IMG/VR virus record: IMGVR_UViG_3300032271_000272
Span: 1-24,648 of that record
Length of the DNA stretch: 24,648 bases
Reading direction: 5' to 3' (one strand)
From: a virus
Part shown: positions 1-24,648 of the stretch, in pieces
Layout: every line of letters begins with the position of its first letter
Position numbering within the stretch: the first letter of the stretch is position 1
Notes under the pieces: model-generated
What the model saw: only the letters and a program-made list of their open reading frames with translations
Database searches by the model: none
What the model was told of the DNA's origin: nothing
Position numbers and translations under genes: made by a program

Positions 1-319
1 GATGTGGAACTTCATAGTTGCCGTAGACATCTTTGCGCAACATACTAAGACGTTGCTTGCCGGCCACATACTGATAGTTGGTATGACCAATGTCAGGATT
101 TGATTCAATATCAATTAAGTCTACAATTGCACGAAGAGTAATGCCATCAATCTCTTGTGTGGTGATGCCATCATAAAAATGTAACTGTGCTTTGATTTCT
201 ATCATTGACTGACTAACATCAGCAATGCCTTGGCATACCTTAGCGACCTGTGCTTGCCACTTGTCAATCTGCAGTGGCTCTTTTACTCCGCTTCTTTTAA
301 CTACGGTAATCTGCGTCAT
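1..319 (-). CDS. nrdA: Ribonucleotide reductase class Ia alpha subunit, N-terminal part (cut by window edge)
   Basis: The reading frame opens at ATG 319 and runs without a stop to the window edge, giving about 106 residues of the N-terminus. NrdA is the large subunit that reduces ribonucleoside diphosphates to deoxy forms for phage DNA synthesis. The visible part is the ATP-cone regulatory domain: it opens MTQITVVKRSG, then has IKAQLHFYDGITTQEI, and ends with YQYVAGKQRLSMLRKDVYG. These line up in order with the start of E. coli NrdA (QVELRSHIQFYDGI, YQYLAARLAIFHLRKKAYG). Catalytic residues lie outside the window. A GAGAG stretch just before ATG can serve as ribosome binding site. It follows the unknown gene at 347-760 by 27 bases, so probably shares its transcript. 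nrdB would be expected further left. Confidence 0.9.
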   Translation of the reverse strand, partial: MTQITVVKRSGVKEPLQIDKWQAQVAKVCQGIADVSQSMIEIKAQLHFYDGITTQEIDGITLRAIVDLIDIESNPDIGHTNYQYVAGKQRLSMLRKDVYGNYEVPH

Positions 320-346
320 CTAACTCTCGTTCTGTTTTAATTTTTA

Positions 347-760
347 CTACTTTATTTGTTGTTGCTTCAACTGCCGGCGGATTTTTACTTCTTGGCAGGT
401 ATTTACGACGTTGTCTGGGCTCCAATTAAGTATATATTTTTCTTTTGCTACTAGGACTAAATTACTGCCATCATCGGTTAAAACCAGCTCTGCATCCACC
501 ATATCAGCACGGTCCAGCAGACTTATAGTATACAGGATTCCAAGCCCGCGAGCAAGCTCACAATAGACATCGTCGCTCAAAAGTTGCCAGGGATCTGGCC
601 ATTTGGGTTGATCATCCCAATGTAAGTAATAAGGTTGCCAAGGGGCTTGAAACCACCAAGCGTTGATTTTAGCTAAGGCCGTTTCTAAAGAAAGAGAGTG
701 AACATGATCTCGTAACTGGTTCCAGCTGGCCAACCTGACATCAAAGGTTGCGGGCCACAT
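347..760 (-). CDS. Conserved-type phage protein of unknown function (137 aa)
   Basis: An intact 137-residue frame starting at ATG 760, whose A is shared with the TAA of the upstream gene (TAATG), so translation is probably coupled to the tail-fibre-type gene before it. The protein is soluble, rich in tryptophan and aspartate in its first half (AWWFQAPWQPYYLHWDD), with a helical centre (YCELARGLGILYTISLLDRADMV) and a basic, glutamine-rich C-terminus (KIRRQLKQQQIK). No signal peptide, membrane segment or catalytic motif is visible. I do not recognise a function. Its position between a structural gene and nrdA does not settle whether it is virion or metabolic. Confidence 0.75.
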   Translation of the reverse strand: MWPATFDVRLASWNQLRDHVHSLSLETALAKINAWWFQAPWQPYYLHWDDQPKWPDPWQLLSDDVYCELARGLGILYTISLLDRADMVDAELVLTDDGSNLVLVAKEKYILNWSPDNVVNTCQEVKIRRQLKQQQIK

Positions 761-1254
761 TAGGCTGAAACTGTGACTAGATATTTTAATTGGGCGCTGA
801 CGCCGGTGTTGGTACTGGTATATTGCACTTGAATTAGGCCATTTAAATATGTTGCAGTCAATACAATGCCTGTGCCAGCATTTTCTATTGTCATGTCATA
901 AAATTCTAAAGGGTTTTCTACACCGGCTATCATAATTGTACCGGTACGGTAAGTATTATTTCTAGCAATGGTGTAAGAAAATGTTACTGCTGTGGTGTCA
1001 AGGGTAAATGCAGTGGTTGGTGCGGTTGTATTGTTTGCTAATGTAACTGACGTTGGCGTTGGTTGTGGAATTGTGCTAAATTCAGTGAGAATTTCAGTAT
1101 TGCCAATGACCGGTGCACCATCTGCTAGTGTGCCGTTACCAATGTATAACTGTCGTGTGTTTGTGGACCAGCCCAATTCTGCACCAGCTAGTTGTGGTAA
1201 ATTTTCTGCTAACCCTTTACGGTTTGTAATTTGAGATATTTGAACAATGGCCAA
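760..1254 (-). CDS. Tail-fibre or receptor-binding type structural protein with Mtd-like N-terminus
   Basis: A 164-residue protein. Residues 1-60 carry the pattern seen at the N-terminus of major tropism determinant-like phage tail proteins: QITNRKGLAENLPQLAGAEL, then WSTNTRQLYIGNGT and GAPVIGNTEIL. This domain normally anchors a tail fibre or receptor-binding tip. The rest is threonine- and valine-rich beta-sheet sequence, with no repeats, and short for a full fibre, so it may be a small fibre adaptor. The start is TTG at 1254, supported by an AAGGAAG ribosome site seven bases upstream. A GCTAAATA late-type promoter at 1281-1288 would give a leader of about 21 bases, which fits a late structural gene. 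Confidence 0.8.
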   Translation of the reverse strand: MAIVQISQITNRKGLAENLPQLAGAELGWSTNTRQLYIGNGTLADGAPVIGNTEILTEFSTIPQPTPTSVTLANNTTAPTTAFTLDTTAVTFSYTIARNNTYRTGTIMIAGVENPLEFYDMTIENAGTGIVLTATYLNGLIQVQYTSTNTGVSAQLKYLVTVSA

Positions 1255-1280
1255 TTTAGTCTTCCTTGAATTCTATTCAG

Positions 1281-1288
1281 TATTTAGC
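1281..1288 (-). promoter_or_regulatory. T4-late-type promoter GCTAAATA before the tail-fibre-type gene
   Basis: GCTAAATA on the minus strand in the 37-base gap between two genes. By T4 late-promoter geometry the transcript would start near 1275, giving a leader of about 21 bases that includes the AAGGAAG ribosome site of the TTG-start gene. Confidence 0.55.
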
Positions 1289-1291
1289 TGG

Positions 1292-2005
1292 TTAGGCTTG
1301 TAGATAGTACTGCTCTAAACGACGCCACCACTGATCTGCCCAATAGTCAAAATCCTCAGGTTTTAGTACAAATTCTTGGTATTGCGGACGGGCCAATGGA
1401 TTGCCCATGTCATCCACAGGTGGTTTTACTGCCATTAAGACAACACCTTTTCGTATGTTAGTTCCATAAACTTCATTGTGTGCCAAGGCATAGGCCACAA
1501 GTTGTAGATAATAATCAGTGATCCATTCCGCTCGCTTGGGCTTGTTGGTCTGTTTGAAGTCCAGGATACTTTGATCTTTTTTGTGTATGCCTACACAGTC
1601 TGTGGTTCCTGCATACAGCTTGGGAAAGTACAAGGGAATCTCTACACCCCAGAACTCATCAACGTTGACAAGTCCGTCCTCGATCACAGTCTGTGCCATG
1701 GCGTGACTTGCCCAGCTATATGGATTTGTACCACGGTCTCGTAGTTCATTATTTTTTACATAATGCTCTAAGTAGGTATGCATTCTAGTTCCGCGGTTGG
1801 CGGCTTCTGTGGTAATTTGCTGTGCTTTGGCATGTCCTACATTCTTGCGCCATTGCTCCAGTGCAGCCCGGCTTTCTTCTGGTTTAGTTCGATCTAGGAT
1901 GGTTGTTACACTAGGAACTCGACTGCCATCTGGAGTAGAATACAGGCGTTTGCCTTCTTCACTGGTACGACTTAATTCATGGTACTGAAATTTTGGGTTA
2001 TACAC
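1292..2005 (-). CDS. PD-(D/E)XK exonuclease, RecB/Cas4-type fold
   Basis: A nuclease of about 237 residues, of a kind common in marine T4-like phages; probably processes DNA ends in recombination, replication or host DNA breakdown. All core motifs are present in order: histidine motif GTRMHTYLEHY, glutamate in WGVEIPLYF, aspartate in GTTDCVGIH, the D-x-K motif ILDFKQTNK, and QLVAYA (QxxxY). It has a single cysteine, so the iron-sulfur cluster of Cas4 and AddB is absent despite the adjacent iscA. Start choice: GTG 2005 follows a GGGGAAAG purine run and overlaps the iscA stop as GTGTATAA. An in-frame GTG at 2026 would add seven residues (MDAGKVF) but has no ribosome site. Translational coupling to iscA is likely. 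Confidence 0.85.
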   Translation of the reverse strand: MYNPKFQYHELSRTSEEGKRLYSTPDGSRVPSVTTILDRTKPEESRAALEQWRKNVGHAKAQQITTEAANRGTRMHTYLEHYVKNNELRDRGTNPYSWASHAMAQTVIEDGLVNVDEFWGVEIPLYFPKLYAGTTDCVGIHKKDQSILDFKQTNKPKRAEWITDYYLQLVAYALAHNEVYGTNIRKGVVLMAVKPPVDDMGNPLARPQYQEFVLKPEDFDYWADQWWRRLEQYYLQA

Positions 2006-2318
2006 GAAAACTTTCCCCGCATCCACAGCGGTCTTTTTCTAAAGGATTGTTAAATTCAAACCCTTCATTGAGGCCTTGGCGCACATAGTCTACCTCAAGC
2101 CCATCTAAATATGCACTGCTTTTAGGATCAACCACAATGACAAATCCATCTTGCTTAACAGCAATATCTTCGGGGTTAACTGTGTCAATATATTCCAACA
2201 CATAGGCCAAGCCACTGCATCCGGTGGTTCTAACACCGAGCCGAATGCCTAGGCCTCGGCCACGCCGAGCTAGATTCTGCTGAATTTTTTTACTGGCTGT
2301 GCTTGTTACGGTAATCAT
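1998..2318 (-). CDS. iscA: A-type iron-sulfur cluster carrier protein IscA (HesB family)
   Basis: A full-length, 106-residue A-type carrier, the same size as bacterial IscA. It accepts iron or Fe-S clusters and passes them to target proteins. The three ligand cysteines are intact: C34 in TTGCSGLAY and C98/C100 in the C-terminal CGCGESF. It resembles E. coli IscA throughout (LARRGRGLGIRLGVRTTGCSG; GLNEGFEF), so it belongs to the proteobacterial ISC branch. ATG 2318 lies inside the tail of the homing endonuclease gene and has GGGAAAG eight bases upstream. It was presumably next to iscU before the endonuclease arrived. No scaffold chaperones or cysteine desulfurase are in the window, so host IscS, HscA and HscB would be needed. 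Confidence 0.95.
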   Translation of the reverse strand: MITVTSTASKKIQQNLARRGRGLGIRLGVRTTGCSGLAYVLEYIDTVNPEDIAVKQDGFVIVVDPKSSAYLDGLEVDYVRQGLNEGFEFNNPLEKDRCGCGESFRV

Positions 2319-3045
2319 TTAATTTACTTTCCCATACTATTGTAACATCATATCCTAAAGATTCCAAGTATTTTTGTCTCTCGGAGTCTAATTTCCATTT
2401 TTCCTTTGCCGTTTTTTTCAATTGCGGATGATAAAAATTTTCTTCAAACATATCAGGATTACAATGCCAGTAGTCTCCATATACCTCAACTATATGTTTA
2501 GTAGTTTCATTTACATAGTCGGGTTTATATTTTCCTATTTTTACATTTGTTGTATAATCAACTAATATTGATTCTAAAGTTTTTTCTTTTTTACTTCTTG
2601 GAGATGTTTTTGCTAACTCTAAGGCACATTTAACTCCATATCGAGTTAATACTGTTTTATCTCGTTTCTCATAATATGTTTTATTATGAGTTTTTCCATA
2701 AAAAGGTTGTTGTTCTGCCGGAAGATTTTTATTCCAAGAAGTTTGCAATCCTACTGCATCTTTGTTCCACGGTGTTCTACCTTTGCAAGCATCCGACAAG
2801 TTTTTAACCCAAGTATCTCTATTTTTTTCTCGAGATGCAAACCTTGTAGGGTTAAATGATCTAGCTTCTTTCATTCCTGGATTTCGTTGCCAGTGGAGTT
2901 GTGCCGAGCAAGATTTTGAACAACATTCTATACCAGACCCGTTAACAAGTGTGCCACATACTGGACAAGGTTTATGACCTTTTTGATATCCAGTTTTGTT
3001 GTCTTTACGCAAGGATACTCCGCACCCACATTTACATAGTTTCAT
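2290..3045 (-). CDS. Free-standing homing endonuclease with zinc-finger N-terminus and Vsr-like nuclease domain
   Basis: About 251 residues. The N-terminus is a cysteine-rich zinc-ribbon-like region (LCKCGCG, CPVCG, CCSKSC). The middle has NUMOD3-like DNA-binding pieces (GRTPWNKDAVGL, GKTHNKT). The C-terminus, IVEVYGDYWHCNP followed by DSERQKYLESLGY and TIVWESKL, fits the EDxHD, Vsr-like homing endonuclease family. Such enzymes cut an allele lacking them and spread by repair. The gene is clearly more AT-rich than its neighbours (51 G/C of 180 bases over 2461-2640, against 27 of 60 in iscU at 3241-3300), a sign of later arrival. It splits the iscU-iscA pair without damaging either. ATG 3045 is preferred over an upstream TTG at 3060; it has no ribosome site, but a GATAAATA late motif lies just upstream. 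Confidence 0.85.
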   Translation of the reverse strand: MKLCKCGCGVSLRKDNKTGYQKGHKPCPVCGTLVNGSGIECCSKSCSAQLHWQRNPGMKEARSFNPTRFASREKNRDTWVKNLSDACKGRTPWNKDAVGLQTSWNKNLPAEQQPFYGKTHNKTYYEKRDKTVLTRYGVKCALELAKTSPRSKKEKTLESILVDYTTNVKIGKYKPDYVNETTKHIVEVYGDYWHCNPDMFEENFYHPQLKKTAKEKWKLDSERQKYLESLGYDVTIVWESKLNDYRNKHSQ

Positions 3046-3050
3046 AACTT

Positions 3051-3058
3051 TATTTATC
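3051..3058 (-). promoter_or_regulatory. GATAAATA late-type promoter before the homing endonuclease gene
   Basis: GATAAATA differs from the T4 late consensus TATAAATA in one base. The predicted first transcribed base is 3045, exactly the A of ATG, and no ribosome site is present, so the message would be leaderless. Confidence 0.5.
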
Positions 3059-3076
3059 AAAGTTATTTGTTCTATG

Positions 3077-3454
3077 TTAGCTTTTTTGTTTAGATTTGTA
3101 ATCGGCTATTGCAGCCGAAATAGCGTCCGACGCAAGGATACTACAATGGATCTTAACCGGCGGGAGACTGAGTTCCTCTGCAATCGCAGAGTTCTTAATT
3201 GATCCAGCCTCGTCCAGCGTTTTGCCCTTGACCCATTCTGTGACAAGTGACGATGAAGCGATCGCCGACCCACAACCATAAGTTTTGAATTTTGCATCTG
3301 TGATTATTCCATCCTCTACTTTGATTTGTAATTTCATCACGTCACCACAAGCAGGAGCACCAACCATGCCTGTACCTATAGTGTCGTCTATTTCCATTTT
3401 ACCCACATTTCGTGGATTTTCGTAGTGATCGATTACTTTGTCTGAATAGGCCAT
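3077..3454 (-). CDS. iscU: Iron-sulfur cluster scaffold protein IscU
   Basis: A complete 125-residue scaffold on which Fe-S clusters are built from sulfur supplied by IscS. Every known functional residue is there: C36 and D38 (GAPACGDVM), C61 (TYGCGSAIASSS), H103 and C104 (KIHCSILA), and the LPPVK motif (97-101) that binds the chaperone HscA. The sequence is close to E. coli IscU along its whole length, so it should plug into a host ISC system. The start is ATG 3454 with an AAAGGAG ribosome site. A sigma70-type promoter lies directly upstream (3472-3500), so this gene may be expressed early. Downstream come the homing endonuclease and iscA; upstream is a radical SAM enzyme, a plausible client. 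Confidence 0.96.
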   Translation of the reverse strand: MAYSDKVIDHYENPRNVGKMEIDDTIGTGMVGAPACGDVMKLQIKVEDGIITDAKFKTYGCGSAIASSSLVTEWVKGKTLDEAGSIKNSAIAEELSLPPVKIHCSILASDAISAAIADYKSKQKS

Positions 3455-3471
3455 TGTTGACTCCTTTGTGT

Positions 3472-3500
3472 ATTATAACATGCTACTTTACTATTTACAA
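3472..3500 (-). promoter_or_regulatory. Sigma70-type promoter of iscU (TTGTAA-N17-TATAAT)
   Basis: TTGTAA, a 17-base spacer and TATAAT on the minus strand. Transcription would begin near 3465, 11 bases before the iscU ATG, with AGGAG at the start of the leader. A TGTAAATA late-type element (3492-3499) overlaps the -35 region, so dual timing is possible. Confidence 0.65.
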
Positions 3501-3515
3501 CCGTTTTGACTATAA

Positions 3516-4430
3516 TTAACTAGTAGTATCTTTGGAAATGTTTATTTCACGTTTCCACGGTTTTTTTAGGTCGGTAAATGTAATTAGCTTATATTCGTAA
3601 GTTTCTGGGCAAAATTTACATTGTGGAATTACGTTATCAATTGTATTAAAGAATTCTTCGCCGCGTTCGTCAAACTCATCAATGGTCAATGGACGATAAC
3701 TGTTGAGCAGTTGACGATCTTCGTCTGACATTTCAAATCCAAACTGTTGATCAAATTCGGGCATCAATGCTGCAGGTCCACATTTATAAATTTTACCATT
3801 AATCACATGATAATTTTTGAATTGCCGATAGGTGCAATTTTCGTGGGCAAGATCTGGGTTGCTATTGTACAACTGAAATTTTCCATCTGGCGTTTCTATA
3901 ATGTTACTCTGAACAAAATGGTCATTTAACCAGACATGCACATATACGTTATTATTATCTACAAATTGCCATCTTGATCCCATCCAATGGTCGGGGTCTT
4001 GTGTTTCTTTAATAGGATGAACAAGAAAATTTCTAATACGATTAAAAACGTCCTCACAATCATCGATTGAGTGCAAACTCACACCAACCCAATTTCCGTG
4101 TCCGTTAGCACACACCTCGTACAAACCTTTGACACAGTCTATTCTAGTACCATTACTTTGAATTTGTACTCCGCTGTGATCTGGCCATAACTTGTTTATT
4201 CCACCAAACCAATCTACTATATCAGGATTTAATAGTGGCTCGCCGCCTAGTATAACTGGATGTCTTATGTCAATTTTTTCAGTCCAGCGGCGAAGTGTTT
4301 CTTTATTTTCTTCCCAACTTTGCCAGCCGCTAAATTTATAATTGTTATACCGATTACAACCGCTACAGGTTAGGTTACAAACATTGGTGATGTAGAATTC
4401 TAATCTATCTACTAGTAATCGTGTCGACAT
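3516..4430 (-). CDS. Radical SAM enzyme with four extra C-terminal cysteines (SPASM/twitch-like)
   Basis: A 304-residue radical SAM protein. The cluster motif CxxxCxxC is at C18-C22-C25 (NVCNLTCSGCNRY) and the SAM-binding GGEP at 62-65. Four more cysteines (C199, C217, C271, C274, the last two in PQCKFCPE) could hold an auxiliary Fe-S cluster, as in SPASM or twitch enzymes that modify peptides or other substrates. The substrate is unknown: no precursor peptide or queuosine-type genes are next to it. It sits immediately before iscU in the same direction, which suggests a need for cluster supply during infection. ATG 4430 has no ribosome site; an AGTAAATA element 8 to 15 bases upstream would start the transcript two bases before the ATG. 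Confidence 0.85.
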   Translation of the reverse strand: MSTRLLVDRLEFYITNVCNLTCSGCNRYNNYKFSGWQSWEENKETLRRWTEKIDIRHPVILGGEPLLNPDIVDWFGGINKLWPDHSGVQIQSNGTRIDCVKGLYEVCANGHGNWVGVSLHSIDDCEDVFNRIRNFLVHPIKETQDPDHWMGSRWQFVDNNNVYVHVWLNDHFVQSNIIETPDGKFQLYNSNPDLAHENCTYRQFKNYHVINGKIYKCGPAALMPEFDQQFGFEMSDEDRQLLNSYRPLTIDEFDERGEEFFNTIDNVIPQCKFCPETYEYKLITFTDLKKPWKREINISKDTTS

Positions 4431-4437
4431 ATGGAGT

Positions 4438-4445
4438 TATTTACT
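4438..4445 (-). promoter_or_regulatory. AGTAAATA late-type element before the radical SAM gene
   Basis: The TAAATA core is kept but the first two bases differ from consensus. The predicted start, 4432, lies two bases before ATG 4430, which has no ribosome site. Confidence 0.4.
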
Positions 4446-4471
4446 GCTATAAACGACAAGCAGATTATTTG

Positions 4472-4807
4472 TTATTGGCGGCGTTTCATTGCCGCTTTGG
4501 CATTTGAATTTACTACTGCTTGGGCTTGGTCTACACTCATACCGGTGGCGGCTTCAGTGTTGCCTTTGAATCGAATCACACCGGAGTTTGGTTCTAGTGG
4601 TTCTAGAATATTGCTAAGTGGTTCTTGCCCGATCAGATCGCCCAAGTTGTCAAGAGTAACATTTACACCCAAACTCTTTGCCAGGTCAACAAAGGCCTGC
4701 TGACTAATTTGTTTTTTGGCAGACTCGTCATTGCTTCGGCCAAGCAAAAACTGGCTTAATGCAGCCAGTCGTTGTGTGTTATGATCTGCTACTTCGCGGA
4801 TTAACAT
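4472..4807 (-). CDS. Small virion-type or hypothetical protein, conserved style (111 aa)
   Basis: A 111-residue, mostly helical protein (DHNTQRLAALSQFLLGRSND in its first third; MSVDQAQAVVNSNAKAAMKR at the end). The overall look, in particular the SVDQAQ helix and the central LEPNSGVIRFKG strand, is typical of small conserved proteins of marine T4-like phages that sit in structural gene clusters. No catalytic motif, membrane segment or cysteine is present. Its ATG shares a base with the TAA of the upstream 286-residue gene (TAATG), so the two are coupled and may act together. Function not recognised. Confidence 0.7.
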   Translation of the reverse strand: MLIREVADHNTQRLAALSQFLLGRSNDESAKKQISQQAFVDLAKSLGVNVTLDNLGDLIGQEPLSNILEPLEPNSGVIRFKGNTEAATGMSVDQAQAVVNSNAKAAMKRRQ

Positions 4808-5664
4808 TATCTACGTTCACGTCCTAGACCAGCAATGGGCTCAACTTCGGTTTCAGTATCAACAATTTCTTCGCCCGGAGCAGGCAATTCAGCTGGCAAT
4901 TCAGCACCCATATCTGGAGCGGTCATATCCTCGCCCGGAACTTGTGGAGCTTGTCCTGTGACTACACCAAGAGAAGCTTCTAGTTGTTGTTTGGCACCTT
5001 GTAAGTTTTGTAGCAGGCCACTTAATGCAGCACTTGCATCGCCATTGAATTGAGTAGCTTGGTCAACGCCAACTTCGTTTTTAATCTGATCAACCAGTGC
5101 TGGTAGGTCTTTAAACTGCATGGCACTAACTTGCTCACTCATTTTTTGAACTTGATCAACCATGTCTTGTGCGGCCAGTACTACTTGAGCCTGTTGAATT
5201 TCACTGGCTTCACGTAACCGGCGAGCGCGGCGACTTTCGGCCATGGCCATAGTTGGATTATTTAATGTTTGTTGAGCTTGAGCTATTTGTTTGTCAAGAT
5301 CGGCTCTTTGTTTTTTTAATGCTGTAAGTTGATCTTGTTTTGCTTTTTGATTTTGTTGGACTTGTACAGCCATCAAACCAGCTTGTTTCTGTGGATCCAT
5401 TGGTGCTCCGCCAACAGGGGCAACCGCTTGAGCGGCCAGGGCCTGCTCCATCATGACCAATTTTAAATAACTTGGATTTTGCTCACTGCTATGAAAACTA
5501 GGAGTTCTACGATGTTCAGCAATTAATGTACGTACACGTTTGAGCATGCCACGGGCCTGTGCCTGTGTAATTTGGTCAAATCGAATGCTATTACCAAAGT
5601 AACTTTCAAATACTTTAGCGGCTTGTTTTGTTGGGCTGACTACGGCCAGTTCGTTGAGTTTCAT
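4807..5664 (-). CDS. Alanine/glutamine-rich coiled-coil phage protein, probably virion or assembly related
   Basis: About 285 residues, opening MKLNELAVVSPTKQAAKVFE. The centre (roughly 85-200) is rich in alanine, glutamine and lysine and looks like long coiled coil, and the C-terminus is proline-, alanine- and glutamate-rich and probably disordered (PAELPAPGEEIVDTETEVEP). Such a makeup is common in scaffold, neck or internal head proteins, but no specific family is certain. ATG 5664 has AGAGGA seven bases upstream; the in-frame TTG at 5670 is too close to that site. A GCTAAATA late-type promoter at 5688-5695 predicts an 18-base leader. The 5' end overlaps the 3' end of the preceding gene by 50 bases in another frame. 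Confidence 0.75.
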   Translation of the reverse strand: MKLNELAVVSPTKQAAKVFESYFGNSIRFDQITQAQARGMLKRVRTLIAEHRRTPSFHSSEQNPSYLKLVMMEQALAAQAVAPVGGAPMDPQKQAGLMAVQVQQNQKAKQDQLTALKKQRADLDKQIAQAQQTLNNPTMAMAESRRARRLREASEIQQAQVVLAAQDMVDQVQKMSEQVSAMQFKDLPALVDQIKNEVGVDQATQFNGDASAALSGLLQNLQGAKQQLEASLGVVTGQAPQVPGEDMTAPDMGAELPAELPAPGEEIVDTETEVEPIAGLGRERR

Positions 5665-6112
5665 CTTCAAATCCTCTGTGTTGAATATATTTAGCCCAGT
5701 TTACACATTTGGTCAACTGATTTTCCAACTGTTTTTTCTGTATAATCTTGGTTTCTAACTTGGTTAAAATAGTCTCACGCAACTGTGGATCGCGACTGCG
5801 ATCTCCTACTGCAGCTCTAGCATTGATATCTTGTGTTAGTGCGGCTAGTTTGGTATCTATGGTTAATAGTTCTCTAGCAGTATTGTAGGCCCTGTTTTTA
5901 TCGGCTATGCACCAGCTGAGTGCTGTACGGGTGCTGCTAAAAACTCCCACGTCTGTGGCGCCACACGTTACTTTATACCCAGGGCGTTCTGCCTGTATGT
6001 GATAGTGCCCAAATACTTCGTATTCACCTGGATTATTTTGCCAGATAGTATTGGGCATAATGTCGCGAAATTCTTGATGGAATAACTGTTTAAATTCCTG
6101 AGTCGTATTCAT
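5615..6112 (-). CDS. Phage protein of unknown function (165 aa)
   Basis: A 165-residue frame starting at ATG 6112, overlapping the TGA of the upstream gene (ATGA). Residues 28-70 (GEYEVFGHYHIQAERPGYKV, then DVGVFSSTRTALSWCIADKN) look like a small folded domain. Residues 80-150 are helical and charged (LETKIIQKKQLENQLTK), probably coiled coil. The last 17 residues (DETQRTGRSQPNKTSR) are basic, polar and encoded within the overlap with the next gene, so they may be under weak constraint. No known catalytic motif. The context is a string of late, virion-type genes. Confidence 0.7.
   Translation of the reverse strand: MNTTQEFKQLFHQEFRDIMPNTIWQNNPGEYEVFGHYHIQAERPGYKVTCGATDVGVFSSTRTALSWCIADKNRAYNTARELLTIDTKLAALTQDINARAAVGDRSRDPQLRETILTKLETKIIQKKQLENQLTKCVNWAKYIQHRGFEDETQRTGRSQPNKTSR
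5688..5695 (-). promoter_or_regulatory. GCTAAATA late-type promoter before the coiled-coil gene
   Basis: GCTAAATA lies inside the end of the preceding gene. The predicted start at 5682 gives an 18-base leader that contains AGAGGA, which also supports ATG 5664 as the gene start. Confidence 0.5.
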
Positions 6113-6372
6113 TTAATTACGTAGTGAGAAATAAGATAGATAGTTGAAGCAGATAAAAAACCAATGATTCCAATTCCCCAGGTGATTAGCCTGTCAGTAT
6201 TCTTTTCATTTAATTTACTAACACTTGATTTAACGTCCTGGACCATGTCACAAAGATGTGATATACTTACACTCATGGCTGTCATTTTGTCTTCTAGTGC
6301 ATTGTATCGCTCGGCGCAGAGTTCCACATGCGCTTCAAGGCTTTTCTTTTCAATTTCGGTGGCTTCAACCAT
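6109..6372 (-). CDS. Small membrane-anchored coiled-coil protein
   Basis: An 87-residue protein with two parts: a helical, charged N-terminal two thirds (residues 1-60, predicted coiled coil, ending KSSVSKLNEKN) and one clear C-terminal membrane segment (about 64-85, ITWGIGIIGFLSASTIYLIS). There is no signal peptide, so it should sit tail-anchored in the inner membrane. This layout resembles XhlA-type lysis accessory proteins and some holin partners; a lysis role is inference, since no endolysin is in the window. ATG 6372 has TGGAGA upstream, and CATAAATA, an excellent match to the T4 late promoter, lies at 6390-6397. Confidence 0.75.
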   Translation of the reverse strand: MVEATEIEKKSLEAHVELCAERYNALEDKMTAMSVSISHLCDMVQDVKSSVSKLNEKNTDRLITWGIGIIGFLSASTIYLISHYVIK

Positions 6373-6384
6373 GTTTAATCTCCA

Positions 6385-6813
6385 TCACGTATTTATGGAA
6401 ATAGGTGCAAACCATATATTCTGTTGGGCACCTTCTGTAATCAACACCGTTTCAATATCTGGGTCGTTATTGAGTTCACGCAACATGGGAACTCCAGCAG
6501 CATCTGCTCGTAAGATCAACACAGGATCAGATTCGGGGCCGTATATGCCATCAGACTCTGTTTCAAATTCAAACATCCATCGTGTGCCGGTCAAGTCTTG
6601 CACAGGATCTGTTAGTAAAAATAATTGTGTACGTAGACTTAAAATTTGTGTGAGTGTTTCCCAGTTGCGTTGTTGATTGCGGCTACGGTTCCAGGATTCC
6701 TCGTTTTTAATGGCCTGCCCTGCGCGATCTTGAAAAGGAATACGTGCAGATTTGTAGTGTCCTGTGACTCCGGTAGCTGTAATATCAAATCGAGTTTGGC
6801 AAACGTATTTCAT
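6385..6813 (-). CDS. Phage protein of unknown function in the virion-type cluster (142 aa)
   Basis: A 142-residue protein opening MKYVCQTRFDITATGVTGHY, with a central NWETLTQILSLRTQ helix and alternating beta-like segments (RWMFEFETESDG, DPVLILRADAAGVPML). The sequence style is that of a small conserved protein found across marine T4-like phages, usually within structural clusters, but no function can be given. Its ATG overlaps the TGA of the 84-residue gene before it (ATGA), so it is translated with that gene. The end of the gene contains the CATAAATA late promoter of the next gene. Confidence 0.7.
   Translation of the reverse strand: MKYVCQTRFDITATGVTGHYKSARIPFQDRAGQAIKNEESWNRSRNQQRNWETLTQILSLRTQLFLLTDPVQDLTGTRWMFEFETESDGIYGPESDPVLILRADAAGVPMLRELNNDPDIETVLITEGAQQNIWFAPISINT
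6390..6397 (-). promoter_or_regulatory. CATAAATA late promoter before the membrane-anchored protein gene
   Basis: Seven of eight bases match T4 TATAAATA. It overlaps the last codons of the upstream gene; the predicted start at 6384 leaves a 12-base leader with TGGAGA. Confidence 0.6.
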
Positions 6814-7064
6814 TGTTCTCGTTGACTTAGTTGGTAAAGTATTTCTACCTGCTCACAAAGACGGTCAAGTTCTTGATTTGTTTTACGTGCTCCAAATATA
6901 TCAACCCAACGTTTTTCACGTTCTAGTTCTGCAAGTTCTAATTGTAACTCAGGGTCTTGACTATACAACTCTCTTTTACTAGCACCAGGACGACGAGCAT
7001 ACACAGTGCGCCCACCGTCGGGACTTTCGTATATGGTTACTTCTGTAATTTTGTTTGCGGCCAT
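6810..7064 (-). CDS. Small charged phage protein of unknown function (84 aa)
   Basis: An 84-residue protein: a beta-rich start (ITEVTIYESPDGGRTVYARRPGAS) and a helical, acidic-basic second half (ELQLELAELEREKRW to the end). No known motif. It heads a tight group of four genes reading to 5615, each joined by short overlaps or small gaps. ATG 7064 has no Shine-Dalgarno sequence; instead GTTAAATA (7070-7077) is placed so that the late-promoter start point falls exactly on the A of ATG, suggesting a leaderless message. Confidence 0.7.
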   Translation of the reverse strand: MAANKITEVTIYESPDGGRTVYARRPGASKRELYSQDPELQLELAELEREKRWVDIFGARKTNQELDRLCEQVEILYQLSQREQ

Positions 7065-7069
7065 ATTAG

Positions 7070-7077
7070 TATTTAAC
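7070..7077 (-). promoter_or_regulatory. GTTAAATA late-type promoter with predicted start on an ATG
   Basis: The TAAATA core ends six bases before ATG 7064, so the predicted first base of the transcript is that A. The gene has no Shine-Dalgarno sequence. Confidence 0.5.
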
Positions 7078-7098
7078 TACAAAAAACAAGCCAACAAA

Positions 7099-7118
7099 AA
7101 ACCTGCCTTGGCAGGTTT
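7099..7118 (-). terminator. Intrinsic terminator after the abundant-virion-protein gene
   Basis: Perfect nine-base-pair stem AAACCTGCC / GGCAGGTTT with a two-base loop, followed on the minus strand by a thymine-rich tract (TTTTTTG). It lies 24 bases past the stop of the gene ending at 7142. Confidence 0.85.
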
Positions 7119-7141
7119 AGTGTGGTTACAAACGTAGCTAA

Positions 7142-7540
7142 TTACAGATCAGCTGTGTTTGTGAATGATGCTGTGCCAGTAGCACTACTGATACCAATTG
7201 TGCCGTTTGCTGACTGTGCAGCAGCCAAAGCCAAAGCAACGTTAGCAAATGCGCCAACTGGGTATGTAGCAACTGAAAGTGTTGTACCTGTAGTAACTTG
7301 AGCGATAGCTACAGTAGTTGTCTGTTGCAGAGCTTGCAAAACGTTAGAAACGAATTGATTTACGCCACCTTGTGCACCGATAGCAGCATTAGCTGTAAAG
7401 GTGTAGAAGTCTAACTTAGGACCAGCTGGGTTAAAAGGACCCTGTTGAGCAATGTTAGCTGTTTGAGCAACTGGACCGTTCAATACGTCCAAATTAAATA
7501 CTGGTTGTGATCCACCAGAAACTTTAGTAATATAAGCCAT
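7142..7540 (-). CDS. Probable abundant virion protein, single-gene late transcription unit (132 aa)
   Basis: A 132-residue protein of low charge, rich in alanine, threonine, valine and asparagine (QALQQTTTVAIAQVTTGTTL, ALALAAAQSANGTIG), with no cysteine or membrane segment. The makeup suits a capsid decoration or tail protein, but no family is recognised. It is the best insulated gene in the window: a perfect TATAAATA T4-late promoter upstream (7582-7589), an AAGGAG ribosome site before ATG 7540, and an intrinsic terminator right after the stop (7099-7118). That arrangement is typical of a gene expressed strongly and late. Mass spectrometry of particles would settle the virion role. Confidence 0.75.
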   Translation of the reverse strand: MAYITKVSGGSQPVFNLDVLNGPVAQTANIAQQGPFNPAGPKLDFYTFTANAAIGAQGGVNQFVSNVLQALQQTTTVAIAQVTTGTTLSVATYPVGAFANVALALAAAQSANGTIGISSATGTASFTNTADL

Positions 7541-7581
7541 TTTTAAATCTCCTTAATATATGGCCACAATGGGCCTACTTT

Positions 7582-7589
7582 TATTTATA
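7582..7589 (-). promoter_or_regulatory. Perfect T4 late promoter TATAAATA
   Basis: An exact match to the T4 late consensus. The predicted start at 7576 gives a leader of about 36 bases with AAGGAG before ATG 7540. Confidence 0.8.
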
Positions 7590-7610
7590 CCTTTTGGGTA
7601 AAATTAGGAT

Positions 7611-9527
7611 TTAGGCAGGTTCTTTTGGGTTGTTTACAGCACGATTTGCCGCAGTAAAGCCGCCGGCTAAACGGTTTACAGCCTTGGCCATACCACTACT
7701 AGTGGCCATTACCCAACCTTCTTGTCCAGGATGTTGTAGATCCAGCTGTTGTAAGATGTCCATTTTGATATCATGTGCCAAGGCCCAGGCAGTAAATGCC
7801 CCTACCATGCCATCTAAATTACTGCGTGGACTTTGCAAGTATTCTACAATGTTGTTGAACTTTTTAGGTGTAACCCGTTGTTGTAACCATGGACCAAAGT
7901 CAGCCAATAAATTATCAAATCCCGATCCCACGCGACTGTTGATATAATCTACGCATAAACGAGGAAGATCGGTAATTTGTAAAGATCTAAGATCGGCAGG
8001 ATTAAACAGCTGATCAATAGCGGCGCCACGAGAATTATACACATCTTTAAGTTGCTGTACCAGTTGACGGTTAGGGCGAACATTTTCTTTGGCGTAGACT
8101 GGCTCTAACAACAATAGCCCAGTAACTGGTTTAAAGTCAACGTTACCGATGGGTTCTTTTGGTGCGCCAGGTTCGGCATAGCGTGTGTGCATGGCAATAC
8201 CTACATCACTACGAGCAATGCGTTGACCTACATCGCTGGCCATAGGAATCTTGTATTCTATGGTGTTGGGTGTAAACACAAAATTACCCGCTTGTTCTGG
8301 AGGGCGTTGTGTGTACAACAAATCACCTTGAACATAGCCTCTAAAGTTCTTAGGTGTAGCGGCTTCTAACATGGGCCATAATTGTTGATAAATTGGTAGT
8401 AGTGTCGCAACACGGGTAGCTGAACGACCTTGTGCTTCGGCATCAGCATCACGCTGTGCCAAGTGGCGGCCAACCTGTTGTGGGCTGGCAAATAGTCCAT
8501 CATATCCACGGGCTGTAAATCCTGACACATCAGTTAAAATAAAAGTTCCTTCTGGATCCCTTCCAAATACTAGTGCTGGTTTGCCGTCCCATTTGACTGT
8601 GGCAGTCTTACCTGTGTCAGCTGCAGTATGCCGGACAATATCTAACGCTTGCTTGATGCCGGCACTGCCACGACGAAACACAAGATCTTCTAGGTGCTCA
8701 ATGCCTTTGGCACGACCACCTTGTACTTCTGCTTCCACAATGACCTGCATGCCTTGATTCACAATACGATCACGCAGGCGGGCTAGGAAGTTTACTTCTG
8801 TGTATCCAGTAACTGCAGGTATTTCGCTTTCCATAAACGGAAGTCCCTCGCGCTCCATGTGCTGTTTAAAGTCTGCTAGTTTAGCCTCACGTTCTGGATC
8901 TGTGCTGAGTGCTTGTAAAATTGTTTCTACGCTGGCTAGATCTTGACGGGTGGCCGTACGGTTTAATAATAACTTTGCTACTTTGTCGGGATCATCAGTG
9001 ATAAGTTTATTGGTCACACGATCTGCAATTCCGGCAATTTGATTTAATTTATAGCCCATGCTCTTAGCAATTGAGTTCATCAGGACATTACGTTCGCGAC
9101 CTTTGTACTGTGAATCTGCTGGCATGGCGCCTAGCACAAACTTGCTCCAAGGTACATTGTTAAGGAACATAAAGTCTGACTGTACATAACCCAGATCTGG
9201 ACGGCCGTTGATTGGTGTGAGGAAGTGCACCGCAGTACCAGATTTTTTTACATAGTCTTCGGGTTTGAATCCATGACTACTGGCCCATTGTTTGAGTCTA
9301 TGCTCTAATTGGTCTTTGGTAACCTCTGTTGCATCTACAGCAATATCTAAGTCGCCAGAGGTATCTTTAATACCAGTGGATCCAAGTGTGTTGTTCTGTA
9401 GGTCAAGGCCTGGTAATAATTCTTCTAACCAAGCCAGCGTACTTTTTACATCAGTCTGATTGATGCGTTGGGTTAACGCACGGCCATTGCCGTCTTTGAA
9501 TACGTTGCCACCTTCAAGGAGTTTCAT
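7611..9527 (-). CDS. Large protein with polymerase-beta-type nucleotidyltransferase and ligase-like domains
   Basis: A 638-residue protein with two nucleotidyl-transfer signatures. Residues 49-61 read GSTG then SGDLDIAV, the G-S-x10-D-x-D pattern of the polymerase-beta nucleotidyltransferase superfamily, with a likely third acid at D118 (QSDFMF). Residues 310-317, TVKWDGKP, match the K-x-D-G nucleotide-binding lysine motif of ATP-dependent DNA/RNA ligases and capping enzymes; GYVQGDLLY (397-405) and NTIEYKIP (421-428) fall where later ligase motifs would be expected, but are divergent. Similar proteins occur in marine T4-like phages without a firm function. It is coupled (TAATG) to the upstream virion-type gene. 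The start MKLLE-GG also fits an L-x-E prohead protease site, so packaging in the head is possible but unproven. Confidence 0.8.
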   Translation of the reverse strand: MKLLEGGNVFKDGNGRALTQRINQTDVKSTLAWLEELLPGLDLQNNTLGSTGIKDTSGDLDIAVDATEVTKDQLEHRLKQWASSHGFKPEDYVKKSGTAVHFLTPINGRPDLGYVQSDFMFLNNVPWSKFVLGAMPADSQYKGRERNVLMNSIAKSMGYKLNQIAGIADRVTNKLITDDPDKVAKLLLNRTATRQDLASVETILQALSTDPEREAKLADFKQHMEREGLPFMESEIPAVTGYTEVNFLARLRDRIVNQGMQVIVEAEVQGGRAKGIEHLEDLVFRRGSAGIKQALDIVRHTAADTGKTATVKWDGKPALVFGRDPEGTFILTDVSGFTARGYDGLFASPQQVGRHLAQRDADAEAQGRSATRVATLLPIYQQLWPMLEAATPKNFRGYVQGDLLYTQRPPEQAGNFVFTPNTIEYKIPMASDVGQRIARSDVGIAMHTRYAEPGAPKEPIGNVDFKPVTGLLLLEPVYAKENVRPNRQLVQQLKDVYNSRGAAIDQLFNPADLRSLQITDLPRLCVDYINSRVGSGFDNLLADFGPWLQQRVTPKKFNNIVEYLQSPRSNLDGMVGAFTAWALAHDIKMDILQQLDLQHPGQEGWVMATSSGMAKAVNRLAGGFTAANRAVNNPKEPA

Positions 9528-10471
9528 TATATCATGCCCAAGACTTTAAGTATCTGTGTTTTGCCAGCGGGAGTTCGTGCCAGTGACTTTAGTCCTTGCG
9601 TTTGACGATCAGTGAGTCCTAGTTGATTGATTGCGTCAGAGTCAGCACCAGGTTTATATTTTGCTTTTGTTGCATCGTAGCGTTTTTGTTGTCCAATGGC
9701 CTGTATACCAGCTGAGGCCAGTTTTAAATATTCTTGAATGGCCGCGACGTGTTGTGCTGTGCCTTGAGTGTTTGCTACCTGGCGCAGAGCCTGGTCCAAT
9801 TTTTTTACTAGCTCAGGAATGTCCTTACGAACGTCATCCATGGTTGCACTTGCCCCATAGACTCCTTGTACTCTGGTTGCTAATTTTTCATCTGCCCATG
9901 CTTGAAATTTTCCAATATAATCAGCTGGTGCCGGTGCGGCAGCAGTAGTAGTAGCTGTTGTTGTTGGTGCGGCAGCAGTAGTAGTTGTGGTTGGTGCAAC
10001 AGTGCGAGCTCGTTGTTTCATTTTTGCTAGCTTGGCAGGATCCATGGGTATTGCTTCTTCTAAATCCGACTGCATGTCTTGAATTCCGCCCTTGGGTTGA
10101 CCAAACATCTGTTGCATGTTTTGTCCGGTTTTGCTTGCGGCTACCGCTGCACTCATTTGACCAGGTGCGGCCCGTGTGGTTGATGTAGCAGTAGCAGGTG
10201 CAACTTTTGCATCTGGCGATTTAAGCCACTCTTGTGCCAGTCCATTGATATAAACTGTCATACCTGGAGTCTTTTTTAGATCTGTGTATTTTTGTTCCCA
10301 GGACTGTTTAGGATCTGCATCCAACTCAGGATCTTGTCCTTGACTTTGAAGTTCTTTTTGAGAGTATTCAGCCGACTTGGCATAATCTCCAGCATAATAG
10401 TTGGCAAGAGCCATGCCTTTATTCCATAATCCTTCATCAACCCGAGATTCTGTTATTTCATGAATTTGCAT
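9527..10471 (-). CDS. Probable virion or internal head protein with Ala/Thr-rich linker (314 aa)
   Basis: A 314-residue protein in three parts: a helical N-terminal region (1-75), a long low-complexity stretch rich in alanine, threonine, proline and glutamine (about 90-185, with runs such as TTTTTAAAPTTTATTT) that is probably disordered, and a helical C-terminus (190-314). The start MQIHEITE-S matches the (L/I)-x-E cleavage rule of T4 prohead protease gp21 and resembles short capsid-targeting leaders; this is inference. It overlaps the 82-residue gene before it by 14 bases and is coupled to the nucleotidyltransferase gene after it. No enzyme motif. Confidence 0.7.
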   Translation of the reverse strand: MQIHEITESRVDEGLWNKGMALANYYAGDYAKSAEYSQKELQSQGQDPELDADPKQSWEQKYTDLKKTPGMTVYINGLAQEWLKSPDAKVAPATATSTTRAAPGQMSAAVAASKTGQNMQQMFGQPKGGIQDMQSDLEEAIPMDPAKLAKMKQRARTVAPTTTTTAAAPTTTATTTAAAPAPADYIGKFQAWADEKLATRVQGVYGASATMDDVRKDIPELVKKLDQALRQVANTQGTAQHVAAIQEYLKLASAGIQAIGQQKRYDATKAKYKPGADSDAINQLGLTDRQTQGLKSLARTPAGKTQILKVLGMI

Positions 10472-10706
10472 CGGTTCGTCTCACTGTGCGGGTAAATTTG
10501 CCGGGATCGCGCTGATTGATAGCATTGAGCAATTTACGTTGGAGATTCTGTGCATCTTCAGAGTTATAACTTTTGTCGATCTGCTCCAGCAAGCGTATAG
10601 CACTGGCAATGATATTAGCGGCGCGATTTTCAATAACATGGCGCTGATCTCGCTCAATATACATTGAGTCTAATTCTTCTAATAAACTGCGAGTTTTCTT
10701 TTGCAT
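10458..10706 (-). CDS. Small helical phage protein of unknown function (82 aa)
   Basis: An 82-residue, highly charged, all-helical protein (LLEELDSMYIERDQRHVIEN, then ANIIASAIRLLEQIDKSY and LQRKLLNAINQRDPGKF). This pattern belongs to a small protein conserved in marine T4-like phages; function unknown. It has its own GCTAAATA late-type promoter (10729-10736) giving a leader of about 17 bases with an AAAGG purine stretch. It is the first gene of a three-gene unit with the 314- and 638-residue proteins, so it probably shares their timing. Confidence 0.75.
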   Translation of the reverse strand: MQKKTRSLLEELDSMYIERDQRHVIENRAANIIASAIRLLEQIDKSYNSEDAQNLQRKLLNAINQRDPGKFTRTVRRTDANS

Positions 10707-10728
10707 TTTGGGTCCAGAACCTTTTTAT

Positions 10729-10736
10729 TATTTAGC
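10729..10736 (-). promoter_or_regulatory. GCTAAATA late-type promoter of the three-gene virion-type unit
   Basis: GCTAAATA lies in the 56-base gap after gp41. The predicted start at 10723 gives a 17-base leader for the 82-residue gene. The rest of the gap holds only a weak five-base-pair hairpin. Confidence 0.5.
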
Positions 10737-10762
10737 GGTTTAGTAGTCTAAATAACCCTTAA

Positions 10763-12172
10763 TTAATTGGCTTTAATTTGGCCTAGTAATTGCTTTAGTT
10801 TAGCACTTTGTACATCTGCAGTGATTTTAGTAGTTTCTTCTCGGTCAGTAAGATTAGCAGGCTCTGTTCCATTAATCATTGTGCTTTTTGCTTTAATACT
10901 GTCTAGCAAGTTACCCTTAGCAAAACTATTAACTGGGCCGGCTTCTTCTCCTGGATCTGTAATACGCATGGTTTCAACATTGTAATCCAAGTCAATCTTC
11001 ATGCCAACACCTGTACTACTACGCGATTTCATACATTGTATTTGATATTTGCCACGCTCACGCATGGCTCTGCTGGTGAAGATACCAAATACGTTATCTG
11101 CTGTGTTGATCTTACTAATACCACCTGAAATATGACTGTGGTCAAATTCAATTTCTTCTACTGCACTACGATTTAACTGCGACGCCGTTACAAATAGCAC
11201 ATTAAGTTCTTTGGCCAAGTTACGCAATTCTTCTGAAACATATTTGTCTTTAACAAACAAGTCATTGGGGCTAACCTTGGCACTTACAGGCATCAATAAG
11301 TCCAAGTAGTCACACATAACAAAATCTACCTTTAATCCTGTTTGCACTTGCACTTCTTTAATGTAACTGCGAATGTCGTTGATGTTGCTCTGTGCAGGCA
11401 AGGCTTTGATACGATACTGTCCGGCTTTCTTGCTAACTAGCTTGACCTTAAGTTCAGTTTGATCAATGTCCTTGCGAATTTCTTTAGTACTCATTCCTGC
11501 CAACATAGCATCTGTTCTTAGGGCACATAGTTCTTCACTAAGTTCTAAACTGATATACACACCACTAAGTCCTGCTTGCAACCAGCTCAATGCTATGTTC
11601 ATCATAACAAGCGACTTACCCGATCCAGAACCACCAGCAAAAATGTTAAGTTCTCCACGGCTGAATCCGCCATACAAGATCTTGTCCATCTGTGGCCAGC
11701 CTGTACTTACTTGTCCACCACTATTAAAATATTTGTCAATACGTAGTCTTGGATCTGCAAAATAATCTGTACCCATATCTTTGGTCAAACTAATTTGTAC
11801 CGCATCTTTAATTAATTTCTCTACGGGATCATACTCGCCTTTTTCCAACAAGTCTGCTGATTTTAGAATTGCACGTTCTAGTTCTTGTCTGCGAGTAAAC
11901 CCCTCGAACTCATCCATAAACCATTCAAAGTGTCCGTCATTTAAATCTGGAATGTTATTAAGTTTAACACCTGTACTGGCACCAATTTGTTCTATTGTTG
12001 GTAGTGTCTTGTGTTGGTCGCTATGCTTGGCAATAAACTCAGCCGCAGATCTTAAACTACGGTCAAAGTTTTCTGGATTATAAATGTTCTGAACACGCAC
12101 ATAACTTTCTGCGTCTTGTAACATCATTTCTAAGAATAGTTTTTGGACCTCAAGTCCGTAGTCTTTTAACAA
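10763..12172 (-). CDS. gp41: Replicative DNA helicase, T4 gp41-like (DnaB family)
   Basis: A 469-residue helicase, nearly the length of T4 gp41 (475). It forms a hexamer on the lagging strand and works with the primase as the primosome. The N-terminal domain (1-130) is helical; the RecA-like motor follows, with Walker A GGSGSGKS (180-187), YISLELSEE, Walker B DFVMCDYLDLL, and the FVTASQLNRSA motif near the end of the motor core. The end of the gene product (LLGQIKAN) is a short polar tail. It starts inside the end of the primase gene (23-base overlap), as expected for two proteins made together. No separate promoter is seen. Confidence 0.95.
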   Translation of the reverse strand: MLKDYGLEVQKLFLEMMLQDAESYVRVQNIYNPENFDRSLRSAAEFIAKHSDQHKTLPTIEQIGASTGVKLNNIPDLNDGHFEWFMDEFEGFTRRQELERAILKSADLLEKGEYDPVEKLIKDAVQISLTKDMGTDYFADPRLRIDKYFNSGGQVSTGWPQMDKILYGGFSRGELNIFAGGSGSGKSLVMMNIALSWLQAGLSGVYISLELSEELCALRTDAMLAGMSTKEIRKDIDQTELKVKLVSKKAGQYRIKALPAQSNINDIRSYIKEVQVQTGLKVDFVMCDYLDLLMPVSAKVSPNDLFVKDKYVSEELRNLAKELNVLFVTASQLNRSAVEEIEFDHSHISGGISKINTADNVFGIFTSRAMRERGKYQIQCMKSRSSTGVGMKIDLDYNVETMRITDPGEEAGPVNSFAKGNLLDSIKAKSTMINGTEPANLTDREETTKITADVQSAKLKQLLGQIKAN

Positions 12173-13112
12173 GTTGTTTTTTCCTTAGTTCTATTTTAAT
12201 TTTACTAGTTTCTTTGGCCTGCATTATAGTTAGCAAAGTTGCTAGTCTACCCCAACGAATTACAGCATCGTTTACATCCTTAACATCTGCAGGCCACTCA
12301 GGCATGCTTACAGCCCATCCTAGTTCTACCGCCCGGTCCACTAACTTCATGCCGGCCTCATCTTGATCTGGCACTACAATCACATCTCGACCTAGACTGC
12401 GTATCAGTCTAGCTTGTGGGTCGTTGATCTCTGCGTGTAGCACTGCCAGTCCATTAATACTGAGTGCATCAAAAACTCCTTCGACTACAATTACTGACTG
12501 CCAATCTGCGCCCTGTAAGTCTGTGCCAAATACATAACCCGGCTGTATATCCTGAATGTATCTAGGTGTGCGATCATCCAAAAATCTTGTTGTGTGCCCT
12601 ACCACTTGATTGTCATGCGTAAATGGAATTACAATGCCAGGACGTGGCATTGTTTTGTATAGGAACGGGTAGTCCATTGGTGCTAACCTCTTACGTAGAT
12701 ATTCTTCTGCCAATTCATTTAGTGGCTGTGTATCTGCTGGCAAGAGCCGATCTTCAAATATAATATTTTGTAATTGGTTGGCAATTGCTTGACGCTCGCC
12801 GAGCAATCCTTCTATACTCTTGTGCTTAAGGCTTTCAAGATTAATGCGTTCAATTTCTTCTTGCGGAACATTCATCCACTGTAGTAATTTACGAGCTTTG
12901 AATGTTAAATTACGGCCTAGTACAAAACTAGCGGTGTATCCGCAATTAAAACAATGCCAAGACCAACTACCGTCGGGTGTGGATTTTATTCCTCCACGCA
13001 TGCGACGATCTTGACTTTCGCCATTGTGCTCGCAACACGGTGCATTAACACTTATCCAACCCGAACTGGTTTGTTTTCGTTTAGCGGGTAAAAAAGAAGT
13101 CACGTCAATCAT
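12150..13112 (-). CDS. gp61: DNA primase, T4 gp61-like
   Basis: A 320-residue primase that makes RNA primers for lagging-strand synthesis. The N-terminal zinc-binding motif is formed by APCCEHNG (C26/C27, H29) and HCFNCGY (C54, C57). The Toprim catalytic domain follows with VVEGVFDALS (E-x-x-x-D) and IVVPDQDEAG (D-x-D). The C-terminus is strongly basic. Overlap with gp41 couples the two. A TTGATT-N17-TATAAT promoter lies directly upstream; its predicted first base is one position from ATG 13112 and there is no ribosome site, so the message appears leaderless. Confidence 0.93.
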   Translation of the reverse strand: MIDVTSFLPAKRKQTSSGWISVNAPCCEHNGESQDRRMRGGIKSTPDGSWSWHCFNCGYTASFVLGRNLTFKARKLLQWMNVPQEEIERINLESLKHKSIEGLLGERQAIANQLQNIIFEDRLLPADTQPLNELAEEYLRKRLAPMDYPFLYKTMPRPGIVIPFTHDNQVVGHTTRFLDDRTPRYIQDIQPGYVFGTDLQGADWQSVIVVEGVFDALSINGLAVLHAEINDPQARLIRSLGRDVIVVPDQDEAGMKLVDRAVELGWAVSMPEWPADVKDVNDAVIRWGRLATLLTIMQAKETSKIKIELRKKQLVKRLRT

Positions 13113-13117
13113 ACTAC

Positions 13118-13146
13118 ATTATAGCAGATTATTTGAGAGAAATCAA
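13118..13146 (-). promoter_or_regulatory. Sigma70-type promoter of primase-helicase (TTGATT-N17-TATAAT)
   Basis: A consensus -10 and a five-of-six -35 at ideal spacing. The predicted start at 13111 falls within one base of ATG 13112; no ribosome site precedes the gene. Confidence 0.65.
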
Positions 13147-13158
13147 GAATGTTTGGCG

Positions 13159-14310
13159 TTATCTGTAGAGTAAATCGATTACATAGCCGGTACTGATTAA
13201 GACGGCGGCACCAGTTTGATTGGGAGCATTTGGATATAATCCGGCACCCATGCCAGCGTTGGGCAAGTACCAATAACCCGAACCACCGTTGGTCACGTCA
13301 ATGTTAGTAACAACTCCACCGGATATTGTGGCCACTGCCTCAGCACCGGATCCATCGCCAATGATGTTAATCTTTGGCGGGGCCAAGTAACCATTTCCAC
13401 CATTGACAACATTGATACTGGTAACTACACCGTTCTCTGTGGTAGCGTAGGCAATGGCTGGAAGTCCGGGCTGATCTGGTACAGCAAAGATACTGTTATT
13501 AAAGCATATTCTAAGTATGGGATGCCACCCTACAATGTTCATATAGATTGTTCGAGTCTCGTTATAGTAAGTAGTTGATTCGGTCACATTGTACCAAATG
13601 CTTTGATAATTTTCTGCTGCCTGTGCTTTGATTGTTCCTGTGTAGCCATCCAGGGTCATCTGCACAGTTGTGACTGCATTCACTGGTTCAATAAAACTAC
13701 TGAAAAATTCTGTGTTTAAAAAACTATTCCAGTAGTTGCCGCCGTTGGGATTGCCGGACCAGAATGGGTTGGTTGGGGATTGTCCCCAGGTAGTACCATC
13801 ATATGACACCTGTGCTGACAACTTGTTGGTTGGAATTGTCAAGGGTGCGCTAGGTACATGTTGTGGTAATATGCTGTCCACAATGTTTACCGGAGCACGT
13901 GCACCTGCTTGTGCATTGACAAATACAGCATCGCTGTAACCACCCGCAGGTTGTGTACGTTGGATACTGTAGTTGGCTGGCTGTGCCAACACTTCTAGTA
14001 GTTCGCTACCACTAAATTGCACCTTGGCACGACCGGTTGCAGCATTTAGTATAACCATGGGTTTTTCTAATAGTAATTCATCACCCGCGGTGCTGATTAC
14101 ACGAAAAAAGAAAGTGTTGCCAGAGATGTTAACTGGCTTTTCTTCTTGGTTTATGAACTCGAATAAGAGCACATTGTCCACGCCCTTGTTTATGGTCAGT
14201 TGTTTTGCGTACACAGGATCATACCTATAGATAAAAGTTTCGCCATCCGAAGTATCCATTAACAATACTCGTGTTAGCTGTTGATAAAGATAGACTTGGG
14301 TGGAATACAT
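13159..14310 (-). CDS. Phage structural protein, probably baseplate or tail fibre related (383 aa)
   Basis: A 383-residue, beta-rich protein. The N-terminal domain (about 30-150: YAKQLTINKGVDNVLLFEFI, then NISGNTFFFRVIS and ANYSIQRTQ) looks like the beta-sandwich seen in baseplate upper and tail-attached proteins of marine T4-like phages. Near the C-terminus there are two copies of a glycine repeat, GVVTSINVVNGGNGY (294-308) and GVVTNIDVTNGGSGY (332-346), common in tail-fibre and surface proteins. No enzyme motif. ATG 14310 lacks a ribosome site and a GCTAAATA late-type element ends seven bases before it, predicting a leaderless late message. It stands alone between the primase gene and a divergent gene. 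Confidence 0.78.
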   Translation of the reverse strand: MYSTQVYLYQQLTRVLLMDTSDGETFIYRYDPVYAKQLTINKGVDNVLLFEFINQEEKPVNISGNTFFFRVISTAGDELLLEKPMVILNAATGRAKVQFSGSELLEVLAQPANYSIQRTQPAGGYSDAVFVNAQAGARAPVNIVDSILPQHVPSAPLTIPTNKLSAQVSYDGTTWGQSPTNPFWSGNPNGGNYWNSFLNTEFFSSFIEPVNAVTTVQMTLDGYTGTIKAQAAENYQSIWYNVTESTTYYNETRTIYMNIVGWHPILRICFNNSIFAVPDQPGLPAIAYATTENGVVTSINVVNGGNGYLAPPKINIIGDGSGAEAVATISGGVVTNIDVTNGGSGYWYLPNAGMGAGLYPNAPNQTGAAVLISTGYVIDLLYR

Positions 14311-14316
14311 ACAGTA

Positions 14317-14324
14317 TATTTAGC
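14317..14324 (-). promoter_or_regulatory. GCTAAATA late-type promoter of the 383-residue structural gene
   Basis: It lies in the 25-base gap between divergent genes. The predicted start at 14311 is one base before ATG 14310, which lacks a ribosome site. Confidence 0.5.
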
Positions 14325-14335
14325 GACTTTAGATT

Positions 14336-14749
14336 TTGATTGGAAAACGTTTTGGTAAATATTGGCACGATATGACTAATGATTTTTTTGAAAAACTAGC
14401 GGAAAAATACCCATTTATAACCTTGTGTGTTTGTGCCACCACAGAATACGTGGGAATTATACAAAATCAAGATGACTATATCACCACTATCTACGACTTT
14501 GGTGCCATTAAAAACGTAGAGGTCAAACAAAAGTTTTTAGAGCTGGCAAATACCTGGTGGTGGGAAAGTAATAGAACCATACCCATCAACATATTCCTCA
14601 AAGAAGACTGGGATCCGTTTAAACCTTATCTGCGTACTTTTACCAACAAAGACTTAGAAATACTTCACGGGCCAGTTTGCAGTCTTAGTGAAATGGGTCG
14701 TAAAAAATCAAAAAGAAAATCTATTACTCTTGTACGCCGGCTTGATTAA
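14336..14749 (+). CDS. Only plus-strand gene: small conserved-type protein of unknown function (137 aa)
   Basis: A 137-residue protein, intact and coding-like: FGKYWHDMTNDFFEKLAEKY, TEYVGIIQNQDDYITTIYDF, LANTWWWESNRTIPINIFL, then HGPVCSLSEM and the basic tail KKSKRKSITLVRRLD. The same pattern occurs in uncharacterised proteins of marine T4-like phages. It reads against every other gene in the window, starting 25 bases from the divergent structural gene and running 26 bases into the mini-DnaE-like gene tail to tail. The start is uncertain: TTG 14336 has no ribosome site, and ATG 14372 would lose the FGKYW block. In front of ATG 14372, GGTAAATA at 14354-14361 resembles the late motif but is also codons. 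Function unknown. Confidence 0.75.
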   Translation: MIGKRFGKYWHDMTNDFFEKLAEKYPFITLCVCATTEYVGIIQNQDDYITTIYDFGAIKNVEVKQKFLELANTWWWESNRTIPINIFLKEDWDPFKPYLRTFTNKDLEILHGPVCSLSEMGRKKSKRKSITLVRRLD

Positions 14750-15302
14750 GTAGATTCATATGCAAGGCCACTAGGGCTGCGTAAGAAATTGCATGGCTTT
14801 TTTTAAATATAAATCCCTTAGAGTCGTTGCCGTCCCAGACTGATTCAAATACTTCTGCCCATGGTCGATTTTGTAAGTGCGCTTTACCAGGACGAATAAT
14901 ACTGATAAATGCAGCCATCCTGGGTATTGAATCGGGTTTCATAGTCTTCAATAATTCAGTATAGTTCCCTATGTGAACTAACTGTTTAGCCCAGGCCGGA
15001 TCTGTCCATAGACGTTCCCATGGTGGTTCTTTAGCAATCATTTCTTCATAGTGTTCTGGACTTTGAATTAACTGATACACCGACATATTCAGCAAGTCAA
15101 TTTTAAAATAGCCCAGTTGTTCTGCTTGCTCATAGTCAATAGCCGCACACTCGTTAACAGGATCATATGGAATGTCTGTAACATACACTCCACTATTATG
15201 ACGACGTACTTGCTCTTGATGCATCTGCCTTGCTGGAGTAGCACGAATCAACTGTAACAATTGATCTCTATCGGCAAAGTCAATGTCAATATCTGCGCTC
15301 AT
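14724..15302 (-). CDS. Miniature DNA polymerase III alpha (DnaE)-like protein
   Basis: A 192-residue protein whose motifs follow the order of bacterial DnaE palm and neighbouring regions with everything between removed. DIDIDFADRDQLLQLI (4-19) matches DnaE PDFDVDF...RDQVI, holding the two palm aspartates (D6, D8). HNSGVYVTDIPYDP (35-48) matches its KHAGGVVI loop. EQLGYFKIDLLNMSVYQLI (61-79) matches GLVKFDFLGLRTLTII with the third catalytic aspartate (D69). MKPDSIPRMAAFISIIRPGK (121-140) matches [20 protein letters not shown], and KKSHAISYAALVAL (167-180) matches NKSHSAAYALVSY. The family normally exceeds 1000 residues, so polymerase activity is doubtful. ATG 15302 is preferred (TAATG with the upstream gene) over TTG 15308. 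Confidence 0.75.
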   Translation of the reverse strand: MSADIDIDFADRDQLLQLIRATPARQMHQEQVRRHNSGVYVTDIPYDPVNECAAIDYEQAEQLGYFKIDLLNMSVYQLIQSPEHYEEMIAKEPPWERLWTDPAWAKQLVHIGNYTELLKTMKPDSIPRMAAFISIIRPGKAHLQNRPWAEVFESVWDGNDSKGFIFKKSHAISYAALVALHMNLLNQAGVQE

Positions 15303-15976
15303 TACCAACCTGCTTTCTGTAGTATATCCTTGGCATACTCTTGATCCGCTGGATAATCTTTAAACTTACGCATCCAAAAGTCTGCATCAATATATGACCA
15401 TATCATTGCTACTTGCGTAGCGTCTAACTCAGCTAAAAACTTTTGTCCTGACTCACTGTTATAAATGATCCACGGACTAATACGTCCAGCACTTACAGCA
15501 TAGACCATGGCATTGGTGTTGCCATAGCGTAGACAATCTTCAGCTGGGTGGCCGGAGTTTTCAGACCAGTCTATACCAAACTCCATGGCACGGGCAAGCG
15601 CATCGTTAACATTCTCCACACGCAGATAATCAGTTAGGTATTCTGTGTAGACAGTATCTTTGGCCCAGTGATCAATCTTTTTGTTTTGTTTCAACACCCA
15701 TTCAACAAACCGTGCTGGATTAACGGCACGGATATCTACACAGTAACGGCCAAACTTAACAAAGGCTTTATAGTAAGGACTGTCGGCAAAGTCTTCAAAT
15801 GTCTTTAGCCGGGCACTGCCCTGTGTAAGCTCGTAGAACTTGAGATAAGCATTAAATCCAAGACGCACCCCTGCTTCATCTCGTTCCTGACGACGACGGC
15901 GCGGCTCGCATGAATGCACCGCAAGACTAGACTCTTTCATAAAGTCTTTCCGACAATACTGACAGGTATACTTCAT
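15302..15976 (-). CDS. Zinc-finger phage protein linked to the mini-DnaE gene (224 aa)
   Basis: A 224-residue protein with an N-terminal C2H2-type zinc finger (YTCQYCRKDFMKESSLAVHS; ligands C5, C8, H21 and C23 instead of the usual second histidine), followed by a basic segment (EPRRRRQERDE) that could contact nucleic acid, then a mostly helical body (KFYELTQGSARLKTFEDFAD, RFVEWVLKQNKKIDHWAKD) and an aromatic C-terminus (WSYIDADFWMRKFKDYP). The pattern is conserved in marine T4-like phages, function unknown. It is coupled to its neighbours by ATGA upstream and TAATG downstream, and lies between helicase and primase genes, so a replication or repair role with the mini-DnaE protein is a reasonable guess. 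Confidence 0.75.
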   Translation of the reverse strand: MKYTCQYCRKDFMKESSLAVHSCEPRRRRQERDEAGVRLGFNAYLKFYELTQGSARLKTFEDFADSPYYKAFVKFGRYCVDIRAVNPARFVEWVLKQNKKIDHWAKDTVYTEYLTDYLRVENVNDALARAMEFGIDWSENSGHPAEDCLRYGNTNAMVYAVSAGRISPWIIYNSESGQKFLAELDATQVAMIWSYIDADFWMRKFKDYPADQEYAKDILQKAGW

Positions 15977-16419
15977 TTTTTAACTTCTTGTCCCAGTTGC
16001 TTAATGTATGCATCTATGTCTTTTTTAGTATTGATTTTGGCCATTAACTCTAATTCATCATCTCGAAGATGCGGATACAGCTCGGCCAACTGTTTACGAA
16101 TACCACCAGCACCGGGTTCTTTTTTCTTGGGAGCAATCCATTGGTGTCGTTGGGTGCCCATACCAGGACTTACGGTTGTAGCTGATAACCATTGTAGTTT
16201 TGGGTGTCGATTTATACTAAAAAAATGTTTGTTTAATCGTTCGTTTGTGGCTATCAAATAAAACTCTTGCAAATCTCTACTGCCTTGCACACTGGATCCA
16301 TAACGAATCATAAGGAAGTTACTGAACTTCTTCTTTTCGTCCACAGTTAGTTCATCGTAGAACGCTCTGTGCTTACGATCAAACTGTGTCATTTCATTGT
16401 TGATACTAAGTTTATCCAC
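15973..16419 (-). CDS. Basic phage protein of unknown function in the mini-DnaE gene group (148 aa)
   Basis: A 148-residue, positively charged protein (FDRKHRAFYDELTVDEKKKF; HPKLQWLSATTVSPGMGTQR; APKKKEPGAGGIRKQLAELY). The second half is helical and lysine-rich, which would suit nucleic-acid binding, but no named domain is recognised. Start GTG 16419 overlaps the TAG of the upstream gene (TAGTG); ATG 16392 is an alternative nine codons in. The end overlaps the zinc-finger gene by four bases (ATGA). The chain of overlaps from 16919 to 14724 indicates a single four-gene unit. Confidence 0.7.
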   Translation of the reverse strand: MDKLSINNEMTQFDRKHRAFYDELTVDEKKKFSNFLMIRYGSSVQGSRDLQEFYLIATNERLNKHFFSINRHPKLQWLSATTVSPGMGTQRHQWIAPKKKEPGAGGIRKQLAELYPHLRDDELELMAKINTKKDIDAYIKQLGQEVKK

Positions 16420-16919
16420 TACCAGGCCTGATTGTAATTTACCACTTCACAGTTGCGACTAATGTCTTTAACAAAATAAACACAGTCGGGTTTTGCACCT
16501 TCACCTACGGGTACACACAACATTTGACCATTTTTAAGTTTAGGAGCATACCAAGTAACTTCTTGATACACATCAATAATTTCAATGTCAAGGAAACTTG
16601 GACGGAAACTACTCAACGGATTAAACTGGAATGCTTTAAATCCACGATCGTTGATGCTAGTCAGCGGCAGCACTTCTAGGTCACCCAAGTCGGGTTCTCC
16701 AATTAGGATTTGCCAGTCTACGGGCATTTTGATTCTATGTTCGCCAATGCGTAGAACCAGGGCAGGGCTTGTAAAACTTTCTAAAAAAATCAACGGAATG
16801 TAATGATAATCTGGATCTTTGGGGTCGCTATTATCAAAAATAGCAAAACGCAGGTCATCTACTTCCTCGGGTAAATGATCTAAATCAAATGGCGTGTTAT
16901 CAAGTGTTAATATTCTCAT
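16419..16919 (-). CDS. Phage protein of unknown function, first gene of the mini-DnaE group (166 aa)
   Basis: A 166-residue acidic protein (FDLDHLPEEVDDLRFAIFDN), with a central stretch HRIKMPVDWQILIGEPDLGD followed by LEVLPLTSINDRGFKAFQFN and a C-terminal block TWYAPKLKNGQMLCVPVGEG. This pattern is typical of a protein conserved in marine T4-like phages, without known role. It leads the four-gene unit that ends with the mini-DnaE gene. The promoter TTGCAA-N16-TATAAT at 16926-16953 predicts transcription starting on the A of ATG 16919, and no ribosome site is present. Confidence 0.72.
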   Translation of the reverse strand: MRILTLDNTPFDLDHLPEEVDDLRFAIFDNSDPKDPDYHYIPLIFLESFTSPALVLRIGEHRIKMPVDWQILIGEPDLGDLEVLPLTSINDRGFKAFQFNPLSSFRPSFLDIEIIDVYQEVTWYAPKLKNGQMLCVPVGEGAKPDCVYFVKDISRNCEVVNYNQAW

Positions 16920-16925
16920 AAGTCT

Positions 16926-16955
16926 ATTATAACATATTTTTTGGTGGTTGCAACC
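16926..16955 (-). promoter_or_regulatory. Sigma70-type promoter with a perfect palindrome at the -35
   Basis: TTGCAA-N16-TATAAT; the predicted first base is 16919, the A of the ATG. The ten-base palindrome GGTTGCAACC (16946-16955) covers the -35 and could be a repressor or activator site. Confidence 0.55.
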
Positions 16956-16956
16956 T

Positions 16957-18417
16957 TTATTTCCATTCTAATTTTTCTTGTGTAAACGGATAGTTGGCTT
17001 CTTTGTAAAACTGTTTGCGTTTGGTCAAGTGCCGTTTGGCAAACTTGCAGGTGCTAGTTACGTCCCAGATTTGAACATGGTCTTTGTCTTCTGCTTTGCG
17101 TATTCCTCTTCCAATGCTTTGGATGACCCGGACAAAACTTTTACCAGGTTCAACAAGAACAAGATTAAAGATACGGGGTATATTAATACCAACAGCAGCA
17201 ACACCGTAAGTAGCCACAATAATTTTTCCTGTAGCGTCTGCAACTTCATCATATTCATCTTGTCTTGCCTTTGCTTTCGTTGCGCCACTTACCATAACTG
17301 CATTGTCACCCAGGCGTTCTATAATACCTTGCCCTGCAGCAATACGATCAACTAGCACTAGTGTATTACCTGTAGCATTAACCTGTCGAATTAAGTTGGC
17401 AATAGTATCTAACCTGTCGGGTTCTTCCAATAAAAACTTTAATTCACTTTGGTAGTTGGCAAAATCTGCGTGGTCAACCAACTGTACAATATTCACGTGG
17501 CATTGTGCCAATACACCCTGGCTTTGTAATTCGCTAGCACTAAGTCGACCAATCACAGGCCCAAGACTACACTTCAAGGCTTGAAATTCAAATGGTTCTT
17601 TGGGTATAGTTCCTGTAAGGCCCCAACGCAATGGAATACAGCTCATTACACCTGTAAGTAGACTCTTGAGTGCGTCGGCTTTGGCCATATGGACTTCGTC
17701 AACAATGACGCAGACTACATCTTCTAAGAACTCACCTATAGTAACATCACCTACACTGTTCTTTGTGTTCTTAAGTAATATATTTAAACTTTGCCAGGTA
17801 CAAATAGTATGTTGCCGGCCCCACTCCTTGCGATCACCGAAGTAAACACCAACGTCTTGTTGCATGTTGATGTAATCTTTTTCTGTTTGCGTTACCAGAC
17901 TCTTGTTGGGAACAATAACAATGGTTCTACCATAAGGTGCTACTGCGTTTGATAGTGCGGCTGTAATAACAGTTTTGCCTGCGCCTGTGGCAATCTCTTG
18001 AATACATTGCGGAGTTTCAAGGAAGTTATTAATGATTTCAACTTGATAGTCACGTAATGCCATTGGTTGCCCTTCCATTGGATGCCCTTTGGGCCAAGCG
18101 ATGTGACTGAATGTTGATTCTGTTACTTTCTCAAAAGTAAAATTAACGCTGTAATCCCGTTGATCATCTAGGTCAATGTCGTAGTTAAACTTTTCAAGTA
18201 TAGGAATAATCTCTGGTAACAAGTTTACATAAGTGCTACCACCAAGTTGGAAGTAGCTTACTTTACCATCCCAACGTCCAAGGCGGACTGCTGGCAAGTA
18301 ACGGGCACCCGGAACGTCATACTTAAACGCATTAACCAAAGCACGACGAGCATCAAGTTCAAGTCCTTCGATCTTAATGTTTACTTCGTCTTTAATTATG
18401 ATTGTAGCTGTTCGCAT
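16957..18417 (-). CDS. uvsW: Recombination DNA helicase UvsW
   Basis: A 486-residue superfamily 2 helicase, close to T4 UvsW (503). It unwinds branched DNA and RNA-DNA hybrids, drives branch migration and helps the shift from origin- to recombination-dependent replication. The N-terminal substrate-binding region (1-95, GARYLPAVRLGRWDGKVSYF) is followed by LRDYQVEIINNFL, Walker A ATGAGKT (143-149), the DEVH box (240-243), GLTGTIP, and motif VI QSIGRGIRKAED near the end. All motor motifs are intact. ATG 18417 has no ribosome site; TTGACT-N18-TACACT upstream predicts a transcript starting exactly at the A of ATG. In T4 this gene is late; here the promoter looks host-type. Confidence 0.95.
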   Translation of the reverse strand: MRTATIIIKDEVNIKIEGLELDARRALVNAFKYDVPGARYLPAVRLGRWDGKVSYFQLGGSTYVNLLPEIIPILEKFNYDIDLDDQRDYSVNFTFEKVTESTFSHIAWPKGHPMEGQPMALRDYQVEIINNFLETPQCIQEIATGAGKTVITAALSNAVAPYGRTIVIVPNKSLVTQTEKDYINMQQDVGVYFGDRKEWGRQHTICTWQSLNILLKNTKNSVGDVTIGEFLEDVVCVIVDEVHMAKADALKSLLTGVMSCIPLRWGLTGTIPKEPFEFQALKCSLGPVIGRLSASELQSQGVLAQCHVNIVQLVDHADFANYQSELKFLLEEPDRLDTIANLIRQVNATGNTLVLVDRIAAGQGIIERLGDNAVMVSGATKAKARQDEYDEVADATGKIIVATYGVAAVGINIPRIFNLVLVEPGKSFVRVIQSIGRGIRKAEDKDHVQIWDVTSTCKFAKRHLTKRKQFYKEANYPFTQEKLEWK

Positions 18418-18423
18418 ATAGAT

Positions 18424-18453
18424 AGTGTAACATACTTAGCCGGATAAAGTCAA
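18424..18453 (-). promoter_or_regulatory. Sigma70-type promoter of uvsW (TTGACT-N18-TACACT)
   Basis: A five-of-six -35 and a four-of-six -10. The predicted start is 18417, the A of ATG. Its first two bases are also the end of the thymine tract of the preceding terminator. Confidence 0.55.
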
Positions 18454-18458
18454 AAAAA

Positions 18459-18482
18459 CCGGTACCTTTTTAGGGGTACCGG
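18459..18482 (-). terminator. Strong intrinsic terminator after the AAA+ ATPase gene
   Basis: Stem CCGGTACC / GGTACCGG, eight-base loop, followed on the minus strand by seven thymines (18458-18452) that run into the uvsW -35. Confidence 0.85.
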
Positions 18483-18489
18483 GTAAAGT

Positions 18490-18508
18490 GTAACGCTTTG
18501 GGCGTTAC
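18490..18508 (-). other. Second hairpin in the AAA+ ATPase 3' region
   Basis: Perfect seven-base-pair stem GTAACGC / GCGTTAC with a five-base loop, located between the ATPase stop and the terminator. There is no thymine tract, so it is more likely an mRNA-stabilising or processing element than a terminator. Confidence 0.6.
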
Positions 18509-18544
18509 AGGAGCTACCGTTTACTTAATCTGTTTTAGAACCGA

Positions 18545-19594
18545 TTAACTATTTTTCATACAGGTGCTAGCGGCCAGGGCTTTCCAGTTATCACCTGATA
18601 CTTTGGTCAAGTCTGCAATTTTAAGTGCCATACGCAGGCTCATCTCACGTAGTCGAGTCTGGTTAGCTTCCATAAATCCAATGATCTCGTCACCTTGTTC
18701 TGTGCTAAAATCGTAGTCCGCAAACAACTCACCTTTGAGATAAATCTGTTTGATACGCAAGAAACGATCACGCATGGTGTTGAGCGTAAGATCCAAGAAG
18801 TGACAACGACTCTGTAAGGCTTCTAAATGGTCTTGTAACTTCTTGCTCTTGAGGTTCTGGAACTGTAAATTGGTAATAAAAATACACGAACCCTTGAAGT
18901 CAAACATATCAGGAACGCCTTCACGACGCAACATGGCACTGTCTGAGTTCCAGTAAATTCTACGCTTTTTACCAGAGTCTAGGGCGGCCTTAAGAATGTT
19001 CAAGCTCAAGTCATCTTGGAACACCGAGTCACAGTCGTCAAACACCAAGACGTTATTCTTGTCTGAATGTTTGTACAAGGTGCAATACAGACCAATCGGA
19101 GTCATTGCACCTTTAATAACTTCATACTTGACACGGCGACCCGACAACTGGTCAAACAGGCCAGAATGTTCTAGCTGTTTTTCTACGCCATAGCTCTTAC
19201 CCACACCCGGAGGGCCAACTACAATCATTGCACGGACATCGCCTGCAATGGTAGCTTTGGTCATTTGGTCAAGGATATCAAAGCGTTCGCCAATACGGGC
19301 AATAACTTCTTCATCAGTTTCCACTGGTGCCTTGGCATGAACATGTACCTGCGGATGAGCGATGGGTGCTACAAATTCACCTGCTGGAACTGATTCAGCG
19401 GTAAATTCTACATCTTCAATGCCGGTAACATTGATACGAACTACTTCTGGTAAGTCTGGGCCAAAAAAGCCATCTGATTTCACAGTCACATAGCCTCCTT
19501 TGGCTCCTGTTTGGTAACCCTTTACTAGGTTAAAGGTCACATTGTTTACGGGTTGATTACGGTATGTTCCGTTTTTAATAATTACTGTACTCAA
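18545..19594 (-). CDS. AAA+ ATPase of unknown role
   Basis: A 349-residue protein. Residues 1-90 are beta-rich with a proline/alanine linker to the ATPase (HPQVHVHAKAPVETDEE). The AAA+ core has Walker A GPPGVGKS (127-134), Walker B VLVFDDCDSVF (182-192), and a sensor-1 strand CIFITN; the C-terminal helices contain MSLRMALKIADL, like an AAA+ lid. It is not gp44, the clamp loader: there is no SRC motif of that family and an unrelated N-terminal domain is present. Similar ATPases exist in marine T4-like phages without assigned function. TTG 19594 is the start, backed by AAAAAGGAG seven bases upstream. It is served by two strong tandem sigma70-type promoters and a strong terminator, so heavy early expression is likely. 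Confidence 0.82.
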   Translation of the reverse strand: MSTVIIKNGTYRNQPVNNVTFNLVKGYQTGAKGGYVTVKSDGFFGPDLPEVVRINVTGIEDVEFTAESVPAGEFVAPIAHPQVHVHAKAPVETDEEVIARIGERFDILDQMTKATIAGDVRAMIVVGPPGVGKSYGVEKQLEHSGLFDQLSGRRVKYEVIKGAMTPIGLYCTLYKHSDKNNVLVFDDCDSVFQDDLSLNILKAALDSGKKRRIYWNSDSAMLRREGVPDMFDFKGSCIFITNLQFQNLKSKKLQDHLEALQSRCHFLDLTLNTMRDRFLRIKQIYLKGELFADYDFSTEQGDEIIGFMEANQTRLREMSLRMALKIADLTKVSGDNWKALAASTCMKNS

Positions 19595-19624
19595 GGTTAG
19601 CTCCTTTTTATTAACTATACAACT

Positions 19625-19653
19625 ATTATACTATATTGGTGATTTCTGGTCAA
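19625..19653 (-). promoter_or_regulatory. Proximal sigma70-type promoter of the AAA+ ATPase gene (TTGACC-N17-TATAAT)
   Basis: Consensus -10, five-of-six -35, ideal spacing; predicted start at 19618, 24 bases before the TTG start codon, leaving room for AAAAAGGAG. Confidence 0.8.
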
Positions 19654-19702
19654 CCGCTAGTTTTTGTTGTTTTTAAGGTGTTGTTTAAATGTTACAGTAT
19701 AA

Positions 19703-19731
19703 ATTATAGCAAAAAGATCTTTATTGGTCAA
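19703..19731 (-). promoter_or_regulatory. Distal tandem sigma70-type promoter (TTGACC-N17-TATAAT)
   Basis: Same hexamers and spacing as the proximal copy, 78 bases further upstream; both share CGGTTGACCA around the -35. It starts right after the terminator of the methyltransferase gene. Confidence 0.8.
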
Positions 19732-19737
19732 CCGTAA

Positions 19738-19760
19738 AAACCCTTGTTAAACAAGGGTTT
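19738..19760 (-). terminator. Terminator at the end of the methyltransferase gene
   Basis: Eleven-base-pair perfect stem AAACCCTTGTT / AACAAGGGTTT with one central base, plus further thymines on the minus strand. The methyltransferase stop codon is partly inside the stem. Confidence 0.8.
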
Positions 19761-20514
19761 ATCGTACGGCCATACTCATTAAACTGTGGTCAATCCAGGG
19801 AACTATTATGTCTTGCTGTCTTAGGTAGCCGTGAGCATTAATGCTAGCATCGGCTGATTCTGGTAACAATTTAAGTTCAGATAATTTATACCAAGAAGCA
19901 GTTTTTGGGTCTAGGGGTTCATGCTCACTTTTATAAACTATGGCGTGTAACCAGTTGTCATTAGGTGATTGTTTAAAAAATCCACTTCGACAATCCCAGC
20001 CAGCGGTGGCCAACATATACATAAGACTTACCATGCTATAGTGATAATAATTGCCCGGGGGCAAGTAGTAATCTAATTGACGGCGATGTATGCGTTGTGT
20101 CATAGGAACACCGATATACAACATGGCCCCAGGGCTAGCAATATCCCACCAACGACTGAGAGTTTGCACTGGGTTTAAGGCAAATTGAAAACTATCGTGG
20201 CACCATAAGATATCGAATCCTTTATCGGGTGCGTTAATAACTGTTTCAAAATCACACTGTTGATAACTTATATTATTGTGACTTTTGATCACAGACAGTT
20301 GGTCTGCTAGGTCTACGCCGGTGCATTGTATGTTCAACGGAACCGGTGGTTCGTCTGTAGTAGTGCGTGTGGCCCACCATTTAAGGTCGTCACCGGGCCC
20401 GCATCCAAGATCTACTAGGGTGGCAATACTATACATAAAATCATCATATGCATATAGTTGATTTAATGTTTCAAGGCTATGTTGGTGACTATCTGAGGTT
20501 TTTTCAAATTTCAT
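19759..20514 (-). CDS. SAM-dependent methyltransferase (class I)
   Basis: A 251-residue protein with the SAM-binding motif I LVDLGCGPGDD near residues 33-43, the acidic motif II region CTGVDLADQL, and a motif IV-like FDILWCHDSFQF, all typical of class I Rossmann methyltransferases. The substrate cannot be told: the DPPY/NPPY motif of amino-group DNA methyltransferases is absent, so a small molecule or protein target is more likely. ATG 20514 overlaps the TGA of the upstream gene (ATGA), which fixes the start; a longer frame from 20571 would run through that gene. The stop codon lies within the stem of the terminator that follows. Confidence 0.85.
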   Translation of the reverse strand: MKFEKTSDSHQHSLETLNQLYAYDDFMYSIATLVDLGCGPGDDLKWWATRTTTDEPPVPLNIQCTGVDLADQLSVIKSHNNISYQQCDFETVINAPDKGFDILWCHDSFQFALNPVQTLSRWWDIASPGAMLYIGVPMTQRIHRRQLDYYLPPGNYYHYSMVSLMYMLATAGWDCRSGFFKQSPNDNWLHAIVYKSEHEPLDPKTASWYKLSELKLLPESADASINAHGYLRQQDIIVPWIDHSLMSMAVR

Positions 20515-20963
20515 ACTTGTATGTCTTCCATTCCTGCGGTACGTAGACGAACAATGTGGCCGCTCATCCAAGATTTACTATCTAGGCCTTTCATAATGCC
20601 TAACCAACGATTACGCAATAATGCTACTTCATTGATAATGGTTTCAAAATCAATAACTTCGTCTTCGCCATCCACATATTTTTCAGCATCTCGGCTAGTT
20701 AATGCACGAGCATAACCTTCAAGATACTTCTGGAAATGACGGCGACGTATTTTGCGTAACTGTATGTTAAGATGATTTAGAATTGCTTCAATTTCTTGTA
20801 GTTGGTTAAACCTATGCTCAGTAATGCCAGGAAGTGCGGTAATATTTTTCTCCACAAGTCCGCCGATACGTACATCACGTTTGGCGTCCTCCAGCTCACC
20901 TTCGTAGTGTGCTATAAAGTCAGGAATATTGCCAAGATCAGCAACTACTTTACTATACCACAT
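20511..20963 (-). CDS. Helical T4-like phage protein, possibly a UvsY-type recombination mediator
   Basis: A 150-residue, all-helical, charged protein (IPDFIAHYEGELEDAKRD; HRFNQLQEIEAILNHLNI; RRRHFQKYLEGYARALTSRD). The second half, YVDGEDEVIDFETIINEV followed by LLRNRWLGIMKGLDSKSW and IVRLRTAGMED, recalls the UvsY C-terminus of cyanophages (acidic DED-type block, helix, then IMKSL and a W-x-I-x-x-x-I pattern). UvsY loads UvsX onto gp32-coated DNA, and both partners are encoded nearby in the same direction. Length (150 against 137 in T4) fits, but the similarity is weak, so it may be a separate conserved family. It has AAAGGA upstream of ATG 20963 and overlaps the radical SAM gene by 11 bases. 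Confidence 0.6.
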   Translation of the reverse strand: MWYSKVVADLGNIPDFIAHYEGELEDAKRDVRIGGLVEKNITALPGITEHRFNQLQEIEAILNHLNIQLRKIRRRHFQKYLEGYARALTSRDAEKYVDGEDEVIDFETIINEVALLRNRWLGIMKGLDSKSWMSGHIVRLRTAGMEDIQV

Positions 20964-22137
20964 ATGAATCCTTTATATTTAACCAGTGCAACATACTTGT
21001 TGGGAAAATATCAAATGATAAATTTCTACGAGCGACAAACTCTTTTATATAATGGGCACATTGTTGACGTTGCGTTTCTTGACACGGTATCTGCATATTT
21101 GAAATAATTTCATCACGTAAACTAATGTTGGTATTGTTTAAAATATTAATTAATCGATCTTTGGTATCGTCGTCAAGCACATTTACAGATAAAAAATCTG
21201 GGTCGGTACAAAATTGAAATTTTACAGGAATATCACTAAACGTATTGACAAATTCAGCAAGACCCAACACAGTCAGATTGCTTATCACTGAATGAAATTT
21301 GATGGAAAAACCGGCTTCAATTAGCAATTTTAAATTGGTTAGAAAGCTTTCGTAACTGTTGCCGTATCTGTTAAATTCATATAGCTTACCACAAGTCTCG
21401 GCACTGACATATACTTGTAAATTGTCACGCTGTTTAATTTGACCAATTTGTTTTTTTAAACGTTTGGTGTCAACTCCGAGTCCGGTATAAAAACTAGTAC
21501 GCGAGGCACAATTAACACTGTTTAGTAACTTTGGAAACTCATTATACAAAAATGGCTCACCGCCTGAAAATTGAACATTATCCACTGGCCCTATATGAGC
21601 TATTTCGTTGTTTATTGTTTTGACAACGTCGGAGTCAAAATAATCACGATGGCTTATTTTAGCTATGATATGATCAATTGGTGTCAATTGAAAGCGATCT
21701 TGATTATCGAAATAACTACCATTTTCTTTTATATCTCTATACCAGGCCGAACTATACTGTTTACAACAATATGAGCAGGTTAAATTACAAGTTGATCCTA
21801 AATTGATATTTAAGTGTGTTGGCGTTGATTCGTTGAGGTTACTTGGTATTGTCTCATAGCTTTTCATCACTGTACGCCTACTTGAAAACCCATTGCTTTC
21901 TGCTTTCCAACAACTATCATAACAACTGGACACTGGTTTATTTGCCAACATATCAACACGATCTTGGTGTAACATTGGGGTATTAAATAGTTGTCCGGGA
22001 TTTTGTTTTAACCAGCTGATATTAATTTTTTCAGGAGTGGCTGAACAACATGAATATGATAATTGTTTTTCTAAATCAACAGACAGCCAAGTAAATTTTT
22101 GACTGCAATAAAAATTAGTTAAAGGATCAAACAACAT
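20953..22137 (-). CDS. Radical SAM protein with cysteine-rich N-terminal (twitch-like) region
   Basis: A 394-residue radical SAM protein. The cluster motif CxxxCxxC is at C117-C121-C124 (GSTCNLTCSYCCKQY) and FSGGEPF at 190-196 binds SAM. Unusually, five cysteines precede it (C11, C30, C31, C72, C76), suggesting an N-terminal extra Fe-S or twitch-like domain; radical SAM proteins of this type are known from uncultured marine phages, with unknown substrates. The gene is AT-rich compared with uvsX (39 of 120 G/C over 21601-21720 against 28 of 60 at 22921-22980), which hints at later acquisition, yet it is locked into the recombination operon by TAATG upstream and an 11-base overlap downstream. 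Confidence 0.85.
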   Translation of the reverse strand: MLFDPLTNFYCSQKFTWLSVDLEKQLSYSCCSATPEKINISWLKQNPGQLFNTPMLHQDRVDMLANKPVSSCYDSCWKAESNGFSSRRTVMKSYETIPSNLNESTPTHLNINLGSTCNLTCSYCCKQYSSAWYRDIKENGSYFDNQDRFQLTPIDHIIAKISHRDYFDSDVVKTINNEIAHIGPVDNVQFSGGEPFLYNEFPKLLNSVNCASRTSFYTGLGVDTKRLKKQIGQIKQRDNLQVYVSAETCGKLYEFNRYGNSYESFLTNLKLLIEAGFSIKFHSVISNLTVLGLAEFVNTFSDIPVKFQFCTDPDFLSVNVLDDDTKDRLINILNNTNISLRDEIISNMQIPCQETQRQQCAHYIKEFVARRNLSFDIFPTSMLHWLNIKDSYVV

Positions 22138-22388
22138 TAATAGTTGTCATCCTCGTCATCCTCGTCATCCTCGTCGTAGTCTTCAGACTCTTCTTCGTGA
22201 TCTTTAAGATAGCTAACAAGTGCCCGCTTGACTTCAAAATCCGACTTAAATACCGACTTAATTTCATCGGCCAATATATCGTTATCAATAAGAACCGATA
22301 CCAGTGTTTCTGCGGCTTCATCGCGATCAACTGTGTTGACATAGCGACGTAGTTCATCCCAAATTTCTTTGCTTAATTCTACTGACAT
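22137..22388 (-). CDS. Small acidic-tailed protein next to UvsX (83 aa)
   Basis: An 83-residue protein with a helical body (MSVELSKEIWDELRRYVNTV) and a C-terminal run of aspartate and glutamate (about residues 64-82), encoded in part by three copies of a nine-base repeat. Very similar small proteins follow uvsX in marine T4-like phages. The acidic tail could mimic DNA or bind a basic partner such as UvsX, but no function is proven. It starts two bases after the uvsX stop, with GGAGGA as ribosome site, so it is made along with UvsX. Its stop couples to the radical SAM gene. Confidence 0.8.
   Translation of the reverse strand: MSVELSKEIWDELRRYVNTVDRDEAAETLVSVLIDNDILADEIKSVFKSDFEVKRALVSYLKDHEEESEDYDEDDEDDEDDNY
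22146..22172 (-). repeat. Three tandem nine-base repeats coding the acidic tail
   Basis: Three exact copies of GTCATCCTC (plus-strand reading), coding for repeated Asp-Asp-Glu. Repeat number could vary between relatives by slippage. Confidence 0.9.
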
Positions 22389-22390
22389 TG

Positions 22391-23446
22391 TTATTCCTCC
22401 ACAGTTGTGTCTTCAGTACTTACCGTTTTTTGATTGTTGAAGTCGGTCATGAGTTTGTCCAAGCAACCGCTTTCGTTGGCTTCCCACTTTTTGCGGAACT
22501 GTTTAATAATTTCGCCATCGCTGGTAACAAACGCTAAACTGTTGCCTTCTTTCTTAAGCAGGCCACGTTTCTCAGCCATGTCTACCATGCCCGAGTAAGG
22601 ATTCATACCTGTTTCATAAGGAATCTTGACCTGTACACCTTCAAAGGGTTTGGCATAACGAGTTTTCATTACTTTACAACCAGCACGGATACCCATAACG
22701 TCAGTGATCTTGTTGCCATCTTCATCTTCTTTGAGTTTCATTTTCTTCATAGCAACAACAATTGAGCTTGCATAGATAAATCCTTGACCACCTGAAATCT
22801 TGTCATCTGGATCAAACATATCTTGACTTGCGTAGGTATGATTTGTACATACTAGGCCTACGTTGTAACTACCAAACATGTTTACGCAATTACGAACAAG
22901 TGCGGTAAGTGCTTTAGGCTTACGACCCAAGTCGCCTTTCATTTCGCCTGCATCAAACTGATTTACGTCAGTTGGTGTCAACAACATGCCCAGCGAGTCA
23001 ATAACAAACAAGACCTTTGGACGTTCACCATCTGGAAGTGCTTTGTAGTCGCTCATAAATGTTGAGACTGTTTTAGCAACGTCATCAATCATGGCCATTG
23101 ATAGTTTGAGCAATTTACTATCACTAGTATCAACGCCAAGTGCTTTGAGCCAATCTTCGTCAAGTGCGTTTTCGCTATCAATCAGGATAACAAAGATGCC
23201 TTGTTCTTGCGCATTTTTAATAATGTTACCTGAGCAGAAATAACTTTTACCTGCACCGGACTCACCGGCAAACACTGTGACTTTGCCTAAGGGAATGCCT
23301 TTGTTAAAGTCTCCCGAAATCAAATAGTTTAAAGCAAAATTGCCTGTACTGATCCAATCTGTAGGATCATTAAATCCAATACTAAGTCCGTCGATACTTT
23401 TTGTAATGTCGCGTCTAAATTTACTTACATCAAATGGCTTGGCCAT
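22391..23446 (-). CDS. uvsX: RecA-like recombinase UvsX
   Basis: A 351-residue strand-exchange recombinase, somewhat shorter than T4 UvsX (391). It forms filaments on single-stranded DNA and drives recombination-dependent replication and repair. Walker A GESGAGKS is at 61-68, Walker B KVLFVIDSLGML follows, and the DNA-binding loop region has GDLGRKPKAL and CTNHTYASQDMFDPD, with SGGQGFIYASS. The C-terminus is acidic (EDTTVEE), as in RecA proteins. ATG 23446 is preceded by AGAGGTG. A TCTAAATA element (23504-23511) and a hairpin (23480-23499) lie between gp32 and this gene, so transcription may come both from read-through and from its own promoter. Confidence 0.96.
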   Translation of the reverse strand: MAKPFDVSKFRRDITKSIDGLSIGFNDPTDWISTGNFALNYLISGDFNKGIPLGKVTVFAGESGAGKSYFCSGNIIKNAQEQGIFVILIDSENALDEDWLKALGVDTSDSKLLKLSMAMIDDVAKTVSTFMSDYKALPDGERPKVLFVIDSLGMLLTPTDVNQFDAGEMKGDLGRKPKALTALVRNCVNMFGSYNVGLVCTNHTYASQDMFDPDDKISGGQGFIYASSIVVAMKKMKLKEDEDGNKITDVMGIRAGCKVMKTRYAKPFEGVQVKIPYETGMNPYSGMVDMAEKRGLLKKEGNSLAFVTSDGEIIKQFRKKWEANESGCLDKLMTDFNNQKTVSTEDTTVEE

Positions 23447-23479
23447 GTTTCACCTCTATAGTTTATAAGATAATAATAA

Positions 23480-23499
23480 CACAAGGGTTGCCCCTTGTG
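23480..23499 (-). other. Hairpin between gp32 and uvsX: weak terminator or 5' stabiliser
   Basis: Perfect eight-base-pair stem CACAAGGG / CCCTTGTG with a four-base loop. The minus-strand sequence after it is TTATTATTATC rather than a clean thymine tract, so termination would be partial. It also coincides with the predicted 5' end of a uvsX transcript. Confidence 0.65.
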
Positions 23500-23503
23500 C
23501 TAG

Positions 23504-23511
23504 TATTTAGA
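23504..23511 (-). promoter_or_regulatory. TCTAAATA late-type promoter of uvsX
   Basis: The predicted start at 23498 falls at the first bases of the adjacent hairpin, giving a 52-base leader that begins with a stem-loop. Confidence 0.4.
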
Positions 23512-23519
23512 TTAAATGC

Positions 23520-24515
23520 TTACGCCTTTTGTCTTGCGCGAATCATTGCCAAGATGTCTTCTGCCTTTTGGGTAGAAGGTTTGGCCTCAACTGGTGCTGA
23601 CGCTACTGCTGGTTCTTCATCAAAGTCACTTGATGTAGACGCTGGTGCTGGTGCTGGAGCCGCTTTAACTTCTTGTGCGTCACCGTGACCGTCAACAAAC
23701 GTCGCAGGACCAGATGTTGCTGGAGCATTAAGACCCGCTGGGCGGAAGTACTGACCCCAACGTTCGGTGTCGTAGCTTTGACCATCAACTGACGCTTCGA
23801 ACATTTCTTTGATAACTTTGAGTTCAACTTCGCCTGGTTTCTTTGGCATAAATGTGCTCAAGTCAAACAGGCCATACTGCTCAACAGCCGCTTGTTCAGC
23901 TTCTGTGAGTGCTGTTTCTTTTCTAGCCCACTTAGACCCATTATAGTCGGCAAAGCCACCTTTGGAGCCTTTACTGATACGGAAGTCCAAACCACGTAGG
24001 TAGTCAGTTGGTAATTCTTCCAACTCTGGATCCATTAGGGCACCTTTGATGGTGGTAAAGATCTGAGGACCAATGATAAAACGACGGATTGGATTTTCTG
24101 GAGTCTTGTCGTCGCCAAGTGGATTCTCGCGAACAAAGCCTTGGAAAATGTATGAACGTTTTTTCCAATACTTACGACCCATTTCTTCTAATGCCTTGTC
24201 TTTGAACCAAGTACGAACTTCGGTAAGAACTGGGCAGGTATCGCCATACATTTCTACGCAAGGAACAGGCACGATGACTTGTTTGGATTCCATTTCGCCT
24301 TTGATTCCGTTGAATGGGAGTCGAATTTGGGCTCGCTCTTGCCAAAAGAATGTATTTTTTGTATTGCCATCTGGAAGGAATCGTAGTGTTGCCGACGATC
24401 CTTCATCCATGGACCAATGTGGATAAATTGCATTATCACCACCGAATTGTGATTGTCCACCTTGTTTGTTTTCTGATTGTGCGAGTCTCGCACGAATTTC
24501 TGCTAAAGATGCCAT
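23520..24515 (-). CDS. gp32: Single-stranded DNA-binding protein gp32
   Basis: A 331-residue gp32 (T4: 301), which coats single-stranded DNA during replication, recombination and repair. The N-terminal region MASLAEIRARLAQSENK would mediate cooperative binding. The OB-fold core has IRLPFNGIKGEMES, VPVPCVEMYGDTCPVLTEVR and MGRKYWKKRSYIFQGFVREN. Only two cysteines (C86, C94) occur where T4 has three plus a histidine, so the T4 zinc site is reduced or absent. The C-terminal third is an alanine/proline linker, an acidic patch (SDFDEEP), and a conserved-looking end AEDILAMIRARQKA that echoes the N-terminal IRARLA. The start ATG 24515 has AAAGG upstream within a repeat-bearing leader. Confidence 0.95.
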   Translation of the reverse strand: MASLAEIRARLAQSENKQGGQSQFGGDNAIYPHWSMDEGSSATLRFLPDGNTKNTFFWQERAQIRLPFNGIKGEMESKQVIVPVPCVEMYGDTCPVLTEVRTWFKDKALEEMGRKYWKKRSYIFQGFVRENPLGDDKTPENPIRRFIIGPQIFTTIKGALMDPELEELPTDYLRGLDFRISKGSKGGFADYNGSKWARKETALTEAEQAAVEQYGLFDLSTFMPKKPGEVELKVIKEMFEASVDGQSYDTERWGQYFRPAGLNAPATSGPATFVDGHGDAQEVKAAPAPAPASTSSDFDEEPAVASAPVEAKPSTQKAEDILAMIRARQKA

Positions 24516-24520
24516 AATAA

Positions 24521-24578
24521 GTTGCCTTTCGAATTGTTTATGGTTGTTGCCTATCTAAATTTTAGATCTTGGTTGCCT
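24521..24578 (-). promoter_or_regulatory. gp32 leader with three spaced AGGCAAC repeats
   Basis: AGGCAAC occurs at 24572-24578, 24546-24552 and 24521-24527, at steps of 26 and 25 bases; the last lies at the ribosome site. A perfect inverted repeat ATCTAAA-T-TTTAGAT (24553-24567) lies between the first two. T4 gp32 represses its own translation by binding its leader, so this is a candidate operator. Confidence 0.5.
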
Positions 24579-24595
24579 GTGATACTAAATGAAAA

Positions 24596-24626
24596 AAGCG
24601 TATGCACTGTAGTAGTATATACGCTT
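24596..24626 (-). terminator. Hairpin and thymine tract overlapping the gp32 promoter
   Basis: Stem AAGCGTAT / ATACGCTT with a 15-base loop and a thymine run on the minus strand. It would stop transcripts arriving from beyond the right edge. Its loop contains the -10 of the gp32 promoter, so it could instead be a regulator site. Confidence 0.6.
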
Positions 24627-24642
24627 ATTTCCCTAGCGTCAA
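24614..24642 (-). promoter_or_regulatory. Sigma70-type promoter of gp32 (TTGACG-N17-TATACT)
   Basis: Five-of-six matches in both hexamers at ideal spacing. Predicted start at 24607, giving a leader of about 92 bases before ATG 24515. Confidence 0.7.
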
Positions 24643-24648
24643 TACATA

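What the first reader, a model, noticed from the sequence alone, without database searches (positions are those of the whole stretch)
7611..9527. One protein with polymerase-beta-type and ligase-type nucleotidyltransferase signatures
The N-terminal GS...SGDLDIAV with a third acid in QSDFMF and the central TVKWDGKPALVFG are two independent nucleotidyl-transfer motifs in one chain. Such a pairing could tailor and seal RNA or DNA ends, or modify a host molecule by nucleotide transfer. The gene is late-type and coupled to a virion-type gene, so the enzyme might be packaged and injected like T4 Alt.
Basis: partly seen in the sequence, partly recalled or inferred. Interest (0 to 1): 0.62.

Follow-up and report, generated by a model that had tools for sequence, protein, structure and literature searches.

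The report
Phage polymerase-X and ligase fusion enzyme
A bacterial virus carries one protein that joins a gap-filling polymerase-like half to a strand-sealing ligase-like half, a predicted end-repair enzyme that may travel inside the virus particle; the ligase half is a widespread viral protein family that until now had no assigned function.

Summary
In detail: the minus-strand ORF 7611-9527 (638 aa) carries both signatures. D59, D61, D118 and K312 are invariant in 73 homologues. The N-half (residues ~11-201) is modelled as a DNA polymerase X palm plus thumb (best VIA-align Z 9.8), backed by a profile match (hhalign 43.9 against at most 19.3 for shuffles). The C-half is Pfam DUF6267 (phrog_455, "unknown function"). 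It keeps ligase motifs I, III, IV and V across 43 sequences down to 21% identity, and all 50 listed structural matches of its model are DNA or RNA ligases. In the related jumbo phages Phosso, Atu_ph07 and PA5oct the same pair occurs as separate neighbouring genes near the primase-helicase genes; the PA5oct polymerase-X-like protein is annotated as a virion protein found by mass spectrometry. All 73 homologues start with a variable leader ending in [LIVMF]xE before GGN, resembling a T4-type capsid-targeting peptide. "Late-type" is not supported: the late-promoter-like TATAAATA lies downstream of the gene. Most likely it fills gaps or extends 3' ends and then seals nicks. DNA or RNA as substrate is unresolved; packaging is inferred. 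PgVPolX, a PolX-ligase fusion of an algal virus, is the closest precedent: a new variant of a known kind.

The parts
7611..9527 (-). Whole gene, 638 aa: PolX-like domain + DUF6267 ligase-like domain
9513..9527 (-). Residues 1-5 MKLLE: putative cleavable leader ending in [LIVMF]xE before GGN
   Evidence: 73/73 homologues end the leader in [LIVMF]xE, 71/73 in [LI]xE, with 25 different leaders; stand-alone relatives start directly at MGG or MSG; residues 1-6 have pLDDT < 50
8925..9497 (-). Residues 11-201: polymerase X palm + thumb
   Evidence: VIA-align Z 9.8 to DNA polymerase beta; top 50 rows all Pol beta/lambda/mu; Foldseek prob 1.00; hhalign score 43.9 vs max 19.3 in 30 shuffles
9345..9383 (-). 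Residues 49-61: GS...SGDLD nucleotidyltransferase motif (D59, D61 = Pol beta D190, D192)
   Evidence: Invariant; aligned by hhalign
9174..9176 (-). D118, third catalytic Asp (= Pol beta D256)
   Evidence: Invariant, incl. Phosso, Atu_ph07, PA5oct; lies in strand 114-122
9039..9101 (-). Residues 143-163: thumb signature GRERNVLMNSIAKSMGYKLNQ
   Evidence: Aligned to the PolX thumb; sub-threshold DNA_pol_B_thumb hits in 8/34 and 5/11 members
8706..8831 (-). Residues 233-274: low-confidence linker between domains
   Evidence: pLDDT < 50
7668..8702 (-). Residues 276-620: DUF6267, ligase-type covalent nucleotidyltransferase core
   Evidence: Pfam PF19782 E 6.6e-29; model pLDDT 88, pTM 0.84; all 50 listed VIA-align rows are ligases, Z 7.8-6.4
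8577..8594 (-). Ligase motif I, K312-W-D-G-K-P
   Evidence: K, W, D, G, P invariant in 43 sequences
8313..8339 (-). Ligase motif III region, G397YVQGDLLY (G401, D402 invariant)
7734..8069 (-). Residues 487-598: helical insertion between motif III region and motif IV
   Evidence: Secondary structure of both models
7710..7721 (-). Ligase motif IV, E603-G604-W-V606
   Evidence: E, G, V invariant
7671..7685 (-). Ligase motif V, K615-x-V617-x-R619
   Evidence: K, V, R invariant
9527..10471 (-). Upstream coupled gene, 314 aa; conserved leader MQIHE[IL]T...[LIV]xE before G/A/S, variable body: internal-head-protein-like
   Evidence: 45 of 53 relatives fit the leader+cleavage pattern; body 117-523 aa
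7582..7589 (-). TATAAATA late-promoter-like box serving the downstream gene 7142-7540, not this gene
10763..13112 (-). Primase (12150-13112) and DnaB-like helicase (10763-12172): conserved neighbourhood
   Evidence: same order in PA5oct, Phosso, Atu_ph07

Best explanation
The gene encodes a two-domain polynucleotide repair enzyme. The N-terminal polymerase-X-like domain (two-metal chemistry on D59, D61 and D118, with a thumb) adds one or a few nucleotides at a 3' end or in a short gap. The C-terminal ligase core is adenylated on K312, passes AMP to a 5' phosphate and seals the nick. The most likely substrate is phage DNA. A T4-like leader ending in [LI]xE probably takes the protein into the prohead, where cleavage would leave an N-terminal GGN and the enzyme would be carried into the next host with the genome as a first-aid repair kit. 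SHOWN here: conservation of all catalytic residues, both predicted folds, the repeated pairing of the two activities, the leader pattern. INFERRED: catalysis, DNA rather than RNA, order of steps, packaging and ejection. My estimates: domain identities about 0.9; the two domains acting in succession on polynucleotide ends about 0.75; DNA as main substrate about 0.55; carried in the virion about 0.5.
For: Invariant D59, D61, D118 and K312 in 73 homologues. PolX palm+thumb fold with profile support. Ligase motifs I, III, IV, V invariant to 21% identity, and only ligases among the listed VIA-align matches of the C-half. The pairing recurs with an apparently different ligase family: Phosso and Atu_ph07 encode a PolX-like gene overlapping a ligase-like gene (Pfam RNA_ligase E 0.002 for Atu_ph07, 0.085 for Phosso), and PA5oct has a ligase-like gene three genes before its PolX-like gene (motifs read by eye: EKIDGY, VEGYVI, VKIV). 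All lie near the primase-helicase genes. DNA reading: replication neighbourhood and thumb. PgVPolX shows such a fusion fills gaps and seals DNA (PMC5537341). Packaging: leader in 73/73, the coupled gene's leader, PA5oct PolX-like protein labelled 'structural protein, ESI-MS/MS'.
Against: No activity is shown. The ligase core has no obvious OB fold in the model, which DNA ligases normally have (own knowledge), and its best structural matches are RNA ligases, though tied with DNA ligases. VIA-align Z for the C-half is only 7.8, a level common for unrelated folds, so the motifs carry the argument. A separate ATP-dependent DNA ligase is encoded in at least five related contigs, so this is not the only ligase. 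No head protease (Peptidase_S77 or S78) was detected in relatives, although their contigs may be partial. Across the ORFs of one relative the leader motif is not enriched (5 of 177, null 3.8). The S-CREM2 DUF6267 protein is not in that virion's proteome table. PA5oct's ligase-like gene has no MS label.
Confidence: 0.5

Rival explanations
1. RNA repair enzyme: the polymerase-beta-type half restores nucleotides lost from tRNA cut by host anticodon nucleases and the ligase half reseals the RNA, as proposed for RlaP plus RNA ligase in jumbo phages.
For: RlaP (RNA-ligase-associated Pol beta) with RNA ligases is described in jumbo phages (PMC7824862). Best structural matches of the C-half are RNA ligases. 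No obvious OB fold in the model. The Atu_ph07 partner gene scores with Pfam RNA_ligase (E 0.002).
Against: The N-half is not RlaP by Pfam: PF10127 finds nothing in the window or nine related contigs at E <= 10, no profile similarity to RlaP (score 17.5 vs 43.9 for the PolX profile), and Atu_ph07 has a separate true RlaP elsewhere. It has a PolX thumb. The neighbourhood is replicative.
Confidence: 0.3
2. Nucleotidyl transfer to a host protein or small molecule by one or both domains (AMPylation or similar), delivered with the genome like T4 Alt.
For: Both folds can transfer NMP. Virion delivery is plausible.
Against: PolX thumb and complete ligase motifs I, III, IV, V point to polynucleotide ends. 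No domain typical of protein AMPylation was found.
Confidence: 0.08
3. Cofactor-coupled ligase: DUF6267 uses NAD+, and its usual cyanophage partner, an NMNAT-like HxGH nucleotidylyltransferase, rebuilds NAD+ from the NMN released.
For: 149 of 151 stand-alone DUF6267 loci with enough downstream sequence have an HxGH nucleotidylyltransferase motif starting within about 135 bp; the pair is fused in S-PM2 and in the phrog_455 profile. PgVPolX is NAD+-dependent.
Against: No NMN-binding Ia domain recognised. In the fused PolX lineage no such partner is adjacent. The partner may serve other NAD+ needs.
Confidence: 0.08
4. Catalytically silent virion or scaffold protein that keeps enzyme folds.
For: PA5oct homologue is labelled structural.
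Against: All catalytic residues are invariant across large divergence.
Confidence: 0.04

Closest known systems
PgVPolX of Phaeocystis globosa virus (PMC5537341)
   Same: [quoted passage not shown] gap filling and sealing in one chain
   Different: Eukaryotic virus; NAD+-dependent ligase domain; dRP-lyase activity shown. Here: phage, palm+thumb only as modelled, DUF6267 ligase-like core, possible virion leader
RlaP plus RNA ligase modules of jumbo phages (PMC7824862)
   Same: Pol beta-superfamily nucleotidyltransferase paired with a ligase in large phages
   Different: RlaP is a different Pol beta family by Pfam and hhalign; here the half is PolX-like and fused
DUF6267 / phrog_455 (cyanophage T4-like gene, 'T4-LIKE GC: 71' in the S-PM2 record)
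   Same: C-half is a member (E 6.6e-29)
   Different: In the cyanophages examined it stands alone or is fused to an NMNAT-like domain, not to a PolX domain; no function assigned
Stand-alone PolX-like genes of Phosso (gp447), Atu_ph07 (AUZ94877) and PA5oct (EST35_0231)
   Same: Homologous N-half (26-34% identity), same catalytic residues, ligase-like gene nearby
   Different: Separate genes; ligase apparently of a different, RNA_ligase-like family; no leader before GG
Bacterial LigD and the ASFV PolX + ligase repair pair
   Same: Polymerase and ligase activities brought together for end repair (own knowledge; PMC5330486 and PMC6344480 seen as abstracts)
   Different: LigD uses a primase-type polymerase; the ASFV enzymes are separate proteins

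Membership tests
DNA polymerase X family | GS...GDxD motif and a third Asp on the palm sheet | tested here: met
   Invariant D59, D61, D118; DxD begins strand 60-65, D118 in strand 114-122
DNA polymerase X family | PolX palm+thumb fold | tested here: met
   VIA-align Z 9.8, 167 residues, 3.6 A; listed rows all PolX family. Predicted model, residue-level superposition not available
DNA polymerase X family | Sequence profile relation | tested here: met
   hhalign score 43.9, probability 84%, vs max 19.3 in 30 column shuffles; Pfam thumb hits sub-threshold
DNA polymerase X family | 8-kDa lyase and HhH fingers (full-size members) | tested here: inconclusive
   Only about 48 residues precede the GS motif; the match starts at model residue 11, apparently palm+thumb only
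DNA polymerase X family | Template-directed DNA synthesis | not testable with these tools
   Needs biochemistry
Ligase / covalent nucleotidyltransferase superfamily | Motif I KxDG | tested here: met
   K312-W-D-G invariant in 43 sequences
Ligase / covalent nucleotidyltransferase superfamily | Motifs III, IV and V | tested here: met
   GD402 (Asp for the usual Glu), E603GxV, K615xVxR invariant
Ligase / covalent nucleotidyltransferase superfamily | Ligase adenylation-domain fold | tested here: met
   All 50 listed VIA-align rows are DNA/RNA ligases, Z 7.8-6.4; modest Z
Ligase / covalent nucleotidyltransferase superfamily | OB-fold domain of DNA ligases and capping enzymes | tested here: inconclusive
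   No obvious OB domain after motif V; not searched for separately
Ligase / covalent nucleotidyltransferase superfamily | Lysyl-AMP formation | not testable with these tools
   Needs biochemistry
DUF6267 (PF19782) | Profile score over gathering cut-off | tested here: met
   101.8 bits vs cut-off 27
RlaP (PF10127) | Profile match | tested here: not met
   No match at E <= 10 in the window and 9 related contigs, controls ring; hhalign 17.5
T4-type capsid-targeted internal protein | Short N-terminal leader with [LI]xE cleavage site | tested here: met
   73/73 [LIVMF]xE before GG; pattern only, cleavage not shown; not enriched genome-wide in one relative
T4-type capsid-targeted internal protein | Head protease (Peptidase_S77 or S78) in the genome | tested here: inconclusive
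   No hit in nine related contigs, which may be partial
T4-type capsid-targeted internal protein | Protein found in the particle | not testable with these tools
   Only the PA5oct homologue is labelled as found by MS; stand-alone DUF6267 of S-CREM2 not listed

The most novel reading that the evidence does not exclude
A virion-carried PolX-ligase: the phage injects a ready-made gap-filling and nick-sealing enzyme with its genome, so that breaks in incoming DNA (or in host tRNA) are mended before any phage gene is expressed. The same activity pair was assembled separately in jumbo-phage relatives with a different ligase.
Probability: 0.35. Interest if true: 0.75.

Novelty: new variant of a known kind. 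Interest (0 to 1): 0.52.

Why it matters
It assigns a testable enzymatic role to DUF6267, a 'hypothetical protein' found in at least 468 public phage records, mostly cyanophages, and adds a PolX-ligase fusion to bacterial viruses, where I found no earlier report. It suggests that large contractile-tailed phages may carry DNA or RNA end-repair enzymes into the cell with the genome. The DUF6267-NMNAT coupling (149 of 151 loci) raises a simple open question about the cofactor.

Tried and rejected
1) Sequence searches of PDB chains with single sequences and profiles gave no significant relative. 2) hhalign of a small N-half alignment against Pol beta alone, and against single or paired PolX sequences, was not significant; only the full alignments of both families gave a clear score. 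Pairwise local alignment was weak (best z 4.2, Cobetia phage PolX). 3) hhalign of DUF6267 against the Phosso/Atu_ph07 ligases failed, so the two ligase families are not shown to be close; against the PA5oct ligase-like protein it was weak (probability 22%) but aligned EGYV. 4) A genome-contig scan found no bacterial relative. 5) A scan for relatives of the Phosso PolX-like protein found none. 6) RlaP membership rejected. 7) 'Late gene' rejected: the TATAAATA box lies downstream. 8) Genome-wide enrichment of the leader motif not found. 9) Gp23 head family not found in relatives, and controls did not ring either, so this says nothing. 10) No paper mentions DUF6267 in the held library. 11) Foldseek of both models against PDB had no match below E 0.001; the strong viral matches are mostly family members.

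Full report
WHAT IS THERE. The ORF is on the minus strand, 7611-9527, 638 aa. Its start overlaps the stop of the upstream gene by one base (TAATG). The window is a 24,648-base virus record with a T4-like replication set: primase, DnaB-like helicase, UvsW-type helicase, ssDNA-binding protein. By its helicase the closest isolates are the PA5oct group of Pseudomonas jumbo phages (51% identity) and Atu_ph07 (46%).

CONSERVATION. 80 IMG/VR loci encode relatives at 64-100% identity, most of them full length. In 73 sequences D59, D61, D118, K312, D314 and G315 never vary.

N-HALF. The full-length model (pLDDT 80, pTM 0.51) is confident in both halves and poor in the linker 233-274. VIA-align matches residues 11-201 to the palm and thumb of DNA polymerase beta (Z 9.8, 167 residues, 3.6 A), and all listed rows are PolX polymerases; Foldseek E-values are only 0.003 but with probability 1.00. 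A profile of the N-half family against eight PolX sequences from phages, plasmids and human scored 43.9 (probability 84%), against at most 19.3 for 30 column-shuffled controls. The alignment pairs SGDLD with Pol beta SGDMD, QSDFMF with RRIDIRL, and NVLMNSIAKSMGYKLNQ with the thumb segment NKNMRAHALEKGFTINE. Pfam thumb hits are below threshold. True phage PolX proteins exist elsewhere, so PolX in phages is not new in itself.

C-HALF. It belongs to DUF6267 (101.8 bits, cut-off 27). An alignment of 43 sequences, including stand-alone cyanophage members at 21-27% identity, leaves about 33 invariant columns. Among them are K312-W-D-G-x-P, G401-D402, E603-G604-x-V606 and K615-x-V617-x-R619, read here as ligase motifs I, III, IV and V. 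Asp replaces the usual Glu of motif III throughout. The C-half model (pLDDT 88, pTM 0.84) matched only ligases among the 50 listed rows: Naegleria RNA ligase, trypanosome editing ligase, tRNA ligase, human DNA ligases I and IV, T4 DNA and RNA ligases (Z 7.8 to 6.4). Z values of this size can occur for unrelated folds, so the assignment rests on motifs and fold together. The strand positions agree with motif placement (K312 at the end of strand 309-312, E603 just before strand 604-609, K615 in strand 612-617), but I could not superpose residues.

PAIRING. In Sinorhizobium phage Phosso (gp446-gp447) and Agrobacterium phage Atu_ph07 a PolX-like gene overlaps a gene with KLDGSF and EGVV motifs; the latter scores with Pfam RNA_ligase (E 0.002 in Atu_ph07), and a 324-aa Atu_ph07 protein of the same length is named RNA ligase in UniProt. 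In PA5oct a gene with EKIDGY, VEGYVI and VKIV lies three genes before the PolX-like gene. All sit near the primase and helicase genes. In cyanophages DUF6267 instead sits next to an NMNAT-like HxGH enzyme in 149 of 151 loci, or is fused to it (S-PM2), again after the gp41 helicase. DUF6267 thus repeatedly keeps company with a second nucleotidyltransferase. At least five related contigs also encode a separate ATP-dependent DNA ligase, so this enzyme is an accessory ligase.

PACKAGING. T4 internal proteins and Alt carry a 10-20 residue capsid-targeting leader removed by the gp21 protease (PMC7411985); the [LI]xE site is my own knowledge. All 73 homologues begin with one of 25 leaders ending in [LIVMF]xE just before GGN[VI]F, while the stand-alone relatives start directly at MGG or MSG, so cleavage would leave a similar N-terminus. 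The upstream gene has an almost fixed MQIHE[IL]T leader; in 45 of 53 it leads to [LIV]xE followed by G, A or S, with a body of 117-523 aa, as in T4 internal proteins, which share little but the leader (PMC3012670). The PA5oct PolX-like protein is annotated 'structural protein, ESI-MS/MS'. A putative cytidylyltransferase is a virion protein in S-SM1 (PMC3037559) and S-CREM2 (PMC10665884); I take it to be the NMNAT-like partner family of DUF6267, without having matched the accessions. Against this: the S-CREM2 DUF6267 ORF is not in its proteome table, no head protease was found in possibly partial related contigs, and the leader motif is not enriched among all ORFs of one relative.

EXPRESSION. 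TATAAATA lies 14 or 21 bases after the stop in 36 of 69 relatives, against 0.012 expected per 160 bases, and within 2.2 kb upstream in only 1 of 59. It looks like a late promoter of the next gene. The claim that this gene is late-type is not supported.

MECHANISM AND RIVALS. The best reading is nucleotide addition by the PolX half followed by sealing by the ligase half. DNA is favoured by the replication neighbourhood, the thumb, and PgVPolX, in which such a fusion fills gaps and seals DNA (PMC5537341). RNA is favoured by the RNA-ligase matches, the apparent lack of an OB fold, and the known RlaP-RNA ligase association (PMC7824862); but the N-half is not RlaP and Atu_ph07 has both.

NOVELTY. 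PolX-ligase fusions and Pol beta-type plus ligase pairs are known kinds. New here are the fusion in tailed phages, the ligase reading of DUF6267, and the possible virion leader. I found no paper on DUF6267 in the held library, which is not exhaustive.

Noticed in passing
window 9527-10471 (-) and relatives: Upstream gene family with a nearly fixed MQIHE[IL]T leader and a highly variable body (117-523 aa), like T4 internal head proteins; body function unknown.
   Followed up: partly
window 7582-7589 (-): TATAAATA box 14-21 bases after this gene's stop in 36 of 69 relatives, likely the late promoter of the 132-aa gene 7142-7540.
   Followed up: yes
L087-L246 (cyanophage-type DUF6267 loci): 149 of 151 stand-alone DUF6267 genes are followed at once by an NMNAT-like HxGH nucleotidylyltransferase gene.
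   Followed up: partly
L085:7576-12462 (Atu_ph07): Tandem similar genes after the PolX-like gene with N-termini such as MRWHQLIENEI and MKWHQLTEAVT and a repeated PLYRG motif; they look by eye like ADP-ribosyltransferase paralogues with capsid-targeting-like leaders. Not checked with tools.
   Followed up: no
window 1998-2318 and 3077-3454 (-): By eye, IscA-like and IscU-like iron-sulphur assembly proteins near radical-SAM-type genes in a phage. Not checked with tools.
   Followed up: no
L072:1585-3483: One relative has the gene split into two open frames by an in-frame stop; sequencing error or broken gene.
   Followed up: no
L086:2647-3666 (PA5oct EST35_0229) and L082:6622-7986 (S-WAM1 gp164): Neighbours with segments like D...F-S-V-K / N-I-S-M-K that resemble PD-(D/E)XK nuclease motifs by eye; not tested.
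   Followed up: no

What the first reader, a model, noticed from the sequence alone, without database searches (positions are those of the whole stretch)
14724..15302. Mini-DnaE: a 192-residue protein keeping the ordered palm motifs of DNA polymerase III alpha
Five segments align in the same order with E. coli DnaE from the palm aspartates to the KSHSAAY region: the D-x-D (D6, D8), the KHAGGVVI-like loop, the third aspartate in YFKIDLLNM (D69), the PDS...IIRPG block, and KKSHAISYAAL. The three putative metal-binding aspartates are kept, while PHP, most of the fingers, the beta-binding and tau-binding regions are gone. A T4-like phage has its own family B polymerase, so this may be a repurposed polymerase core: a decoy binding the host clamp loader or helicase, a primer-end binder, or a tiny nucleotidyl transferase. 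The frame is intact and coupled to three other unknown genes, so it is not a decaying pseudogene.
Basis: partly seen in the sequence, partly recalled or inferred. Interest (0 to 1): 0.75.

Follow-up and report, generated by a model that had tools for sequence, protein, structure and literature searches.

The report
Half of a split phage polymerase
This small phage gene appears to make the metal-binding half of a stripped-down bacterial-type DNA polymerase whose other half is encoded far away in the genomes of related phages; the arrangement was described in 2021, and I found no experimental test of what it does.

Summary
Minus-strand ORF 15302..14724 (192 aa) is a DNA polymerase III alpha (family C) palm/fingers fragment: its model (pLDDT 91) aligns end to end with E. 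coli DnaE 399-781 (Z 8.1) and with 3e0d (Z 9.4); the next unrelated row is 3.3. One detail is off: E. coli D401/D403 correspond to D4/D6, not D6/D8. D4, D6, D8, K67 and D69 are kept in 150 of 150 distinct homologues.

The interpretation needs correction. A second ~175-aa gene carries the GxGRGS NTP-binding half (DnaE 277-393) and stops just before the motif with which this protein begins. By comparing hit lists, 62 of 63 phage records with the C-half also carry the N-half. A family B polymerase is found in 10 of 10 isolate records examined. Iyer et al. 2021 (PMC7824862) already described this split minimal Pol III in 'group 2.2' jumbo phages. Added here: the exact break, the co-occurrence count, abundance in environmental phages, and both halves in 141-kb phages. 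Most likely the halves assemble in trans into a thumbless Pol III-type nucleotidyl transferase beside the family B replicase. A decoy role is unsupported. Binding and activity are untested.

The parts
14724..15302 (-). C-terminal (metal- and template-binding) half of a split minimal DNA polymerase III alpha subunit, 192 aa
15276..15293 (-). DIDIDF (residues 4-9): D4, D6, D8 = E. coli DnaE D401, D403, D405
   Evidence: all three kept in 150 of 150 distinct full-length homologues
15189..15203 (-). RHNSG (residues 34-38; H35, G38) = E. coli KHAGG (H511, G514)
15090..15107 (-). FKIDLL (residues 66-71): K67 and D69 = E. coli K553 and D555
   Evidence: 150 of 150
14883..14936 (-). PDSIPRMAAFISIIRPGK (residues 123-140) = fingers segment [18 protein letters not shown] of E. 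coli DnaE (ends at residue 642)
14778..14807 (-). FKKSHAISYA (residues 166-175), containing H170 = E. coli H760
15302..15976 (-). conserved upstream neighbour, phrog_11058, unknown function; its stop overlaps the C-half start (TAATG)
15973..16419 (-). conserved neighbour, phrog_11758, unknown function
16419..16919 (-). conserved neighbour, phrog_11279, unknown function
14336..14749 (+). convergent gene overlapping the C-half 3' end, phrog_11637, unknown function
12150..13112 (-). DNA primase (T4 gp61-type context)
10763..12172 (-). DnaB-like replicative helicase (T4 gp41-type context)
16957..18417 (-). DNA helicase, UvsW-like by position and neighbours (PHROG name: DNA helicase)

Best explanation
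The gene encodes the C-terminal half of a split, minimal family C DNA polymerase. Shown by sequence and model: it carries the three palm carboxylates, the KxD lysine and shortened fingers with the RP.K and KxxH motifs, but nothing that aligns with thumb, PHP, clamp-binding or tau-binding regions; and a second, distant gene in related phages carries the complementary NTP-binding GxGRGS half, which ends just before this half begins. Inferred: the two proteins bind each other and rebuild one Pol III-type nucleotidyl transferase active site in trans. Inferred, less sure: without thumb or clamp binding the enzyme is distributive and adds short tracts, most likely primer extension or gap and recombination-linked fill-in beside the family B replicase, since the C-half gene usually lies next to primase and helicase and the N-half gene lies shortly upstream of the clamp loader in several phages. 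Estimates: half of a split Pol III alpha 0.95; the halves assemble into one active site 0.8; the complex makes DNA in vivo 0.55; short-tract role as stated 0.4.
For: Complementary structure: C-half model residues 1-191 align with 2hnh 399-781, N-half model residues 73-173 with 2hnh 277-393: five residues between, no overlap. Sequence: most N-halves end ...EFLR or similar and stop, and C-halves start with a short leader and DIDID, matching E. coli [24 protein letters not shown]. N-half profile hits E. coli DnaE chains in PDB at E 8.8e-7 and Pfam DNA_pol3_alpha matches 14 of 14 members at E<=1, best 5.3e-12. Co-occurrence: 62 of 63 phage records with the C-half have the N-half (lists compared by hand). 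Of 8 IMG/VR contigs of 149-462 kb picked because they had one half, 7 hold both. D4, D6, D8, K67, D69 and R137 in 150 of 150 distinct C-halves; GxGRGS in 101 of 101 distinct N-halves (the GRGSS stretch was part of a retrieval pattern). PolB in 10 of 10 isolate records. Independently proposed by Iyer et al. 2021 (passages read).
Against: No direct evidence of binding or activity. Thumb and most of the fingers are gone, which could abolish DNA synthesis. The two genes are not linked (11 to about 224 kb apart in the phage records compared, up to about 280 kb in contig G007), so there is no operon support. The co-occurring phages are related, so the counts are not independent. Most N-half matches cover only the last ~100 residues (4 of 67 records reach 80% cover; 44 of 63 with another query), and N-half residues 1-72 have no structural counterpart. 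The N-half is mostly helical, where Z under about 13 can be a common arrangement by the tool's own note; its best Z is 12.6, and Foldseek's E is only 0.11. The window is a 24.6-kb fragment and shows neither N-half nor PolB. G006, a 320-kb contig, has the N-half but no C-half. The one phage record without an N-half is titled 'complete genome'. A DnaQ-type exonuclease was found in only 7 of 18 records.
Confidence: 0.8

Rival explanations
1. The C-half acts alone as a small nucleotidyl transferase or primer-end binder, and the N-half has a separate job.
For: The model is confident as a single chain (pLDDT 91.4); the genes are far apart; contig G006 has one half only.
Against: The NTP-binding GxGRGS element of this fold is missing from the C-half and present in the other protein; 62 of 63 records keep both; the break points are complementary.
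Confidence: 0.1
2. A catalytically dead decoy or adaptor that binds host Pol III partners (clamp loader, clamp, helicase) to seize the host replisome.
For: Polymerase-like fold in phages that have their own replicase; usual position next to primase and helicase.
Against: The aligned range stops at DnaE 781 and starts at 399, leaving out the PHP, clamp-binding and tau-binding regions (recalled); the metal-binding residues are the ones kept (150 of 150).
Confidence: 0.05
3. The halves assemble, but the complex is a structural or regulatory subunit of the family B holoenzyme, or makes something other than DNA chains (for example nucleotide addition to a protein or RNA end). This shares the assembly step with the best explanation, so the two overlap.
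For: No thumb and reduced fingers make processive templated synthesis doubtful; found together with PolB in 10 of 10 isolate records.
Against: Fingers residues P123, R137, P138, K140, H170, Y174 remain invariant (H170 and Y174 partly forced by a retrieval pattern); no direct test.
Confidence: 0.25

Closest known systems
Split minimal DNA polymerase III alpha of 'group 2.2' jumbo phages (Iyer et al. 2021, PMC7824862); PHROG 11778 (C-half) and PHROG 11127 (N-half)
   Same: C-half family of the phages concerned (E 2.6e-55), distant N-half gene and family B polymerase in relatives. That these two PHROGs are the paper's two proteins is my reading: the passages seen give no sequence, but Atu_ph07 is named there as a group 2.2 member
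   Different: The window comes from an environmental virus contig; relatives include 141-kb phages, below the jumbo size on which the paper is based
Cellular DnaE (E. coli and others in PDB)
   Same: Palm fold, DxD and KxD motifs, KHAGG-like loop, RPGP and KSH motifs
   Different: No counterpart of PHP, thumb, most of the fingers or anything after residue 781; catalytic core divided between two genes
Full-length 'DnaE-like' polymerases of other phages (for example Streptomyces phages)
   Same: They are the next tblastn hits of the C-half after its own family, at E 0.7 and above
   Different: Annotated as DnaE-like Pol III alpha; a wide gap in score (E 4e-22 to 0.7 among the rows listed) separates them from the mini family
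Intein-split DnaE of cyanobacteria (recalled)
   Same: DnaE encoded in two separate genes
   Different: Break in another place (recalled: before the KSH motif), and no intein family was found in either half

Membership tests
Split minimal Pol III alpha (Iyer et al. 2021) | C-terminal Mg2+- and template-binding half as a stand-alone protein | tested here: met
   metal binding itself is inferred from the conserved residues
Split minimal Pol III alpha (Iyer et al. 2021) | NTP-binding N-terminal half encoded by a distant gene | tested here: met
   met in relatives only: 62 of 63 phage records and contig G002, whose C-half is 84% identical; the 24.6-kb window record itself has no match
Split minimal Pol III alpha (Iyer et al. 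2021) | Phage also encodes a family B polymerase | tested here: met
   met in relatives only: 10 of 10 isolate records and 6 of 8 IMG/VR contigs, the two misses being 111- and 149-kb contigs; not in the window fragment
Split minimal Pol III alpha (Iyer et al. 2021) | Lacks the other Pol III domains (PHP, clamp-binding, tau-binding) | tested here: met
   aligned ranges are only 277-393 and 399-781 of E. coli DnaE; N-half residues 1-72 are unaligned and too few for a PHP domain (size recalled)
Split minimal Pol III alpha (Iyer et al. 2021) | The halves reconstitute an active enzyme | not testable with these tools
   proposal of the paper; no complex prediction or assay available
Full-length C-family polymerase (DnaE/PolC) | PHP domain, thumb and clamp-binding region in one chain with the palm | tested here: not met
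   192 aa
Full-length C-family polymerase (DnaE/PolC) | Three catalytic palm carboxylates | tested here: met
   D4, D6 and D69 (plus D8); closeness in space implied by the fold match, not measured
Intein-split DnaE | Split intein segments at the junction | tested here: not met
   Pfam scans of 14 C-halves and 14 N-halves list no intein family; the 14 N-halves end within 0-2 residues of the EFLR position and the C-halves have at most a short leader before DIDID

The most novel reading that the evidence does not exclude
Two phage proteins encoded far apart assemble in trans into a single thumbless Pol III active site, giving a family C polymerase of about 365 aa in all (smaller than any I know of), used in T4-like phages of ordinary and jumbo size as a second, specialised DNA synthesis enzyme beside the family B replicase.
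Probability: 0.5. Interest if true: 0.7.

Novelty: new member of a known kind. Interest (0 to 1): 0.42.

Why it matters
A two-gene family C polymerase of about 365 residues would show how little of Pol III is needed for catalysis, and would bear on whether minimal forms preceded the large cellular enzyme, as Iyer et al. propose. The halves are small and are present in cultured phages of E. coli, Klebsiella and Pseudomonas, so the idea is directly testable. Both halves in 141-kb phage records, and many hundreds of environmental hits, show that the system is not tied to jumbo genomes.

Tried and rejected
Lone mini-DnaE: not favoured, since 62 of 63 phage records with the C-half carry the complementary N-half. 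Pseudogene or chance ORF: rejected (dN/dS 0.067; invariant motifs). Intein or trans-splicing: rejected. Fusion or adjacency of the halves: looked for and not found; no locus held has both (175 loci with a C-half; 111 with an N-half, two of which are the full-length polymerase genes L131 and L133 found by the N-half profile alone). Flanks were mostly 4-6 kb, up to 12 kb. The C-half profile did not pick up those two full-length genes at E 1e-3 (13.8 and 4.4 bits), so a divergent fused form could be missed; BFVD lists an unnamed 374-aa viral protein (A0A249Y020, Foldseek E 1.4e-3, probability 1.00) of about the right size for a fusion, which I could not examine. DnaQ exonuclease as a fixed partner: not supported (PF00929 in 7 of 18 records). 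Cellular origin: one genome-contig scan gave 12 relatives among 56 candidate stretches, 11 of them titled MAG and one an uncultured-bacterium bin; their mixed labels suggest misbinned phage DNA, not checked. A looser tblastn (E<=10) added no new full-cover record: 63 of 142 C-half records reach 80% cover, and the listed weak hits of both halves are mainly annotated DnaE-like phage polymerases, with SMC/SbcCD-like and unannotated rows among the weakest (capped lists).

Weak or contrary numbers: see the observation check and the Against line. hhalign of the N-half against E. coli DnaE: probability 82%, E 1.1e-5. Best Foldseek E of the C-half 1.1e-3 with TM 0.49 and rmsd 7.3.

Literature: searches turned up no paper testing the split enzyme (listings; searches had no hits). 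Of the papers whose passages I read, only PMC7824862 describes the split. PMC6102473 (Atu_ph07) and PMC11242549 (AP-J-162) report annotated Pol III subunits; PMC11348598 and PMC12926913 mention none of this in the passages seen. PMC5167688, listed, was not read.

Bias and dropped rows: the homologues counted come from capped lists (best 80 of 204, best 80 of 597) plus named phages; 176 ORFs, 152 distinct, 2 short ones dropped. The pattern contains the FKKSH..Y stretch and that the GRGSS stretch, so invariance there is partly forced; D4, D6, D8, H35, K67 and D69 lie in no retrieval pattern. The 67-record N-half list is the 62 plus OP172633 (its match lies in a 910-aa ORF), MT837767, PQ571309, PQ571310 and one record never listed; the last four were not examined. 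In one search, 144 of 200 pairs were dropped.

Full report
What is there. The finding's coordinates hold a minus-strand gene of 192 codons plus stop, ATG at 15302 and stop ending at 14724. Its ATG overlaps the stop of the upstream gene by one base, TAATG. dN/dS between the window gene and its 80 nearest IMG/VR relatives, and among these, has a median of 0.067 over 56 usable pairs of 200, so the gene is under purifying selection; dS is near saturation in the pairs kept.

Is it Pol III? PHROG 11778, 'DNA polymerase', matches residues 3-187 at E 2.6e-55, and phrog_405, a 1190-position family of the same name, matches residues 49-142 at 8.5e-7. Pfam's Pol III fingers model is below its cut-off for this protein (E 0.036) but hits 10 of 14 diverse members at E<=1, best 3.3e-5. 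A single-sequence search of PDB found nothing. A 14-sequence profile has Pol III alpha chains as its best seven of ten hits, but only at E 0.05-0.33; in the two alignments shown the pieces are colinear and include DIDID, the RPGP segment and KSHA. The AlphaFold2 model from 59 sequences has mean pLDDT 91.4 and pTM 0.82. Foldseek's ten best PDB chains are Pol III alpha (best E 1.1e-3, probability 1.00; 7pu7 named as such). VIA-align 2 places model residues 1-191 on 3e0d_A 460-838 (Z 9.4, rmsd 3.7, 189 aligned) and on E. coli 2hnh 399-781 (Z 8.1, rmsd 3.8, 185 aligned); the first row that is not a polymerase is Z 3.3. A looser tblastn of the RaK2 relative finds, after its own family, DnaE-like polymerases of Streptomyces phages at E 0.7 and above. 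Together this is a family relation, not chance.

Which residues. In E. coli DnaE, PDFDVDF starts at 400, KHAGGVVI at 510, VKFDFLG at 552 and NKSHSAAY at 757. So D401, D403 and D405 are D4, D6 and D8; K553 and D555 are K67 and D69; H511 is H35; H760 is H170. That D401, D403 and D555 are the catalytic carboxylates is recalled. Among 176 detected C-half ORFs (152 distinct, 150 of them full-length), D4, D6, D8, H35, G38, P45, K67, D69, L71, W95, P123, R137, P138, K140, H170 and Y174 are kept in 150 of 150. A retrieval pattern contains the KSH region, so H170 and Y174 are partly forced; the aspartates are in no pattern. Closeness of the aspartates in space was not measured.

What is missing. The aligned range ends at DnaE 781, so clamp-binding, OB and tau-binding parts (boundaries recalled) have no counterpart; nothing before 399 is present; about 80 residues between DIDID and RHNSG (the thumb, recalled) and about 90 between RPGK and KKSH are missing, from the positions.

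The other half. phrog_405 also hits a second short ORF in 5 of the 6 records searched, all but the 111-kb contig G001. It is 169-180 aa in these five, and its last part reads ...WGVGRGSSVASYVLYxLGVHxxDSLxYNLDIxEFLR-stop, with variation. E. coli DnaE reads ...[46 protein letters not shown]: the N-half stops at about the FL of FLNPER, and the C-half resumes at DIDID. The N-half profile finds PDB DnaE at E 8.8e-7; Pfam DNA_pol3_alpha matches 14 of 14 members at E<=1, best 5.3e-12; PHROG 11127 'DNA polymerase' matches at 4.8e-36. Its model (pLDDT 88.0, pTM 0.73) fits 2hnh 277-393 with residues 73-173 (Z 10.1, rmsd 2.5, 98 aligned; best Z 12.6 on 5lew); residues 1-72 are unaligned, Foldseek's E is only 0.11, and for helical folds such Z can be unspecific by the tool's note, so the sequence match carries weight here. 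The halves map to adjacent, non-overlapping stretches of one chain with five residues between them.

Co-occurrence. tblastn finds the C-half in 63 phage records, all at 80% cover or more (raising the limit to E 10 leaves 63 at that cover). Comparing accessions by hand, 62 of 63 also have an N-half match, mostly over its last 100 residues. The exception, PP728206.1, is titled 'UNVERIFIED ... complete genome' but has 109,507 bases, while RaK2 of the same genus has 345,809. Of 8 IMG/VR contigs picked because they had one half, 7 hold both; G006 (320 kb) has only the N-half. These phages are related, so the counts are not independent. The halves are distant: 11 kb apart in Slicko01, 15 kb in XacN1, 33 kb in RaK2, about 224 kb in Phosso by record coordinates. 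No locus held has both.

Setting. The usual order around the C-half is UvsW-like helicase, three unknown genes, C-half, a convergent unknown gene, one more gene, primase, helicase, with exceptions: in Phosso the upstream helicase is many genes away, XacN1 shows no annotated primase or helicase within 5 kb downstream, and Slicko01 has a clamp-loader subunit upstream instead. Among loci with room, phrog_11058 is found upstream in 73 of 73 close, 75 of 78 intermediate and 7 of 10 annotated phage loci, and the phrog_11637 gene in 70 of 70, 71 of 71 and 7 of 10, each time convergent; of 11 MAG loci it is convergent in 10 and on the same strand in 1. Primase is found in 40 of 40, 46 of 46 and 6 of 9 loci of 8 kb or more, not corrected for room. 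The N-half gene lies three or four genes upstream of an annotated gp44-type clamp loader in SCTP-2, XacN1, Atu_ph07 and 121Q, 4 of the 6 annotated N-half stretches viewed (not in the stretches shown for the Vibrio phage and Slicko01). A family B polymerase is found in 10 of 10 isolate records and 6 of 8 IMG/VR contigs, the misses being G001 (111 kb) and G003 (149 kb). A DnaQ-like exonuclease is found in 7 of 18 records. The window, a 24.6-kb virus record, holds no PolB and no N-half; G002 (176 kb, C-half 84% identical) holds both.

Mechanism. Shown: sequence, fold, complementarity, co-occurrence and conservation. Inferred: the halves bind and make one nucleotidyl transferase site, the N-half giving the NTP-binding GRGS loop and the C-half the metals and part of the fingers. 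With no thumb and no clamp-binding part it should be distributive. Its usual place by primase and helicase favours primer extension or fill-in next to the family B replicase, or synthesis in recombination-dependent replication. A clamp-loader decoy would be expected to keep the partner-binding regions, which are the ones without counterpart.

Known or new. Iyer et al. 2021 (passages read) state that group 2.2 jumbo phages carry, beside the family B enzyme, a minimal Pol III alpha split into separate proteins from distant genes, an N-terminal NTP-binding and a C-terminal Mg2+- and template-binding part, likely to reconstitute complete enzymes, perhaps for one strand or repair. The window gene fits that family. 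The N-half match there is the weakest: tblastn E 6e-4, profile E 3.9e-17 over its last part. My searches found no experimental test.

Noticed in passing
window 14336-14749 (+): A convergent gene of unknown function (phrog_11637) overlaps the C-half 3' end here and is convergent in 70 of 70 close and 71 of 71 intermediate loci with room (10 of 11 in MAG loci), in an otherwise mostly one-directional block.
   Followed up: partly
window 15302-15976 (-): Upstream neighbour phrog_11058 begins with a CxxC...HxC stretch resembling a zinc finger (Pfam C2H2 E 0.14, below cut-off); a possible extra DNA-binding subunit.
   Followed up: no
window 3077-3454 (-), 1998-2318 (-), 3516-4430 (-), 20953-22137 (-): ORFs that look by eye like IscU and IscA iron-sulphur assembly proteins and two radical-SAM-like proteins in one phage segment; names recalled from motifs, no search run.
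   Followed up: no
records NC_042013.1 (L117) and OQ508956.1 (L118): The family B polymerase match lies in two open frames in these phages (578 and 418 aa; 578 and 322 aa).
   Followed up: no
L127, L128, and by eye L092-L094, L098, L099, downstream of the N-half: The N-half gene is followed by a small unknown gene and a GroES-like co-chaperonin gene (annotated in 121Q and the Vibrio phage; by eye).
   Followed up: no
L294-L305: The only relatives found in genome contigs are 12 contigs of metagenome bins labelled as assorted bacteria and archaea, probably misbinned phage DNA.
   Followed up: no
phrog_7513 (461 positions): A PHROG of unknown function whose C-terminal end (396-443 of 461) weakly matches the N-half (E 0.0065); it may be a larger form of the same split.
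   Followed up: no
BFVD A0A249Y020 (374 aa): Unnamed viral protein matched by the C-half model (Foldseek E 1.4e-3, probability 1.00); its length is about that of both halves together.
   Followed up: no
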